Shown here piece by piece: positions 1 through 64,000 of a DNA stretch of 64,000 bases. The stretch spans positions 1-64,000 of the forward strand of contig CACNZU010000001.1 in assembly GCA_902624885.1 (NCBI GenBank). The letters run 5' to 3'. Within the stretch, counting starts at the first letter, position 1; every line of letters begins with the position of its first letter. A program made the translations under genes and the position numbers. The notes under the pieces were generated by a model. It worked only from the letters and a program-made list of their open reading frames with translations, was not told the origin of the DNA and did not search any database. This DNA is from an uncultured Pelagibacteraceae bacterium. GTDB lineage: Bacteria > Pseudomonadota > Alphaproteobacteria > Pelagibacterales > Pelagibacteraceae.

Positions 1-2
1 AG

Positions 3-572
3 CTTGCTTGTAATACCGCTGGGGGTAGTCATCATGCTACGTTTAATTACGGGGCAGGATACTGTGTCTTCAATGATACTGCTGTTGCAGCTAATTATTT
101 AAAAAATAAAGGATATGCAAAAAAAATCCTGATATTAGATTTAGATGTACATCAAGGTAATGGAAATTCTGAAATATTTCAAAACGATAAAGATGTTTTT
201 ACTTTTAGTATGCATTGTGCTTCGAATTACCCTGCAAAGAAATCTAAAAGCGATATAGATATAGAGCTTCCCGATAATATGGAAGATAATGAATACTTAA
301 ATATTTTAAATAAAAATCTAAAGGAGCTAAATTATAACACTTATGATTTTGTTTTCTATGTTGCAGGAGTTGATATTCATCATGAAGATAGACTAGGTAA
401 ACTAAAAATTACAGACAATGGTATAAATAAAAGGGATCAAATAGTTATTGAAAACTTTTACTCAAAAAAGACTCCATTATGTGGCGTTCTTGGAGGAGGT
501 TATAATAAAAGTTTTGATAAATTAATTGAGCTTCACTCAATGCTTCACAAAAATTGCGCGGAATACTTTTAA
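3..572 (+). CDS. Histone deacetylase family protein, 5' truncated
   Basis: This is the C-terminal part of an arginase-fold, zinc-dependent deacetylase of the histone deacetylase/AcuC/acetylpolyamine amidohydrolase superfamily. The frame is open from base 3, so the real start lies upstream of the window. Visible motifs are GGSHHA with the tandem active-site histidines, DLDVHQGNG with the Asp and His that bind zinc in this family, and a late GGGY, which normally carries the catalytic Tyr near the C-terminus. In bacteria such enzymes deacetylate small molecules such as acetylpolyamines or acetylated proteins; the substrate cannot be told here. About 189 residues are present of a usual 300 or so. 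The family call is firm and the substrate is open. Confidence 0.85.
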   Translation, partial: LACNTAGGSHHATFNYGAGYCVFNDTAVAANYLKNKGYAKKILILDLDVHQGNGNSEIFQNDKDVFTFSMHCASNYPAKKSKSDIDIELPDNMEDNEYLNILNKNLKELNYNTYDFVFYVAGVDIHHEDRLGKLKITDNGINKRDQIVIENFYSKKTPLCGVLGGGYNKSFDKLIELHSMLHKNCAEYF

Positions 573-579
573 CAGGTCC

Positions 580-695
580 TGGCTTTAGATAGACTAAACT
601 TAGGGACTAAAGCCAAGACTTAAGTTCATAATATTCTTAAATAAAATTATAGTTAATTTATAAAACTGACGCGCTACAATTTAAACGGTGTCAGT
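580..695. repeat. Intergenic stretch with two inverted repeats
   Basis: The 177-base gap between the deacetylase and the lyase-like gene holds two hairpin-forming inverted repeats. The first pairs 580-588 (TGGCTTTAG) with 607-615 (CTAAAGCCA) around an 18-base loop. The second pairs 665-672 (ACTGACGC) with 688-695 (GTGTCAGT), with one G-U pair. Neither is followed by a T-run on either strand, so neither looks like a classical intrinsic terminator. They could be weak 3'-end structures for the two converging genes or protein-binding sites. Confidence 0.35.
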
Positions 696-749
696 AAGAT
701 TCACTCAGTAAAAATTTGCTAAAACTTGTAAAAATTACCCTTATAATTA

Positions 750-1601
750 TTATTTTTTACTCGTTAATAACTTGCTTCTATTTTTATTCATACTAAATCC
801 AGCAAAATATATTGTGTGGGATGGGAATTGATATCCCTCAGGATAATTAGCACCACCATATTCGGGATGCGAATATGTACCATATTTAATGTCAACATAA
901 TCATGATGAGCTGTTTTAAACCCCGATCTATTAACTTTTAATTCATCATTTATATAAACTTTGATAAAACCATCATAATCTTTTGAGTATCTAATATTAA
1001 ACTCAACTTTGTGCCACTTATCTTTAAGATTTTTTTCATCAATTACATGATTACCTTCAATAGAAAGTTTCCCGTGGTAAATAGATGCGGAAAATTGAGG
1101 CGCATAACCGCCTACGGTTTGACCGCCTTTGCGATTAACACCATAAAATTGTGTTATGTAAGGTTGTAAAAGTTTGTCTTTAAAATTTTCAGGTGTGTTA
1201 GGCACATAAAAATAGTAACCTACCCATATTTCTTTTGCTTTCTTACCTATTCTTAAATCTCCGCTTGAAGCAACTTCAAGTCTTAATCTATTGCTATTAC
1301 AATCAGTAGTTCCAGTTCCTATTTTGACTTTATTTTCTTTCCAGAAATGACCAGCTGTTCCACAATCTCCTTTTCTAGGGCTAAAGTTTTCAATTAATTT
1401 AAAAGGTGATGTACCTGTAGGGTCTTTGATTATAGTATAATTATGTTTACGTAATTCTTTTTTTAAATAATTTGCTATATGAACCTTATCGATCTTGCCC
1501 CTTTTTAAATAGTTTGGATTTTTAGATACAACATCGGCCAACACAACACCGGTCATCATAAAAAAAATTATACTGGTATAAAATATAATCGGTTTTTTCA
1601 T
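750..1601 (-). CDS. Secreted polysaccharide-lyase-like (jelly-roll) protein
   Basis: A 283-residue protein with an N-terminal signal sequence (KK then a hydrophobic run ending near residue 22, VVLADVV). The mature part resembles the concanavalin-like jelly-roll family that includes heparin lyase I and glucuronan lyases of type PL20: an early RLRLEVASSGD strand, a KWHKVEFNIRYSKDYDGFI segment typical of these folds (KWH, then an Asp-Gly turn), IKVYINDELKV, and a final IYFAGFSMN strand. The likely role is periplasmic or secreted binding or cleavage of an acidic polysaccharide, but I cannot pick catalytic residues with certainty. It stands alone, with no SusCD or other carbohydrate genes nearby. 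It could also be a non-catalytic glycan-binding lectin. Confidence 0.5.
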   Translation of the reverse strand: MKKPIIFYTSIIFFMMTGVVLADVVSKNPNYLKRGKIDKVHIANYLKKELRKHNYTIIKDPTGTSPFKLIENFSPRKGDCGTAGHFWKENKVKIGTGTTDCNSNRLRLEVASSGDLRIGKKAKEIWVGYYFYVPNTPENFKDKLLQPYITQFYGVNRKGGQTVGGYAPQFSASIYHGKLSIEGNHVIDEKNLKDKWHKVEFNIRYSKDYDGFIKVYINDELKVNRSGFKTAHHDYVDIKYGTYSHPEYGGANYPEGYQFPSHTIYFAGFSMNKNRSKLLTSKK

Positions 1602-1612
1602 TTTTAATTTTG

Positions 1613-3541
1613 CTAAGAATTGAGTTGTGGCAAATTTTCATAAAACTTCAAAGCTTCAGGATTCGCAATGGCTTCTTTATTATTGATCTTTTCTCCATTA
1701 ACTACCTGTCTTACAGCTAACTCCACGATCTTACCACTTTTGGTTCTTGGAATTTCTGGAACTTTAATGATTATTGAAGGAACATGTTTTGGTGAACAGT
1801 TTTTTCTTATTCTAGATTTAATTGATTTAATTTTTTCATCATTCAATTCCTCATTATTTTTTGTTGTTACAAATAGGATTACTCTTACATCGTCATTGTA
1901 ATCTTGGCCGATAACTAGACCTTCTGTGATAAAATCAATATCCTCAACTTGCTGATAAATTTCTGCTGTCCCTATTCTTACGCCCCCAGGATTAAGAGTG
2001 GCATCAGACCTTCCGCGCATTATAAATCCGTTATTTTTAGTTCGCTCGATGAAATCACCATGATGCCAAATATTTTCAAATTGAGTAAAATAAGCTTTAT
2101 GATATTTTTGTCCGTCACCATCATCCCAGAATTTTATTGGCATGGATGGAAAAGGTTTTTTAACTACTAACTCCCCTTTCTCTCCATCTTTTACGCTTTT
2201 TCCTTTATCCGTAAAAACATCAACATCAATACCTAGGCTCTGGCCTTGGATTTCTCCCATGTGTACATTTGAATAAAGGTTTCCTAAAACTAAACAACCA
2301 ACTAAATCTGTCCCACCAGCAATAGATGCGAGATGAACATCTTTTTTTATTTTTTCGTATACATACTTAAAACTTTCCTCAGCTAAAGGAGAACCTGTTG
2401 AAGTTATTATTTTTATTGAGCTTAGATCTAGGTTTTTACTATCATATTTTTCATTCTTTAAATGATCGATGTATTTAGCGCTTACTCCAAAAAGATTAAT
2501 TTTCTTGTTTTGACAATACTCTAAAAGAACATCTATTTTTGGATAAACAGGTGCCCCGTCGAATAAAAATATAGATGAGCCTGTTGCTAATCCTCCAACT
2601 AACCAATTCCACATCATCCAGCCAGTAGTAGTATAGTAAAATAATTTTTCGTTTTCTCTAATATCGCAATGAAGCATAAACTCTTTATTATGTTCAATTA
2701 ATACATTTCCTGATCCATGAGTAATGCATTTTGGTTTCCCTGTGGTACCACTTGAAAAAAGAATATAAATAGGATGATTGAATTCAAATCTTTCAAAAAC
2801 CTCATCTAAGTCGTTCTTTAAAGTCTCTTCAAAATTAATGAAATTCTTTAAACTTTCTCTTTCTTGTTTATTATAATTAAATGCAATTACTTTTTTAATT
2901 GATGGTATCTGTTTAAGAATTTTTTCGACTTTATCTAAAATATTTATTTTTTTTCCATTGTAATAATAATAATCGCATGTAATAAAAACTTTTGGTTCTA
3001 TCTGCTTGAACCTGTCTACAACTCCCTGAGCTCCAAAATCAGGTGAACAAGAAGACCATATAATTCCATTTTTTGCACAAGCCAAAAAACAAATGATCGT
3101 CTCTATTTTATTAGGCACATACGCTACAACTCTATCTCCTTTCTGAAGATTTAGTTTTTTGAGATAAGATGAAAATTTACAAACTTTTTCATATAACTCA
3201 TTCCAAGTAATATTTTCCTCAAAACCTTTTTCAGATAAAAAATTAATAGCTAATTTATCAGATTTTTTTTTAAGGATATTTTCTGTGTAGTTCAATTTTG
3301 AGTCTGGAAAAAATTTGGTTTTATTGAATACATTATCTTTTTTAATTATTTCAGATCCCTTATCTCCAATAATTTTCGAATAATCCCAAAACTTTGACCA
3401 AAATTCATTTGGGTTATCAATAGACCATTGCCAAATTTCATTAAAATTAAATGAAGATTGAAAATTTACAAACTTACAAAAATCCCTTAATAAGGAGTTT
3501 TCTTTTAATTTTTCTGAAGGTTGCCAGAGTGGTTTATTCAT
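1613..3541 (-). CDS. aacS: Acetoacetyl-CoA synthetase
   Basis: This 642-residue ANL-superfamily ligase activates acetoacetate to acetoacetyl-CoA through an acetoacetyl-AMP intermediate, in the cytoplasm. The phosphate-binding loop is at about 264-275 (LFSSGTTGKPKC), the A5-type motif is AGGTDLVGC, the hinge and adenine region is WHHGDF/GRSDATLNPGGVRIG, and the catalytic lysine region is PRTKSGKI near residue 610. The N-terminal WSIDNPNEFW block is typical of acetyl- and acetoacetyl-CoA synthetases. Length fits AacS (about 650). Its start lies about 265 bases from the divergent aceE start. Together with PDH it would feed acetyl units into the TCA cycle from ketone bodies or polyhydroxybutyrate-like carbon. 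An acetyl- or propionyl-CoA synthetase is less likely. Confidence 0.85.
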   Translation of the reverse strand: MNKPLWQPSEKLKENSLLRDFCKFVNFQSSFNFNEIWQWSIDNPNEFWSKFWDYSKIIGDKGSEIIKKDNVFNKTKFFPDSKLNYTENILKKKSDKLAINFLSEKGFEENITWNELYEKVCKFSSYLKKLNLQKGDRVVAYVPNKIETIICFLACAKNGIIWSSCSPDFGAQGVVDRFKQIEPKVFITCDYYYYNGKKINILDKVEKILKQIPSIKKVIAFNYNKQERESLKNFINFEETLKNDLDEVFERFEFNHPIYILFSSGTTGKPKCITHGSGNVLIEHNKEFMLHCDIRENEKLFYYTTTGWMMWNWLVGGLATGSSIFLFDGAPVYPKIDVLLEYCQNKKINLFGVSAKYIDHLKNEKYDSKNLDLSSIKIITSTGSPLAEESFKYVYEKIKKDVHLASIAGGTDLVGCLVLGNLYSNVHMGEIQGQSLGIDVDVFTDKGKSVKDGEKGELVVKKPFPSMPIKFWDDGDGQKYHKAYFTQFENIWHHGDFIERTKNNGFIMRGRSDATLNPGGVRIGTAEIYQQVEDIDFITEGLVIGQDYNDDVRVILFVTTKNNEELNDEKIKSIKSRIRKNCSPKHVPSIIIKVPEIPRTKSGKIVELAVRQVVNGEKINNKEAIANPEALKFYENLPQLNS

Positions 3542-3808
3542 AAAAGCTAATTTAGCTCTTATGAAATTATCTTAATAGATATTTTTTTAATAGAAATTTC
3601 TGAACAATTTGACCTTGATTGCTTCTTATTTCTTTCTTTTTAAACAATAAATTAATTAGCCATTTCATATCTAATAGAAACATCTAGAGGTGACAAAAAA
3701 TGGCAAAAAATGTGTCAAAAATTGAACTATTCAACTTATAAGCGCTATTCTTTCTAGTTTATTATTCAATAACTTTTTTATATGTTCCATCCAGTTTATA
3801 ATAGAGTT
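3542..3808. promoter_or_regulatory. Divergent control region between aacS and aceE
   Basis: This spacer separates two divergent operons and holds short palindromes that may be operators: AGCTAA-T-TTAGCT at 3545-3557 and AGAAATTTCT at 3592-3601. For the rightward operon a plausible sigma-70 promoter is TTGAAC at 3722-3727 and TATTCT at 3746-3751 with 18 bases between, predicting a leader of about 50 bases before the aceE start. These are reads by eye of an AT-rich stretch, so individual boxes are uncertain. Confidence 0.3.
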
Positions 3809-6800
3809 ATGGCTCAGAATATTTCAGTCCCAGATATAGGTGATTTTAAAGACGTAGAAGTAATAGAAATTTTAGTCAAACCTGGTGACCAAATAAATAA
3901 AAACGATCCTATAGTTACAATCGAAAGTGATAAATCCAGTGTAGAAATTCCATCTCCTTCATCTGGCCAAATAAAAGATTTAAAAGTAAAGATAGGAGAT
4001 AAAGTATCAGAGGGAAGCTTATTAGCAACTATTGAAAATGGTCAAGCAGCTTCTTCGCCAAAACAAGAAATAAAACAAGAAGTTGTTAAAGAAGAATTAA
4101 TCCAAGAAAAACCAAAATCAAATGGTAACTTAAATCCAGTAAAACAAGTTAAAAAAGTTTTTGCAGAGCCGGCTTCAAAAGATGACATTGATCCAATTGA
4201 AACAAATGAATGGATAGAATCATTAAATTCTGTAATTGAGTCTGATGGAGCACCAAGAGCAAGCTATCTATTAAATAAAGTTATTGATCAAGCTTACAAG
4301 TCTGGTTTGGTTTTACCTGATACTAGAACAACGCCATATATAAATACTATTCCACCCGAGGCAGAGGCTAAATCTCCGGGTGATCAAAATATTGAAAAAA
4401 AATTAAGAGCAATTATTAGATGGAATGCCGCTGCAATGGTAGTAAAAGCTAATAAGAAAAGTTCTGAACTAGGCGGACATATAGGAACTTTTGCGTCAGC
4501 AGCAACATTGTATGACGTTGGTATGAATCATTTTTGGAGAGCAAAAAATAATAAATTTGGTGGAGACTTGGTGTATTTTCAAGGTCACTCGGCTCCAGGT
4601 ATGTACGCAAGAGCATTCTTAGAGGGAAGGCTCTCAGCAAAACAGTTAGATGGATTTAGACAAGAGGTTGGTAAAGATGGTCTATCATCTTATCCTCATC
4701 CTTGGTTAATGCCTGACTTTTGGCAGTTTCCAACAGTGTCGATGGGTCTTGGTCCTATCATGGCAATTTATCAAGCTCGGTTCTTAAAATATTTAATCAA
4801 TAGAGGTTTAGTCAAAGATGAGGGTAGAAAAATTTGGGTATTCTTAGGAGATGGAGAAATGGATGAGCCGGAGTCTATGGGAGCAATCGGTTTAGCTGCA
4901 AGGGAAAAATTAGATAATTTAATATTTGTAATTAATTGTAACCTTCAAAGACTTGATGGGCCTGTTAGAGGTAATGGAAAAATTATTCAAGAACTTGAAG
5001 GAAGTTTTAGAGGAACGGGTTGGAATGTAATCAAAGTTATTTGGGGATCTTATTGGGATAAACTTTTGATGAAAGATAAGTCTGGCCTTCTTGTGAAAAG
5101 AATGAATGAATGTGTTGATGGAGAGTATCAAGCTTTCAAAGCGAAGGATGGTTTATATGTTCGGGAAAAATTCTTTGGTAAATATCCTGAACTAAAAGAA
5201 ATGGTATCTACTATGACAGATAAAGACATTTGGAGATTAAATAGAGGAGGCCATGATCCTCATAAGGTCTACGCTGCCTACCATTCAGCAATGCAGCACA
5301 CTGGTTCTCCAACTGTCATTCTTGCTAAAACCATAAAAGGTTATGGTATGGGAAAATCTGGTGAGAGTATAAATACAACCCACCAACAAAAAAAGTTAGA
5401 TGAGGAGGATTTACTATATTATAGAGATAGATTTGGTGTGCCTCTTACTGATAAACAGGTAAAAAATATTGAATATTACAAACCAGATGAAAACTCTGAA
5501 GAAATTAAGTATCTAAAAGCTCAAAGAGTAAAGCTTGGAGGTTTTATTCCAGAAAGATCTTCTTTTGCAAAACAAATAAAAGCTCCACCTAAAGAAATTT
5601 TTGATAATTTTATGAAATCTACAGGAGATAAAGAAATGTCAACTACTATGGCATTAGTTAGAATGCTTACTGCATTACTTAGAGATAAAAATATATCACC
5701 AAGATTAGTTCCTATCATCCCAGATGAAGCAAGAACTTTTGGTATGGAAGGTTTTTTCCAAAAAATAGGAATATATGCTCATGAAGGTCAAAAATATGAG
5801 CCTGTAGACTCAGAGCAATTAAGTTCTTACAGGGAAGATAAAAGTGGTCAAGTATTAGAAGAGGGTATAAACGAGTCAGGAGCAATGTCATCTTGGATTG
5901 CAGCTGGTACAGCTTACACAAATCATGATTTAGAAATGATACCGATTTATATTTTTTACTCTATGTTTGGTTTTCAAAGGGTTGGGGATTTGGCTTGGGC
6001 CGCTGGAGATTCTCAAGCAAGAGGTTTCTTGATTGGAGCTACTGCAGGAAGAACTACTTTAGCTGGAGAAGGACTTCAACACCAAGATGGTCATAGTCAT
6101 TTATTAGCATCGAATATTCCAAACTGTATTAGTTACGATCCTACATTTGCTTACGAAATGGCTGTTATACTTAGAGATGGAATGAAAAGAATGCACGAAA
6201 AAAAAGAAAACATTTTCTATTACATCACAGCAATGAATGAAAATTATTCTCATCCAGAAAAACCGAAAGGCTCAGATGAGGGAATTCTTAAAGGAATGTA
6301 TTTGTTTAAAGAAAATAATAACAAGAATAAAACTAAAGTTCAGCTTTTAGGTTCGGGAACAATTTTAAGAGAAATAATTGCTGCTGCAGAAATTTTGTCA
6401 AAAGATTATGGTGTAGACTCTGATGTATGGAGTGTAACTAGCTTCAATGAATTAAGAAAAGATGGTATGGAAACCGAGAGATGGAACTTACTAAATCCAA
6501 ATGAAAAAAAGAAAAAATCATATGTTCAAAAGTGTTTAGAAAAAACAGATGGACCAGTTATTGCTGCATCGGATTACACTAGATCATTTTCAGATCAAAT
6601 AAGACCTTACACAGAAAAACCATTTTACTCTTTAGGGACAGATGGTTATGGAAGAAGTGATACCAGAAAAAATTTAAGAAAGTTTTTTGAGGTCGATAAA
6701 GAACATATAGTTGCCTATACATTAAGTGCTTTAGCAAAAGAGCAATTGGTTGAGACCAAGAAAGCTGAAAGTGCGATCAAAAAGTTTAAGATTGATAAAG

Positions 6801-6826
6801 ATAGAGATTTTCCATCTAATTTATAA
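3809..6826 (+). CDS. aceE: Pyruvate dehydrogenase E1 (homodimeric) with N-terminal lipoyl domain
   Basis: This is the thiamine-diphosphate E1 that decarboxylates pyruvate and passes the acetyl group to lipoamide. From the ATG at 3809 it has 1005 residues: a lipoyl domain at about 2-75 with the modifiable Lys42 in ESDKSS, a linker of about 35 residues, then a full AceE-type E1. The ThDP signature GDGEMDEPESMG...NCNLQRLDGPVRGN is clear. Usual AceE is about 890 residues with no lipoyl domain, so this is a fusion. An ATG at 3782 would add nine residues outside the domain with no Shine-Dalgarno, so I prefer 3809. It is two bases ahead of aceF. No lpd lies in this operon. Confidence 0.93.
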   Translation: MAQNISVPDIGDFKDVEVIEILVKPGDQINKNDPIVTIESDKSSVEIPSPSSGQIKDLKVKIGDKVSEGSLLATIENGQAASSPKQEIKQEVVKEELIQEKPKSNGNLNPVKQVKKVFAEPASKDDIDPIETNEWIESLNSVIESDGAPRASYLLNKVIDQAYKSGLVLPDTRTTPYINTIPPEAEAKSPGDQNIEKKLRAIIRWNAAAMVVKANKKSSELGGHIGTFASAATLYDVGMNHFWRAKNNKFGGDLVYFQGHSAPGMYARAFLEGRLSAKQLDGFRQEVGKDGLSSYPHPWLMPDFWQFPTVSMGLGPIMAIYQARFLKYLINRGLVKDEGRKIWVFLGDGEMDEPESMGAIGLAAREKLDNLIFVINCNLQRLDGPVRGNGKIIQELEGSFRGTGWNVIKVIWGSYWDKLLMKDKSGLLVKRMNECVDGEYQAFKAKDGLYVREKFFGKYPELKEMVSTMTDKDIWRLNRGGHDPHKVYAAYHSAMQHTGSPTVILAKTIKGYGMGKSGESINTTHQQKKLDEEDLLYYRDRFGVPLTDKQVKNIEYYKPDENSEEIKYLKAQRVKLGGFIPERSSFAKQIKAPPKEIFDNFMKSTGDKEMSTTMALVRMLTALLRDKNISPRLVPIIPDEARTFGMEGFFQKIGIYAHEGQKYEPVDSEQLSSYREDKSGQVLEEGINESGAMSSWIAAGTAYTNHDLEMIPIYIFYSMFGFQRVGDLAWAAGDSQARGFLIGATAGRTTLAGEGLQHQDGHSHLLASNIPNCISYDPTFAYEMAVILRDGMKRMHEKKENIFYYITAMNENYSHPEKPKGSDEGILKGMYLFKENNNKNKTKVQLLGSGTILREIIAAAEILSKDYGVDSDVWSVTSFNELRKDGMETERWNLLNPNEKKKKSYVQKCLEKTDGPVIAASDYTRSFSDQIRPYTEKPFYSLGTDGYGRSDTRKNLRKFFEVDKEHIVAYTLSALAKEQLVETKKAESAIKKFKIDKDRDFPSNL

Positions 6827-6828
6827 AT

Positions 6829-8088
6829 ATGGCAAGTACAAAAATTTTAGTTCCAGATATGGGTGACTTCAAGGATGTAGAGATTATTGAAGTTCTAGTC
6901 AAAGAGGGTCAACAAATAAAAAAAAATGACTCTCTTATTACATTGGAAAGTGACAAATCAAGCGTTGAGGTACCCTCCACTCACGAGGGAGTTATTGAAA
7001 AAATAAATATTAAAGTAGGCGATAAAGTTAATAAGGGAGACTTAATTCTTAGTCTGAATGCAGAGGGTGCTACTGAGGAAAAAAAAGAAGCAGTCAGTGA
7101 GAAAAAAAAGGTAGAAAAGACAGAAATAAAAGAGATCAAACCTCAGAAACCAAAAGAAATAATTCCTATAGCGCCTACATCACAATCAGGTAGTAAGTCA
7201 GCTAGTCCAAAAGTTAGAAAATTTGCAAGAGAGTTAGGTGCCAATGTAGTTGAAATACCTGGTTCTCAAAGAGGTGGTAGAGTTTCCGAGGAAGATGTAA
7301 AAAATTTTGTAAGATCTCAGGTTACAGTCAGCGGTGGAAAAATAGAAAAGAAAGTCCATAAAGAAGAGTATCCGCATGAAGAGTTTGGTGAAATCGAACT
7401 AAAAGACATACCAAGAGTTAAAAGATTATCTGGTCCTCACTTAGTAAGATCTTGGACTGAAATTCCCCATGTAACACAACATGATGAAGTTGATATAACA
7501 GAAATGGAGCAATTTAGATCATCATTATATGATTACTATACTGGTGAGAAAATAAAAGTGACACCTCTTGCTTTTATAGCAAAAGCACTTGTAAGTGCTT
7601 TGAAGAAATTTCCCAATTTTAATGCTTCAATTGACAGTGCTAACGACAAAATTATTTATAAAAAATATTTTCATGTTGGTTTTGCAGTAGATACTCCTCA
7701 CGGTCTAATGGTGCCTAAAATCAGAGATGTTGATCAAATGAGTATAAAAGAAATTGGAAGCGCTTTAAGAAAAACAAGTAGACTTTGCAGAGATTTGAAA
7801 ATTGATAAGAAGGAATTTTTTGGCGGCTCAATGACCATATCAAGCTTGGGTGGCATTGGAGGAACTTTCTTTACCCCAATTATAAATCCTCCTGAAGTCG
7901 CAATACTTGGAGTCGGAAAAAGTTTCGATAGGTTGGTAAAAGTTAAAGACAAGTTTGTTTCAAGAAAAATTTTACCTATTTCACTCTCATACGATCATAG
8001 AATAATTGACGGCGCGGAAGGTGCTAGGTTCTGCGTTTATCTAGGGAAATGTCTTGGCAAGGACTTCGCTTTTAAACTTGCCGTTTAA
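6829..8088 (+). CDS. aceF: Pyruvate dehydrogenase E2, dihydrolipoyl acetyltransferase
   Basis: This is the core of the PDH complex and transfers acetyl from lipoamide to CoA. Its 419 residues hold one lipoyl domain at about 4-77 (Lys43 in ESDKSS), a Glu/Lys/Pro-rich linker, a peripheral subunit-binding domain at about 123-160 (SPKVRKFARELG...GRVSEEDVKNF) and the catalytic domain from about 190 with the SYDHRIIDGA active-site motif. The lipoyl domain is very close to the one fused to E1 next door, in both protein and DNA, which suggests copying from E2 to E1. The start codon follows the aceE stop by two bases, so the pair is co-transcribed. E3 probably comes from the lpd at 49947-51347. Confidence 0.95.
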   Translation: MASTKILVPDMGDFKDVEIIEVLVKEGQQIKKNDSLITLESDKSSVEVPSTHEGVIEKINIKVGDKVNKGDLILSLNAEGATEEKKEAVSEKKKVEKTEIKEIKPQKPKEIIPIAPTSQSGSKSASPKVRKFARELGANVVEIPGSQRGGRVSEEDVKNFVRSQVTVSGGKIEKKVHKEEYPHEEFGEIELKDIPRVKRLSGPHLVRSWTEIPHVTQHDEVDITEMEQFRSSLYDYYTGEKIKVTPLAFIAKALVSALKKFPNFNASIDSANDKIIYKKYFHVGFAVDTPHGLMVPKIRDVDQMSIKEIGSALRKTSRLCRDLKIDKKEFFGGSMTISSLGGIGGTFFTPIINPPEVAILGVGKSFDRLVKVKDKFVSRKILPISLSYDHRIIDGAEGARFCVYLGKCLGKDFAFKLAV

Positions 8089-8111
8089 TCAATTATAAAA
8101 TAGTACAAGGC

Positions 8112-9011
8112 ATGAATAAAAAAGTTTTCTCTCTTATTTGTGCTATCAGCTGTTCTTTAATTTGGGGCTCAGCTTTTGTAGCTCAAGATATGGGAATGGA
8201 TTATAATGGACCATTTACTTTTACTTTCGGCAGGTTATTTCTTGGATTTTTAACACTAGTCCCATTTTTTTATATTTTCGAATATAAAAATGTTAATTCA
8301 ATAATTTTTAAAAAAGTTAATATTTTAAATCTATTGCTTATTGGATTTCTTCTTTCGATGGGAAATGTTTTACAGCAGTATGCCCTTCTTTATACAGATG
8401 TAGCTAATACAGCAGTATTTACAATTTTTTATGTAGTTTTAGTTCCATTTGTTGCTTACTATTTTTTTTCAAAAAATATTCATAAGTCTGTTTGGCTATC
8501 TATTATTATTTGTTTATTTGGAGGTATACTTTTAACCGAGTTCGATAATATTCAAGTAAGAATAGGAGATAGTATTGCAGTTTTTAATGCATTATTTTGG
8601 GCTTTCCATATTGTTTTTATTTCAAGATTTTTAAGAATATTTAATTATCCAATTACTATTGCATGCCTTCAATGTTTAATTGCATCTATATTTGCATTGA
8701 TGCCAGCTTTTGTTTTTGAGAGTGTTAAATTTTCAAATATGGTTTTGGATGGAAAAGAGATGTTATACGCTGGAATTCTATCGAGCGGGGTGGCGTTTCT
8801 TCTTCAAATTTACGGACAACAAAACCTTTCTCCAGCACCAGTGGCTATTATATTTTCACTAGAAGGTGTATTCGCTTCTATTTTCGGATGGATAATTTTA
8901 AGTCAGTTTTTAAATGAAATTAAAATTATAGGAATAATTCTTATTTTATTTGCAGTTATTTTTTCACAATTAGCTCCGTTATATGATAAAAAAAAGTATG
9001 GACGAGTCTAA
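8112..9011 (+). CDS. DMT-superfamily (EamA) transporter
   Basis: A 299-residue inner-membrane protein with about ten hydrophobic helices arranged as two EamA repeats. Typical marks are the N-terminal CSLIWGSAFVAQ and, in the second half, PAPVAIIFSLEGVFASIFGW, which is the conserved region of helix 9. Members export or import small metabolites such as amino acids and nucleosides; nothing here shows which. It starts 23 bases after aceF and overlaps the next gene by 14 bases, so it may ride on the aceEF transcript. Confidence 0.85.
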   Translation: MNKKVFSLICAISCSLIWGSAFVAQDMGMDYNGPFTFTFGRLFLGFLTLVPFFYIFEYKNVNSIIFKKVNILNLLLIGFLLSMGNVLQQYALLYTDVANTAVFTIFYVVLVPFVAYYFFSKNIHKSVWLSIIICLFGGILLTEFDNIQVRIGDSIAVFNALFWAFHIVFISRFLRIFNYPITIACLQCLIASIFALMPAFVFESVKFSNMVLDGKEMLYAGILSSGVAFLLQIYGQQNLSPAPVAIIFSLEGVFASIFGWIILSQFLNEIKIIGIILILFAVIFSQLAPLYDKKKYGRV

Positions 9012-9375
9012 TCAAGGGTTTATGAAACATCTTGGCGGGTTAGAGCTAAAAAAAATTAGCAATACTCAATATGAGTTTACAGTAGAAGTTAAAGAAATAC
9101 ATTTAAACACTGGTAAAATTGCGCATGGTGGTTTTCTTTCTACTATAGCAGATACTGGTATGGGAACGGCTGCTCACAGAGTTGCTAGTGACAAGAGATG
9201 TGTAACAATTAATTTAGATATGAAATTTATCTCTGTAGGCCAACTTGGTGATAAACTTACCGGGAAAGTAAAAATATTAAAAAAAACTAAAACACTGGTT
9301 TTTATTTCTTGTGAAATTTCTAATTCAAGCGACATAGTTGCCTCTGCAAGTGGTACTTGGAAAATACTACAATAG
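8998..9375 (+). CDS. PaaI/YdiI-type hotdog thioesterase
   Basis: A 125-residue single hotdog domain, probably an acyl-CoA thioesterase. The family motif is HGGFLSTIADTGMGTAAHR at about 45-63, with the HGG turn and the Asp that acts as catalytic acid in PaaI-type enzymes. The later VTINLDMKFIS strand is also standard. An upstream ATG at 8983 would add only five residues deep in the preceding gene; the ATG at 8998 gives a 14-base overlap and a usual family length. The acyl group it acts on cannot be read from the sequence. Confidence 0.8.
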   Translation: MDESNQGFMKHLGGLELKKISNTQYEFTVEVKEIHLNTGKIAHGGFLSTIADTGMGTAAHRVASDKRCVTINLDMKFISVGQLGDKLTGKVKILKKTKTLVFISCEISNSSDIVASASGTWKILQ

Positions 9376-9381
9376 TATTAG

Positions 9382-10833
9382 ATGAAATCAAAAACTGTCT
9401 TCGTTTCAATTCTATTTATTTTTATTTCAATTAAAAGTGCGTCTGCAAGTTTTTTTAAAAATATTACAGATTTAATAGATAACAACTACGAAAGTCTTAG
9501 ATATGGTATTTCTGTAGGTGATGTTGATAACGACGGCACTTATGAATTTATAGTAGCTGGTTTTGGGAGTGAAAATTTAGCTTTGTCATACAAAAATAAT
9601 AAACTAAAAAATATTGTAAATGATACTAAGTTTGCAGATAAAAGAAGTTTTACTATTGGCGTAGCTGCTTGCGATATCGACTCTGATGGATATGAAGAAA
9701 TTTATTTTTTAAATACTGATACTTACAGCGGTGAAAAGAGATATTCTGATCGTTTAATAGATCTAAAAACTAATAAATTTTTTGATATTTTTGAACAAAA
9801 GAAAAATCAAGTAGATTTGAACTTTACAGCAGGTCGCTCCGTTGTTTGTGTAGATAGAAAAGGAAATGGAAAATACGGAATTTATGTTGCTAATTATGGT
9901 GGGCCAACAAGATTTTATGAAAAGTTTAAGGGAAGAATAAAAGATAGAGCAGCAGAGTTTGGCTTGGATAAAGTAACTGGGGGAAGAGCAGTCGTTGCTG
10001 GTCATATTTTATCAAACAATATTGATATTTTCGCAGCTAATGAAAGAGGTGTAAACTTTTTGTATAAAAACGTTGATGGTACTTTTTACGATGTAGCATC
10101 TGGGTACAATGTTTTAGACCCTTATCAAAATGGAAGAGGAACAGCATTGAGTGATGTTTTGTACAGAGGTCAATTAGATATTGTTAGTGGAAATTGGGAT
10201 GGAGAACACCGTATTTTTATAAAGAAAGATAACTCTTTTAAAGACATTGCCGATAGCAATTTTAAAAGGCCATCTAAAATTCGAACAGTTATCTCAGCTG
10301 ATTTTGATAATGATGGATATGATGAAATATTTCTTAATAATATCGGCGAAGCAAATAAATTATTTAAAATTAAGGAAAATGGGAAATTAGAGGAAATAGA
10401 TATTACTTCTAACTCTGAAGCAAATGGTCTTGGAACTGGTGCTGCTGTAGCGGACATTGATAAAGACGGAATTTTAGAATTATTGATTGCTCACGGAGAA
10501 ACAGGAAATCAAATACTTACACTTTACAAAGCAAATGTAAAAAAAGATAAGAATTATTTAAGAATAAAAGCTTTGAATAAAAATGGAGCTCCAGCTAGAG
10601 GTGCAACGGTGACACTAACATCCAATTTAAGAAAACATTCTAAAACAATAGACTCTGGTTCAGGATATCTATGCCAAATGGAACCTGTTGCCCATTATGG
10701 AATTAGAAATGGTGAAAAAGACTTTGAAATACAAATTAAATGGACAAACGGGAAAACAAATAATTATAAAATAAAAGAAACAGGGAAGACCTATATTTTC
10801 AAACAAAGCAAAATGACTATCTCGCCATCTTAA
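9382..10833 (+). CDS. Secreted FG-GAP/VCBS repeat protein with ASPIC/UnbV C-terminus
   Basis: A 483-residue exported protein (signal sequence to about residue 22, ending SASA). It carries several calcium-binding repeat loops of the form DxDxDG: DVDNDGTYE near 50, DIDSDGYEE near 98, DFDNDGYDE near 310 and DIDKDGILE near 358, as in beta-propeller FG-GAP/VCBS proteins. The last 100 or so residues match the ASPIC/UnbV domain (GAPARGATVTL, then SGSGYLCQMEP, then IQIKWTNGKTNNY) found in cartilage acidic protein CRTAC1 homologues. The function in bacteria is not established; adhesion or matrix binding is guessed. It converges on, and overlaps by 17 bases, the next gene. Confidence 0.82.
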   Translation: MKSKTVFVSILFIFISIKSASASFFKNITDLIDNNYESLRYGISVGDVDNDGTYEFIVAGFGSENLALSYKNNKLKNIVNDTKFADKRSFTIGVAACDIDSDGYEEIYFLNTDTYSGEKRYSDRLIDLKTNKFFDIFEQKKNQVDLNFTAGRSVVCVDRKGNGKYGIYVANYGGPTRFYEKFKGRIKDRAAEFGLDKVTGGRAVVAGHILSNNIDIFAANERGVNFLYKNVDGTFYDVASGYNVLDPYQNGRGTALSDVLYRGQLDIVSGNWDGEHRIFIKKDNSFKDIADSNFKRPSKIRTVISADFDNDGYDEIFLNNIGEANKLFKIKENGKLEEIDITSNSEANGLGTGAAVADIDKDGILELLIAHGETGNQILTLYKANVKKDKNYLRIKALNKNGAPARGATVTLTSNLRKHSKTIDSGSGYLCQMEPVAHYGIRNGEKDFEIQIKWTNGKTNNYKIKETGKTYIFKQSKMTISPS

Positions 10834-11515
10834 TAAAAATATCACCCATACCAATATTCATTTCTTCTAACGGAATATCATTTTTAAAAGTACAAAATCT
10901 ACCTGTAATTTCATTAGCTTCTATCTTTTTGATATCAGTTTTTTGGCATTTTTTGGCTTCATAGAAAAGACCTATTACAAGTTTACCGTCGACTACGAAT
11001 ACTTCATTATCATTTAGTCTTTGATTTTTACAAAAATAGTTTCTATTTACTTCCTTAGGAAAATCTCTTTTTGAACAAGGATTGTTAATTAGTAAAACAT
11101 CAATTTTTTTAGGACCGTCTTTAAACTTGTGTTTAATTTTTTTAACTTTTGTATAATTCATTAGATCACAAGAACATGGCCAACAACATCTATAAAGCTC
11201 TCCACAAATATTTTTTTGCGTTCTTAATTCCTTAACATAGATATAATCAGGTTTTTCTCCAGGATTGATTAAAGAACCTGAAACAGGACAATAAAATTTA
11301 TTATATTCTTTAAACTCTTCATAAGTTAAGTCTTGATCTATTAAATATTTGAAAAACCTTGGACCTGCAGCATTCCTGTTACTGTCTGGAAATATTTTAG
11401 ACCAATTTTTAACAAGGTTTTCGTAATAAAATTTTTTTTGTTGAAAATTTACTTCTGCTGTTGATGATGAGAAGTGAATTAATATTAAAAATGATACTTT
11501 TAGAAAAAATTTCAT
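10817..11515 (-). CDS. Unrecognised secreted Cys-rich protein
   Basis: I do not recognise this 232-residue protein. It has a signal sequence (MKFFLKVSFLILIHFSSS, cut probably near STAEV) and ten cysteines in the mature part, including a dense RCCWPCSCDL cluster near residue 115 and further single Cys at about 86, 104, 151, 164, 190 and 208. The clustered cysteines suggest a disulphide-bonded or metal- or cofactor-binding periplasmic protein. Its 3' end overlaps that of the FG-GAP/ASPIC gene by 17 bases. A DsbB is encoded in the window at 25437-25919. No function is proposed. Confidence 0.75.
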   Translation of the reverse strand: MKFFLKVSFLILIHFSSSTAEVNFQQKKFYYENLVKNWSKIFPDSNRNAAGPRFFKYLIDQDLTYEEFKEYNKFYCPVSGSLINPGEKPDYIYVKELRTQKNICGELYRCCWPCSCDLMNYTKVKKIKHKFKDGPKKIDVLLINNPCSKRDFPKEVNRNYFCKNQRLNDNEVFVVDGKLVIGLFYEAKKCQKTDIKKIEANEITGRFCTFKNDIPLEEMNIGMGDIFIKMAR

Positions 11516-11573
11516 GTATTAAGTTTAATCATTTTCAAATAAGTTTCACTGCGTTTTTCTTACTTAGCTGATT

Positions 11574-11723
11574 TTAATTTTTTCGTCTAATTTTTTTAAT
11601 TCCGCAATCTTTACATTTTATCGTCTCAGTTGAACCTCCTGGTCCAAAACTATAATTAATATCAATTTTTTCATATCTATGAATGCCGACTTTACAAAAC
11701 AACAAATACAACCACTTAATCAT
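11574..11723 (-). CDS. Small zinc-ribbon-like protein, 49 residues
   Basis: A short gene with ATG at 11723 and stop at 11574. The protein starts with a hydrophobic/aromatic run (MIKWLYLLFCKVGIHRYEKI) and ends with ETIKCKDCGIKKIRRKN. The spacing of Cys10, His15, Cys37 and Cys40 looks like the small phage-type DUF1660 zinc-ribbon proteins, in which a C...GH...CxxCG set binds a metal. The basic tail suggests nucleic acid contact. No clear Shine-Dalgarno is seen. It starts 46 bases from the divergent tiny ORF at 11770. The reading frame and motif make it more likely real than chance; function is unknown. Confidence 0.5.
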   Translation of the reverse strand: MIKWLYLLFCKVGIHRYEKIDINYSFGPGGSTETIKCKDCGIKKIRRKN

Positions 11724-11769
11724 AATTCTAACAAAAAAATTATTAATTGTAATAACAGGGGGTAATTTA

Positions 11770-11826
11770 ATGTCAGGTTGGGAAATTTTAATAGTTGTAG
11801 CTGTTCTTTACGCAATAGTTAATTAA
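11770..11826 (+). CDS. Possible 18-residue membrane peptide
   Basis: A tiny ORF preceded by AGGGGG seven bases before the ATG, the best ribosome-binding-like site in this 343-base spacer. The peptide MSGWEILIVVAVLYAIVN is a single hydrophobic helix. Small single-helix peptides of this sort can bind larger membrane complexes, and the TRAP permease gene lies directly beyond it, converging. This is weak evidence: short ORFs arise easily in AT-rich DNA, and only conservation or ribosome profiling would settle it. Confidence 0.35.
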   Translation: MSGWEILIVVAVLYAIVN

Positions 11827-11858
11827 GCTAACTTTAAAAGCAAGAAAATTAAAAAATT

Positions 11859-14195
11859 TTAATTTGGAGATATTTTTCCAGATCTAGAATTCATATATCC
11901 AAAAAATAATAAAAATAGCAATGCAAAAGGATAAACTATTGCTTTGTTTGGCCTGTCTGGGTTTTCAATTTTAAAATTACTTATAATATCACCCATTTGA
12001 ATACCAGATTTTTTTGCTTCCCCTTTCCAGTTTAATTTATCAACTGTCAATTGATCGTTCTGGTCTGTCAAAGTCACACCATATTCTTCTAAGTTAAAAT
12101 TATTTTCAAATTTACCTTTATCGATAACAAATAATTTATATCTTTCTCCGTATTCAGTAACTCGAGTGACTTTAATATGAACTTCCTTTGACGGGTCAAA
12201 AGATAAACTTTGAATAGTTTCTGCCGAAAGTTTTTGCTCATTAAATTTAGGATAGAATTTACCTAAAACATAATCTGGAGCTAAAAAAGATAAAGATATT
12301 ATTAAAAACGCTATGATCTCATACCATCTTAACCTATTTATAAACCATTGTTGAGTAGCAGCAGTAAAGACTAAAATTCCAACCAATGAAGTTACTATAA
12401 CTAATAAAGCTTGCCAGATACTATCTACCCCTATTAATAGTAGCTCGTGATTAAACAAAAAGACTATTGGTAAAATTCCGGTTCTTAAACTATACCAAAT
12501 AGCTTGTAGTCCCGTCCTTAAAGGGTCCCCTCCAGAAATTGCGGCTGCAGCGTAAGAAGCTAAACCAACAGGGGGCGTTACATCGGCCATCAATCCAAAA
12601 TAAAATACGAATAAGTGAACAGCAATTAATGGAAAAATAAATCCGGAAGCATTTCCAACATCAACTAAAACTGTAGCCATTAGAGATGCTACTACTACAT
12701 AGTTTGCAGTTGTAGGAAGACCCATACCAAGTAACAAGCAAAGTATAATAGTTAATAAAATTAATATAATTACATTATCTCTTGCTATCGTCTCAATAAC
12801 TATAATTAAATTAGTACTTAGCCCTGTCGACCCTACTGCTCCTACAATTATTCCTGCTGTAGCGATTGCAATCCCTACCCCTACCATGTTAATTGCACCT
12901 TTTTGAAGACCAACTATTGTTTGGTTATACCAATCAATTAAACCAGTTTTAAAATCTGGATTTTTAATTATACGGCTTACTAAGTTTACTAATACTAAAG
13001 ATAACGTTGCGTAAAAAATAGAAAAGCCCGCTGTATATCTCATATAAACAAGTAAAAAAATTAAAACAAAAATTGGTATTAAAAAATGTAGTCCAGATAA
13101 AAAAGTTTTCTTTAAGTGAGGTACATCAGCATCATCCATTCCTTTTAATCCTAATTTAAGAGCTTCTAGGTGAGAGATATAAAATAAAGCAATGTATGAA
13201 ATGATAGCTGGTAAAAAAGCATGTTTTACAACTTCAAAATAAGTAACACCTATAAAACTTGCCATAACAAATGCAGCCGCTCCCATAACCGGAGGCATTA
13301 TTTGTCCGTTAACAGATGAAGAAACTTCAATAGCTCCAGCTTTCTCTTGAGAGAAACCTGTTTTTTTCATTATTGGAATCGTAAAAGTTCCTGTTGTTAC
13401 AGTATTGGCAATTGATGAACCTGAGATCATACCCGTCATTCCAGATCCTAATATTGCAGCTTTTGCTGGACCTCCTCGCATTTTGCCAACCATCGCAAAA
13501 GCTAAATCTAAAAAATACTTTCCACCACCAGCGGTTTCTAATAAAGCTCCAAATAGCACAAACAAAAATATAAAATCTACTGAAACCCCAATGGGTATTC
13601 CAAATATTGCTTCTTGATCAAACCATTGAAATCCTACTAGTCTTTTTACAGAAAGTCCGCCGTGAGAAATAATATCAGGAGCATATTTTCCAAAATAAGA
13701 AAATAAGAGGAAACAGACTGCAATGATAACTAAAGGTAAGCCTATAGCTCGTCTAGTAGCTTCTAATAAAATTAATATACCTGTGGCCCCAATTATAAGT
13801 TCAACTGGAACTTTAAAACCAAATATTTCTTTTACTAAAAGGATGCCGCCTCTATTTACTAAATCATCATAGAAAAAATAAATATATAAGCAACTTAATG
13901 CCCCAGTTATGCTAATTATAATATCAATTGCTGAAATCTTTTTTCCCCTAACTGCTGGAAAAATTAAAAAAGCTAAAGTTAAAGCAAAACCTAAGTGAAT
14001 TGCTCTTGCAGGTAATCCCTTAAACATTCCAAAATTAAACCAAAAAGGAAACGGAGAAGCATACCAAAGTTGAAAAAATGTCCAAAGAATAGCAATTCCA
14101 AAAACTATTTTTAAATGAACCCCAGATAAATTTCGAGTTGGAGATATATCTTCTTGAATTTTATCTTTAATCTTACTTTGAATATTTTGATTCAT
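11859..14195 (-). CDS. TAXI-TRAP transporter fused permease (DctQM type)
   Basis: A 778-residue inner-membrane permease for the TAXI class of tripartite ATP-independent periplasmic transporters, which use ion gradients with a binding protein. The small (Q) part lies at about 30-190 and the large (M) part at about 190-640 with GSGMTGMISGSSIANTVTTG and LGMGLPTTANYVV, the conserved DctM-type loops. After the last helices there is a soluble C-terminal segment of about 110 residues (DUF3394-like, with a PDZ-like KKSGIQMGDII turn) and a final helix. A TTG at 14204 is in frame, but the ATG at 14195 is the better start. Its binding protein lies upstream, with a terminator between them. Dicarboxylic or amino acids are typical substrates; none is shown here. 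Confidence 0.9.
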   Translation of the reverse strand: MNQNIQSKIKDKIQEDISPTRNLSGVHLKIVFGIAILWTFFQLWYASPFPFWFNFGMFKGLPARAIHLGFALTLAFLIFPAVRGKKISAIDIIISITGALSCLYIYFFYDDLVNRGGILLVKEIFGFKVPVELIIGATGILILLEATRRAIGLPLVIIAVCFLLFSYFGKYAPDIISHGGLSVKRLVGFQWFDQEAIFGIPIGVSVDFIFLFVLFGALLETAGGGKYFLDLAFAMVGKMRGGPAKAAILGSGMTGMISGSSIANTVTTGTFTIPIMKKTGFSQEKAGAIEVSSSVNGQIMPPVMGAAAFVMASFIGVTYFEVVKHAFLPAIISYIALFYISHLEALKLGLKGMDDADVPHLKKTFLSGLHFLIPIFVLIFLLVYMRYTAGFSIFYATLSLVLVNLVSRIIKNPDFKTGLIDWYNQTIVGLQKGAINMVGVGIAIATAGIIVGAVGSTGLSTNLIIVIETIARDNVIILILLTIILCLLLGMGLPTTANYVVVASLMATVLVDVGNASGFIFPLIAVHLFVFYFGLMADVTPPVGLASYAAAAISGGDPLRTGLQAIWYSLRTGILPIVFLFNHELLLIGVDSIWQALLVIVTSLVGILVFTAATQQWFINRLRWYEIIAFLIISLSFLAPDYVLGKFYPKFNEQKLSAETIQSLSFDPSKEVHIKVTRVTEYGERYKLFVIDKGKFENNFNLEEYGVTLTDQNDQLTVDKLNWKGEAKKSGIQMGDIISNFKIENPDRPNKAIVYPFALLFLLFFGYMNSRSGKISPN

Positions 14196-14220
14196 TTTAA
14201 TCAAGATACCTTATTCTAAA

Positions 14221-14252
14221 AAAAAAGGCCCAAGAAATATTGGGCCTTTTTT
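14221..14252 (-). terminator. Intrinsic terminator between TAXI binding protein and permease
   Basis: A perfect 13-bp stem, AAAAAAGGCCCAA at 14221-14233 and its complement at 14240-14252, closes a six-base loop GAAATA and ends in a T-run on either strand. On the minus strand it follows the binding-protein stop (14273) by about 20 bases and precedes the permease start by about 25. It should stop most transcripts after the binding protein and let a fraction read into the permease. Confidence 0.85.
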
Positions 14253-14272
14253 AATTTAATTAAAAAGTTGAA

Positions 14273-15277
14273 TTACATTAATCCAGCTTCTTTGTAGTAC
14301 TTAATTGCGCCTGGATGTAATGGAGCCGATAAACCATCAGCTATCATATTTTTCTTTTCCAGTGGTCCAAAAGCAGGGTGTTGAGCTCTGAAATCATCAA
14401 AGTTTTCCATTACCGCTTTTGTTACTAAGTATACAAGCTCTTCAGAAACATTAGCGCTTGTTACAACAGTAGCTTTTACACCAAATGTTGTAGCGTCTCT
14501 TTTCTGATTAGAGTAAGTTCCTTTTGGAATTACAGCTTTCGCATAATAATCAGCTCCATCAATCAAGCCTTGAACTGGTCCACCAGTCAAATTAATTGGG
14601 CTAGCTTTTGCTTTACAAGTTGCTGCCTGCTCCATAGCGCCATTTGGAAATCCTACTGAATAACCAAATGCATCTATTTTACCGTCACAAAGCGCTTTTA
14701 CTTGTTCAGAAGAAGTAAGTTCTGTCGTCGCTTTGAACATACTCATATCTGCTCCCATAGCTTTCATTAATTCTTCCATAGTTCCTCTTTGACCAGAACC
14801 TGGGTTACCGATGTTTACTGTTTTTCCTTTTAGGCCTTTAAAATTCTTAATTCCAGATTTTTTACTTGCCCAAATTTGGAAAGGTTCATTGTGAACAGAA
14901 AATACAGCTCTTAAGTCACTAAACTGTTTTCCTTCCCATTTGCTTGAACCATTGTAAGCATGATACTGCCAGTCTGACTGAGCAACACCAAATTGAAACT
15001 CACCATCTTTGATTTGTCCAATATTGTAGTTAGAACCACCTGTTGAAGGTGCAGTACATCTATAAGCTTTAGCTGTACCTTTTTTTCTACCGTGATCAGC
15101 ACTAATTGCTGATTTGTGTAACATTTTACATATAGCGTTACCTGTTTGGAAATAAACTCCAGTAGGTCCACCTGTTCCTATAGTAAAGAACTCTGCTGAT
15201 TTTGCGATTGAAGTAATGGGGCTTGAAAAAGCAAACATTACTAGCATCGCTGAAATCAATGACATCATTTTTTTCAT
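14273..15277 (-). CDS. TAXI-family TRAP substrate-binding protein
   Basis: A 334-residue periplasmic binding protein with a signal sequence (MKKMMSLISAMLVMFAFSS, cut near SIAKSAE). The mature start FFTIGTGGPTGVYFQTGNAIC is the hallmark of TAXI solute receptors, and VNIGNPGSGQRGTMEELM is the second conserved loop. It would capture a small organic substrate and hand it to the fused permease next downstream. A strong Shine-Dalgarno (AAGAGGAG) stands seven bases before the ATG, better than for most genes here, and the terminator behind it favours high expression of this subunit, as expected for a binding protein. Confidence 0.93.
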   Translation of the reverse strand: MKKMMSLISAMLVMFAFSSPITSIAKSAEFFTIGTGGPTGVYFQTGNAICKMLHKSAISADHGRKKGTAKAYRCTAPSTGGSNYNIGQIKDGEFQFGVAQSDWQYHAYNGSSKWEGKQFSDLRAVFSVHNEPFQIWASKKSGIKNFKGLKGKTVNIGNPGSGQRGTMEELMKAMGADMSMFKATTELTSSEQVKALCDGKIDAFGYSVGFPNGAMEQAATCKAKASPINLTGGPVQGLIDGADYYAKAVIPKGTYSNQKRDATTFGVKATVVTSANVSEELVYLVTKAVMENFDDFRAQHPAFGPLEKKNMIADGLSAPLHPGAIKYYKEAGLM

Positions 15278-15303
15278 GTGTACTCCTCTTGTTATAATGA
15301 TTA

Positions 15304-15332
15304 ATTTAACTACGTTATCTGTTGTAGGTCAA
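15304..15332 (-). promoter_or_regulatory. Promoter for the TAXI binding-protein gene
   Basis: Read on the minus strand, TTGACC (15327-15332) and TTAAAT (15304-15309) are 17 bases apart and would start a transcript near 15297, about 20 bases ahead of the ATG and including the Shine-Dalgarno. It lies in the 63-base gap after the aminotransferase stop. Confidence 0.45.
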
Positions 15333-15340
15333 AGAGATTC

Positions 15341-16579
15341 TTATAAATTTTTGGCCCAATTTGACAGCTTAGTTGTACCCTCAACTACATTTGGGGCATA
15401 CATTTTGACCATTTCCTCACTAATAGATTTATAGTCAGAAATATTTCTAAAAAATTCTATTCCATCAAAATCAGTATAACTTAACCTAGTCAACATTTTT
15501 TTCGGATGAAAACCAAAATCAGATCCCGGTAACATAGCTACACCTGTTTCGTTCAATATAGTATCGCATAATTGAGAAGAGCTTTTAAATTTCTTACTTC
15601 TAAATTCAGGCATTAAGTAAAACGCTCCTTGAGGCGGAGTAATCAAAATTTTATTTGATTTTAAATGATTGTAAACATAATTACCTACTGCATTTAGTAT
15701 AGCTCTTACTTTTAGTTTATAATCCTCATAGTCACCCTCATAGGCCTCGACTGCAGCAAATTGAGTAGGAGTATTAACAGTTGAATAGGACTCGCTGGCT
15801 AAAGATTTTAAACTTTTCATAAATTGTTTCGATCCATTTGGCACAGCTAAAAAACCTAATCTCCAGCCACCTGCTCCACACCACTTGCTTAGACCACCAC
15901 TTATAAATGTGTGCGCTGGGTAAAATTTGGAGATAGACTTATAATCATTATCAAAAGATAAATCAGTATAAATTTCGTCAGAAAGAATAATTAATTTGTA
16001 TTTTTTTGCTACTATTGCTAATTCTTTCAAGTTCTTACAAATAGCTCCAGATGGATTATTTGGAGAATTTAAAATTAAAATTATATTTTTTTTTTTACTT
16101 ATTTTTCTTAATTTATTTTCTAACTCTTTTGCGGTTGGAAACCAGTTATTTTCTCTAGAAGTCTCTAGCCAATGAACTTTATTTCTTCCTATTTCTGCTT
16201 GAGGTTCATAAGAAACCCAGCTAGGTGCAGGTGTTAAAATTTCTCCATTAAAAGTAACATGCATAAGTAACATCGCTTCTTTAGATCCAGGAGTAATTAA
16301 AATATTTTCTTTAGGGTATTTTATTCCTGTTCTTAAAAATAAATATTTAGAAATTTTTTCTCTTAATTCAGGTAATCCTTGTATTGGTAAATATTCTTTT
16401 TTAAATGCGTTTTGTCTTAATTTTTCTACTATTTTTTCTGGAATTTGAAAAGGTGATTGACCAAAGCCAAATCTATAGATTTTTTTACCTTCCTCAATTA
16501 ATTGTTTAGATTTTTCGTTAATTGCTAAAGTAGAGGACTCCTTTAATTTTAAAATATTTTTTTTAACTATTGTTGTCAT
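15341..16579 (-). CDS. PLP-dependent aminotransferase, class I/II
   Basis: A 412-residue fold-type I aminotransferase related to aspartate aminotransferases. Visible motifs are NSPNNPSGAICKN (substrate-binding Asn), LSDEIYTDLSF (Asp and Tyr contacting the PLP ring), SGGLSKWCGAGGWRLGFLA with the Schiff-base lysine, and LTRLSYTDFDG with the Arg that binds the substrate carboxylate. The presence of Pro/Trp residues around WVSYEPQ is also usual. Substrate (aspartate, alanine or aromatic amino acid) cannot be fixed by eye. It is upstream of the TAXI genes on the same strand but those have their own promoter. Confidence 0.85.
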   Translation of the reverse strand: MTTIVKKNILKLKESSTLAINEKSKQLIEEGKKIYRFGFGQSPFQIPEKIVEKLRQNAFKKEYLPIQGLPELREKISKYLFLRTGIKYPKENILITPGSKEAMLLMHVTFNGEILTPAPSWVSYEPQAEIGRNKVHWLETSRENNWFPTAKELENKLRKISKKKNIILILNSPNNPSGAICKNLKELAIVAKKYKLIILSDEIYTDLSFDNDYKSISKFYPAHTFISGGLSKWCGAGGWRLGFLAVPNGSKQFMKSLKSLASESYSTVNTPTQFAAVEAYEGDYEDYKLKVRAILNAVGNYVYNHLKSNKILITPPQGAFYLMPEFRSKKFKSSSQLCDTILNETGVAMLPGSDFGFHPKKMLTRLSYTDFDGIEFFRNISDYKSISEEMVKMYAPNVVEGTTKLSNWAKNL

Positions 16580-16591
16580 TTAAACAGTTTA

Positions 16592-16621
16592 CCTATACGG
16601 GGACTGTATATAAGAAGTCAA
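16592..16621 (-). promoter_or_regulatory. Possible promoter for the aminotransferase gene
   Basis: On the minus strand TTGACT (16616-16621) and TATAGG (16592-16597) are 18 bases apart. The predicted start near 16585 is only about six bases before the ATG, so the transcript would be almost leaderless. The boxes are moderate and other placements are possible. Confidence 0.3.
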
Positions 16622-16644
16622 TTCAAATGTTTAAATAGGAACAT

Positions 16645-16673
16645 TTGACAAATTGATTCGGTCATGTTTTAAT
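16645..16673 (+). promoter_or_regulatory. Promoter for the SUV3-TerB-fdxA-carD operon
   Basis: A consensus -35 box TTGACA (16645-16650) and a TTTAAT -10 box (16668-16673) are exactly 17 bases apart in the divergent spacer. Transcription would begin near 16680, giving a leader of about 54 bases before the helicase ATG. This is one of the best sigma-70-type promoters in the window. Confidence 0.6.
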
Positions 16674-16733
16674 CTTATTTTGTTCTCAAACTTGGCCTAC
16701 ATATAGTGTAATTAAAATAAACTAACACAAAAA

Positions 16734-19202
16734 ATGAAAAACCCTTCTGATAGAATTATTGCTTTGTTAGGTCCAACCAATACAGGAAAAACTCATGTTG
16801 CTATTGAAAAAATGCTTGAACACAATACCGGTATTTTTGGCTTTCCTCTAAGATTACTTGCAAGAGAAGTCTACGACAAATGTTCTGAAAAAGTAGGTAT
16901 TGAAAATGTTGCACTTATTACGGGCGAGGAAAAAATTATACCCAGCACAGCTAATTATTTTATTTGTACTGTTGAGTCTATGCCAAAAGACAAAGAAGTT
17001 GAGTTTGTTGCAATCGATGAAATTCAAATGTGTGCAGATCGAGAACGAGGTCATATTTTTACAGAGAGAATGCTAGAGTCCCGAGGAACTAAATTAACAA
17101 TGTTTTTAGGTTCTCAAGTTATGGAAGAAATTATTAGTCAATTAGTCAGTAATGCTGAGTTTGAAAGAAGAGAAAGATTTTCAAAATTAAGTTACTCAGG
17201 GGTTAAAAAAATTTCTAGACTTGACAGAAAAGTTGCAATTATAGCTTTTTCTATTGAAGAAGTATATGCAATAGCTGAATTGGTAAGAAGACAAAAAGGC
17301 GGAGCAGCAGTAATCATGGGGTCACTAAGCCCTAAAACAAGAAACTCTCAAGTAGGTTTATATCAATCAGGTGATGTCGATTATTTAATTGCTACAGACG
17401 CAATTGGTATGGGTTTGAATATGGATATAAACGAGATTTTTTTTTCGAATTTAAAAAAATTTGACGGAAAAAAAACAAGAAGATTAAATCTTATTGAGAT
17501 GTCTCAAATAGCAGGACGCGCTGGAAGATATAAAAATGATGGAGGTTTTGGAACGACCGGTGATTGTGAAACTTTAAATTCTGATGAGATAGAAAAAATT
17601 GAAAAACATCAACTTCCAGAAATAAAATCAATTTTTTGGAGAAATTCAAAATTGAATTTTGAAAACCCAGAGAAACTGATAAGTTCTTTAGAGCTCAAAC
17701 CAACACACAAAAGTCTTTTAAGAACAAATGACTCTCTCGATGAAAGTGTATTAAGATTCTTTCTCAAAAAAGGATTGAATAATATTATTTATCATAAAAA
17801 CCTAAAATTACTGTGGGAGTGTTGCCAAATACCAGATTTTGAAAAGAAAGCTTACGGTCAACACATAAATGTTATTGATAAAGTATTTCAATTTTTATCA
17901 ACTCGTAAAAATAGAATTCCTAGCTCATTTATGAAAGAGCAATTAAAAGGATTAGAAAAAGATCATGGAAATGTAGACTTGCTTTCTCACAGGTTATCAA
18001 ATGTGAGAACATGGTCTTATGTCGCTAACAAAAAAAATTGGGTGGAAAATGCCGATTACTGGGTTCAACTTACAAAAAATATTGAAGATAAACTTTCAGA
18101 CAAACTCCACGATGAATTAACAAAAAGTTTTATTGATAAAAAAATTAGTATTTTATCGAGAGGTTTAAAACAAGATTTGGTTCTAAATACTGAAATAAAT
18201 CAAGAGAATAAAATACACATAGATGGTCAATTAATTGGTGAGTTAAAAGGTTTAAAATTTTTAATAGAAATTACATCAAAAACTTTAGATACAGATATTA
18301 AATCTATTAAAAAGGCTGCGAGGAAAGGTGTGGAAGAGGAATTATTTAAAAGAGTTGAGGACATTGTAAAAGAAAAAGACATTACACTAGACACAGAGAA
18401 TAGAATTATTTGGAAACATAATGCGATAGCTAGATTAAAAAAAGGCAATGATTACTTAACTCCGGATGTTGAAATTATTGCGGACGACTCCTTAAATAAA
18501 GATTCTAAAGTTAAATTGAGTAATTTTTTGAATATATGGATTAAAGAATATATAAGCGAAGTTTTAGGAGATTTAGTGAAGTTGAACCAACACAAAATAT
18601 CCAATCAGTATTTAAGGGGATTAGTATTTCAATTATTTGAAAATAATGGAGTAATAAAGAGAAGCGATATAGATAAAATTGTAAAGTCAATTCCATTAGA
18701 AGAAAGAAAAAAGTTGTGGGGTATGGGAATTAAAATTGGAAGATACCATATATATTTACCAAAGATGCTTAAACCAAAGGCTGTGGAATTCCGAATAGCG
18801 TTGTGGAGATTATTTAATAACCTATCGAACAAACATGTTATTCCAAAATCTGGACTAAATTTTGTAGTAGATAAAAGTTTTGACAAAAAATTCTTATTAT
18901 TATGTGGATTTGAAAAATTTAAAGATTTTTTTGTGAGAATAGATATTTTAGAGAAACTTTTCGTAAAAATCATAGAAAAGTCAAAAAATAAAAAATTTAA
19001 AATTAATGCTGAAATGATGAATCTTTTAGGATGTTCAAAAGAAAATTTTTATAAATTAATGGAATTAATGAACTATAAGAGGGGTAAAGAGGCTGATACT
19101 TATATTTTTAGAGGGGAAAGAAAACAGAAAGAAAAATTAATAAAGTTTGACAAAAAAGAAAATCCATTTAATAAACTTCTTTCTTTAAATTTAAACAAAT
19201 GA
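16734..19202 (+). CDS. SUV3-like superfamily II RNA helicase
   Basis: An 822-residue DExH-type helicase of the SUV3/SUPV3L1 family, which unwinds RNA for decay in mitochondria and is common in alphaproteobacteria. Motif I is GPTNTGKTH at 13-21, motif II is DEIQMCADRERGH near 98, motif III-type LGSQ follows, and motif VI is QIAGRAGRYKNDG near 260. The SUV3 C-terminal domain region begins about residue 290 and the remaining 450 residues are rich in Lys/Asn with no motif I can name. It overlaps the next gene by four bases (ATGA) and so leads a four-gene operon. Role in RNA turnover is from the family. Confidence 0.88.
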   Translation: MKNPSDRIIALLGPTNTGKTHVAIEKMLEHNTGIFGFPLRLLAREVYDKCSEKVGIENVALITGEEKIIPSTANYFICTVESMPKDKEVEFVAIDEIQMCADRERGHIFTERMLESRGTKLTMFLGSQVMEEIISQLVSNAEFERRERFSKLSYSGVKKISRLDRKVAIIAFSIEEVYAIAELVRRQKGGAAVIMGSLSPKTRNSQVGLYQSGDVDYLIATDAIGMGLNMDINEIFFSNLKKFDGKKTRRLNLIEMSQIAGRAGRYKNDGGFGTTGDCETLNSDEIEKIEKHQLPEIKSIFWRNSKLNFENPEKLISSLELKPTHKSLLRTNDSLDESVLRFFLKKGLNNIIYHKNLKLLWECCQIPDFEKKAYGQHINVIDKVFQFLSTRKNRIPSSFMKEQLKGLEKDHGNVDLLSHRLSNVRTWSYVANKKNWVENADYWVQLTKNIEDKLSDKLHDELTKSFIDKKISILSRGLKQDLVLNTEINQENKIHIDGQLIGELKGLKFLIEITSKTLDTDIKSIKKAARKGVEEELFKRVEDIVKEKDITLDTENRIIWKHNAIARLKKGNDYLTPDVEIIADDSLNKDSKVKLSNFLNIWIKEYISEVLGDLVKLNQHKISNQYLRGLVFQLFENNGVIKRSDIDKIVKSIPLEERKKLWGMGIKIGRYHIYLPKMLKPKAVEFRIALWRLFNNLSNKHVIPKSGLNFVVDKSFDKKFLLLCGFEKFKDFFVRIDILEKLFVKIIEKSKNKKFKINAEMMNLLGCSKENFYKLMELMNYKRGKEADTYIFRGERKQKEKLIKFDKKENPFNKLLSLNLNK

Positions 19203-19588
19203 AAATTTTAGATATAAATGAAATCACAGGTATAGCTGCATTATTGGTTCATGCAGCAAAAATTGACGAAAACTATTCTGAAAAAGAAAAAATGCTTGTA
19301 AAAAATTTTATTACATCCTATTTAAAATCCGAAGAACCTGAGAAAATTTTACAAAAAGCCGAAATTATTGAGACAGACTCTAATCAGTTGCTGAGTTTTA
19401 CAAATGTCATCAAAAAAAATTCTATTGAAGTAAAAAAAGACATTTTAGAGCACTTATGGAAAATTCTTATCTCTGACAATACTATTGATCAATATGAGTC
19501 AAACTTAATGAGAAGAATATGTGGACTAATTTATGTTCCAGATAAGATTTGTGCAGAAATAAAATTAAAATTAATAAATTCTAAATGA
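19199..19588 (+). CDS. TerB-like (TerB/DUF533-type helical) protein
   Basis: A 129-residue all-helical protein with the two-fold acidic pattern of the TerB family: [21 protein letters not shown] in the first half and [19 protein letters not shown] in the second, where family members usually have an ADGxIDxxE metal-binding loop. The second loop is degenerate (SDNTID). TerB domains occur in tellurite-resistance proteins and in general envelope or stress proteins. No tellurite genes are present, so that role is not implied. It overlaps the helicase and the ferredoxin genes by four bases each. Confidence 0.7.
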
Positions 19589-19926
19589 CCTATATTGTTA
19601 AAGATGAGTGTATAAAATGTAAACTGACAGACTGTGTTGAAGTTTGTCCAGTTGATTGTTTTTACGAAGGGGAAAATATGCTAGTCATTAATCCTGATGA
19701 ATGTATTGATTGTGGAGTTTGCGAACCAGAGTGTCCTATAGATGCTATTAAAGCAGATACTGATCAAAGTGTAGTTGATATGGAAAAATGGTTGTTGCTT
19801 AATAAAAAGTTTTCTGCATTATGGCCTAATATTTCAAAAAAGAAAGAACCAATGAAAGACCATGAAAAATTCAGACAAGAAAAAAATAAATTTGATAAAC
19901 ATTTTTCTGAAAAACCCGGAAAATAA
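19585..19926 (+). CDS. fdxA: Seven-iron ferredoxin
   Basis: A 113-residue ferredoxin with one [3Fe-4S] and one [4Fe-4S] cluster. The ligands are visible in [14 protein letters not shown] near the start and [12 protein letters not shown] at about 45-56; the first motif has the extended spacing that gives a 3Fe cluster in FdxA. After it is a helical tail rich in Lys and Glu, as in other alphaproteobacterial FdxA. It carries electrons in the cytoplasm; partners are unknown. FdxA next to CarD is a recurring alphaproteobacterial pair. Confidence 0.93.
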
Positions 19927-19928
19927 AT

Positions 19929-20609
19929 ATGCCTAAAAAAAAGAAAACTAAAAAAATTAAAAAAATTAAAAAAATTAAAAAAAGCAAAATTATCCAAAAA
20001 TCAAAAATAAAACCTTTAGCTAAACCTTTAGAAAAGAAGAGCGCTGTCGGGGGTCCAGAAGATAAACCAGAAATAAAGAAGATTAAAAAACAACCCTCAG
20101 AAAAGAGAATTTACAATTTAAAAGACTTTGTAGTTTATCCAAAACATGGAGTGGGTAAAATTACAGCTATTGAAAAAGCTACCATAGGAGATATTGATAT
20201 TCATTTTTATAAAATTTTAGTTGAAAAAGAAAAATTAACATTAACAGTTCCAATTAACCAACAGTCAAAATTAAGACCTATAAGTTCTATCAACCAAATA
20301 AACAAGTGTATCTCAATTTTAAAAACAAAACCTAAAATAAAGAGAACTATGTGGAGCAGAAGGGCTCAGGAATATGATCAAAAAATTAATTCAGGTAAAA
20401 TATATGAATTGGCAGAAGTAGTAAAAGATTTGAATAAAAATACTGATATAATTGCAGATCAATCTTATTCGGAAAGACAACTATTTGAAAAGGCTTACGA
20501 GAGACTAAAATCTGAATTCGAGGCTGTTTTAAAAACAACACCTGAAGAGGTTCAAAAAAAAATGGACAAAGCTTTAGGAAGAACTAAAATTTCTGAAATA
20601 GCAGAATAA
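19929..20609 (+). CDS. carD: CarD-family transcription regulator with Lys-rich N-terminus
   Basis: A 226-residue CarD/CdnL protein that binds RNA polymerase beta and stabilises open promoter complexes, mostly at rRNA and housekeeping promoters. The RNA-polymerase interaction domain starts near residue 63 (LKDFVVYPKHGVGKI, then FYKILVEKEKLTLTVPI), and the helical DNA-binding part follows with MWSRRAQEY. Before it is an extension of about 60 residues, nearly all Lys with Ile, Thr, Pro and Ser. Its first part is built of three tandem 9-base units encoding KKI. Usual CarD proteins here are about 165-190 residues. The extension could contact DNA or RNA. Confidence 0.92.
   Translation: MPKKKKTKKIKKIKKIKKSKIIQKSKIKPLAKPLEKKSAVGGPEDKPEIKKIKKQPSEKRIYNLKDFVVYPKHGVGKITAIEKATIGDIDIHFYKILVEKEKLTLTVPINQQSKLRPISSINQINKCISILKTKPKIKRTMWSRRAQEYDQKINSGKIYELAEVVKDLNKNTDIIADQSYSERQLFEKAYERLKSEFEAVLKTTPEEVQKKMDKALGRTKISEIAE
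19950..19976 (+). repeat. Tandem 9-base repeat in carD
   Basis: Three perfect tandem copies of AAAAAAATT, each encoding Lys-Lys-Ile in frame with carD, sit 21 bases after its ATG, and a further partial copy follows. The unit is a multiple of three and A-rich, so slippage would change the length of the basic tail without breaking the frame. Confidence 0.8.
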
Positions 20610-20653
20610 AAAAAACGCCCTCTTTAAAATTAAAATAATTATAAAAAGGGCGC
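20607..20653 (-). terminator. Terminator behind the Lys/Arg-only small gene
   Basis: CGCCCT at 20616-20621 pairs with AGGGCG at 20647-20652, continuing through A-T pairs, around a long AT loop. On the minus strand the stem is followed by a run of eight T, a good intrinsic terminator for the gene at 20670-20741. On the plus strand the tail is poor, so termination of carD here would be weaker. Confidence 0.65.
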
Positions 20654-20669
20654 TTAGTTAAAGAGAAAA

Positions 20670-20741
20670 CTATCTTCTTCTTCTTCTCTTTTTTGCTTTC
20701 TTTTTAGTTTTCTTTTTAGCTTTTTTTCTTCTTTTAGCCAT
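20670..20741 (-). CDS. 23-residue Lys/Arg-only basic protein
   Basis: ATG at 20741, stop TAG at 20670. Apart from Met the protein has only Ala, Thr, Lys and Arg: it starts MAKRRKKAKKKTKKKAKK and ends in five Arg. AAGGGAG, a good Shine-Dalgarno, lies just before the start, a promoter with a consensus -35 box is upstream and a T-run terminator follows, so it looks like a complete gene despite its size. The composition resembles the tails of histone H1-like or HU-like proteins and small ribosomal proteins, so nucleic acid binding is inferred. The name and exact role are unknown to me. Confidence 0.6.
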   Translation of the reverse strand: MAKRRKKAKKKTKKKAKKRRRRR

Positions 20742-20790
20742 CTTTTCTCCCTTGTTAGAAACAAATCTTAATGATTCGTTTGTTAATTAA

Positions 20791-20818
20791 ACATTAATTA
20801 TTAAAAGATTCATGTCAA
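20791..20818 (-). promoter_or_regulatory. Promoter for the Lys/Arg-only small gene
   Basis: On the minus strand TTGACA (20813-20818) matches the -35 consensus exactly, and TAATGT (20791-20796) follows after 16 bases. The start near 20784 would give a leader of about 43 bases containing the Shine-Dalgarno. Confidence 0.4.
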
Positions 20819-20866
20819 ACATAAATTATTTTACAAAATTGATTCAAAATTTAAATTTTTAAATGA

Positions 20867-20896
20867 TTTTTTTAATTTTTAATAAAATTAAAAAAA
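20867..20896. repeat. A/T-only inverted repeat
   Basis: A perfect 13-bp inverted repeat (20867-20879 against 20884-20896) with a four-base TAAT loop, made only of A and T. It lies about 50 bases past the stop of the acyl-CoA ligase and could help end its transcript, but it lacks the G/C core of a normal terminator. The rest of the 208 bases between the small basic gene and the ligase is plain AT-rich sequence. Confidence 0.4.
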
Positions 20897-20949
20897 GTTA
20901 GTAATATCAATGTTTTTTTGAGCAAATTAAATAAGTTTTAATTTAATTT

Positions 20950-22623
20950 TTAATAAAGATTTTCTAGTTGTTGTTTATAATTTTTAATTATTTCTTTTCT
21001 TTTTAACTTTAAAGTTGGTGTAAGCATTCCGTTTTCAATTGTAAACTCTTCATGAATTACAATAAATTTTTTAATTTTTTCAATTAAAGTTAAACTTTTA
21101 TTTATATTTTCAATTATAAGTTTAATTTTTTCTTTACTATTTTGTTTTTCACTTACGATTAATGCAACTAAATAATTTTTTTTATCTCCATAAACAAAAG
21201 ATTGTTTAATGTTTTCATTTAAACATAAAATATTTTCAACTTTACTAGGAGAAATATTATCTCCACCAAGATTTACGATAATATCTTTTTTTCTATCAGT
21301 AATTTTTAAATAATTATTACTATCTAATTCTCCTATGTCTCCAGTATGAAGCCATCCGTCTCTTATTACCTTTTCTGTCTCTTCTTTCAAATTCCAATAT
21401 CCCAACATTACGTTTTCACCTTTAATAAGAATTTCCCCATCTTCAGCTATTTTGACTTTATTGGTTCTAAACGGAGGACCTACTGATTCGACTTTGACCA
21501 GATCTGGTAAATTACAACTTACGACTGGCGATGCTTCGGTTAAGCCATACCCTTGAAGAGTAGGTAATCCAACAGCATTTAAAAATTCTCCAATATTTTG
21601 ATCTAAGGCCCCTCCCCCAGATACGAAAGCTTGAAGATTACCGCCAAACTGATTTCTGATTTTTTTTCTTACTAATTTTTCACACAAAAAATTTGTGATT
21701 TTTTCACTAAATTTCAATTCCTTTTTTTTGAGTATTTTTTTACCTAAATTTAAGGTCTGGTTTATAAGTTTTCTTTTAAATCCAGATTGCTTCTCAAAAT
21801 TCATATTTATTTTTGTATAAAGATTTTGATAGAATCTAGGAACAGCTGTCATGATTGTAGGTTTTGCGACTCCCATATTAGAAATCAGTTTTTCTAAACT
21901 TTCAGCATAGAAAACTTTTGCTCCAACTATAATTTGTATAAATTGAACTGTATGTTCATAAGAATGTGATAAAGGTAACCATGTTAAAAAAACTGGATCC
22001 TTTTTTTTTGTTAAGATTTCTAATAATTCAACTGCACCTTCACAATTAGATAAAATACCACCATGACTTAAAACAACACCTTTAGGATTTCCAGATGTAC
22101 CTGAAGTATAAATTATACAAGCCGGCATATTCCTTTTTAAATCTTTGTTAATTATTTTTTCATTTGTTTCCTCATTTAAAATTTCTTGAATTAGTAAACT
22201 ATCAGTATCTATTTTTTCAAAAGATATTATTTTTACTTCGCTACTTATAAATTTTTTAATTTTATCAAATTGATTTTGATTTGATACAAATATCAATGAG
22301 GGCTTACAATCATTTAAAATATATTCATAATCGTTTGCAGAATAAGTTGTAAAAATAGGAACTGAAATACCGCCTGCATTCATAATGGCAATATCGGTCA
22401 TTAACCAGTAAGGTCTATTTTCAGATAGGATTAAACATCTGTCCCCTTGTTTAATTAACGATTTAATTTTTGCAGTTAATTTATAAATCCTTTGAGTTAT
22501 ATCTTCCCAATTATAAGTACTTTTTTCTGGTTTTAACCATTTTAAGAATGGTCTTTTACCATCAACCTCTTTTGTTTTTTGAAAATAAAGTTCAACTAAA
22601 CTGTTTAATTTACTTATATCCAT
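20950..22623 (-). CDS. Long-chain fatty-acid acyl-CoA ligase (AMP-forming)
   Basis: A 557-residue ANL-family ligase that makes acyl-AMP and then acyl-CoA from a fatty acid. The phosphate loop is CIIYTSGTSGNPKGVVLSHG near 170, followed by the bacterial FACS type LPLSHSYEH, the A5 motif GYGLTEASPVVSCN near 350, and the A7/A8 region DGWLHTGDIG...ITDRKKDIIV near 430. It looks like the FadD15/FAA1-like long-chain ligase group rather than the E. coli FadD group. The start codon is only four bases after the mature end of tRNA-Leu on the same strand. No Shine-Dalgarno can fit outside the tRNA, so translation must begin on an unusual leader. Confidence 0.87.
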   Translation of the reverse strand: MDISKLNSLVELYFQKTKEVDGKRPFLKWLKPEKSTYNWEDITQRIYKLTAKIKSLIKQGDRCLILSENRPYWLMTDIAIMNAGGISVPIFTTYSANDYEYILNDCKPSLIFVSNQNQFDKIKKFISSEVKIISFEKIDTDSLLIQEILNEETNEKIINKDLKRNMPACIIYTSGTSGNPKGVVLSHGGILSNCEGAVELLEILTKKKDPVFLTWLPLSHSYEHTVQFIQIIVGAKVFYAESLEKLISNMGVAKPTIMTAVPRFYQNLYTKINMNFEKQSGFKRKLINQTLNLGKKILKKKELKFSEKITNFLCEKLVRKKIRNQFGGNLQAFVSGGGALDQNIGEFLNAVGLPTLQGYGLTEASPVVSCNLPDLVKVESVGPPFRTNKVKIAEDGEILIKGENVMLGYWNLKEETEKVIRDGWLHTGDIGELDSNNYLKITDRKKDIIVNLGGDNISPSKVENILCLNENIKQSFVYGDKKNYLVALIVSEKQNSKEKIKLIIENINKSLTLIEKIKKFIVIHEEFTIENGMLTPTLKLKRKEIIKNYKQQLENLY

Positions 22624-22627
22624 AACT

Positions 22628-22714
22628 TGGTGGGCGAAGAGAGACTCGAACTCTCAAGGTATTGCTACCACCGGATTTTGAGTCCGGCGCGTCTACCAAT
22701 TCCACCATTCGCCC
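22628..22714 (-). tRNA. tRNA-Leu(CAA)
   Basis: Read on the minus strand, the seven-base acceptor GGGCGAA pairs with TTCGCCC, the anticodon stem CCGGA/TCCGG closes the loop CTCAAAA with anticodon CAA, and GTTCGAGTC is the T-loop region. A long variable arm (GTGGTAGCAATACC) marks a class II tRNA, as required for Leu. The CCA end is encoded. The gene is 87 bases long and its 3' end is four bases before the acyl-CoA ligase start. Confidence 0.95.
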
Positions 22715-22721
22715 TTTTTTT

Positions 22722-22749
22722 TGTATAATCTAATTGATTTTTCTTACAA
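22722..22749 (-). promoter_or_regulatory. Promoter for tRNA-Leu and the acyl-CoA ligase
   Basis: On the minus strand TTGTAA (22744-22749) and TATACA (22722-22727) are 16 bases apart; the predicted start near 22716 falls just before the tRNA. The boxes lie over the last codons of the symporter gene. Confidence 0.45.
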
Positions 22750-23575
22750 TGAGAACAAAAATAATAGAGGTGCAAAACATAATTAAAGCGTAGGCTGCTG
22801 TTGGAACCATAAAAACAATTTCCTCAAATAATTGAGTAGTTACAAAGACTGCTAAAGTTCCATTTTGTAAACCACATTCCAATGAAATACATTTTCTTTG
22901 TGCAATTCCTGATGTACAAAATTTTGCAACATAATAACCTACAAAAATCATAGTCAGGTTTAAAATTAAAGCGATTAACCCTGCTCTTGTTATATAAGAA
23001 ACAATTCTATCCCATTCCTCTACCCAAATTGCAATAAATACTATTAAAAATAAAATTACTGACAATCTTTGAATTATTAAAGTTTTAGAAATAATAAAAT
23101 TAGTCATTAGACTTCTAACAATCATTCCAAAAATAACGGGTACAGTCACTACAAAGAACATTTTCATTGCTATATTTAGCATTGATATATTTTTTGCTGT
23201 CTCTATCCCTAAAAATTCAGCCGAATTAAAGACTATTAATGGAACAATGAAAATACTTAATAAACTGACAATCGCTGTCAAACTGACTGATAGAGCAACA
23301 TCTCCGCCGGCAAACTTTGTAAGAATATTAGACGTTACTCCTCCTGGTGCAGCAGCTATTACCATAACTCCTAAAGCTATTTCTGGAGGAAGTGAAATAA
23401 TATTAATTAAAATAAAAGCAATTATTGGAAGTAAAATAACCTGACATAAAAAACCTACGAAAAAATCTCTTGGATTTTTTAAAACCCTTGTAAAGTCTCC
23501 AATAGTCAAGCCAAGACCTAAACCGAACATTATTAAGGCAAGACAAACGGGTGCTATTTTAGTTACGATTTCCAT
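22730..23575 (-). CDS. Bile acid:sodium symporter family (BASS) transporter
   Basis: A 281-residue inner-membrane protein with nine or so helices of the BASS/SBF family, sodium-coupled transporters of organic anions. Conserved stretches are GLGLTIGDFTRVLKNPR after the first helix, VMVIAAAPGGVTSNILTKFAGGDVALSVSLTA (a sodium-binding region of the family) and ECGLQNGTLAVFVT near 235, the second crossover motif. Bacterial members move bile acids, pantoate or keto acids; the substrate here is not known. It lies 17 bases after a two-HTH protein on the same strand, so the latter may regulate it. Confidence 0.88.
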   Translation of the reverse strand: MEIVTKIAPVCLALIMFGLGLGLTIGDFTRVLKNPRDFFVGFLCQVILLPIIAFILINIISLPPEIALGVMVIAAAPGGVTSNILTKFAGGDVALSVSLTAIVSLLSIFIVPLIVFNSAEFLGIETAKNISMLNIAMKMFFVVTVPVIFGMIVRSLMTNFIISKTLIIQRLSVILFLIVFIAIWVEEWDRIVSYITRAGLIALILNLTMIFVGYYVAKFCTSGIAQRKCISLECGLQNGTLAVFVTTQLFEEIVFMVPTAAYALIMFCTSIIFVLIVRKIN

Positions 23576-23592
23576 TTCTTTTTATTAATTGT

Positions 23593-24645
23593 TTATTCTA
23601 CTTTAAATGAAGAGTTCTTCATTAGATCGAAAATTGTTGTTACGAAACCAGCTTTATGCTTTTGGTTATGCATATAATTTTGTTCAAAGGATTTTATGTT
23701 TTTAGGAGATGGCAAAAGCATATATTCAAGCTTTTTATTTTTCGTGACTAATTTTTGTTTTAAAAGGTATTTTAATTTTCTAATTACTGTAGCTCTTGGG
23801 ATTGTTGAAATTTCAGAGATAGAAGAAGCGTTTATTCCATTTTTAGGAGTATGCCTTAAAAGATGCAAATATAAGTCGGCGTAAGTTCTCGGATCTTCAA
23901 CAACTCTGCCTCTTACTTGTTTTGAATAATCTGTAAATTGCGAAATACCTATTGCACCCCACACATTCCACGTTTCTAAATCACCAAAAAAAGATCTATG
24001 TCTAACTAAAAAAGGAATTTGCAGTCTAAACCAATGCTGCCAACATATTGTAAAATATTTATCAATAAATGACTCTATTTCTTCTTTAGAAAATGATCTT
24101 CCAAACCATGACTCTTTCGCGAGAATATGACTAGTTTTTTCTAAAAAATTAGACATCATTTTTTTTGAATTAGCTGGTCTTTGCATTTTATTAATTGCAT
24201 TGCTGAAGTAAATAGCTTTCCCTTTTCTGAATATTATATTTTGATCTTGAAGAAAATTTACTTTTCTTCTTATTGTTTCTTTTGGAATACTAAGCTCTTT
24301 TGAGATTTCTATTAAATTTATTTTATCTATTACTAATTCGTCTTTCGCGTAAAATTCTTCATATGATAGAAATTGAAATCGATCAGAATATTTTTGAAAA
24401 ACAGTACTAACTAGGTAAACTAAAATTAGGTAGCTATCGTAATCTTTAAAAGTACTATAAGCATTGTTACACCAGGCTTGCTGTAATTTAAACCACAATG
24501 TTACTGTTTCATTAGAATGATTAGACAAAACCTCATAAACCAATTCAGGGTTTAAACTGGAATATTCTTTAAACCCTAAAGGTTCAGGTTTTTTTGTTAA
24601 AGGTTCGAAAATTTTTACTGTTTTAAGATCTATTGGTTTAGACAT
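23593..24645 (-). CDS. Unnamed protein with two helix-turn-helix segments
   Basis: I do not recognise the family with certainty. The 350-residue protein has two segments that look like winged helix-turn-helix units: LIEISKELSIPKETIRRKVNFLQDQNII at about 133-160 and ISEISTIPRATVIRKLKYLLKQKLV at about 279-303, each with the Ile/Leu spacing and Arg-rich recognition helix of MarR/IclR-like repressors. Between them is a helical region with many aromatic residues (WQHWFRLQIPFLVRHR). It lies upstream of the BASS gene with a 17-base gap and is probably co-transcribed with it; a ligand-sensing regulator of that transport is a guess. Confidence 0.6.
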   Translation of the reverse strand: MSKPIDLKTVKIFEPLTKKPEPLGFKEYSSLNPELVYEVLSNHSNETVTLWFKLQQAWCNNAYSTFKDYDSYLILVYLVSTVFQKYSDRFQFLSYEEFYAKDELVIDKINLIEISKELSIPKETIRRKVNFLQDQNIIFRKGKAIYFSNAINKMQRPANSKKMMSNFLEKTSHILAKESWFGRSFSKEEIESFIDKYFTICWQHWFRLQIPFLVRHRSFFGDLETWNVWGAIGISQFTDYSKQVRGRVVEDPRTYADLYLHLLRHTPKNGINASSISEISTIPRATVIRKLKYLLKQKLVTKNKKLEYMLLPSPKNIKSFEQNYMHNQKHKAGFVTTIFDLMKNSSFKVE

Positions 24646-24653
24646 TTATTTTT

Positions 24654-24839
24654 TTATTTTTTCCAAGTTACACTTTGATTGATTAAAATTGCCATCAGAA
24701 TCCAAATGATAAACGTCCCCTCTGGTGAAAACCCGTAATCAGCGCCGAACATTCCTGCAACTATAACGATTGAATAAATGGCAACTGTAGATAATATTAA
24801 ACTTGCCAGATACCTGAGGATTGTGCATTTTAAATTCAT
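24654..24839 (-). CDS. Small two-helix membrane protein, 61 residues
   Basis: A short protein with two hydrophobic segments (LASLILSTVAIYSIVIVAGMFG at about 11-32 and TFIIWILMAILIN near 42-54) joined by a short ADYGFSPEG turn, and a basic end. Function unknown. Its ATG and the ATG of the divergent VTT gene share the four bases CATG at 24837-24840, which leaves no leader for either unless promoters sit inside the other gene. It is eight bases upstream of the two-HTH gene on the same strand. Confidence 0.55.
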   Translation of the reverse strand: MNLKCTILRYLASLILSTVAIYSIVIVAGMFGADYGFSPEGTFIIWILMAILINQSVTWKK

Positions 24840-25437
24840 GATTTTAAAAAAATTATACGATAGATGCGTTGAGCTTGCTAGACATAAATTTTCAAAGCCT
24901 TTGTTGGGTTTTGTAGCATTTATTGAAAGTTTCTTTTTTCCAGTTCCTCCTGACTTAATGATTGTCCCAATGGTGGTGGCAAAGAGAGAGGATTATATAA
25001 AAATATTTATTATCGCTACAACGGGCTCTGTTTTAGGAGGCTTGTTTGGATATATGCTTGGAGTTTTCTTTTTAGATGCATCGATGGTCATTATTGAATT
25101 TTATGGTTATGAGGAAAAAGTTTTTGAGATGCAAGATAAGATGTCCACTAAAGGAGGATTTTTAGCTTGGCTAGGAATTATGTTTTTAGCTGGTTTTACC
25201 CCTCTTCCTTTTAAAGTTTTTACTATTACCAGTGGAGTGATCGCCTATAATCTTCCAGTATTCTTCTTTATATGTTTATTTACTAGAGGGTTGAGATTTT
25301 TATTGGTTTCTTATCTAACATTTCTTTTTGGAAAAAAATTTGGTGAATTCATAGAAAAAAGAGGTGCGCTATGGTTTACTTTGACTGGAATCTTTATTGT
25401 AGTTTTAGCTGTCGTCCTTTATATAATTTTCACTTAA
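24838..25437 (+). CDS. YqaA-family VTT/DedA-like membrane protein
   Basis: A 199-residue VTT-domain membrane protein (SNARE-associated Golgi type, YqaA branch). It has the FVAFIESFFFPVPPDLMIVPM re-entrant segment, with its FFPVPPD core, near residue 25, and FTPLPFKVFTITSGV near 120, the second half of the two-fold loop signature. Relatives have been linked to lipid scrambling or polyprenyl-phosphate recycling. An ATG at 24778 would extend it into the divergent gene; the start at 24838 matches the family length. It overlaps dsbB by one base (TAATG). Confidence 0.85.
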   Translation: MILKKLYDRCVELARHKFSKPLLGFVAFIESFFFPVPPDLMIVPMVVAKREDYIKIFIIATTGSVLGGLFGYMLGVFFLDASMVIIEFYGYEEKVFEMQDKMSTKGGFLAWLGIMFLAGFTPLPFKVFTITSGVIAYNLPVFFFICLFTRGLRFLLVSYLTFLFGKKFGEFIEKRGALWFTLTGIFIVVLAVVLYIIFT

Positions 25438-25919
25438 TGTTGAACAATAATAAGTTTATTTTAAACAGTATTTTAGCTTTTAGTTTTATATCTTTGGCTA
25501 TAGCTTACTTTATCCAATACATATTAGGATATGAACCTTGTAACTTATGTTTAATTGAAAGAATTCCTTATTTAACGTCTTTAATACTTATTTCGCTAAT
25601 TTTTATACTCAATAAATTTGAAAAAGTATTTGCCAGTATTGTGCTATTATTTTTTATTTTTGGTTCTGTAGTTTCTTTTTACCATGTAGGGATTGAACAA
25701 GGATTTTTTAGTGAATCTTTTGTGTGCGATTTTGGTTCATCTAATGGAAATATATCCAAAGAAGATTTGTTAAAACAACTCCAGAATAAAACTCCAATAA
25801 GCTGTAAAGACGTAAATTTTAGGTTTTTTGGACTTTCTCTTGCTACAATAAATACAGTTATATCGATACTGTTAAGTGGTATTATGATTAAAGTAATTAA
25901 AAATTATGGAAAAAACTAA
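25437..25919 (+). CDS. DsbB-family disulphide bond formation protein
   Basis: A 160-residue inner-membrane protein with four helices that reoxidises the periplasmic thiol oxidase DsbA with quinone. The first periplasmic CxxC is EPCNLCLIERIPY, with the Arg that follows in DsbB, and the second pair lies in the second periplasmic loop (FVCDF and ISCKD). The start ATG at 25437 shares its A with the previous stop. It would serve the Cys-rich exported protein found at 10817-11515. No DsbA is in the window. Confidence 0.88.
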   Translation: MLNNNKFILNSILAFSFISLAIAYFIQYILGYEPCNLCLIERIPYLTSLILISLIFILNKFEKVFASIVLLFFIFGSVVSFYHVGIEQGFFSESFVCDFGSSNGNISKEDLLKQLQNKTPISCKDVNFRFFGLSLATINTVISILLSGIMIKVIKNYGKN

Positions 25920-26439
25920 TAAAAAAACTTTAGAAGAAATTATAAGAGTAGATCATGCTGGAGAACGTGGTGCTATTAAAATTTACGAAGGTCAGCTACT
26001 TGCTCTAAAAACTTTCAAACAAAATGCATCTTTGAAAAGAAAGATTGAAGAAATGAAAGAGCACGAAAGAGAGCATTATGAATACTTTGATAATGAAATT
26101 AAAAAGAGAAATATTCAGCCAACTAAACTTTTGCCTCTCTGGGATTTGATGGGAGTTACTTTAGGTTTTGGAACGGCAATGCTTGGTGAGAAAGCAGCTA
26201 TGTTATGTACTGCTTCTGTTGAAGAAGTGATAGATGGTCATTATAAAGATCAAACATATAAACTTGGTAAAGATGAGGAAGAGTTAAAAAAGAAAATTAT
26301 GAAGTTTAGACAAGATGAACTTGACCATAAAGATATAGCTTATGATAATGGTGCAACAAAAAAAGGTTTGTTTGGGGTACTTGATAAAGTAATCAAAACC
26401 TCATCGAGAATAGCTATTACAATTTCTGAAAAAATTTAA
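25906..26439 (+). CDS. coq7: Demethoxyubiquinone hydroxylase (COQ7 family)
   Basis: A 177-residue di-iron enzyme that hydroxylates demethoxyubiquinol in ubiquinone biosynthesis. The carboxylate and histidine ligands are visible: DHAGERGAIKIYEGQ at about 13-27, EHEREHYEYF near 50, EEVIDGHY near 106 and DELDHKDIA near 138. It overlaps dsbB by 14 bases, and its TAA stop abuts the stop of the opposing HNH gene directly. Confidence 0.93.
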   Translation: MEKTNKKTLEEIIRVDHAGERGAIKIYEGQLLALKTFKQNASLKRKIEEMKEHEREHYEYFDNEIKKRNIQPTKLLPLWDLMGVTLGFGTAMLGEKAAMLCTASVEEVIDGHYKDQTYKLGKDEEELKKKIMKFRQDELDHKDIAYDNGATKKGLFGVLDKVIKTSSRIAITISEKI

Positions 26440-27009
26440 TTACGGTTCTAACTCAATATCCCAATAAAGATAGTCCATCCAACTTTCGTGTAAAAAATTC
26501 GGTGGGAAATTTCTCCCATTTCTGTGGAGATCTTCTACGGTTGGAGCGTAAGGCTTATTTGTTAATTTTAAATCACAATCCTTATAAAGTTTACCACCTT
26601 TTTTAACGTTACAACTTGAACAAGCTGTAACTACGTTGTTCCAGTCTGTAAGACCGCCTTTAGATTTTGGAAGAAGGTGATCAAAAGTTAAATCTTTTTT
26701 GTTTCCACAATATTGGCAAGCAAACTTATCTCTCAAAAAAACATTAAATCTTGTAAAGTTTGGATTTTTTGATGGTTGTATAAAATTTTTTAAAGCTATT
26801 ACGCTTGGTAAATTCATTTCAAAAGATGGGCTTCTAATTTTTCTTTTGTAATTCGAAACAATACTTACTCTATCTAAAAAAACTGATTTAACTGCATCTT
26901 GCCAGCACCATATTGAAAGGGGATAATAACTCAAAGGTCTAAAATCAGCATTAAGAACCAATGCTGGGCATTTTTCTAAAGGAACTTTTTCTGCAGAAGA
27001 AATAATCAT
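26440..27009 (-). CDS. HNH endonuclease family protein
   Basis: A 189-residue protein with a standard HNH fold: CQYCGNKKDLTFDHLLPKSKGG near 95-116, then NNVVTACSSCNVKKGGK, giving two CxxC zinc knuckles and the DH core. The N-terminal 80 residues (LVLNADFRPLSYYPLSIWCW) are common in the alphaproteobacterial housekeeping HNH family, whose role is not known. No restriction methylase or toxin partner is next to it. Confidence 0.85.
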   Translation of the reverse strand: MIISSAEKVPLEKCPALVLNADFRPLSYYPLSIWCWQDAVKSVFLDRVSIVSNYKRKIRSPSFEMNLPSVIALKNFIQPSKNPNFTRFNVFLRDKFACQYCGNKKDLTFDHLLPKSKGGLTDWNNVVTACSSCNVKKGGKLYKDCDLKLTNKPYAPTVEDLHRNGRNFPPNFLHESWMDYLYWDIELEP

Positions 27010-27073
27010 AACTAAAGCTAACTGATAAGAAAAATTTTATCAAGTTATAATTATGTACCAGGTAAAATACTTA

Positions 27074-27727
27074 TTAATTAAAATGTTTTTTAATGAATTG
27101 AAGACCCAAACTTGACCCCTCAGTCGGTATACGATGTTCACAGTCTTTAAATATTTTTGTTTCAATTTCGTAATTATTTTTTCCAAAAAATTCTTTTGCT
27201 TCAAGAAGTGATTCTATTGGAACAACTTGGTCAAGATCTCCATGCATTAAGATAATATTGGGTCTGGAAATTATATTTTTAGAGAGATGTTCTGTGCTTA
27301 TAATTCTACCAGAATATCCAACAACTGAGTTTATAGTGTCTCTTCGCTTTAATCCTGTTTGTAAGGTTATCATACAACCTTGGCTAAAACCTCCAATGAT
27401 AATTTCGCTAGCTTTTAAATTATATTTTTCCTTAACTTCATCTATTAATTTATTAAGTTTATTCTCAGCTACTAAAGATTTCGATAAAATTTGTTCAGGA
27501 GTTTGATCCATTAAGTCGAACCATTGAAAACCTGTTGGGCTTGCTGCGCATTTTTCAGGTGCATCTGGGCAAATTATAATAGTGTCTGGCAGGTGTGCTC
27601 TCCAATAACTGGCTAAAATTGAAATATCTTTTCCGTCTCCACCATAACCGTGACAAAGAATTACTGCATTCTTTGGTTTTTCTTTAGAAAGTGGCTCTAA
27701 AATAATTGTATTTAATGAAAAGGTCAT
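27074..27727 (-). CDS. Phospholipase/carboxylesterase-type alpha/beta hydrolase
   Basis: A 217-residue serine hydrolase of the acyl-protein thioesterase/carboxylesterase group (PF02230). The nucleophile elbow is GGFSQG with Ser near 119, the oxyanion-side motif is LCHGYGGDGKD, the acid is in MHGDLDQVVP and the His in DCEHRIP near the end. It probably hydrolyses short esters or thioesters in the cytoplasm. A HIG1-like gene starts 15 bases away on the other strand. Confidence 0.88.
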   Translation of the reverse strand: MTFSLNTIILEPLSKEKPKNAVILCHGYGGDGKDISILASYWRAHLPDTIIICPDAPEKCAASPTGFQWFDLMDQTPEQILSKSLVAENKLNKLIDEVKEKYNLKASEIIIGGFSQGCMITLQTGLKRRDTINSVVGYSGRIISTEHLSKNIISRPNIILMHGDLDQVVPIESLLEAKEFFGKNNYEIETKIFKDCEHRIPTEGSSLGLQFIKKHFN

Positions 27728-27742
27728 ATAGATAAAATACCA

Positions 27743-27943
27743 ATGTCAGAATTTTTATTTAACTTTATAGGTTTTACTTTATTAGGTGCTGTCGCCATAG
27801 TTTTAATAATGGGTATTTATACTTTATTTAAAGGTGGAAGTACTAGTAAAAAATATTCAAATAAACTTATGCAGTTAAGGGTATTGTTACAATTTATTGC
27901 AATAATAGTTTTAGTTTTACTTGCCTATTTTTTTAAAGACTAA
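27743..27943 (+). CDS. HIG1-like twin-transmembrane protein
   Basis: A 66-residue protein with two hydrophobic helices (about 4-26 and 46-63) joined by a basic loop, ending SNKLMQLRVLLQFIAI. This matches the HIG1 domain (twin transmembrane protein), whose eukaryotic relatives help cytochrome oxidase assembly and supercomplexes; small alphaproteobacterial versions are widespread. Its stop overlaps that of the opposing TlpA gene in the four bases CTAA at 27940-27943. Confidence 0.75.
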   Translation: MSEFLFNFIGFTLLGAVAIVLIMGIYTLFKGGSTSKKYSNKLMQLRVLLQFIAIIVLVLLAYFFKD

Positions 27944-28467
27944 ATATATTTTCTTAAAAAATTAACAAATTCATCACTAGCGAAATCGATTTCGCCAATT
28001 ATTTTTCCAAATTCTTTTCCTTCTTTGTTAATCAATATGCTTGTTGGTAAACCTCTTAATTTAAACCCTTTTACCAATCTGAGTTCAGGATCATAATAAG
28101 TTTTAAGGTCTTTTACTCCTATATCTTTGTAGAATTTATCTACCTTTATATTATTTGGTTTTTCCATATTCACTGCAAAAATATCAATTTCTGGTAACTT
28201 GGTACCTAATTTTTCTAAAGAAGGCATTTCTTTTCGACAAGGTGCACACCACGTGGCCCAAAAATTAATTATCATGATCTTGCCTCTTTTATTCATTAAA
28301 TCAACGTCTTGAAGATTTGAGTCTTTAAATCTTAGTTCGCTAATAATTTGAGGTTTTTCATGAATAATAACGTTTTTTGAAAAATCTTCTGCTCCAATAA
28401 GATTTTGGCTAAGTAGAGATAGAACTATTATGTGAATATAGATTTTAAAAGATTTACTAATTTTCAT
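27940..28467 (-). CDS. TlpA/ResA-like periplasmic thiol-disulphide protein
   Basis: A 175-residue thioredoxin-fold protein with a signal or anchor helix at the start (IHIIVLSLLSQNLIG) and the active site FWATWCAPCRKEMP near 71-84. The RGLPTSILINKEGK cis-proline stretch near 145 is typical of TlpA. It keeps periplasmic thiols reduced, often for cytochrome c or oxidase maturation, which fits the HIG1-like gene opposite. The argH start lies 30 bases away on the other strand. Confidence 0.88.
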   Translation of the reverse strand: MKISKSFKIYIHIIVLSLLSQNLIGAEDFSKNVIIHEKPQIISELRFKDSNLQDVDLMNKRGKIMIINFWATWCAPCRKEMPSLEKLGTKLPEIDIFAVNMEKPNNIKVDKFYKDIGVKDLKTYYDPELRLVKGFKLRGLPTSILINKEGKEFGKIIGEIDFASDEFVNFLRKYI

Positions 28468-28497
28468 ATTAATTTAAATTGTAATTAACATAGTAAA

Positions 28498-29880
28498 ATG
28501 AAAAATAAAACTGTTTGGGCGAATAGACTGAAGGGAAAGACATCTCTTTCTTTTCAAAAAATAGGCTCATCAATAGGTGTAGATAAAAGACTTTATGAGC
28601 AAGATATAGCTGCGTCCATTGTTCATACCAAAATGCTTGTTAAACAAAAGATTATTGGCAAAAAAGAAGGATCTAAAATTATCAATGGTCTCAGAAAAAT
28701 TAAGTCACATATTGATAAAGGAAAGTTTAAATTTCAAGAAAAATTTGAAGATATTCATTTAAATATAGAAAAAAAATTATTTGAATTAATTGGTCCTTCA
28801 GCAGGCTTTTTGCACACAGCAAGATCGAGAAATGATCAAGTTGTTACAGATTTCAAATTGTGGATTAAAAAATCATCAAAAGAAACTATAGCTAACATCA
28901 ACTCTTTAATGAAAATTTTAATCAAGAAAGCAGAGAAAAATGTTAATACTGTTATGCCTGGCTTAACACATCTTAAAAATGCTCAACCTATTTCATTTGC
29001 GCATTATCTTCTGTCTTACTTTGAAATGTTTAAAAGAGATAAAAAAAGATTCGAAAATAATATAAAACTTTTAGATGAGTGCCCATTAGGTTCAGCCGCA
29101 CTAGCGGGAACTTCTTATAAAATAGATAGAAATTATACTTCAAGACAACTTGGTTTTAAGAAACCAACGGATAATTCAATAGACTCTGTTGCAGACAGAG
29201 ACTTTGCAGTAGATTTTTTATATGCCTGTGCTTTATGTGCAATGCATTTATCTAGATTAGCTGAAGATTTTATAATTTTTAATTCGAATGCGTTTAATTT
29301 AATTTCATTTGATGACAGTATGTTGACTGGCTCATCGATAATGCCGCAAAAGAAAAATCCTGACCCTGCTGAATTAATCAGAGGTAGAGTTGGTTTGAAC
29401 TATGGCAATTTAAATTCGATGCTTACTATAATGAAGGGACTTCCAATGTCTTATTTCAAAGATCTTCAGGATGATAAAAAACTTGTCTTTGATGGATTTG
29501 ATACTTTAAATGACACATTGGTTTTAAGTCTTGAGTTAGTGAATTCAATAAAACCGAATAAAAAAAATATGCTAAAAATGGCAAATGAAAGTTTTACCAC
29601 GGCTACTGATTTTGCTGATTACTTGGTAAAGGAAAAGAAACTCACTTTTAGAGAGTCTTATACTGTTGCAGCAAAATTAGTGAATTATGCAGAAAAAAAA
29701 AATAAATTGTTATCTGAATTATCTTTACAAGAAATAATGAAAATTTATAAAAATTTAGATAAAAATGTACTAAAAATATTTGATGTTAATAATTCCATGA
29801 ACTCAAAAAAATCCTATGGAGGAACTTCTACTGTTAATGTTAAAGCAATGATTAAAAAATATAAAAAGGAGGTAAAATGA
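28498..29880 (+). CDS. argH: Argininosuccinate lyase
   Basis: This enzyme splits argininosuccinate into arginine and fumarate, the last step of arginine synthesis. The 460 residues have the fumarase/aspartase-superfamily signature GSSIMPQKKNPDPAELIRG near 281-299, with the catalytic Ser, and the earlier HTARSRNDQV near 105 and TPGLTHLKNAQP-type stretch near 160 with its His. It ends in an ATGA overlap with a small lipoprotein gene; the SD of that gene, AAGGAGGT, lies within argH. Confidence 0.95.
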   Translation: MKNKTVWANRLKGKTSLSFQKIGSSIGVDKRLYEQDIAASIVHTKMLVKQKIIGKKEGSKIINGLRKIKSHIDKGKFKFQEKFEDIHLNIEKKLFELIGPSAGFLHTARSRNDQVVTDFKLWIKKSSKETIANINSLMKILIKKAEKNVNTVMPGLTHLKNAQPISFAHYLLSYFEMFKRDKKRFENNIKLLDECPLGSAALAGTSYKIDRNYTSRQLGFKKPTDNSIDSVADRDFAVDFLYACALCAMHLSRLAEDFIIFNSNAFNLISFDDSMLTGSSIMPQKKNPDPAELIRGRVGLNYGNLNSMLTIMKGLPMSYFKDLQDDKKLVFDGFDTLNDTLVLSLELVNSIKPNKKNMLKMANESFTTATDFADYLVKEKKLTFRESYTVAAKLVNYAEKKNKLLSELSLQEIMKIYKNLDKNVLKIFDVNNSMNSKKSYGGTSTVNVKAMIKKYKKEVK

Positions 29881-29987
29881 AAATATTGGTATTAGTTTTT
29901 ATAATTATTTTAACTCTATCTGGATGTGGAAAAAAATCAGAGCCAAAATATCAAGGAAAATTTAATCATATACAAATAATTTTATAA
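29877..29987 (+). CDS. lptM: LptM-like small lipoprotein
   Basis: ATG at 29877, stop at 29985-29987; 36 residues. It is a lipoprotein: MKILVLVFIIILTLSGCGKK with the lipobox LSGC, Cys17 to be lipidated. The position between argH and lysA and the GCGKKSEP start of the mature part match LptM (YifL), the small lipoprotein that aids assembly of the LptDE lipopolysaccharide translocon. Its strong SD AAGGAGGT lies five bases before the ATG. The tail after the lipobox is only about 20 residues. The family call rests on context and lipobox, as the tail is not diagnostic. Confidence 0.7.
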   Translation: MKILVLVFIIILTLSGCGKKSEPKYQGKFNHIQIIL

Positions 29988-29991
29988 TCTT

Positions 29992-31221
29992 ATGCAAAAC
30001 TTAAGATATGTAGGTAAAAATTTATTTCTGGAGCGAGTATCTATCAAGAATTTTTTAAAGAAAAATAAAACTCCTTTTTACATTTATTCTGAAAATCAAA
30101 TAGTTTCTAATTATTTAAATTTTGTAAAAACATTTAAAAAAACTAACCCTTTAATATGTTTTGCTGCAAAATCCAATAGTAATACAAATATTTTAAGAAT
30201 TTTGGGTAAACTTGGTGCTGGAGCTGATGTTGTGTCAGGCGGAGAGCTATTAAAAGCTCTTAAAGCAGGCATTAAACCAAAAAAAATCGTTTTTTCGGGA
30301 GTTGGTAAGTCTGAGGATGAGTTAAAAATTGCAATTAATAAAAAAATTTTATTGATCAACTGTGAGTCTGAGAGTGAAGCGAAATTAGTTAACAAATTAG
30401 GCAAAAAGATAAGAAAAAAAGTTTCTATTGGCTTTAGGTTAAATCCTAATGTAGACGCAAAAACACATAAAAATATATCAACTGGTAAAGCTGATAACAA
30501 GTTCGGTTTATCAATAAAAAATTTTAAGTCTTTTCTCAAAGAGATAAATAAATTTAGAAATATTAAACTTGAGGCGTTAAGTGTTCACATAGGAAGCCAA
30601 ATTTTAAATGATGGACCCTTCAAAAAAACACTTAATGTAATGAATAAGTTAATTAAAGAATTAAATTTAAATTTAAAATATGTAGATTTAGGGGGAGGTT
30701 TTGGAATTAATTATAGTGATAGTGAAAAACCAATAAATCTTAATAATTACTCAAAATTAGTAAATAATTTTGCAAAAAAACTAAAATGTAAAATTATTTT
30801 TGAGCCAGGTAGATCTATAATCGGAAATACAGGTTTACTTGTCAGTAAAGTTCAATTTATAAAAAAGGGACTCAATAAAAACTTTATAATTTTAGATGCG
30901 GGGATGAACGATTTTATGCGACCAGCTTTATACGATGCATTTCATAAAATCATTCCTATAATTAAAAATTCGTCTAAAATGAAAAGTACAGTAGAATTTG
31001 TAGGTCCGATTTGTGAAAGCACTTGTAAATTTGGAGTTTACAGGAAATATCAAAAATTAATTGAAAATGACTTTGTGGCAATTACAAATGTTGGTGCATA
31101 TGGCTCATCATTATCATCAAATTATAATACAAGACCTTTAATCGCTGAAATTTTAATCAATAAAAATAAATTTAAATATATAAGAAAAAAACAAAATTTA
31201 CTTAAATTGATAAATTCTTAA
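29992..31221 (+). CDS. lysA: Diaminopimelate decarboxylase
   Basis: The last step of lysine synthesis: PLP-dependent decarboxylation of meso-diaminopimelate. The 409 residues are of fold type III: the PLP lysine is in CFAAKSNSN near 56-64, the phosphate loop in LGGGFGINY near 231, EPGRSIIGN near 272 and the active-site Cys in GPICEST near 341. It starts four bases after the lipoprotein stop and its own stop overlaps the plsC start by one base, so argH-lptM-lysA-plsC reads as one operon. Confidence 0.95.
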   Translation: MQNLRYVGKNLFLERVSIKNFLKKNKTPFYIYSENQIVSNYLNFVKTFKKTNPLICFAAKSNSNTNILRILGKLGAGADVVSGGELLKALKAGIKPKKIVFSGVGKSEDELKIAINKKILLINCESESEAKLVNKLGKKIRKKVSIGFRLNPNVDAKTHKNISTGKADNKFGLSIKNFKSFLKEINKFRNIKLEALSVHIGSQILNDGPFKKTLNVMNKLIKELNLNLKYVDLGGGFGINYSDSEKPINLNNYSKLVNNFAKKLKCKIIFEPGRSIIGNTGLLVSKVQFIKKGLNKNFIILDAGMNDFMRPALYDAFHKIIPIIKNSSKMKSTVEFVGPICESTCKFGVYRKYQKLIENDFVAITNVGAYGSSLSSNYNTRPLIAEILINKNKFKYIRKKQNLLKLINS

Positions 31222-31928
31222 TGCAATTTATTAAATCTTTAATTTTTAATATCTTCCTTTATTTTGGACTTATTTCAATTTTTGTATTAGCGATACCAAC
31301 ATTAATTCTTCCAGAGAAATTTACAATTTTTTTTGGAAGATTATCAGCAAAATACATTGTTTTAATTTTAAAACTTGTAATGAATACAAAAGTAATTTTT
31401 CATGGCGAAGAAAACTTAAAAAAAGTCGATCATTTTTTTATTGCCTCTGCCCATCAATCAATGTTTGAAACTTTTGCTTTGCAAATTCCGCTTAATGGTC
31501 CAATTTTTATTTTAAAAAAAGAGCTTTTGAATATTCCTTTGTTTGGTTGGTATTTAAGAAAAATTGGTTCTATAGCAATAATGAGAGAGACTACTACTAA
31601 AGAAAACTTAAATTTTTTTGATAAAGTAAAAGAAAGATTAGCTAAGAACAAGAGACCACTTTTAATATTTCCTCAAGGAACACGAGTAAAATTAGATGAA
31701 CAGCCTCCCTTTAAAAAAGGAGTAAGTCGAATATATAAAAAATTAAATTTACCTTGTATTCCTGTTGCATTAAATACAGGAAAAGTCTGGCCAAAAAATA
31801 GTTTTATGAAATTTTCTGGAGATATTCATATTTCTTTTCTAGATCCTATTATGCCTGGTAAAGAAAATGATGAATTTACTAAAGAACTTGAAAATAAGAT
31901 TTATACTGAAATAAAAAAATACTATTAA
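31221..31928 (+). CDS. plsC: 1-acyl-sn-glycerol-3-phosphate acyltransferase
   Basis: A 235-residue membrane-associated acyltransferase that makes phosphatidic acid. The acyltransferase blocks are AHQSMFETF near 77-85 (an HX4E form rather than HX4D, as in other alphaproteobacterial PlsC), MRETTT near 118 and FPQGTR near 150, which binds the phosphate. An N-terminal hydrophobic helix spans about 8-30. It ends directly against the opposing tyrA stop (TAACTA at 31926-31931). Confidence 0.9.
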   Translation: MQFIKSLIFNIFLYFGLISIFVLAIPTLILPEKFTIFFGRLSAKYIVLILKLVMNTKVIFHGEENLKKVDHFFIASAHQSMFETFALQIPLNGPIFILKKELLNIPLFGWYLRKIGSIAIMRETTTKENLNFFDKVKERLAKNKRPLLIFPQGTRVKLDEQPPFKKGVSRIYKKLNLPCIPVALNTGKVWPKNSFMKFSGDIHISFLDPIMPGKENDEFTKELENKIYTEIKKYY

Positions 31929-32825
31929 CTATTTTCTTCCAAAGTCTGGTTTCTCAGTATCTTGCCCGGCTTCAATAATTTCTTTTCTTACTTTTTTAGT
32001 TGATGAAAATATCTCTAGAAGCTTTTCGCTGTCTTTGTTTCTAATGGCACTTTTAATTTCGTCAAGATTTTTGGAATAATTATCTAAAACTTTTAAAATA
32101 TTCTCACTGTTATCAAAGAAAATATCTTTCCACATTAATGGGTCTGAAGCAGCAATCCTAGTAAAATCTCTCAATCCTCCCGCACTATATTGAATTACGT
32201 CATTTTTAAATTTATCTTCGTTGTTTATTGCAGTTCTAACAATACTGTAGGCTACTGCGTGTGGTAGATGGCTTGTTAAAGACAATACGTAGTCGTGATC
32301 TTCAAATGACATGATTTTAACTTTACTTCCTAGTTTTGACCAAAATTTTTCTAAGTTTTCTATTTTATCTTTAGCAACCTGATTATCAGCTGAAAGAATA
32401 CACCATCTATTTTTAAATAAGCTTGAAAATCCTGAAGCAGGGCCACTGTACTCAGTTCCAGCTATTGGGTGTGAAGCTATCCAACTAATTTTTTTAAAAC
32501 CTAAATTGTTTACAATTTTGTTAACTTCTTTTTTGGCTGATCCAGTGTCAGTAAGAATAGAGCCTTCTTTTAAAGTTGATTTTATTGAAAGCAAAATTTC
32601 TTTATAACTACTTAACGGTGCAGAAATTATTATCAGATCTGCATCTTTTGTAGTCTCAGATACATTTAAACAAATATCAGCTGTAAAATTTTTTTTTAAA
32701 TATTCTGTGACTTTATTTGACTTATCGTAAACACTTATTTTTGTAGCTAATTTTTTTTCCTGTGTTGCTCTCAGAATTGAAGAGCCAATCAATCCGCAAC
32801 CTATTATACTTATTTTATCGAACAT
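31929..32825 (-). CDS. tyrA: Prephenate/arogenate dehydrogenase
   Basis: A 298-residue NAD(P)-dependent enzyme of tyrosine synthesis, converting prephenate or arogenate. The Rossmann start is ISIIGCGLIGSS at 5-16, the catalytic His/Ser region is ASHPIAGTEYSGP near 115 and LTSHLPHAVAY near 185 carries the second conserved His. The protein is the short, single-domain form with no chorismate mutase or ACT domain. It overlaps hisC by 11 bases, so the two form one minus-strand operon. Confidence 0.9.
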   Translation of the reverse strand: MFDKISIIGCGLIGSSILRATQEKKLATKISVYDKSNKVTEYLKKNFTADICLNVSETTKDADLIIISAPLSSYKEILLSIKSTLKEGSILTDTGSAKKEVNKIVNNLGFKKISWIASHPIAGTEYSGPASGFSSLFKNRWCILSADNQVAKDKIENLEKFWSKLGSKVKIMSFEDHDYVLSLTSHLPHAVAYSIVRTAINNEDKFKNDVIQYSAGGLRDFTRIAASDPLMWKDIFFDNSENILKVLDNYSKNLDEIKSAIRNKDSEKLLEIFSSTKKVRKEIIEAGQDTEKPDFGRK

Positions 32826-33900
32826 TTAAAATTTTTCTCATTTTTTTTATTAATGCAATATTCTCTGATGTTGTCCCTATAGTTATTCGTAAAGAATTTT
32901 TGATACCATAAACATCCATTTTACGAACGAGTATTCCTGATTTTGCGAGTAATCTAAAAACTTTTGCAGAGTTAATTTTAACTTTATCGAATTTTACCAA
33001 TAAGAAATTAGTAAAACTTTTATTTGTCTCTATTCTCATTTTTTTGAACTCAGAAAACATTTGCTTACTCCATTTATTTACGTGTTTAATTTCCTTATTT
33101 AGCCATGAGCTGTCTTTTACCGCAGCCGAAGCTGCAAACAAAGCTGGTCTGCTTACATTGAAAGGTGGTTTTACCTTATTTAATGCAGAAATAATTTCTT
33201 TTGACCCATATCCCCAACCTACTCTTAGCCCTGCTAAACCATATATTTTTGAAAAGGTTCTTGTCATAACTACATTTTTAAAATTTGCAAAAGTTTTTAA
33301 GCCTGACAAGTAATCTTTTTGTTTTACATACTCAAAATATGCATCATCTACGACTAATAGGATATTGCTTCTCAATTTTTTTCTTAAAAAGAGCAACTCT
33401 TTTTTTGAAATATATGTTCCAGTTGGGTTGTTGGGATTAGCTAAAAAAACTATTTTAGTTTTCCTTGTAACCTTTTTTAGAATATCTTTAACTGAAGCAG
33501 TAAAATTATCTTCCTTTGAATAAATAACTTTTGCTCCGTTCATCCTGCTATAAATTCTGTAAATTATAAAACTAAACTTAGGAACTATAACTTCGTCCCC
33601 TCTTTTTAAAAAAGATTTACATATAAGTTCAAAAATTTGATCAGAACCTGATCCTAAGATTACTCTATTTTTATCAATCTTAAATTTATTAGCTAGAGTC
33701 TTTCTTAAAAAAGTTCCATCAGAGTCAGGATATCTTGCAAAGTTTTTCGAAACTTCTAAATATTTTTTTCTCGCTTTCGGGCTAGGGCCAAGAGCAGACT
33801 CATTAGCAGATAATTTAATCTTTGCTAATTTACTCTTGAATAAGCTCATACCAGCAACATATTTCTCAGCTACTATGTTATTTGGTTTAGGAAATCTCAT
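32815..33900 (-). CDS. hisC: Histidinol-phosphate aminotransferase
   Basis: A 361-residue fold-type I aminotransferase for histidine synthesis; in alphaproteobacteria next to tyrA it can also act on aromatic keto acids. Key motifs are KLSANESALGPSPKA at the start, GSGSDQIFELI for the PLP phosphate, ANPNNPTGTYIS, DDAYFEYV, RTFSKIYGLAGLRVGWG with the PLP lysine, and LRITIGT near the C-terminus. The hisC-tyrA pairing supports a role in both histidine and tyrosine/phenylalanine routes (inference). Confidence 0.9.
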   Translation of the reverse strand: MRFPKPNNIVAEKYVAGMSLFKSKLAKIKLSANESALGPSPKARKKYLEVSKNFARYPDSDGTFLRKTLANKFKIDKNRVILGSGSDQIFELICKSFLKRGDEVIVPKFSFIIYRIYSRMNGAKVIYSKEDNFTASVKDILKKVTRKTKIVFLANPNNPTGTYISKKELLFLRKKLRSNILLVVDDAYFEYVKQKDYLSGLKTFANFKNVVMTRTFSKIYGLAGLRVGWGYGSKEIISALNKVKPPFNVSRPALFAASAAVKDSSWLNKEIKHVNKWSKQMFSEFKKMRIETNKSFTNFLLVKFDKVKINSAKVFRLLAKSGILVRKMDVYGIKNSLRITIGTTSENIALIKKMRKILNVR

Positions 33901-33958
33901 TTAATTAATGTATTATCTAAATTGTTTAAGTTTTTCTATGTCTTTATCGTATATAAAA

Positions 33959-33987
33959 TTGACAAGTTTGTGATGATTTAGTAAACA
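33959..33987 (+). promoter_or_regulatory. Promoter for the metX riboswitch transcript
   Basis: TTGACA (33959-33964) is a perfect -35 box; TAAACA (33982-33987) is 17 bases later. The predicted start, about 33994, is at the first bases of the SAM-II aptamer, which is what a riboswitch leader should show. Confidence 0.5.
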
Positions 33988-33990
33988 TAT

Positions 33991-34043
33991 CTCGCGCTGA
34001 TTTAACCATATTGCAGGCGCATAATAAATGTAGCTAAAAAGGG
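33991..34043 (+). ncRNA. SAM-II riboswitch aptamer upstream of metX
   Basis: The sequence carries the conserved SAM-II (metA motif) blocks in order: CGCGCTGATTTAACCATA at 33993-34010, TTGCAGGCGC at 34011-34020, then ATAATAAATGTAGCTAAAAA at 34021-34040 and GGGG. The P1 helix is GCGC (33994-33997) with GCGC (34017-34020); the 3' strand AGCTAAAAA forms the pseudoknot in the family. It binds S-adenosylmethionine and in alphaproteobacteria normally sits ahead of met genes. Here it sits directly ahead of metX. Confidence 0.93.
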
Positions 34044-34046
34044 GAT

Positions 34047-34072
34047 GCCCAGTTTAGCTGGGCTTTTTTTTT
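34047..34072 (+). terminator. Riboswitch-controlled intrinsic terminator before metX
   Basis: GCCCAG (34047-34052) pairs with CTGGGC (34058-34063) around a TTTAG loop, followed by nine T. It ends two bases before the metX ATG. The aptamer strand AGCTAAA (34032-34038) is an exact complement of TTTAGCT (34053-34059) in the terminator, so an antiterminator can form when SAM is not bound. Confidence 0.9.
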
Positions 34073-34074
34073 GG

Positions 34075-35214
34075 ATGAATGTAAAAATTGAGAATATTAA
34101 GAAATTAGATGTTTCTGAACCACTAAAACTAGATTGTGGTAAAAGCATTAGTAACTTTCCTCTCGCTTATGAGACTTATGGAAAACTTAACGACAATAAA
34201 GATAACGCAATACTTGTTTTTCATGCACTTACGGGTGATCAGTTCGTAACTGGAATAAATCCAATAACGAATAAAGAGGGATGGTGGACTACAGCAGTTG
34301 GTCCTAATAAAGCAATTGATACTAATAAATATTTTGTCATTTGTGCTAATGTAATTGGTGGATGTATGGGGTCTCTGGGTCCAAGAAATATTAATCCACA
34401 AACAAATAAACCCTACGGTTTAGATTTTCCAGTTATTACAATTAAAGATATAGTTAGAGCTCAAGAGTCTTTACTCGAACATCTTGGAGTAAAAAAACTT
34501 TTATGTGCTACAGGAGGTTCAATGGGAGGCATGCAACTATTACAGTTTTGCGCAACTTTTCCTGACAAAGCCTTCTCCGCTATTCCAATAGCATGTAGTT
34601 CGAGTCATAGTGCTCAGAATATTGCTCTAAACGAACTTGCACGACAAGCTATAATGTCTGACCCTGTGTGGGACAATGGAAAATATGTTTTTAAAAATGT
34701 ACAGCCAAAAAATGGTTTAGCAGTTGCAAGAATGGTTGGGCATATAAGTTATTTATCTGAAAAAGGTATGCAGGAAAAATTTGGAAGGAAACTCCAAGAA
34801 AAAGCAAATTACGAATTTAGTTTTAACGCAGATTTTCAGGTAGAGAGTTATTTAAGACACCAAGGTTATGCTTTTGTGGAAAGATTTGACGCAAATTCAA
34901 TTCTTTATATAACTAGAGCAATGGATTATTTTGATCTCTCTAAACAGTTCAATGGAGGCTTAGTAGAAGCTTTTAAAAATCAAAAAACAAAATTTTTAGT
35001 TATATCATTTTCTTCTGACTGGCTTTATACAACAAAAGAAAATAAGGACATAGTGATTGCATTAAATGCCTCAGGCGCTGATGTTTCTTACTCGGAAATA
35101 GTAACAGACAAAGGACATGATTCCTTCTTACTGGATGAACCAGAATTTTTAAAAACTCTAAAGGGCTTTATAGATTCAATGTATGAAAAGTTTAAAAATG
35201 AAAAAAGAATTTAA
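34075..35214 (+). CDS. metX: Homoserine O-acetyltransferase
   Basis: This alpha/beta-hydrolase-fold enzyme acylates homoserine for methionine synthesis. The 379 residues have the nucleophile elbow ATGGSMGGMQ near 148 with Ser, VIGGCMGSLGP near 100 and the C-terminal GHDSFLLDEP with the catalytic His. The ATG at 34075 is used: a longer frame from 34045 would translate the terminator hairpin itself. No Shine-Dalgarno can fit in the nine-T leader. MetW follows with a 17-base overlap. Expression should fall when SAM is high, through the SAM-II switch. Confidence 0.95.
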   Translation: MNVKIENIKKLDVSEPLKLDCGKSISNFPLAYETYGKLNDNKDNAILVFHALTGDQFVTGINPITNKEGWWTTAVGPNKAIDTNKYFVICANVIGGCMGSLGPRNINPQTNKPYGLDFPVITIKDIVRAQESLLEHLGVKKLLCATGGSMGGMQLLQFCATFPDKAFSAIPIACSSSHSAQNIALNELARQAIMSDPVWDNGKYVFKNVQPKNGLAVARMVGHISYLSEKGMQEKFGRKLQEKANYEFSFNADFQVESYLRHQGYAFVERFDANSILYITRAMDYFDLSKQFNGGLVEAFKNQKTKFLVISFSSDWLYTTKENKDIVIALNASGADVSYSEIVTDKGHDSFLLDEPEFLKTLKGFIDSMYEKFKNEKRI

Positions 35215-35791
35215 AGTAATTGCTGATTTATTGCCAAATCACACAAGAGTTTTAGATGTTGGTTGCGGAGATGGGTCTTTAATGAATTTTTTAAAAAAAG
35301 AAAAGAATATAAAAGTTCGTGGATTAGAACTAAATCAAGATAATGTTCAACAATGTATACACAAAGGTTTGCCTGTCATACAAGGGAATGCTGAAACTGA
35401 ACTTCATCAATTTCCTGATCAGTCTTTTGACTATGTTGTACTAAGTCAAACATTACAAGCTTTTTATAAGCCAGAAGAAGTTTTAAAAAATCTTTTGAGA
35501 ATAGGTAAGGCAGTAATTGTTTCTATTCCAAATTTTGGGTACTGGAAAGTTAGAATTAAACTTTTATTTTTTGGTGAAATGCCGGTTACAAAAACATTAC
35601 CTAATACTTGGTATAACACGCCTAACTTACATATGTGTACTATTAAAGATCTGTTTAATTTTTGTGATGAAAAAGATATAAACATAAAAAAAGTTGTAGG
35701 AGTTAATGAAAATAAAACTTCATTAATAAAAAAAAATAATTTAGAAATAAAAAATCTCTTTTCAAAGTTAGGAATTTTTTTAATAGGATAA
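35198..35791 (+). CDS. metW: MetW methyltransferase-like partner of MetX
   Basis: A 197-residue class I methyltransferase-fold protein with motif I VLDVGCGDGSL near 20-30 and the MetW block SQTLQAFYKPEEVL near 90. MetW is paired with MetX in many Proteobacteria and has been reported to support its activity. The ATG at 35198 is preferred to the one at 35183, giving a usual length. It is directly followed by gloB with no gap. Confidence 0.9.
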   Translation: MKKEFKVIADLLPNHTRVLDVGCGDGSLMNFLKKEKNIKVRGLELNQDNVQQCIHKGLPVIQGNAETELHQFPDQSFDYVVLSQTLQAFYKPEEVLKNLLRIGKAVIVSIPNFGYWKVRIKLLFFGEMPVTKTLPNTWYNTPNLHMCTIKDLFNFCDEKDINIKKVVGVNENKTSLIKKNNLEIKNLFSKLGIFLIG

Positions 35792-36550
35792 ATGATTGTA
35801 GAAATTATTCCATGCTTAAGTGACAATTACAGTTATTTAATTCATGAAAAAGAAACAGGCACAATTTCAATTATAGATCCATCAGAATTTAATGCCTGTG
35901 ATAAAATAATTAATAAACATAAAAAGTTAGATTTTATTTTAAACACTCATCATCATGCTGATCATGTTGGAGCTAATCTGGAACTAAAAAAAAAATATAA
36001 TTCGAAGATTTTAGGTTCAAATTTAGACAAAAATCGTATACCAGGAATAGATATATTGCTTGAGGAAAACCAAAAACACAAAATTGGAAATTTAGAATTT
36101 GAGGTAATTTTTATTCCAGGTCACACCAAGGGTCATATTGCTTTTTTCTTTAAAAAAGAAAAAATCGCTTTTACTGGGGACACATTATTTTCTTTAGGCT
36201 GTGGTAGAATATTTGAGGGTACTCATGATGAAATGTTTAATTCTTTAAATAAAATAAAGAATCTTCCTACTGATACAAAGGTCTATTGCGGTCATGAGTA
36301 CACAAAATCAAATTTAAATTTCTGTTTAGAGCATGATCCAAATAACATCTATTTAAAAGACAAAAAAATTGACATCGAAAGAAAACTAAAATCTAACCAG
36401 CCAACTATTCCATTTACTTTAGCTGACGAAATTAAAACGAATATTTTCCTAAGATGTGATGACCTTGAAATAAAGCGTGGCTTAGGCTTAAAAGATTCAT
36501 CTGATGTTGAGGTTTTTTCAAAATTACGAGATTTAAAGGACTCTTTTTAG
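35792..36550 (+). CDS. gloB: Hydroxyacylglutathione hydrolase (glyoxalase II)
   Basis: A 252-residue metallo-beta-lactamase-fold enzyme that hydrolyses S-lactoylglutathione, the second step of methylglyoxal detoxification. The metal motif THHHADHVG is near 52-60, GHTKGH near 111 supplies another His, and CGHEYT near 168 is the glyoxalase II mark. It sits one base behind metW and probably shares the metX transcript. The stop comes 12 bases before the -35 box of the rplU promoter. Confidence 0.93.
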   Translation: MIVEIIPCLSDNYSYLIHEKETGTISIIDPSEFNACDKIINKHKKLDFILNTHHHADHVGANLELKKKYNSKILGSNLDKNRIPGIDILLEENQKHKIGNLEFEVIFIPGHTKGHIAFFFKKEKIAFTGDTLFSLGCGRIFEGTHDEMFNSLNKIKNLPTDTKVYCGHEYTKSNLNFCLEHDPNNIYLKDKKIDIERKLKSNQPTIPFTLADEIKTNIFLRCDDLEIKRGLGLKDSSDVEVFSKLRDLKDSF

Positions 36551-36561
36551 CTTCAATAATC

Positions 36562-36589
36562 TTGACTTGCCAGCACTGAGAGCTATATT
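36562..36589 (+). promoter_or_regulatory. Promoter for rplU-rpmA and probably obgE
   Basis: TTGACT (36562-36567) and TATATT (36584-36589) are 16 bases apart. The start at about 36596 lies downstream of the GTG at 36592 and upstream of the ATG at 36616, so it also helps choose the rplU start. Confidence 0.6.
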
Positions 36590-36615
36590 GCGTGGAAATT
36601 AAAAAAAAAAATTTT

Positions 36616-37023
36616 ATGTCATTTGCAATAATTGAAACAGGCGGAAAGCAATATAAAGTATCCGCGAGTAAAATATTAGAAATAGAAAAGCTTAAAGCCA
36701 AAGTTGGTGAAACTATTAAATTTGACAATGTTTTGCTTTTAAACGATGACAAAAATACTGAGGTTGGAAATCCTAAAATTGAAGGTGCTACAGTAGAAGC
36801 TAGGCTTTTAGACAACGTTAAAGATAGAACTGTATTAATTTTTCATAAAAGAAGAAGAAAACATTCAAGAAAAAAGAATGGCCATAGACAACGTCATTCT
36901 AAAATACAAATAACAAAAATTTTAGCAAAAGGTGGAAAAATTATAGATGAAGCTAAAATTGTTGAAAAAAAGAAATCTGTTAAAGAAGAGAAAAAAAATA
37001 TAAAAAAGGAAGCAAAAAAATAG
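36616..37023 (+). CDS. rplU: Ribosomal protein L21
   Basis: L21, bound to domain V/VI of 23S rRNA in the large subunit. The 135 residues start FAIIETGGKQYKVS and include VLIFHKRRRKHSRKKNGHRQ, the rRNA-binding stretch. A GTG at 36592 gives eight more residues but precedes the predicted transcript start, so the ATG at 36616 is used. There is a Lys-rich C-terminal tail after residue 105, longer than the E. coli protein (103 residues). rpmA follows in eight bases. Confidence 0.96.
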   Translation: MSFAIIETGGKQYKVSASKILEIEKLKAKVGETIKFDNVLLLNDDKNTEVGNPKIEGATVEARLLDNVKDRTVLIFHKRRRKHSRKKNGHRQRHSKIQITKILAKGGKIIDEAKIVEKKKSVKEEKKNIKKEAKK

Positions 37024-37031
37024 GAAATTAA

Positions 37032-37286
37032 ATGGCAACTAAAAAAGCAGGTGGATCATCGAAGAACGGCCGAGATAGTAAAGGTAGACGTCTTGGAGTA
37101 AAAAAATACGGTGATCAAGTTGTAATACCTGGAAACATTATAGTAAGACAAAGAGGAACAAAAATTCATCCTGGTGATAATGTTGGTATGGGTAAAGACC
37201 ACTCAATTTTTTCTTTAATAAAAGGAAAAGTAAAATTCAAAAAATCCAAATTAAACAGAACTTTTGTTTCTGTAATCCCCAATTAA
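37032..37286 (+). CDS. rpmA: Ribosomal protein L27
   Basis: L27, whose N-terminus reaches the peptidyl-transferase centre. The 84 residues begin [20 protein letters not shown] and continue [23 protein letters not shown] with the family's GNIIVRQRG block. There is no Firmicutes-type leader peptide, as expected for Proteobacteria. It follows rplU in the usual L21-L27-Obg order. Confidence 0.97.
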
Positions 37287-37290
37287 ATCT

Positions 37291-37316
37291 ATATAAATAA
37301 CCAAAGTTATTTATAT
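37291..37316 (+). repeat. Perfect hairpin between rpmA and obgE
   Basis: An 11-bp perfect stem, ATATAAATAAC (37291-37301) with GTTATTTATAT (37306-37316), closes a CAAA loop ten bases before obgE. No T-run follows. It may be an RNA-processing or mRNA-stability element that sets different levels of ribosomal protein and GTPase. Confidence 0.55.
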
Positions 37317-37326
37317 TATAATAAAA

Positions 37327-38310
37327 ATGAAATTTTTAGATCAAGCAAAGATTTATATTAAAGCTGGAAATGGTGGATCAGGTTCTGCGAGCTTTAGGAG
37401 AGAAAAGTTTGTGGAATACGGCGGACCAGATGGTGGTGATGGTGGAGACGGTGGGTCTATAATTATACAATCGGATAGAAACCTTAATACGTTAATTGAT
37501 TTCAGGTATGCTCAACATTTTAAAGCTCAACATGGAAAACCTGGAAGTAAAAGAAATAAAACTGGAGCTAATGGAGGAGATTTGATTTTAAAAGTTCCAT
37601 TAGGGACCCAGGTATTTGAAGAAGATAATAATACGTTAATTTATGACTTTACAAAAAGTAGAGAAAAATATCTTTTAGCAGCTGGTGGCAAAGGTGGACT
37701 CGGTAACGTAAGATTTAAAAGTTCGACAAATAGAGCACCAAGAAAAAAAACTAAAGGAAAATTAGGTGAAGAATTTTGGATATGGCTTCAATTAAAGGTA
37801 ATTGCTGATATTGGAATTATTGGTAAGCCAAATGCTGGTAAATCTAGTTTGCTCGCAGTATTAACAAGAGCTAAGCCAAAAATAGCTAACTATCCTTTTA
37901 CAACGATAAATCCCAATTTAGGAGTGTCTTACTACGGAGGAAAAGAAATTACTTTAGCTGATATTCCTGGTTTAGTAGAAGGCGCACATAAAGGCATTGG
38001 TCTTGGAGATAAATTCTTAAGACATATAGAAAGGTGTAAAATTTTACTTCACTTAATAGATTTATCAGAAGACGACTTATTAAATTCTTATAAGAAAATT
38101 AAATCAGAATTGTCTAATTATGATAAAGATTTATTAAAAAAGAAAGAAATTGTCTTTTTTAATAAATCAGATCTTTTTAATGACAATGAGATAAATGAAA
38201 AATTAAAAGAATTTAAAAAAAAAATTAAAACTAAATATGAAGTTGTATCTGTTTATTCTGATAAAGACATTAAAAAAATAAAAAAATTATTAATTAAATA
38301 TGCTAATTAA
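37327..38310 (+). CDS. obgE: Obg GTPase
   Basis: A GTPase that acts in late 50S assembly and stress response. The 327 residues have the Gly-rich Obg fold at 1-158 (DGGDGGDGGS and GGKGGLGNVRF), then the G domain: GKPNAGKSS near 166, DIPGLVEGAH near 211, NKSD near 280 and a final SVYSDK. It is the short form: the C-terminal extra domain found in many Obg proteins is missing. It follows L27 in the usual order, separated by a hairpin. Confidence 0.95.
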   Translation: MKFLDQAKIYIKAGNGGSGSASFRREKFVEYGGPDGGDGGDGGSIIIQSDRNLNTLIDFRYAQHFKAQHGKPGSKRNKTGANGGDLILKVPLGTQVFEEDNNTLIYDFTKSREKYLLAAGGKGGLGNVRFKSSTNRAPRKKTKGKLGEEFWIWLQLKVIADIGIIGKPNAGKSSLLAVLTRAKPKIANYPFTTINPNLGVSYYGGKEITLADIPGLVEGAHKGIGLGDKFLRHIERCKILLHLIDLSEDDLLNSYKKIKSELSNYDKDLLKKKEIVFFNKSDLFNDNEINEKLKEFKKKIKTKYEVVSVYSDKDIKKIKKLLIKYAN

Positions 38311-39391
38311 AAACGCAAATAAAATAGTTATAAAACTTGGATCTGCGACTGTAATTGACAGTAAAGGAACTTTCAAAAAAAAGTGGGTAACTTCTCTTAT
38401 CAAAGATATTAAAAAATACGGAAAAGGAAAAAACTTTGTAATTGTCTCATCTGGAGCAATTGCTCTTGGGCAAAAATATCTAAAGATTAGAAAAGGAAAA
38501 ATTAAACTAGAAATGAGTCAAGCTATTGCAGCAGTTGGCCAAATTCACTTAGCAGGAGAATTTCAGAAATTATTTGATAAATATAAAATTAAAACTGGTC
38601 AAATTTTAATTAGCCCAGATGATACCGAGCAAAGAAGAAGGGCAATTAATGTGAGAAGAACATTTGATAATTTGTTTAAACTAAAAGCTATTCCTGTAGT
38701 GAATGAAAATGACTCAACAGCCACTAGTGAAATAAAATATGGAGATAATGATAGACTGGCTGCACGAGTAGCTCAAATTATCGGAGCAGATATATTAATT
38801 TTGTTTTCTGATATCGATGGACTTTACGATAAGTCGAAAGGAAAAAAAATTGTAAGAGAGGTAACTTCAATCGATGAGAAAATAATGTCTATGATAGATA
38901 ACAAAAAAAACAAATTTGGTTCAGGGGGCATTGCTACAAAGTTAGACGCTGCTAAGATTTGTATGAATTCTGGCAGTCATATGTTTATTGCTAATGGTAA
39001 AGTAAATAGCCCAATTTCAAATATGATGAAAAATAAAAGATATACTCATTTCTTGCCAAAAATTTCTACATTAGACGCTAGAAAAAAATGGATTATTGGT
39101 TCCCTTAATTACAATGGAACTATTTATATTGATAATGGAGCAGCTAAAGCTTTATCAAATGGTAAGAGCTTACTTGCAGCTGGCATATCTAAGATTAGTG
39201 GAAATTTTAAAAAAGGAGAAAATGTAATAATCTTAGATCAGAATAATAATCAGCTTGCTCGGGGGCTATCATCATTTAGCTCTACGGAAATAGATAAAAT
39301 TAAAGGCAAACAAAGTAAAGAAATAGAAACAATTCTTGGTTATCTAAGTAAAACTGAGGTTATTCATAAAGATGATATGGTATTATTATAA
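38300..39391 (+). CDS. proB: Glutamate 5-kinase
   Basis: First step of proline synthesis: ATP-dependent phosphorylation of glutamate. The 363 residues have an amino-acid kinase domain (VIKLGSATV at the start, VSSGAIALG near 50, VVNENDSTAT near 133, FGSGGIATKLDAA near 213) and a C-terminal PUA domain from about 275. It overlaps obgE by 11 bases and leads directly into proA with no gap. Confidence 0.95.
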   Translation: MLIKNANKIVIKLGSATVIDSKGTFKKKWVTSLIKDIKKYGKGKNFVIVSSGAIALGQKYLKIRKGKIKLEMSQAIAAVGQIHLAGEFQKLFDKYKIKTGQILISPDDTEQRRRAINVRRTFDNLFKLKAIPVVNENDSTATSEIKYGDNDRLAARVAQIIGADILILFSDIDGLYDKSKGKKIVREVTSIDEKIMSMIDNKKNKFGSGGIATKLDAAKICMNSGSHMFIANGKVNSPISNMMKNKRYTHFLPKISTLDARKKWIIGSLNYNGTIYIDNGAAKALSNGKSLLAAGISKISGNFKKGENVIILDQNNNQLARGLSSFSSTEIDKIKGKQSKEIETILGYLSKTEVIHKDDMVLL

Positions 39392-40633
39392 ATGAATTAT
39401 TTAGAAACAGTCGGGAAAAATGCAAAGAAAGCTTTTGAAGATTTAAAGAAAGTTAAACATAAGAAAATAAAAAAAGTTTTAGAAAATTACAATCAATCTC
39501 TTCTAAAAAATATAAATAAGATAATTAGAGAAAATTTAAAGGATGTAAAAAATGTTAAAAGAAAACATTTAGTTGATAGACTTATTTTGAATAAAAAGAG
39601 AATAGAAGGTATTAGATACTCAATAAATGAGATAGCAAAGTTTAAAGATCCAGTAGGAAGAGTTTTAGAAACATGGCGTAGGCCAAACAATTTAATTATT
39701 AAAAGAGTTACAACTCCAATCGGAGTCATAGGTGTAATATATGAAAGCAGACCTAATGTAACTGCTGATGTTGCAGCGTTATGTTTAAAATCAGGAAACT
39801 GCTCAATTTTAAGAGGCGGGTCTGAAGCCTTTTATTCAAATAGATTATTAGCTTATTTATTCAGAGACAATCTTCGAAAGAATAATATTAATCAAAACTG
39901 TGTTCAGTTTATTGAAAATAAAAATCGAAAAATAGTAGATCAATTATTATCAAAAATGAGTTCATACATTGATGTAATTGTGCCAAGAGGAGGGAAAGGA
40001 CTTGTTGCGAAAGTGCAAAAATTTTCTAACGTACATGTAATTGGTCATCTTGAGGGATTGTGCCACATCTATGTTGATAAAACTTCAAATATTAAAATGG
40101 CGAAAGATTTAATTGTTAATGCAAAAATGCGAAGAACAAGTATTTGTGGTGCAGTTGAAACTCTTCTGATCGAAGAAAAAGCTTTAGGCTCACATGCAAA
40201 AGAAATAATAAACGCTCTTTTGGACTCTGGCTGTGAAGTTAGAGCTGATACAAAAGTTAATAAAATTTTCAAAGGAAAATTAAAAAAAACAACTGAGAGA
40301 GATTGGAAGACAGAATATCTGGATGCAATTATTTCAATTAAAACAGTTAAAAATGTAAAAGGTGCTGTAGAACATATTCTAAAATATGGCACAATGCATA
40401 CTGATAGTATTATTACTAACAATCAAAAGAATGCCAAGATTTTTTTAAGTGGAGTAAACAGCTCAATAGCTATGCATAATGTTTCTACTCAATTTGCAGA
40501 TGGAGGAGAATTTGGATTTGGTGGTGAAATTGGTATATCGACTAACAAGCTTCCCCCAAGAGGTCCAGTGGGAATAAATCAATTAACTTCTTATAAGTAT
40601 CTTGTATCTGGAAAAGGAATAATTAGACCATAA
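39392..40633 (+). CDS. proA: Gamma-glutamyl phosphate reductase
   Basis: Second step of proline synthesis: NADPH reduction of glutamyl phosphate to the semialdehyde. The 413 residues belong to the aldehyde dehydrogenase superfamily with GVIGVIYESRPNVTADVAALC near 110-130, DVIVPRGGKGLV near 192, and RTSICGAVETLLIE near 248 with the catalytic Cys. The C-terminal GGEFGFGGEIGISTNKLPPRGPV block is the ProA mark. It is three bases ahead of nadD. Confidence 0.96.
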   Translation: MNYLETVGKNAKKAFEDLKKVKHKKIKKVLENYNQSLLKNINKIIRENLKDVKNVKRKHLVDRLILNKKRIEGIRYSINEIAKFKDPVGRVLETWRRPNNLIIKRVTTPIGVIGVIYESRPNVTADVAALCLKSGNCSILRGGSEAFYSNRLLAYLFRDNLRKNNINQNCVQFIENKNRKIVDQLLSKMSSYIDVIVPRGGKGLVAKVQKFSNVHVIGHLEGLCHIYVDKTSNIKMAKDLIVNAKMRRTSICGAVETLLIEEKALGSHAKEIINALLDSGCEVRADTKVNKIFKGKLKKTTERDWKTEYLDAIISIKTVKNVKGAVEHILKYGTMHTDSIITNNQKNAKIFLSGVNSSIAMHNVSTQFADGGEFGFGGEIGISTNKLPPRGPVGINQLTSYKYLVSGKGIIRP

Positions 40634-40636
40634 TTA

Positions 40637-41182
40637 ATGGCTAAATATAAAAAAAATGGAATTGGAATTTTGGGCGGAAGTTTTGATCCGGCACATAAAG
40701 GTCATTTATTAATTTCAAAAATTGCCATTAAAAAAGTAAAATTGAAGAAAATTTATTGGATAGTAACAAAAAAAAATCCTTTTAAAAAAAAACCAACTTT
40801 TTCTCTTAAAGAAAGAATAAATCTTGCAAAAAAGTTAATCAAGAATTCTAAAAATATTAAAATTTTATATTTAGATGAAATAGTAAAATCATCAAGATCT
40901 GTAGATATTTTAAAATTTATTGTTAAAAAAATGAAATTAAAAAGTCTTTATTTAATTATTGGATCAGATATCTTAGTTAGTCTTCATAAATGGAAAAGTT
41001 GGAAAAAAATAGTAAAATTAACGAAATTAGTTGTTTTTTCCCGTAAAGGATATGATAAAAAGGTTAAAGAATCTATTGTGCTAAAATATTTAAAAAAAAA
41101 TAACATAATTTTTATAAAAAACAAACCTATCCAAATTTCCTCAACAATTTTAAGAAAGGGAAAAAATCTGCCAAATAAATGA
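40637..41182 (+). CDS. nadD: Nicotinate-nucleotide adenylyltransferase
   Basis: Makes nicotinate adenine dinucleotide from nicotinate mononucleotide in NAD synthesis. The 181 residues begin with the nucleotidyltransferase motif GILGGSFDPAHKGHL, where FDPxHxGH binds ATP, and end with ISSTILRKG, the variant of the ISSTxIR motif. The proB-proA-nadD-rsfS order is standard alphaproteobacterial. It overlaps rsfS by four bases (ATGA). Confidence 0.93.
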   Translation: MAKYKKNGIGILGGSFDPAHKGHLLISKIAIKKVKLKKIYWIVTKKNPFKKKPTFSLKERINLAKKLIKNSKNIKILYLDEIVKSSRSVDILKFIVKKMKLKSLYLIIGSDILVSLHKWKSWKKIVKLTKLVVFSRKGYDKKVKESIVLKYLKKNNIIFIKNKPIQISSTILRKGKNLPNK

Positions 41183-41526
41183 GAATTTTAGATATTAAAA
41201 AAAATATTGAGAATATTTTAGATAATAATAAAGCTACAAATATTACAACGATTAATCTCAAAAATAAATCTTATATAGCTGATTATATGATTATTGCGTC
41301 AGGAACATCTTCAAGACATCTTCAAGCTTTATCAGAAATTTTGGTAGATGAGCTAAAAAAAATTGGTTTAGATAATTGTCGAATCGAAGGCAAAGAAAGT
41401 AGTGATTGGAAATTAGTGGATACTCAAGATATCATTGTTCATATTTTTCATCCTGAAAAAAGAGAATTTTATGATTTAGAAAAAATGTGGTCTGAGGAAA
41501 TACCAATGGAAAAAGCATCAATATGA
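41179..41526 (+). CDS. rsfS: Ribosome silencing factor
   Basis: A 115-residue RsfS/Iojap protein that binds L14 and prevents subunit joining when nutrients are low. The mid-region YMIIASGTSSRHLQALSEILVDELKK and the C-terminal WKLVDTQDIIVHIFHPEKREFYDLEKMW are the family pattern. It overlaps nadD and ctpA by four bases each. The rlmH gene that often follows rsfS is absent here. Confidence 0.93.
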   Translation: MRILDIKKNIENILDNNKATNITTINLKNKSYIADYMIIASGTSSRHLQALSEILVDELKKIGLDNCRIEGKESSDWKLVDTQDIIVHIFHPEKREFYDLEKMWSEEIPMEKASI

Positions 41527-42653
41527 AGAAATTAATAATATTTTTTATTTATTTATCGTCGATAACAAATTTATACGCAAAGAATGATCTTTACGAAAAG
41601 ATTGATCTTTTTGGAGAAGTTATGGAAAATATTAAAAAAGAATACGTAGATGATATTAATCAAGCTGAAATGATGGACTCTGCTATTAATGGTGTTCTTC
41701 AATCACTTGATCCCTATTCAGCATACATGAGTCCTGAACTTTTCAAAGAAATGCAAACTGATACAAAGGGTGAATTCGGTGGTTTAGGTATTGAAATCGG
41801 AATGGAAGCTGGAGTAGTTAAAGTGATATCTCCAATTGATGATACTCCCGCTGCAAAAGCAGGCATAAAAGCAGGGGATTACATTGTTAAAATTGGTAAA
41901 GTGCAAGTGCAAGGAAAATCTTTGCTTGAAGCAGTAAAACTAATGAGAGGACCTGTTGGTACTTCAATTAATTTAACAATCAGAAGAAAAAATATTAAAA
42001 AACCACTCGATTTCAGGGTTACAAGAAAAATAATAGAGATAAAATCTGTTAATTCAAAAATTATAGGGAGAGATAAAAGTTTAGGATATATTAGACTAAA
42101 GTCATTTAATGAAAATAGTGATAAGCAATTCTTAAAATCTATTAAAGATTTTGAAAAAAAAACAAAAATCAAAGGGTATGTCTTAGATCTGAGAAATAAC
42201 CCTGGTGGATTATTAAATCAAGCAATTAATATTACCGATTTTTTCTTGGATGATGGTGAGATTGTATCTACTAAAGGTAGGAAGATTTCTGAAACTAGGA
42301 AATTTTTTGCAAGAAAAGGTGACGAAATTAACGGAAAACCAATTGTTGTTTTAATAAACAATGGTTCAGCTTCGGCTTCAGAAATTTTTGCTGGGGCACT
42401 AAAGGATCATAAAAGAGCAATTATTCTTGGTGAAAACTCATATGGTAAAGGTTCAGTACAATCGATAATACCTTTAAGAAATGGGGGGGGTATGAGATTA
42501 ACAATATCAAAATATTACCTACCATCTGGAAAATCTATATCAGAGGTAGGCGTCACACCAGATATTTTAGTGGAAGAAGAGGGGGAAAATTTTCTTATAA
42601 ATTCAGAGAATGACAACCAGCTTAATTACGCGATAAAACTTTTTAATTCCTAA
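41523..42653 (+). CDS. ctpA: C-terminal processing peptidase (S41, PDZ)
   Basis: A 376-residue exported protease (signal helix to about residue 18, YLSSITNLYA). It has a PDZ domain at about 77-160 (GGLGIEIGMEAGVVKVISP, then GIKAGDYIVKI), and the S41 domain with LDLRNNPGGLL near 221, the catalytic Ser in NNGSASASEIFAGAL near 278, and the Lys in GENSYGKGSVQ near 303. It trims or degrades envelope proteins in the periplasm. It overlaps rsfS by four bases. Confidence 0.93.
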   Translation: MKKLIIFFIYLSSITNLYAKNDLYEKIDLFGEVMENIKKEYVDDINQAEMMDSAINGVLQSLDPYSAYMSPELFKEMQTDTKGEFGGLGIEIGMEAGVVKVISPIDDTPAAKAGIKAGDYIVKIGKVQVQGKSLLEAVKLMRGPVGTSINLTIRRKNIKKPLDFRVTRKIIEIKSVNSKIIGRDKSLGYIRLKSFNENSDKQFLKSIKDFEKKTKIKGYVLDLRNNPGGLLNQAINITDFFLDDGEIVSTKGRKISETRKFFARKGDEINGKPIVVLINNGSASASEIFAGALKDHKRAIILGENSYGKGSVQSIIPLRNGGGMRLTISKYYLPSGKSISEVGVTPDILVEEEGENFLINSENDNQLNYAIKLFNS

Positions 42654-42656
42654 ATT

Positions 42657-43127
42657 ATGAAAAATCAAAAACTTCCTATGCGTAATGGGGTTGGAGTAAT
42701 CATTTTAAATAATCAAAATAAAGTTTTTGTTGGTAAGAGAAAAGATAATCCCTATAACAAATGGCAAATGCCACAAGGAGGTGTTGATGATGGAGAAAGC
42801 TACATGGCGGCAATGAAAAGAGAGCTTTTTGAGGAGACTAGCATCAAAAATATTCAAGTTTTAAAAGAGATAGATGGTTTTTTTGAGTATGAGCTACCTA
42901 AAGATTTAGTTGGAATAATTTGGAAAGGAAAATATAGAGGCCAAAAGCAAAAATGGTTTATCTCTCGATTTGTCGGAAATGAGAAAGAAATAAACTTAAA
43001 AACTCCAAACCCAGAATTTATTGAATGGAAATGGATTTTACCTGATGAGCTTCCGCAAGTAATTGTAGATTTTAAAAGAGTTATGTATGAAAATCTTTTA
43101 AGGAATTTAAAAGAATTTATTGATTAA
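42657..43127 (+). CDS. rppH: RNA pyrophosphohydrolase
   Basis: A 156-residue Nudix hydrolase that removes pyrophosphate from 5' ends of mRNA and starts decay. The Nudix box GGVDDGESYMAAMKRELFEE begins near residue 41 and continues ETSIKNI. The N-terminal RNGVGVIILN and QKWFISRFVG are RppH-type. It starts three bases after ctpA and overlaps the 3' end of atpC on the other strand by 11 bases. Confidence 0.92.
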   Translation: MKNQKLPMRNGVGVIILNNQNKVFVGKRKDNPYNKWQMPQGGVDDGESYMAAMKRELFEETSIKNIQVLKEIDGFFEYELPKDLVGIIWKGKYRGQKQKWFISRFVGNEKEINLKTPNPEFIEWKWILPDELPQVIVDFKRVMYENLLRNLKEFID

Positions 43128-43505
43128 TATTTTTTAAGGTATCTATCTTGTAAGTAAGTAAATATTTTTCTTTATCGGTAATTTTATCATTTTTAATTTT
43201 TTTCTCTGACTCATTAATTATTTTTTCTAATGAATTTTGATCAAAATCTGATATCTCTCTTGCAGTGGAAGTTAAAATTAAAAGATTATTATTTGCAAAT
43301 TCAACTGTGCCTTCCTCAACAAAGAATTTTTTTTCTGTTTCATCGATTATTTTAATTAATCCAGGTCTTAAAAAAGTAATTAATGGAATGTGATTTTTTA
43401 ATATTCCCATTTCTCCTTCAAATGAGGGTAGTACGACTTCAGAGACATCTTTTTTTAAAATTAATTTATCTGGAGATATTATTTCTACTACAAATTTTTC
43501 AGACA

Positions 43506-43506
<1 letters not shown>
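43117..43506 (-). CDS. atpC: ATP synthase F1 epsilon subunit
   Basis: A 129-residue central-stalk subunit that couples and limits F1. It has the N-terminal beta sandwich (EIISPDKLILKKDVSEVVLPSFEGEMGILKNHIPLITFLRPG) and a short C-terminal helical hairpin. It is the last gene of the atpHAGDC operon and overlaps atpD by one base. No terminator hairpin is visible in the overlap with rppH. Confidence 0.93.
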
Positions 43507-45804
<2,298 letters not shown>

Positions 45805-45805
<1 letters not shown>

Positions 45806-47334
45806 TATTTTATTCCTTTTTTGTATTCCTCAATTATCCCAGATAAAAGTTTTTCAGTATCTTCATCGAGTTTTCCTGAGGATTGAATTAGATCAAGGAT
45901 TTCAGGTTTATCTGTTTTAATTTTGTTAATAATATCTTTTTCAAATTTTTTAATTTTGCCTAAATCCAAATCGTCTAAGTAACCTTTAACTCCAGTGAAA
46001 ACCGTAATAACCTGCTCAGCAACGGTCATTGGAGAGTATTGATCTTGTTTTAATAGTTCTGTTAATTTTGAACCTCTATTAAGTAGTTGCTGGGTTGAGG
46101 CGTCTAAGTCTGAACCAAATTGCGCAAACGCAGCCATTTCTCTATATTGTGCAAGTTCTAGTTTTATTGAACCAGCAACTTTTTTCATTGCTTTTGTTTG
46201 AGCCGCAGAACCGACTCTAGATACAGATAGACCAACATTTACTGCTGGTCTTATCCCTTGATTGAATAATTCGGTTTCTAAAAATATTTGGCCGTCAGTA
46301 ATAGAAATAACATTGGTTGGTATGTAAGCAGAAACGTCTCCAGCTTGCGTTTCAATTATAGGTAAAGCCGTTAGTGAACCACCACCACTTTTATCACTTA
46401 GTTTTGCAGCTCGTTCTAACAATCTACTATGTAGGTAAAAAACATCTCCTGGATAAGCTTCTCTTCCAGGTGGTCTTCTTAATAATAAAGACATTTGTCT
46501 ATAAGCGACGGCCTGTTTTGATAAATCATCATAAACTATTAGAGCATGCATACCATTATCTCTAAAATATTCCCCAATAGTACAACCTGTGTAAGGAGCC
46601 AAAAATTGTAAGGGAGCCGAGTCAGAAGCAGTTGCTGCAACAATTGTAGTGTATTTTAATGCACCAGCCTCTTCTAAAGTTTTTGTTATCTGAGCTACGG
46701 TAGAACGTTTTTGACCAATTGCTACATATACACAGTATAACTTTTTCTTTTCATCTGATGACTCATTAATTTTTTTTTGATTAATGATTGCGTCTATTGC
46801 GACTGCGGTCTTGCCTGTTTGTCTGTCACCAATTATTAATTCTCTTTGACCTCTCCCTATAGGAATTAGTGAGTCTATAGATTTTAAACCAGTTTGCATT
46901 GGTTCATTAACTGATTGTCTTGGAATAATACCAGGAGCCTTCACCTCTACACGTTTTCTATTTTTAGCTGAAATAGTCCCTTTGCCATCTATAGGATTTC
47001 CTAAACCATCAACTACTCTGCCTAAAAGCTCTTTGCCAACCGGAACATCAACAATTGCACCTGTTCTTTTAATAGTGTCCCCTTCTTTAATTTTTCTATC
47101 ATCACCAAAAATAACTACTCCAACATTGTCGTTTTCTAAGTTTAATGCCATTCCTTTAGAACCATCTTCAAACTCAACCATCTCTCCAGCCTGGACATTG
47201 TCTAAACCATATACTCGGGCAATACCATCTCCTACTGATAAAACTTTTCCTATCTCAGAAACTTCAGCTTTATCTCCAAAGTTTTTAATTTGATCTTTTA
47301 ATAATTTTGTAATTTCAGATGGATTAATTGTCAT
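45805..47334 (-). CDS. atpA: ATP synthase F1 alpha subunit
   Basis: The non-catalytic nucleotide-binding F1 subunit, 509 residues. Walker A is GDRQTGKTA near 169-177, [37 protein letters not shown] follows as the standard catalytic-region block (from about 268), and [17 protein letters not shown] near 360 carries the Arg finger. It starts one base after atpH. Confidence 0.98.
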
Positions 47335-47335
47335 T

Positions 47336-47893
47336 TTAATTTTCTAACATTGCTTGTTCAAATTTTTTAAGTTTACTTTTTATTGATGTATCAATCATAA
47401 AGCTTCCTAGTTGCAATTTTAATCCCCCTATTAAATCTTTGTCTACTTCATAGTCAAATTTTAAAATAGATCCCATTGAATCGGATAGATCTTTACTAAT
47501 TTTAGCAAGCTCTATTTCGGAAAGTTCTTTTGAAGATATTAAAGAAGCTTTTATTTCACCCCTTTTTTTTGAACAGAGCTTTAAAAAACTTTCGGAAATT
47601 TTTTGTATAAAAAAAATTCTCCTTTTTTCAACTAATAATAAGAAAAAATTTTTTAAATTTTTAGAAAATTGTAATTTTTCTGCAAGTAAATTTATAACTT
47701 TTTCTTGTTGTTTATTACTTAGTGTAGGGTCTTTAGTAAAATTTTTAATTTCAAAGCTAGAGTTTAATATTGTTTGAAAAATTTTTATATCATTTTCAGT
47801 TTTATCAAGCTCTGATGACTCTTTGGAGACTTCAAACAAAGCACGAGAGTACCTTTCTGCAGTTTCAGTTGAGAAAGATTTATTTGTACTCAT
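47336..47893 (-). CDS. atpH: ATP synthase F1 delta subunit
   Basis: The peripheral stalk anchor, 185 residues, with an N-terminal helical domain ([17 protein letters not shown]) and the C-terminal end [23 protein letters not shown] that marks the family. It is the first gene of atpHAGDC. As in other alphaproteobacteria, the F0 genes are not next to it. priA lies 81 bases upstream on the same strand; I see no convincing promoter boxes in that gap. Confidence 0.93.
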
Positions 47894-47974
47894 TTTAGTT
47901 GTCAGAATTTATTGTGAAATTATGCGTTGGTCGTACCATAAGAGTATATTATGATCAAGTTACCAATTTTGATC

Positions 47975-49918
47975 TCAGGCAAAATTTATAGGATCAACAT
48001 CAACCGTGAGTTTTATTTTTGATGAGATTTTAAGCCTATTTAAGACCTCATTTATTTTTTTTTGCATCATTAATCCACTATCGAACCTAATCAATAACCT
48101 AGATCTAAAATTTTTTTTTATTTTAAATAATGGGGAGTCAACCGGACCCAGCACCTCAAGATTTTTAATCTCACTTAATTTAACTTTAATTTCTCTTGCA
48201 CCTTGTAAACTTAAACCACGATCCTTTGAAGAAATAATTATAGCTATCAGTCTTAAAAAGGGCGGTAACCTATTTTGCTTTCTCAAAGAAAGTTCATTGA
48301 GAAGGAGTTTTTCTGAGTTATTTTTGATTAATTCATTAAGTGTGAAATCATACGGAGTAAGAGTTTGATATATTATTAGTGACTGTGTGCTGAATCTACC
48401 AGCTCTTCCACTTAATTGATGATATAATTGAATATTTTTTTCTGTTGTTCTTAAATCATAGCCTCTTCCAGAAAAATCTGCGTCTACAACAACAATACAA
48501 TTTAGGTTAGGAAAGTTGAACCCCTTTGAAATCATTTGTGTTCCTATTAAAATATCAACTTTATTTTCTTTAATTTCTCTAAACAAATTATTTGTTTTTT
48601 CTTTATTTTTTAAGTAATCGCTAGAAAATATTTTAACTTTTTTATTAGGAAATATTTTTTCTATTTCATCAAATATTTTTTCTACACCAGGGCCATACAT
48701 AACAAAATCACATTTTCCACCAGTTGAACATTTGGTTTTTATTTTTTTTTCTAAAGAACAGTGATGACAAATCGCTTTATTGATAAGTTTATGAAAAGTT
48801 AAATAAAGTGAGCAATTTGAACAAACTTCTTTATATCCACATTTTTTACAAATTAAATATGGGGCGTACCCTCTTCTATTTAAAAAAAATAGAACTTGAT
48901 TGCCTTTCTGTAAAAATATTTTTACTTTGTCTACTGTCTCTTGAGAAATAAACTTATCTTTAATTTTATTTACATTGAGGTTGATAATTTTTGTATCTGG
49001 TAGAGGATAATTTTTAAATCTTTTTAGAATTTTCACATGCCTATATTTTTTATTACAAATATTATTGTAAGTTTCAATTGATGGGACAGAAGTAACTAAA
49101 TGAATTGGAATTTTTTCAAAATTTGCTCTCGAGATAGCCATATCTCTAGCATTGTAAATTACTCCTTCATCTTGTTTGTAAGATGTGTCATGTTCCTCGT
49201 CTACAATAATTAATCCAAGTTTTTTAAATGGTAATAATAAAGACGATCTTGCACCTAATAAAATTTTTATTTTGTTATTTATAATCCCCTTCCAAATTTT
49301 TCTTTTTTTTTTTGGTGTTATTTTTGAATGCCATACTGCAGGTTCAAAACCAAAAAAATCTTCAAATCTTGATTTGAAATCATTAGTTAAAAAAATTTCA
49401 GGTAGTAGAACAAGTGCTTGATTATTTTTTCCAATTATTCTTTTTATTCTTTCAAAGTATACAAGTGTTTTTCCTGATCCTGTTGTTCCTTGTAAAACAG
49501 ATACATCAAATTTATTTTTATTTTTACTAAGAAACTTTAGTGCCTCCTCCTGTTCATAATTTAATTTAAATTTTTTTTTTTGAGTTTTTATTGGCTCTGC
49601 AAAGTCGTCGTCTATTTTTAAAAACTTATCTGATCCTCCGATAACCATTTTTAAGACCAAACCTATTGGAACCATATTATAATTTGAAAACCATTCTATA
49701 AAATCAACCAATGAACTATTAATTGAATATCCAGTTTTCTCCTTAATATTTTTAATTTTTATATTTTTAGGTTCTATATATTTGTTTTTCCAAACAACCC
49801 CGATTTCATTTTTCGATCCGAAAGGGACTATTACTAAATCACCTATTTTATTCTCTTTTTTAGAATTATAAGTAAAAGGATAATTAAAAATCTTTGGCAA
49901 CAAGACTTGAGCTTTCAT
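47975..49918 (-). CDS. priA: Primosomal helicase PriA
   Basis: A 647-residue helicase that restarts stalled replication forks. From the ATG at 49918 it has a short 3'BD domain (KAQVLLPKIFNYPFTY), a helicase core with Walker A LQGTTGSGKTLVYFERI near 145 and DEEHDTSYKQDEG near 243, a zinc-binding insert CKKCGYKEVCSNCSLYLTFH near 380, and SGRAGRF. The last Cys pair is CSTGGKC, a C-x5-C spacing, where most PriA have C-x2-C. A longer frame upstream would add 46 residues not in the family and read into lpd; 49918 is preferred. Confidence 0.92.
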   Translation of the reverse strand: MKAQVLLPKIFNYPFTYNSKKENKIGDLVIVPFGSKNEIGVVWKNKYIEPKNIKIKNIKEKTGYSINSSLVDFIEWFSNYNMVPIGLVLKMVIGGSDKFLKIDDDFAEPIKTQKKKFKLNYEQEEALKFLSKNKNKFDVSVLQGTTGSGKTLVYFERIKRIIGKNNQALVLLPEIFLTNDFKSRFEDFFGFEPAVWHSKITPKKKRKIWKGIINNKIKILLGARSSLLLPFKKLGLIIVDEEHDTSYKQDEGVIYNARDMAISRANFEKIPIHLVTSVPSIETYNNICNKKYRHVKILKRFKNYPLPDTKIINLNVNKIKDKFISQETVDKVKIFLQKGNQVLFFLNRRGYAPYLICKKCGYKEVCSNCSLYLTFHKLINKAICHHCSLEKKIKTKCSTGGKCDFVMYGPGVEKIFDEIEKIFPNKKVKIFSSDYLKNKEKTNNLFREIKENKVDILIGTQMISKGFNFPNLNCIVVVDADFSGRGYDLRTTEKNIQLYHQLSGRAGRFSTQSLIIYQTLTPYDFTLNELIKNNSEKLLLNELSLRKQNRLPPFLRLIAIIISSKDRGLSLQGAREIKVKLSEIKNLEVLGPVDSPLFKIKKNFRSRLLIRFDSGLMMQKKINEVLNRLKISSKIKLTVDVDPINFA

Positions 49919-49946
49919 GGAATAATTGTATTTGATTTTCTTATAA

Positions 49947-51347
49947 TTAAAAATGAATTGGTCTTTTATCAACAGCCAATGCTGCCTCTTTAATCGCCTC
50001 TGTATGAGTAGGATGAGCGTGACAAGTTCTAGCAATATCCTCTGCACTAGCCCCAAATTCCATTGCTAATGCCATCTCTGCAATCATGTCTCCACAATGA
50101 GGACCAATTATATGTACGCCTAAAACTTTATCGGTTTTGCTATCTGCTAAAATCTTTACAAATCCCTCTGTTTCGTTGTTTACCTTAGCCCTTGAGTTAG
50201 CCAAAAATGGAAATTTACCAACTTTGTAAGATTTTTTTTCATTCTTTAGTTCTTCTTCAGTTTTACCTACTGCTGCAACTTCCGGTGAAGTGTAAATTAC
50301 TCCAGGAATTACATCATAATTTACATGACCAGCTTGACCAGCTAATATTTCTGCAACTGCTATACCCTCTTCTTCAGCTTTGTGTGCTAACATTGGACCT
50401 TTTATTACATCTCCAATAGCGTATATATTTTCTATTGAAGTCTGTAATTTATTATTTACTTCTATTCTTCCTTTTGTATCTTTTTTTACTCCTATCTTTG
50501 TCAAATTAAGTCCTTCTGTATAAGGTTTGCGCCCAACTGAAACTAGTACTTTATCAAATTCTAAGGTTTCATCTCTTGAACTTTTCAAATCAGTATAATT
50601 TATTGAAACACCTTGGTTAGAAGATTTTATTTTATTAACTCTTGAACCCATCTTGAAATTGATGCCTTGTCTAGTTAAAATTTTTTTAAATTCATTTGAA
50701 ATTTCTCTATCCATACCTGGTGTAATATGGTCAAGGTACTCTATTACTGTAACATTCGAACCTAATCTTGACCATACAGAACCCATTTCTAAACCTATAT
50801 AACCGCCACCAATAACAGCTAATTTTTTCGGTACATCCTTTAAAGATAAAGCTCCTGTTGATGAGATTATATTCTTTTCATCTATTTCTATACCTGGTAA
50901 AGATGAAACTGAAGAGCCGGTAGCGATAACAATATTTTTTGCAGTATAATTAGTCTTTTTATTATTATCGTAAACAACAATATCATTTTTTGAAAATAGC
51001 ACGCCTTTTCCTTTAATATAGGTTACTTTGTTTTTTTTAAATAAAAATTCTACACCTTTAGTCAAAACTTGAACTGATTTATCTTTATTAGACATCATTT
51101 TTTCAATGTTGAGTTTTATTCCCTCAATTTCAATTCCTTGACTATTAAAATCTTTTCTTGCTTTATGAAAATTTTCTGACAAGTTTAATAAACTTTTAGA
51201 GGGAATACAGCCAACATTTAAGCACGTGCCTCCTAACGTACCTCTAGACTCTACACAAGCTGTTTTTAAACCAAGTTGCGCAGCTCTAATTGCACAAACA
51301 TAACCACCCGGTCCTCCTCCAATAACGATTAAATCAAAACTACTCAT
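49947..51347 (-). CDS. lpd: Dihydrolipoyl dehydrogenase (E3)
   Basis: A 466-residue FAD/NAD flavoprotein that reoxidises lipoamide. The FAD motif GGGPGGYVCAIRAAQLG is near 10, the redox disulphide GGTCLNVGCIPSK near 40, the NAD motif GGGYIGLEMG near 180, and the C-terminal HAHPTHTEA supplies the active-site His. It follows sucB by one base and so forms the E3 of 2-oxoglutarate dehydrogenase. It is the only E3 in the window and probably also serves PDH. Confidence 0.97.
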   Translation of the reverse strand: MSSFDLIVIGGGPGGYVCAIRAAQLGLKTACVESRGTLGGTCLNVGCIPSKSLLNLSENFHKARKDFNSQGIEIEGIKLNIEKMMSNKDKSVQVLTKGVEFLFKKNKVTYIKGKGVLFSKNDIVVYDNNKKTNYTAKNIVIATGSSVSSLPGIEIDEKNIISSTGALSLKDVPKKLAVIGGGYIGLEMGSVWSRLGSNVTVIEYLDHITPGMDREISNEFKKILTRQGINFKMGSRVNKIKSSNQGVSINYTDLKSSRDETLEFDKVLVSVGRKPYTEGLNLTKIGVKKDTKGRIEVNNKLQTSIENIYAIGDVIKGPMLAHKAEEEGIAVAEILAGQAGHVNYDVIPGVIYTSPEVAAVGKTEEELKNEKKSYKVGKFPFLANSRAKVNNETEGFVKILADSKTDKVLGVHIIGPHCGDMIAEMALAMEFGASAEDIARTCHAHPTHTEAIKEAALAVDKRPIHF

Positions 51348-51348
51348 A

Positions 51349-52689
51349 CTAAATATTTAAAAATAATCTCTTTGGTTGTTCTAAAGATTCTTTTACAATT
51401 TTTAAAAATGAAACAGCCTCTTTGCCGTCTACAATTCTATGATCATATGATAAAGCTAAATACATAACTGGTCTCACTTCTATAATGCCATTAACAACTA
51501 TAGGTCTTTGAACAATATTGTGCATACCTAAAACAGCAGATTGAGGAGGATTTAAGATCGGAGTTGACAACATTGAACCATAGATACCTCCATTGGTAAT
51601 TGTAAATGTCCCTCCTTGAAGATCTTCAATAGTAATTTTACCATCTCTAGCTTTTTGACCTAGATCAGAAATATTTTTTTCAATATCTGCAAAAGACATT
51701 TCGTCAGTCTCTCTTAAAACTGGAACTACCAAACCTCTATCAGTCCCAACAGCAATGCTGATATTATAATAATTCTTATATACAATATCTTCACCTTGAA
51801 TTTCAGAGTTTATTGCCGGGAAATTTTTTAAACCAATTACGCAAGCTTTAACAAAAAAAGACATGAAACCTAGCTTCACACCATAATTACTTTGGAACTC
51901 CTCTTTATACTCATTTCTCATAGCGATTACCTCACTCATGTCCACTTCATTAAATGTTGTTAACATGGCTGCATTTTCTTGAGCTTCTTTTAACCTCTTT
52001 GCAATCGTTAATCTTAACCTCGTCATTTTTACTCTTTCTTCGGGTCCGTGTTTAATTTTTCTTTCTGAGGGAGCAGGTTTTGAACCCATTAGACCCATTA
52101 TATCCTCTTTTAAGATTATTCCATTTTTTCCTGTACCCTTTACATCACTTAAACTTACCTTTGCTTCACTGGCCATCTTTCTAGCTGCTGGTGAAATTCG
52201 TGTTTCTGTTTCTATTTTAAGTGGTTTTTCTGAAACTTTCTTTTCGACGTGAACTTCCTCTAAAATAAGAGGCTCCTCGTCTACTTTCTCATTGTCTAAT
52301 TTGAGAACTTGATCCTCTATTTTTGGCTTTATTATTTTTTTTTGATGTATGTCATTTTTTTTATCATCAAATATTTTAGGCTCTTTTTTCGCTATTTTTT
52401 TTGGTGGATTATATGATTTAACCTCTTTATGATATTTGTTTTCATTTTTACCAATATTACTAATTGTGCCTAATAGCGATCCAACATTAACTGTCTCACC
52501 TTCTTTGACATCTATACTTCCCAGAATACCGTTACTTGGAGCAGGCACCTCCACATTTACTTTATCAGTTTCTAGTTCAACTATCGGCTCATCAGCTACT
52601 ACTTTTTCTCCTTGAGATTTTAACCATTTTGATACTGTTGCCTCAGTGACTGACTCACCTAAAGTAGGAACTTTAATTTTTTCTGACAT
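51349..52689 (-). CDS. sucB: 2-oxoglutarate dehydrogenase E2, dihydrolipoyl succinyltransferase
   Basis: A 446-residue E2: lipoyl domain at 2-77 with Lys43 in [10 protein letters not shown], a long Lys/Glu-rich linker, a subunit-binding domain near 164-198 ([20 protein letters not shown]), and the catalytic domain with [13 protein letters not shown] at the end. It transfers succinyl from lipoamide to CoA. The start codon overlaps the sucA stop by one base. Confidence 0.96.
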
Positions 52690-55577
52690 TAGTGTTTAAG
52701 TATCTTTTCTAATATTTCTTTTTGTTGTGCAAGGTGTTTATTAGCATTTCCAGTCGCAGTAGTAGAAGAAGCTGATCTACCCACAAATTTTACGTTAATA
52801 TCGTTAAAATCAATCATTTCCAAAGTTCTTTCAATATAATTTCTTACAGTATTCCATGCTCCCATATTTTTTGGCTCTTCTTGACACCATATAAACTTAG
52901 CTTTTTTATAATTTTTAAGCACTTTAGCCAAAGTTTTAGCAGGGAAGGGATAAAGTTGCTCAAGTCGAATCAATACTACATCATCTGTCTTGGTTTTTTC
53001 TCTTTCCTCTAATAAATCATAATAAATTTTTCCAGAACACATCACAACCTTTCTTATATTCTTATATTTTTTTAAGGAAATTAAATTATTACTTTTGATA
53101 TAAGCATCATCCTCCAAAACTCTGTGGAAAGAACTTTTGGTGACAAATTCAGATAGGTTAGATACACATCTCTTATGTCTTAAAAGTGATTTAGGCGTCA
53201 TTATAATTAAAGGTTTTCTAAACTCTCTATGCATCTGTCTCCTAAGAACATGGAAATAATTTGAAGGTGTTGTACAATTAACTACTTGTATATTTTCTCC
53301 AGCACATAGTTGTAAAAATCTTTCTAATCTTGCAGATGAATGTTCGGGTCCTTGACCTTCATAACCATGGGGTAGCAGCATTACAAGTCCACTAGCTCTT
53401 CCCCATTTGGCCTCTGAAGAAGTAATGAATTGATCAATAATCACTTGTGCTCCATTTGCAAAATCTCCAAATTGTGCTTCCCATAAAACTAAAGTTTCAG
53501 GTTCAGACAAGGAGTACCCATATTCAAATCCAAGAACTGCTAATTCTGATAATAAGCTATCTATTATCTCAAATTTTTTTTGTCCATTTTGGATGTTATT
53601 AAGTGGTAAATAACGGTCGTGATTATCTTGGTTTCTTAAAACTGCATGCCTTTGACTAAAAGTTCCTCTGCCAGAATCTTGCCCGGAAAGCCTTACCGAA
53701 AAACCCTCAATAAGCAATGTTCCAATAGCTAATGACTCTGATGCAGACCAATCAACTTTACCACTTTCAAACATTTTTTTTCGTATTTCGAAAACTCTTT
53801 TTAGAGTTTTATGAGCGTTAAAATTACTTGGAATTTTAAATATTTCTTTTCCAACTTTGGCTAATATCTTTTTATCTACACCACTTTTGCCTCTTTTATC
53901 TTTTCCTAGACCAGGTTTAAATCTAGACCATACACCATCGAACCATTTAAGTTCTGATTTATAGTTTTTAGATGATGAAAACTCATTTTCTAAATAATCT
54001 TTAAAATTCTGTTTATCTTTTTGAATCTTCGTACTAGATGTTAAACCTTCTTCTGAAAGTTTTTTTCCGTAAAGTGTAAGAGTAGTTGGATGATTTTTAA
54101 TCTTTTTATACATTATTGGTTGAGTAAATGAGGGTTCATCTCCTTCATTATGTCCAAACCTTCTGTAACAAACCATGTCGACTACAACATCTCGATTAAA
54201 TTTTTGCCTGTACTCAGTAGCAATTTTAGCACAGTGAGTAACTGCTTCCGGGTCATCTCCATTTACATGAAATATTGGAGCTTGAGCAGTTTTTGCAACG
54301 TCTGAAGGGTATGGTGAAGATCTAGCAAACCTTGGTGCGGTTGTGAAACCTATTTGATTATTAACAATTATATGGATAGTCCCACCAATATTATGTCCTG
54401 GTAAACCTGACATCGCGAAACACTCTGCAACTATTCCTTGCCCAGCAAAAGCAGCATCTCCGTGCATAATTACTGGAATAACTTTTTTTCTTTCTTTATC
54501 TTTGTGAAAAAATTGTTTAGCTCTTACTTGGCCCAAGACTACAGGATTAACCGCTTCTAAGTGAGAAGGGTTATCTGTTAAACTAATATGAACCACGTTT
54601 CCATCAAATTCTCTATTAGAGGATGCTCCTAGATGGTACTTCACGTCACCTTCAAAATCTTTGCTTGCATTAACTGATTTTCCAAAAAATTCGCTAAAAA
54701 TTGCTCTGTACGGTTTTCCCATAACGTTAGCTAAAACATTGAGTCTTCCTCTGTGTGGCATTCCAATTTTAATTTCTTTTGCTCCTAGATTTCCACCTCG
54801 TTTAATGATTTGTTCGAGAGCAGGTATTAGTGACTCACCACCATCTAAACCAAATCTCTTAGTTCCTACAAACTTGACATGCAAGTACTTTTCAAAACCT
54901 TCAGCTTGTATCATTTTATTTAAAATTGCTTTTTTTCCATTTTCTGTAAAAGTTATATCTTTTTCAGGTCCTTCGATTCTATTTCTTATCCAAGCTTTTT
55001 CCTCTGGATCACTCATATGCATAAACTCATAACCAATTGAAGAACAGTAAGTTTTTTTAAGAATTTTAAGAATTTGGTTTAGGTCTGCATATTGAAGTCC
55101 TAAAACTCCGTCTAAAAAGATTTTTCTAGTATAGTCTTTTTTTGAAAAACCATATGTTTCTGGTTTTAATTCTGTATGTTCTTTTTTTTCTTGTATAGAT
55201 AAAGGATCTAGATTTGATATTAAATGACCTCTGATTCTAAAGGCCCTAATTAACATGATCGCTCTTACAGAATCTTTCGAAGCTTGTTTAATAGAACCTG
55301 CCTCAATATTATTTAAATCTACAAAATTTTCTTTTAAAATATTTTTTTGTAAATTAATTTTCTTGATTTTTTTTTCTGGAGACCAGCTAGGCCCATTAAG
55401 ATCATTTAGAATTAATTTCTCATCCTCACTTAATCCATCAAAAAACTTTTTCCAGCTATCAGGCAAAGATTTCGGATCTGAAAGATAGTCTGAATAAAAT
55501 TGATTTATAAATTCAGAATTTAAACCTGATAGGAATGATGTTTTTTTGTAAGTTAAATTATTATCTGATGATGACAT
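52689..55577 (-). CDS. sucA: 2-oxoglutarate dehydrogenase E1
   Basis: A 962-residue thiamine-dependent E1. [18 protein letters not shown] near 261-278, [11 protein letters not shown] near 362 (ThDP site) and [14 protein letters not shown] near 455 are the family marks, with [20 protein letters not shown] near 743 in the C-terminal half. The N-terminus ([20 protein letters not shown]) has the E2-binding stretch. It overlaps sucB by one base; sucD lies 29 bases upstream. Confidence 0.97.
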
Positions 55578-55606
55578 TGATTTATTTTAACATAAATAAT
55601 TAAAAA

Positions 55607-56482
55607 TCAACTATTTAGTTTATCAAAAAGAGTTTTACCAATATCTGCAGGTGATTTAGATATGGTAATTCCTGCAGATCTCATGGTTTCAATTTTGTCT
55701 TGGGCCCCTCCTTTGCCTCCAGATACAATAGCGCCAGCATGTCCCATTCTCCTTCCTGGTGGAGCAGTTAAGCCTGCAATAAATCCTACCATTGGTTTCT
55801 TTATTTTCTCTTTTTTTAAAAATTCAGCAGCGTCCTCTTCAGCTGATCCACCTATTTCTCCAATCATAACAATTGATTTTGTATCTTCGTCTTTTAAAAA
55901 AAGTTCTAAACAGTCAATAAAATTGGTTCCATTTATAGGATCTCCTCCAATTCCTATACAAGTTGATTGTCCTAATCCACTTTGAGTAGTTTGCGCTACA
56001 GCTTCATAAGTAAGTGTTCCCGACCTGGATACTATTCCGACTGATCCTTTTTTGTGAATATTACCTGGCATAATCCCTATTTTACATTCGTCAGGAGTAA
56101 TTATACCTGGACAGTTTGGTCCAATAAGTCTTGAATTGCTATTTTTTAATATTTTTTTTACTCTCAACATATCTAAAATAGGTATTCCTTCAGTAATACA
56201 AACTATTAGCTCAATTTTTGCATTTATTGCCTCGATAATTGCTTCAGCAGCAAATTTTGGGGGAACATAGATCATAGTTGCGTTGGCAGAAGTTTTATCT
56301 TTTGCCTCTTGAACTGTGTTGAAAACTGGACAACCAAGATGAGTTTGACCACCTTTTTTAGGTGTTACTCCTCCAACTAAATTTGTTCCATATTTTAATG
56401 ATTGTTCAGAATGAAAAGTTCCATGTTTTCCTGTAAATCCTTGGCAAATTACTTTTGTTGATTTATTTACTAAAACAGACAT
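55607..56482 (-). CDS. sucD: Succinyl-CoA synthetase alpha subunit
   Basis: The 291-residue alpha subunit that carries the phosphohistidine. [11 protein letters not shown] near 18, [17 protein letters not shown] near 155, [19 protein letters not shown] near 176 and [18 protein letters not shown] near 247 with the phospho-His are all clear. It makes succinate plus ATP or GTP from succinyl-CoA. It follows sucC with no gap. Confidence 0.98.
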
Positions 56483-57646
56483 CTATTTAATTGCTTCTAC
56501 AATTTTTTCAGCAGCATCATTTAAATCTGATGCAGACAATATTTTTAATTTTGATTTCTCTAATATTTCTTTACCTTCTTTAAAATTTGTACCTGCAAGA
56601 CGAACTACTAGAGGAACAGACAAATTTACTTGTTTAGCTGCCTCTACTACTCCTTGAGCTAATACATCACATCTCATTATTCCTCCAAAAATGTTAATTA
56701 AAATTCCTTTAACATTTTTATCAGCTAAGATAAGTTTAAACGCGGCAGTTACCTTTTCTTTTGAGGCTCCGCCACCTACATCTAAAAAATTTGCTGGCTC
56801 TTGTCCATATAGTTTTATTATATCCATGGTTGCCATAGCTAATCCAGCACCGTTAACCATACATCCAATTGAACCGTTTAGCTTTATATAGGCAAGTTCA
56901 TATTTGCTTGCCTCTATTTCAGCTGGCTCTTCCTCGTTAAGATCTCTTAATTTTAGAATTTCTGGTCTCCTAAATATTGCATTATCATCAAAGTTCATTT
57001 TGGCATCCAAGCATACAATTTTATTATCCTTTGTGATAATTAATGGATTGATCTCTACAAGACTTGCATCTTTAGTGATTATTATTTTATATAAAGCCAA
57101 AATTAACTTGCTAGCAACTTGCTTTTGAACCTTACTAAAGTTAAAAATTGAAATTATCTTATCAATTTCACTTTCACTAGGGCCCTCATCTTTTAAATCA
57201 ATTTTGTTGGTAATAATTTTTTCTGGTGTTTCATTTGCAACTTTCTCTATATCCATCCCACCTTCTGTACTACTAATAAAGGCTATTTTCGAGGACTCTC
57301 TATCTACTAAACAAGACAAATAAAATTCTTTAGATATGTCTGAAGCTTCTTCGATATAAAGTCTTTTAACCTCTTTGCCATCTGGTCCTGTTTGATGAGT
57401 TCTGAGAATTTTGCCCATCATTTTTTTAGCTTCGGTTTCTAATTCGTTAAGATTTTTTATTAGTTTCACTCCACCAGCTTTACCTCTGCCACCAGCGTGT
57501 ATTTGTGCTTTTAAAACAAAATTTTTACTTTTAAGCCTTGTAATCTTTTCTCTTATTTCCTTAATTGAAAAAATAACTACTCCTTTGGATACTGGAGCTC
57601 CATATTCTTTCAAAATTTCTTTTGCTTGATGTTCGTGAATATTCAT
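56483..57646 (-). CDS. sucC: Succinyl-CoA synthetase beta subunit
   Basis: The 387-residue ATP-grasp beta subunit. [20 protein letters not shown] is the usual start, [20 protein letters not shown] near 45 is the nucleotide loop, and [17 protein letters not shown] and [15 protein letters not shown] are the CoA-side blocks. It opens the sucCDAB-lpd operon. A membrane protein gene ends five bases upstream, where mdh would often be expected. Confidence 0.98.
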
Positions 57647-57650
57647 ATAT

Positions 57651-59228
57651 TTATTTGTTGCAATTTACTATCTCATGAGCAGAAAATCTTTTTTCTACGA
57701 GCGTTGTACTTTTAAAACAAACTTCGGTAAAGTAATTTTTAATATTATTAAATAATATTTCATTTTCTTGCCCTAATAAATAAATAACTTCTATATTATT
57801 CGAAATTATGTTTTTATTTATTAAAGACTTATAAACATTAAAATACTTATGATTTTCTGTCGGGTGTGTATTGTTGTCCCAAAGGTACCATCTATTTAAA
57901 ATATTTAGGTTTTTGTTTAAAACTGTAGAGAAAAATTGGTAGTGAGTGATCAATGTAACTTCTCTTTTTTCATCCTTGATTTTATCTATTGCAATTTTTA
58001 AAATTTTAACTTCATTTCTAGGGTCGTCATTTTTTGTAAGCCATTTTAAATTCTTTAGGTTAGGGTGAATAACGCTGGCTTCTAATGCTAAGCTTTTATC
58101 GACATTTTCTATATCGTGAAACTTTCTATCTATGTTGTACCTAAAATGAAATTTTGTTGTTGCAAATAAAACAATAAATAAAACTAAAAATAAAATTTTT
58201 GGATTTAAATCTAATTCTTCAATATTAATTTGTATCACGGCAGCAATAATTGGAATAAGGCTAAAAATATAAATTTGGTTAGCAGTTATTAGTTGATTAA
58301 ATAGAAAAGCAACAACTGAAGCAATTATGGTAATGTTTGTTAAATTTATAATTTTTCTTTTCGATCTAAAAGATTTTAACGTCAAATAAACTAATGGTAA
58401 TAAAAAAATATGAATAAATTTAAAATCACCTAATAATCTTTTTAAATTAATTTGATCGACTAGGCTTACATATGCAGTTTCACTATTTGAGATTCTACCT
58501 TCACCAATTGTTAATGGAAACAAAATATATTGATAAAGAAAATTTGTAAAAGGTGTCTCTGTAAAAAGCAAAAATATTATAAACAATGATAATGAAACAA
58601 TACATCCAATTAAAAAAAACTTTAGATTTTTAAAGTCTTTACTTGTAAAAAAATAATAGGCAATAACGAAGAAAAGAATTAATAAAATATAAGTCGAAGG
58701 TGTTTGCATCGATAAAAAAGAAAAAATTGATACAAATGGAAGTATGAACCAGATTATCTGGCTTTTATTTTTAACAGCTAAAACCAAGAGCATTACTGAA
58801 ATTAAGGAAAAAATGTATGAATGAATGTAAGCAAAAGGAGTTCCTGAAACAGGATAACAAAGAGTTGCAAGTGCAATACAATAAAAAGTTATATATTTTT
58901 TCTGAATTTTGAAATCTTTTAAGAAAAAATAAAAAACTAACGCAATTAAAATATTCATGAAAGATGCGTGTATTAAATGGCTATTCCAATTGTTTCCAAA
59001 GATTAATAAAAAAAAAGCTTCCAGATAATCAACTAATAAACCTGTAAAAATCCAAAAATCCCTAATTGGTAATTTGCCATGTAAGATGCTATGACCTGAG
59101 TCTAAAAATCCAAATGAGTCTATAGGAATAATTCCAATATTCCCGCTTATCCAATTAACAAAAAAAGCGTAAATTGAGATCCCAAATATTATTAGAATTT
59201 CTTTTATGTTGTTTTTATTTAAAAACAT
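57651..59228 (-). CDS. Multi-pass membrane protein, glycosyltransferase-like
   Basis: A 525-residue integral membrane protein with about ten to twelve hydrophobic helices over residues 9-370 and a soluble C-terminal region of about 150. Early acidic residues in the first periplasmic loop (DSFGFLDSGHSILHGKLPIRDF) resemble the catalytic loop of GT39/GT-C glycosyltransferases, which use lipid-linked sugars in the periplasm. I do not place it in a named family. The four-base gap to sucC is tight, but the gene is unrelated to the TCA set. Confidence 0.55.
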   Translation of the reverse strand: MFLNKNNIKEILIIFGISIYAFFVNWISGNIGIIPIDSFGFLDSGHSILHGKLPIRDFWIFTGLLVDYLEAFFLLIFGNNWNSHLIHASFMNILIALVFYFFLKDFKIQKKYITFYCIALATLCYPVSGTPFAYIHSYIFSLISVMLLVLAVKNKSQIIWFILPFVSIFSFLSMQTPSTYILLILFFVIAYYFFTSKDFKNLKFFLIGCIVSLSLFIIFLLFTETPFTNFLYQYILFPLTIGEGRISNSETAYVSLVDQINLKRLLGDFKFIHIFLLPLVYLTLKSFRSKRKIINLTNITIIASVVAFLFNQLITANQIYIFSLIPIIAAVIQINIEELDLNPKILFLVLFIVLFATTKFHFRYNIDRKFHDIENVDKSLALEASVIHPNLKNLKWLTKNDDPRNEVKILKIAIDKIKDEKREVTLITHYQFFSTVLNKNLNILNRWYLWDNNTHPTENHKYFNVYKSLINKNIISNNIEVIYLLGQENEILFNNIKNYFTEVCFKSTTLVEKRFSAHEIVNCNK

Positions 59229-59293
59229 GTTTTGAAAAGATTAACTGTATTATAAACTTATATTCTATTTTTTAAATTTATATAATTATAAAG

Positions 59294-60100
59294 ATGATAA
59301 AAATTTTTAATAAGGTCCAATTTTCAAATAGTGAAAATCGAATGAAATCGATCGCCAACACCAAAATTGCCAGGGAACTGTATTTTTCCTCAAATTCTTC
59401 AAATGTTAAATTTCTTTTAGATAAGAGATTTTCTTGGATGAATAGTTTTATTCGAGATACAGATATTGGTATTGAAGTTGGATCTGGAGCTGGTTTTTCC
59501 AAAGAGTTTATCAAAAATAAAAACTTTAAATTAACTGATCTAGGAAATGATGATCATCTTGACTTTAAAAATATTGATGCACAAAACACAAAATTTGAAA
59601 ATGAAAGTTTCAACTTTGTGATTGCCTCTAACATGATACATCACATACCTTTTCCCATAAAATTCTTTAAGGAAATGAATCGTATTCTTAAAAAAAATGG
59701 AAAGCTTATTATATTTGAGTCTTATTGTTCTCTAATTTTCCAATTAGCTACAATTATTATGAAACATGAAGGTTTTGATTTTACTCTCAACGTGTGGGAT
59801 GAAAAGAAACCCAAAAGTGATGAGAACAATGCTTGGCATGGTAATATAGCAGTTCCGCATTTAATATTCGATAATAAGGAAAAATTTAATAATAATTTAG
59901 GGCATCTTTTTAAGATAGATTATGAAAAATTTACAGAATGTTTCGTTTTTTTAAATTCAGGGGGAGTGACTTCTAAAACAAAATGTATTCCTATGAACAA
60001 TTTTTTTCTTAACCTACTTCACTCACTTGATAAAGTTTTAGTTAAATTGTTTCCAAATATATTTTGTATGGGTAGAAGAATCGTGCTTACCAAAAACTAG
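59294..60100 (+). CDS. SAM-dependent methyltransferase, class I
   Basis: A 268-residue protein with a Methyltransf_11-type fold: motif I IGIEVGSGAGFSKEFI near 57-72, DLGNDDHLDFKNIDA near 81, NFVIASNMIHHIPF near 108-121 and EMNRILKKNGKLIIFE near 127. The C-terminal 120 residues hold two hydrophobic patches and a WHGNIAVPHLIF stretch. Relatives act on sugars or lipids in surface-glycan loci. It starts 65 bases from the divergent membrane protein gene; its stop (TAG) abuts the mdh stop exactly. Confidence 0.8.
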   Translation: MIKIFNKVQFSNSENRMKSIANTKIARELYFSSNSSNVKFLLDKRFSWMNSFIRDTDIGIEVGSGAGFSKEFIKNKNFKLTDLGNDDHLDFKNIDAQNTKFENESFNFVIASNMIHHIPFPIKFFKEMNRILKKNGKLIIFESYCSLIFQLATIIMKHEGFDFTLNVWDEKKPKSDENNAWHGNIAVPHLIFDNKEKFNNNLGHLFKIDYEKFTECFVFLNSGGVTSKTKCIPMNNFFLNLLHSLDKVLVKLFPNIFCMGRRIVLTKN

Positions 60101-61057
60101 CTATAATGATGGGTCAATTTTTTTTGCTGCATTAAATAATTCTTGAACAGAGTTTATTGATTTTTTAAAATTTTCTTTTTCCTCACTTGAAAGATCAAGT
60201 TCAACTATTTTTTCAACACCATTTGATCCAATAATTACTGGAACACCTGCATATAAATCTTTTGTATCATACTCTCCGTTTAAAAAAGCTGCACATGGAA
60301 GTTGTTTTTTTAAATCTTTTAAATAACTTTCAGCCATTTCCACCCCAGAGGCAGCAGGAGCGTAAAATGCGGATCCTTTTTCTAAGTGCTTCACAATTTC
60401 TGCTCCACCTTTTTTAGTTCTCTCTACAATCTCATTTAATCTTTCTTTTTTAATTTTTCCATCTTTAACAAGGTCAGTTATTTTTTTTCCATCAACTTTT
60501 GTAGATCCCAACATAGCAACCATTGAATCTCCATGACCTCCTAAAACAAACGAGTCAATTTTTTGGACTGGAACGTTTAGTTCTTGTGACAAAAAATATA
60601 TAAATCTTGAAGAATCCAGTATACCAGCCATACCAACAACTTTGTTTTTCGGAAAACCAGAGTATTTCTGTAAAGCCATTACAATTACATCTAATGGATT
60701 CGTTATACATATAACAAAAGCATTAGGAGAGGTGTTTTTAATTCCTTCTGCAACTTGTTTTATTATTTTTAGATTTATACCTAATAAATCATCTCTAGTC
60801 ATTCCTGGTTTTCTTGGAACACCTGCAGTAATTATAATGACATCTGAATTTTTTGTATCCTCATAATTATCAGTTCCTGATAAGTTTATATTAAATTTAT
60901 TTACTGGAGAAGATTGAGCTATGTCTAAAGCTTTTCCTTTGGCAATTCCAGAAGCAACATCAAACAAAACAACATCTGCTAGGTCCTTTAAAGCTATCAA
61001 ATGCGCTAATGTTCCTCCTATCTGTCCAGCTCCTATAAGAGTGATTTTTTTTCTCAT
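60101..61057 (-). CDS. mdh: Malate dehydrogenase
   Basis: Converts malate and NAD to oxaloacetate in the TCA cycle. The 318 residues are of the LDH-like type 3 group: [18 protein letters not shown] at 7-24, [19 protein letters not shown] near 78-96 with the Arg loop, and [13 protein letters not shown] near 171 with the catalytic His. It is seven bases downstream of mmsA, and the sdh-mmsA-mdh run reads together. In many relatives sucC comes directly next; here two other genes intervene. Confidence 0.96.
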
Positions 61058-61064
61058 TGCATGT

Positions 61065-62558
61065 TTATTTCATAGTAGGCATTACAAACTCTGGGTCGGA
61101 TCTCAGTCCTGATGGCCATCTAGATGTAATTGTTTTTAATTTTGTATAAAATCTTATCCCTTCAGGTCCATGCATATGTTGATCACCAAACAATGATCTT
61201 TTCCATCCACCAAAGCTATGAAATGCCATTGGGACTGGAATTGGAATATTTATACCAACCATACCAATCTGAGCTTTATTAGAAAACGTTCTTCCAGAGT
61301 CTCCATCTCTAGTAAATATGCTAACTCCATTTCCAAACTCATGATCGTTAACTAATTGTAAAGCTTCATCGAAATCTTTAGCCCTCACGACTGATAAAAC
61401 CGGTCCAAATATTTCTTCTTTATATATTCTCATATCTTTAGTCACTTTATCAAACAAACATCCTCCAATAAAAAAACCTTTCTCATATCCCTGAATTTTA
61501 AAATTCCTACCATCAACTACTAATTTAGCTCCTTCTTTCTCTCCTAGATCTACATACCCTTTAACTTTTTCTAAATGTTCCTTAGTCACAAGTGGTCCCA
61601 TTTCAGACATTTTATCCATACCTGGGCCAACTTTAAGTGTCTCAACTTTTTTCGTCAAAGATTTAACTAATTTATCTCCAATACCGCCTACAGCAACTGC
61701 AACTGATTGCGCCATACATCTTTCACCAGCGGAACCATAAGCAGCCCCCATTAAACCATTAACCGCTTGTTCTAAATCACAATCAGGCATTACCACACAA
61801 TGATTTTTTGCTCCTCCCAGCGCTTGAACTCTTTTTTCATTTTTAGCACAATTTTCGTAAATATATTTTGCTACTGGTGTTGAGCCAACAAAGCTCATCG
61901 CTACCACATCTTTATTATTTATCAATGCATCAACTGACTCTTTATCTCCATTCACAACATTAAAAACTCCGTCTGGTAATCCAGCTTCTTTTAATAACTC
62001 TGCTAATCTTATAGAGCACGAAGGATCTTTCTCTGATGGTTTTAACACAAAAGTATTTCCACATGCTATAGCCATTGGGAACATCCACATTGGAACCATT
62101 GCAGGGAAATTAAATGGTGTGATACCTGCACAAACTCCTAGTGGTTGTCTAACTGACCAGCTATCAACATTAGAACCAACGTTTTCAGTAAACTCACCTT
62201 TCAGCATTTGTGGTATTCCACATGCATACTCAACAACTTCCAATCCTCTAGTTAAAGATCCTTTGGCATCCTCAAAAACTTTTCCATGTTCTGAGACTAT
62301 GATTTTAGTGAGTTCCTCTGAATTTTTTTCGATTAGTTCTTTAAACTTAAACATTACTCTTGCTCTTTGAAGTGGTGGCTTATTAGACCAAGACTCAAAA
62401 GCTTTTTTGGCATTTGATATAGCTTCGTTCACATCTTTAGTAGTTGCTAATAATACTTGCGAACTTTGCTCACCTGTTGCAGGATTGAAAACTTTACCAA
62501 ATCTTTTTGACTCACCTGAGAAACTTTTTCCTCCTACGAAATGATGAATAGTTTTCAT
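61065..62558 (-). CDS. mmsA: Methylmalonate-semialdehyde dehydrogenase (acylating)
   Basis: A 497-residue CoA-acylating aldehyde dehydrogenase. It oxidises methylmalonate or malonate semialdehyde to propionyl-CoA or acetyl-CoA, in valine, inositol and beta-alanine breakdown. The [24 protein letters not shown] stretch near 145, [12 protein letters not shown] near 250 (in place of the usual Glu of other ALDHs) and [13 protein letters not shown] with the catalytic Cys near 283 identify it. It lies between sdhB and mdh, so its products feed directly into the TCA cycle. Confidence 0.93.
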
Positions 62559-62581
62559 GATGTAATTGAATAATTTAGGTT

Positions 62582-63358
62582 TTACCCTGTTGCAAGCATT
62601 TTTTTTATTGAGCCTATAGCTTTTGCTGGATTAAGACCTTTAGGACAAGAATTAGTACAATTCATGATAGTATGGCATCTATATAACTTTAGCTCATCAG
62701 CTACTTTTTTTAATCTTTCTTTCTTATCTCCATCTCTACTATCATTAATCCAACGATAGGCTTGCAATAAAACTGCCGGACCTAAATACTTATCACCATT
62801 CCACCAATAGCTAGGGCATGATGTAGAACAACAAGCGCATAAAATGCATTCATAATATCCATCAAGTTTTTCTCTCTCTTTTTGAGATTGTCTAAGCTCA
62901 GTTTGTTCTGTTCCAGTTTGATCTACTTTTAACCAAGGCTGAATTGACTCGTATTGTTTATATAAAGTAGTTAAGTCACCAATCAAATCTTTAACTACTT
63001 TAAGGTGTGGTAATGGATAAATGTTCAGATCTCCATTTATGTCAGAATGTGATTTAATACAAGCTAAACCATTTATTCCATCTATATTCATTGCACATGA
63101 ACCACAAACACCGTGAGCACAAGATCTTCTAAATGTAAGAGATGGATCTATATCATTTTTTATTTTAATTAAAATGTCTAGAACTTTAGGCCCACAGTTA
63201 TCCATATCTACTTCAAAGGTATCTACTCGTGGATTCTTACCAGTTGATGGGTCCCATCTATAAACATTTACTTTTTTTAAATTTCTAGATTTGGTTTTAT
63301 CTTTAAAGTACTGACCTACCTCAATTTTTGAATTTTGTGGTAGGCTAAATTGAGCCAT
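62582..63358 (-). CDS. sdhB: Succinate dehydrogenase iron-sulphur subunit
   Basis: A 258-residue subunit that passes electrons from the flavoprotein to quinone. The [2Fe-2S] ligands lie in [18 protein letters not shown] near 87-104 and the [4Fe-4S]/[3Fe-4S] ligands in [16 protein letters not shown] near 172 and [11 protein letters not shown] near 233. It follows sdhA in two bases. Confidence 0.97.
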
Positions 63359-63360
63359 TT

Positions 63361-64000
63361 TTAATATACTCTCTCTTTCGGAGGAAAGTACTGAACATCA
63401 TTAGTTAAAGTTCTAGAGTGCACATCTCTATATTTAATTTCCACGTCTTTACCATTTTGCCAAGCCAATGTATGTTTCATGAAATTTTTATCATCTCTTT
63501 TTGTAAAATCTTCCCTGGCATGAGCACCTCTGCTCTCTTTTCTATTATAAGCAGAGTCCATAGTTGTTAAAGCTTGACTTATTAAATTATCAAATTCTAA
63601 AGTTTCAACTAAATCTGTATTAAACAATAAAGATTTATCTTTTACTGATAAATCATTCATCCCTTCGTAAGGCTCTCTAATTTCATTAACCCCTTCTTTT
63701 AAAGTTTTCTCTGTTCTAAAAACAGCACATTTTGATTGCATTGTTCTTTGCATTTTTAATCTCAATTCTGATGTTTTCGTTGAACCATTTGAATTTCTAA
63801 TTTTATCAAATCTATCTAAACATTTATCAGTTTCGGATTTGGAAACCTCTTCATGAGGACTTCCAGGTTTTACTAATTCTACTGCTCTTTTTGCAGCTGC
63901 TTTTCCAAAAACTACTAAGTCTATAAGAGAGTTTGACCCTAATCTGTTAGCACCATGCACAGAGACACACGCTGCCTCACCAATAGCCATTAATCCAGGG
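63361..64000 (-). CDS. sdhA: Succinate dehydrogenase flavoprotein subunit, N-terminal part missing
   Basis: The C-terminal 213 residues of the flavoprotein that oxidises succinate to fumarate. The frame runs off the window end. Visible are [36 protein letters not shown], the FAD and substrate region shared with fumarate reductase, then [11 protein letters not shown] with the active-site Arg/His stretch and a final PPKERVY. An internal Met near 63990 is not the start. It leads sdhB and mmsA on the minus strand. Confidence 0.96.

Follow-up and report, generated by a model that had tools for sequence, protein, structure and literature searches.

Terminators 3' of SAM-II aptamers have been known since the description of the metA motif in 2005 (Corbino et al., PMC1273637), and SAM-II of Alpha- and Betaproteobacteria is most often arranged in this way (Barrick and Breaker 2007, PMC2258182), which is also the rule in tandems of SAM-II and SAM-V (PMC9481103). 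In Pelagibacter ubique, SAM-II followed by a terminator has been described at bhmT (Poiata et al. 2009, as cited in PMC9481103 and PMC5069961), and metX of Ca. P. ubique has been counted among the SAM-II targets acting on transcription (PMC5069961). In Sinorhizobium meliloti, both metA and metZ carry terminators 3' of the aptamer, the metA leader being laid out as SD-AUG1-terminator-AUG2 (PMC9373788).

Here, we analysed the metX leader of the window, i.e., the whole stretch of 64,000 nucleotides, which comes from a marine bacterium of the SAR11 group. It shares with the alphaproteobacterial SAM-II terminator systems (PMC1273637, PMC2258182) the aptamer class, the pathway, a promoter before P1, the terminator between P2 and the gene and, presumably, the OFF logic. 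Among the class-level loci from other Alphaproteobacteria that were examined, most likewise use the 3' strand of P2 as antiterminator; there, however, it is a GGTCGG extension of P2 that pairs, and its partner is the 5' arm of the terminator, whereas the SAR11 form uses the ligand-binding core GCUAAA itself, paired with the loop and the 3' arm. The leader in the window is also unlike other alphaproteobacterial SAM-II leaders in that the gene starts two bases past the U-tract. Like the S. meliloti leaders, the window has its terminator 3' of the aptamer, but it holds an exact antiterminator, while a SAM-II-driven one could not be predicted by the authors for metA (PMC9373788). The bhmT leader of Pelagibacter ubique follows the same principle as the window, as its terminator loop CGCTTTAGC is complementary to GCTAAAGCG of the aptamer, but in the window there is one aptamer without SAM-V and the gene is metX. 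The switch in the window is a shifted form of a known design, and the combination of SAM-II and terminator as such is not new.

Layout and identity of the metX leader

The features of the leader are collected in Table 1. From the -35 box to the metX start codon the region measures about 115 bp, the complete switch included, and the methionine genes metX-metW lie 3' of the aptamer, the typical context of a SAM-II target. Among 132 SAR11-family SAM-II loci, 131 have a TTGACA-like box 5' of the aptamer, 92 of them at a single fixed distance; judging from the promoter boxes, transcription in the window is predicted to start at or just 5' of P1. The intrinsic terminator GCCCAG-TTTAG-CTGGGC-T9 spans 34047-34072 and is followed by GG and the metX ATG. 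The letters and coordinates on which the earlier note had built its reading were correct throughout, namely AGCTAAA as the exact complement of TTTAGCT, the 6-bp stem GCCCAG/CTGGGC, the nine T and the ATG two bases further on, and the GGG:CCC pairing it had placed inside the same structure was confirmed by sequence and folding.

Table 1. Features of the metX leader and the adjacent genes, in window coordinates.
Feature	Position	Strand	Basis
-35 box TTGACA	33959-33964	+	sequence; similar box recurs 5' of other SAM-II loci
Likely -10 box TAAACA	33982-33987	+	17-bp spacer; spacing and TANANN hexamers recur across loci
SAM-II (SAM_alpha, RF00521) aptamer	33992-34043	+	cmscan; comparison with model metX SAM-II RNA (PMC8494917)
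P1 5' strand GCGCU	33994-33998	+	partner 34016-34020; RNA folding
Aptamer P2 3' strand AGCUAAA, also antiterminator 5' strand	34032-34038	+	sequence, folding, per-position conservation
GGG: P2 end in aptamer, partner of CCC 34048-34050 in antiterminator, supposed Shine-Dalgarno	34041-34043	+	folding
In-frame ATG just 3' of AAAAAGGGG; probably not the metX start	34045-34047	+	ORF list; TAG or loss in relatives
Terminator hairpin GCCCAG-UUUAG-CUGGGC, 6 bp and possible seventh	34047-34063	+	sequence, folding, comparison across loci
UUUAGCU: terminator loop and start of 3' arm, antiterminator 3' strand	34053-34059	+	folding, comparison, conservation
Terminator U-tract, 9 U	34064-34072	+	sequence; at least T6 at 88/88 terminator loci, mostly T9
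metX (homoserine O-acyltransferase), first of metX-metW pair	34075-35214	+	PRK00175.1, 509 bits
metW	35183-35791	+	TIGR02081; short overlap with metX

In cmscan, the aptamer aligned over its full length to RF00521 with 29.3 bits (E 4.9e-5; E 3.8e-5 in a search of its own genome). A search at the gathering score of 36 did not recover it, a permissive search did. The Rfam cut-off misses the SAM-II aptamers of SAR11, as none of 197 sampled SAR11-family genomes reached 36 bits though 143 have a match, and also loci with the exact model RNA described below remained under it with 34.1 bits. At all sampled SAR11 SAM-II loci, as at 33984-34058 of the window, SAM-II is thus of the Rfam-missed kind. Compared with the SAM-II wild-type RNA of PMC8494917, 48 of 52 bases are the same and four differ, and this 92% identity to a SAM-binding RNA suggests that the window copy binds SAM as well. 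P1 was present in every fold; the strands of P2 were placed by the family alignment, as nested folding is without the pseudoknot. Weak Rfam matches to sRNA_0030 (E 0.29) and asX2 (E 0.79) reflect the hairpin only and were dropped. The genome of the window, complete to about 70%, contains one SAM-V riboswitch over the cut-off (72 bits; L196, G000:C6:2027-2091) and yielded no second SAM-II.

Predicted competition between antiterminator and terminator

Energies were calculated by nearest-neighbour, pseudoknot-free folding, in which the SAM-bound P2 was represented by a blocking constraint on the aptamer 3' strand. The antiterminator, consisting of the 7 bp AGCUAAA:UUUAGCU, a 2x2 internal loop and GGG:CCC, reached -12.0 kcal/mol, exactly the value of the terminator hairpin alone; the earlier note had named an antiterminator much weaker than the terminator as evidence against its reading, and this was not what was found. 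With P1 included and the RNA 3' end at 34063, the antiterminator state was favoured at 37 °C by about 2 kcal/mol (-19.4 vs -17.4 kcal/mol). Blocking the aptamer strand left the terminator alone. The hairpin at 34032-34063 had a z of -2.33 against dinucleotide shuffles. The leader thus has an intrinsic terminator 5' of the gene, and an antiterminator of comparable stability with bases in both aptamer and terminator, as in a terminator-type expression platform.

When the RNA was folded stepwise at every 3' end from 34038 onward, GGG:CCC appeared at 34050 and the full antiterminator at 34057-34059, the latter being the minimum free energy structure from 34057 to 34071. The terminator took over only after the U-tract itself could pair, which is not possible for a U-tract inside the polymerase. 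Across 55 metX loci of this type, the antiterminator was computed to be weaker than the terminator in 19, by up to 4 kcal/mol, the most extreme of these coming from another genus, so that the switch at these loci would have to rely on timing.

Very likely, the leader is an OFF-type SAM-II riboswitch that controls metX by transcription attenuation; we infer the SAM-dependent termination from the sequence, energies, conservation and concerted change that were observed. Without SAM, AGCUAAA...GGG (34032-34043) would pair with CCC...UUUAGCU (34048-34059) as the latter leaves the polymerase, and the resulting antiterminator would occupy the loop of the terminator together with two bases of its 3' arm and part of its 5' arm, so that metX-metW would be transcribed. 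With SAM bound, the P2 pseudoknot would hold AGCUAAA...GG and bar the antiterminator, GCCCAG:CUGGGC would form before U9, and the transcript would end just 5' of the metX start codon. P2 and the terminator could coexist because P2 ends two to three bases before the terminator stem, and the antiterminator would exclude both. As a caution, in a SAM-II/SAM-V tandem the linker reportedly kept SAM-II from binding SAM in the full-length RNA (PMC11508383); by this precedent, the complete leader might bind SAM weakly at equilibrium, which would fit a kinetic switch.

Conservation of the alternative pairing in SAR11

The 132 SAM-II loci were collected by regular expression from 144 SAR11-family regions. 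A terminator was present at 88 of them, 55 of the metX type (GCCCAG/CTGGGC) and 33 of a bhmT-tandem type (CCACCG/CGGTGG), the latter label being given solely by the shared hairpin, SAM-V-like sequence 3' in most loci and the published tandem. Loop and 3' arm of either type contain a complement to the aptamer core, TTTAGCT in the metX type and the loop sequence given above in the bhmT type, and this complement is perfect over 6-8 nt in 55/55 metX loci and over 7-9 nt in 28/33 bhmT-type loci. As the metX set of one genus is nearly identical, these locus counts overstate independence, and the fairer measure is given by the 48 distinct sequences (22 metX, 26 bhmT) together with the comparison of the classes. 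All 22 distinct metX and at least 24 of the 26 distinct bhmT sequences retain the pairs opposite GCTA, and as a terminator loop itself needs no fixed sequence, this conservation is evidence for the pairing.

Beyond the core, each class extends the pairing in its own way. The bhmT aptamers have GCG after AAA and their terminators CGC before TTT (offsets 3-5, paired in 25-26 of 26), while in the metX type an A precedes GCTAAA with U opposite (offset -4, 20 of 22) and GG:CC follows further out (offsets 5-6). Swapping the terminators between the classes weakened the pairing in metX from -12.0 to -7.5 kcal/mol and in bhmT from -14.2 to -9.6 kcal/mol. The concerted change between the two classes argues that the alternative pairing has been selected and is not an accidental inheritance. 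Within the genus of the window the terminator is nearly invariant, and the covariation comes mainly from the comparison of gene classes and genera. Two bhmT-type loci (L128, L108) show a compensating pair change in the antiterminator just outside the core, CTGCT:AGCAG vs CAGCT:AGCTG.

Strong terminator-like hairpins, defined by at least four G-C pairs and at least T6, are rare in the genus, as only 11 occurred in 444 kb (380 kb of stretches and the window). Three of these are metX leaders of the SAM-II type, and TTAGC was found in these three only. Of 5000 random 5-nt loops placed on the same stem, 0.14% paired with the aptamer strand at least as strongly as the native loop. Chance complementarity was rejected on the basis of the random loops, the shuffles, the background terminators and the class swaps. 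Taken together, the energies, the conserved loop letters, the concerted change and the swaps support the competition between terminator and antiterminator that the earlier note had proposed. An exact-pattern scan for the switch in viral contigs gave no match.

Other SAM-II arrangements also occur in SAR11. At 35 loci, mostly of another genus (g4), the metX SAM-II has no terminator hairpin and the P2 3' strand runs directly into U5-U9 (e.g., L021, L022, L024, L029, L031, L036-L039 and L041-L043). A conserved CTCACAATTC after the U-run is complementary to TGAATTG(CGAG) of the aptamer, with a mean duplex energy of -11.0 kcal/mol compared with -3.8 kcal/mol when the tails were shuffled. These loci seem to use another kind of expression platform, in which the pseudoknot perhaps acts as terminator stem or the tail as an anti-aptamer element. 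At eight loci (L030, L055, L062, L063, L092, L127, L132, L134) SAM-II precedes a gene starting MKLES..., which in L030 resembles MetW; an SD-like GAGGT/AAGGT is present, and the hairpins there are weak, A+T-rich and have no loop complementary to the aptamer. One locus (L096, G078:C1:419804-420678) has a SAM-II-like aptamer that ends in GCTAAAGCGACATTCTC and stands before a different gene (MSNKLVDR...), with neither terminator nor U-tract.

Rival readings and the model metX RNA

A terminator that acts constitutively and does no more than lower metX expression, its complementarity to the aptamer being inherited or accidental, would agree with the near invariance of the hairpin within the genus and with S. 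meliloti metA, for which no response of the terminator to the riboswitch was predicted (PMC9373788). We regard this as very improbable, as the complementarity is kept in two different terminators, those of metX and bhmT, the class-specific extensions fit only their own aptamer flank, and random loops so rarely reach the observed energy. Direct occlusion, in which SAM would hide AAAAAGGG as a Shine-Dalgarno sequence and the hairpin would be secondary, has in its favour that the literature treats a near-identical RNA of 52 nt as a direct-occlusion riboswitch (PMC10907184) or as probably translational (PMC9373788), and that an in-frame ATG at 34045 follows just after GGGG. This ATG, though in frame, was rejected as the metX start; it is replaced by TAG in L018, L023, L046, L047, L112 and L123 and lost in L014, L059, L099, L103 and L116, and is therefore not needed. 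The conserved metX ATG lies 30 nt from GGGG with the strong terminator and its U9 in between, and the gap between U-tract and ATG is exactly two bases in 39 of the 55 metX loci, as in the window, and 6-14 in the others. In addition, GGG is paired in both folds, antiterminator and extended terminator, and would thus not be exposed in SAM-free mRNA either: in the predicted full-length mRNA, its unpaired probability is about 0.1-0.2, that of the metX AUG about 0.7-0.95. The use of Shine-Dalgarno sequences is rare in the genus, an SD-like motif occurring at 39 of 296 ORFs (17 after shuffling; first ATG per ORF), so that SD-less starts are usual and the earlier note had rightly seen no separate Shine-Dalgarno at metX. 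Occlusion as the main mechanism therefore appears improbable.

Rather unlikely, but overlapping with transcription attenuation, would be a dual control in which SAM mainly causes termination and in addition affects translation of the read-through mRNA. The order of SD, AUG1 (34045), terminator and in-frame AUG2 (34075) resembles that of S. meliloti metA, for which such a control has been suggested (PMC9373788); against it, AUG1 lacks in-frame conservation, and the G-run of the read-through mRNA is predicted to be paired.

Attenuation as the preferred reading also bears on the model RNA of the class, which reviews present as an SD-occlusion switch (PMC10907184; probably translational in PMC9373788). 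The published SAM-II wild-type oligonucleotide of 52 nt is UCGCGCUGAUUUAACCGUAUUGCAAGCGCGUGAUAAAUGUAGCUAAAAAGGG (PMC8494917). The exact 52-mer is present in two named SAR11 genomes, AG-914-J05 and AG-918-M15, where it is followed 3' by GATGCCCAGTTTAGCTGGGCTTTTTTTTTGGATG, i.e., the terminator and metX of the window. We take this oligonucleotide to be the crystallised Sargasso Sea metX RNA, 2QWY. The native context of the 52-mer favours control at the level of transcription over Shine-Dalgarno occlusion, and the most studied SAM-II RNA is thus likely to be a transcription-terminating riboswitch in its native SAR11 genomes, with its 3' strand serving as antiterminator and not as Shine-Dalgarno sequence. 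We found no publication that reads the native context of the model RNA as transcriptional, the closest being the listing of metX in PMC5069961.

The locus in the window alone would be routine, and its interest lies mainly in this reassignment: from the native context it seems that a truncated construct gave rise to the mechanism commonly shown for the model RNA. The complete switch is very short, and in it the ligand-binding bases themselves would form the antiterminator. SAR11, with few strong intrinsic terminators in the sequence sampled, appears to spend some of them on control by SAM.
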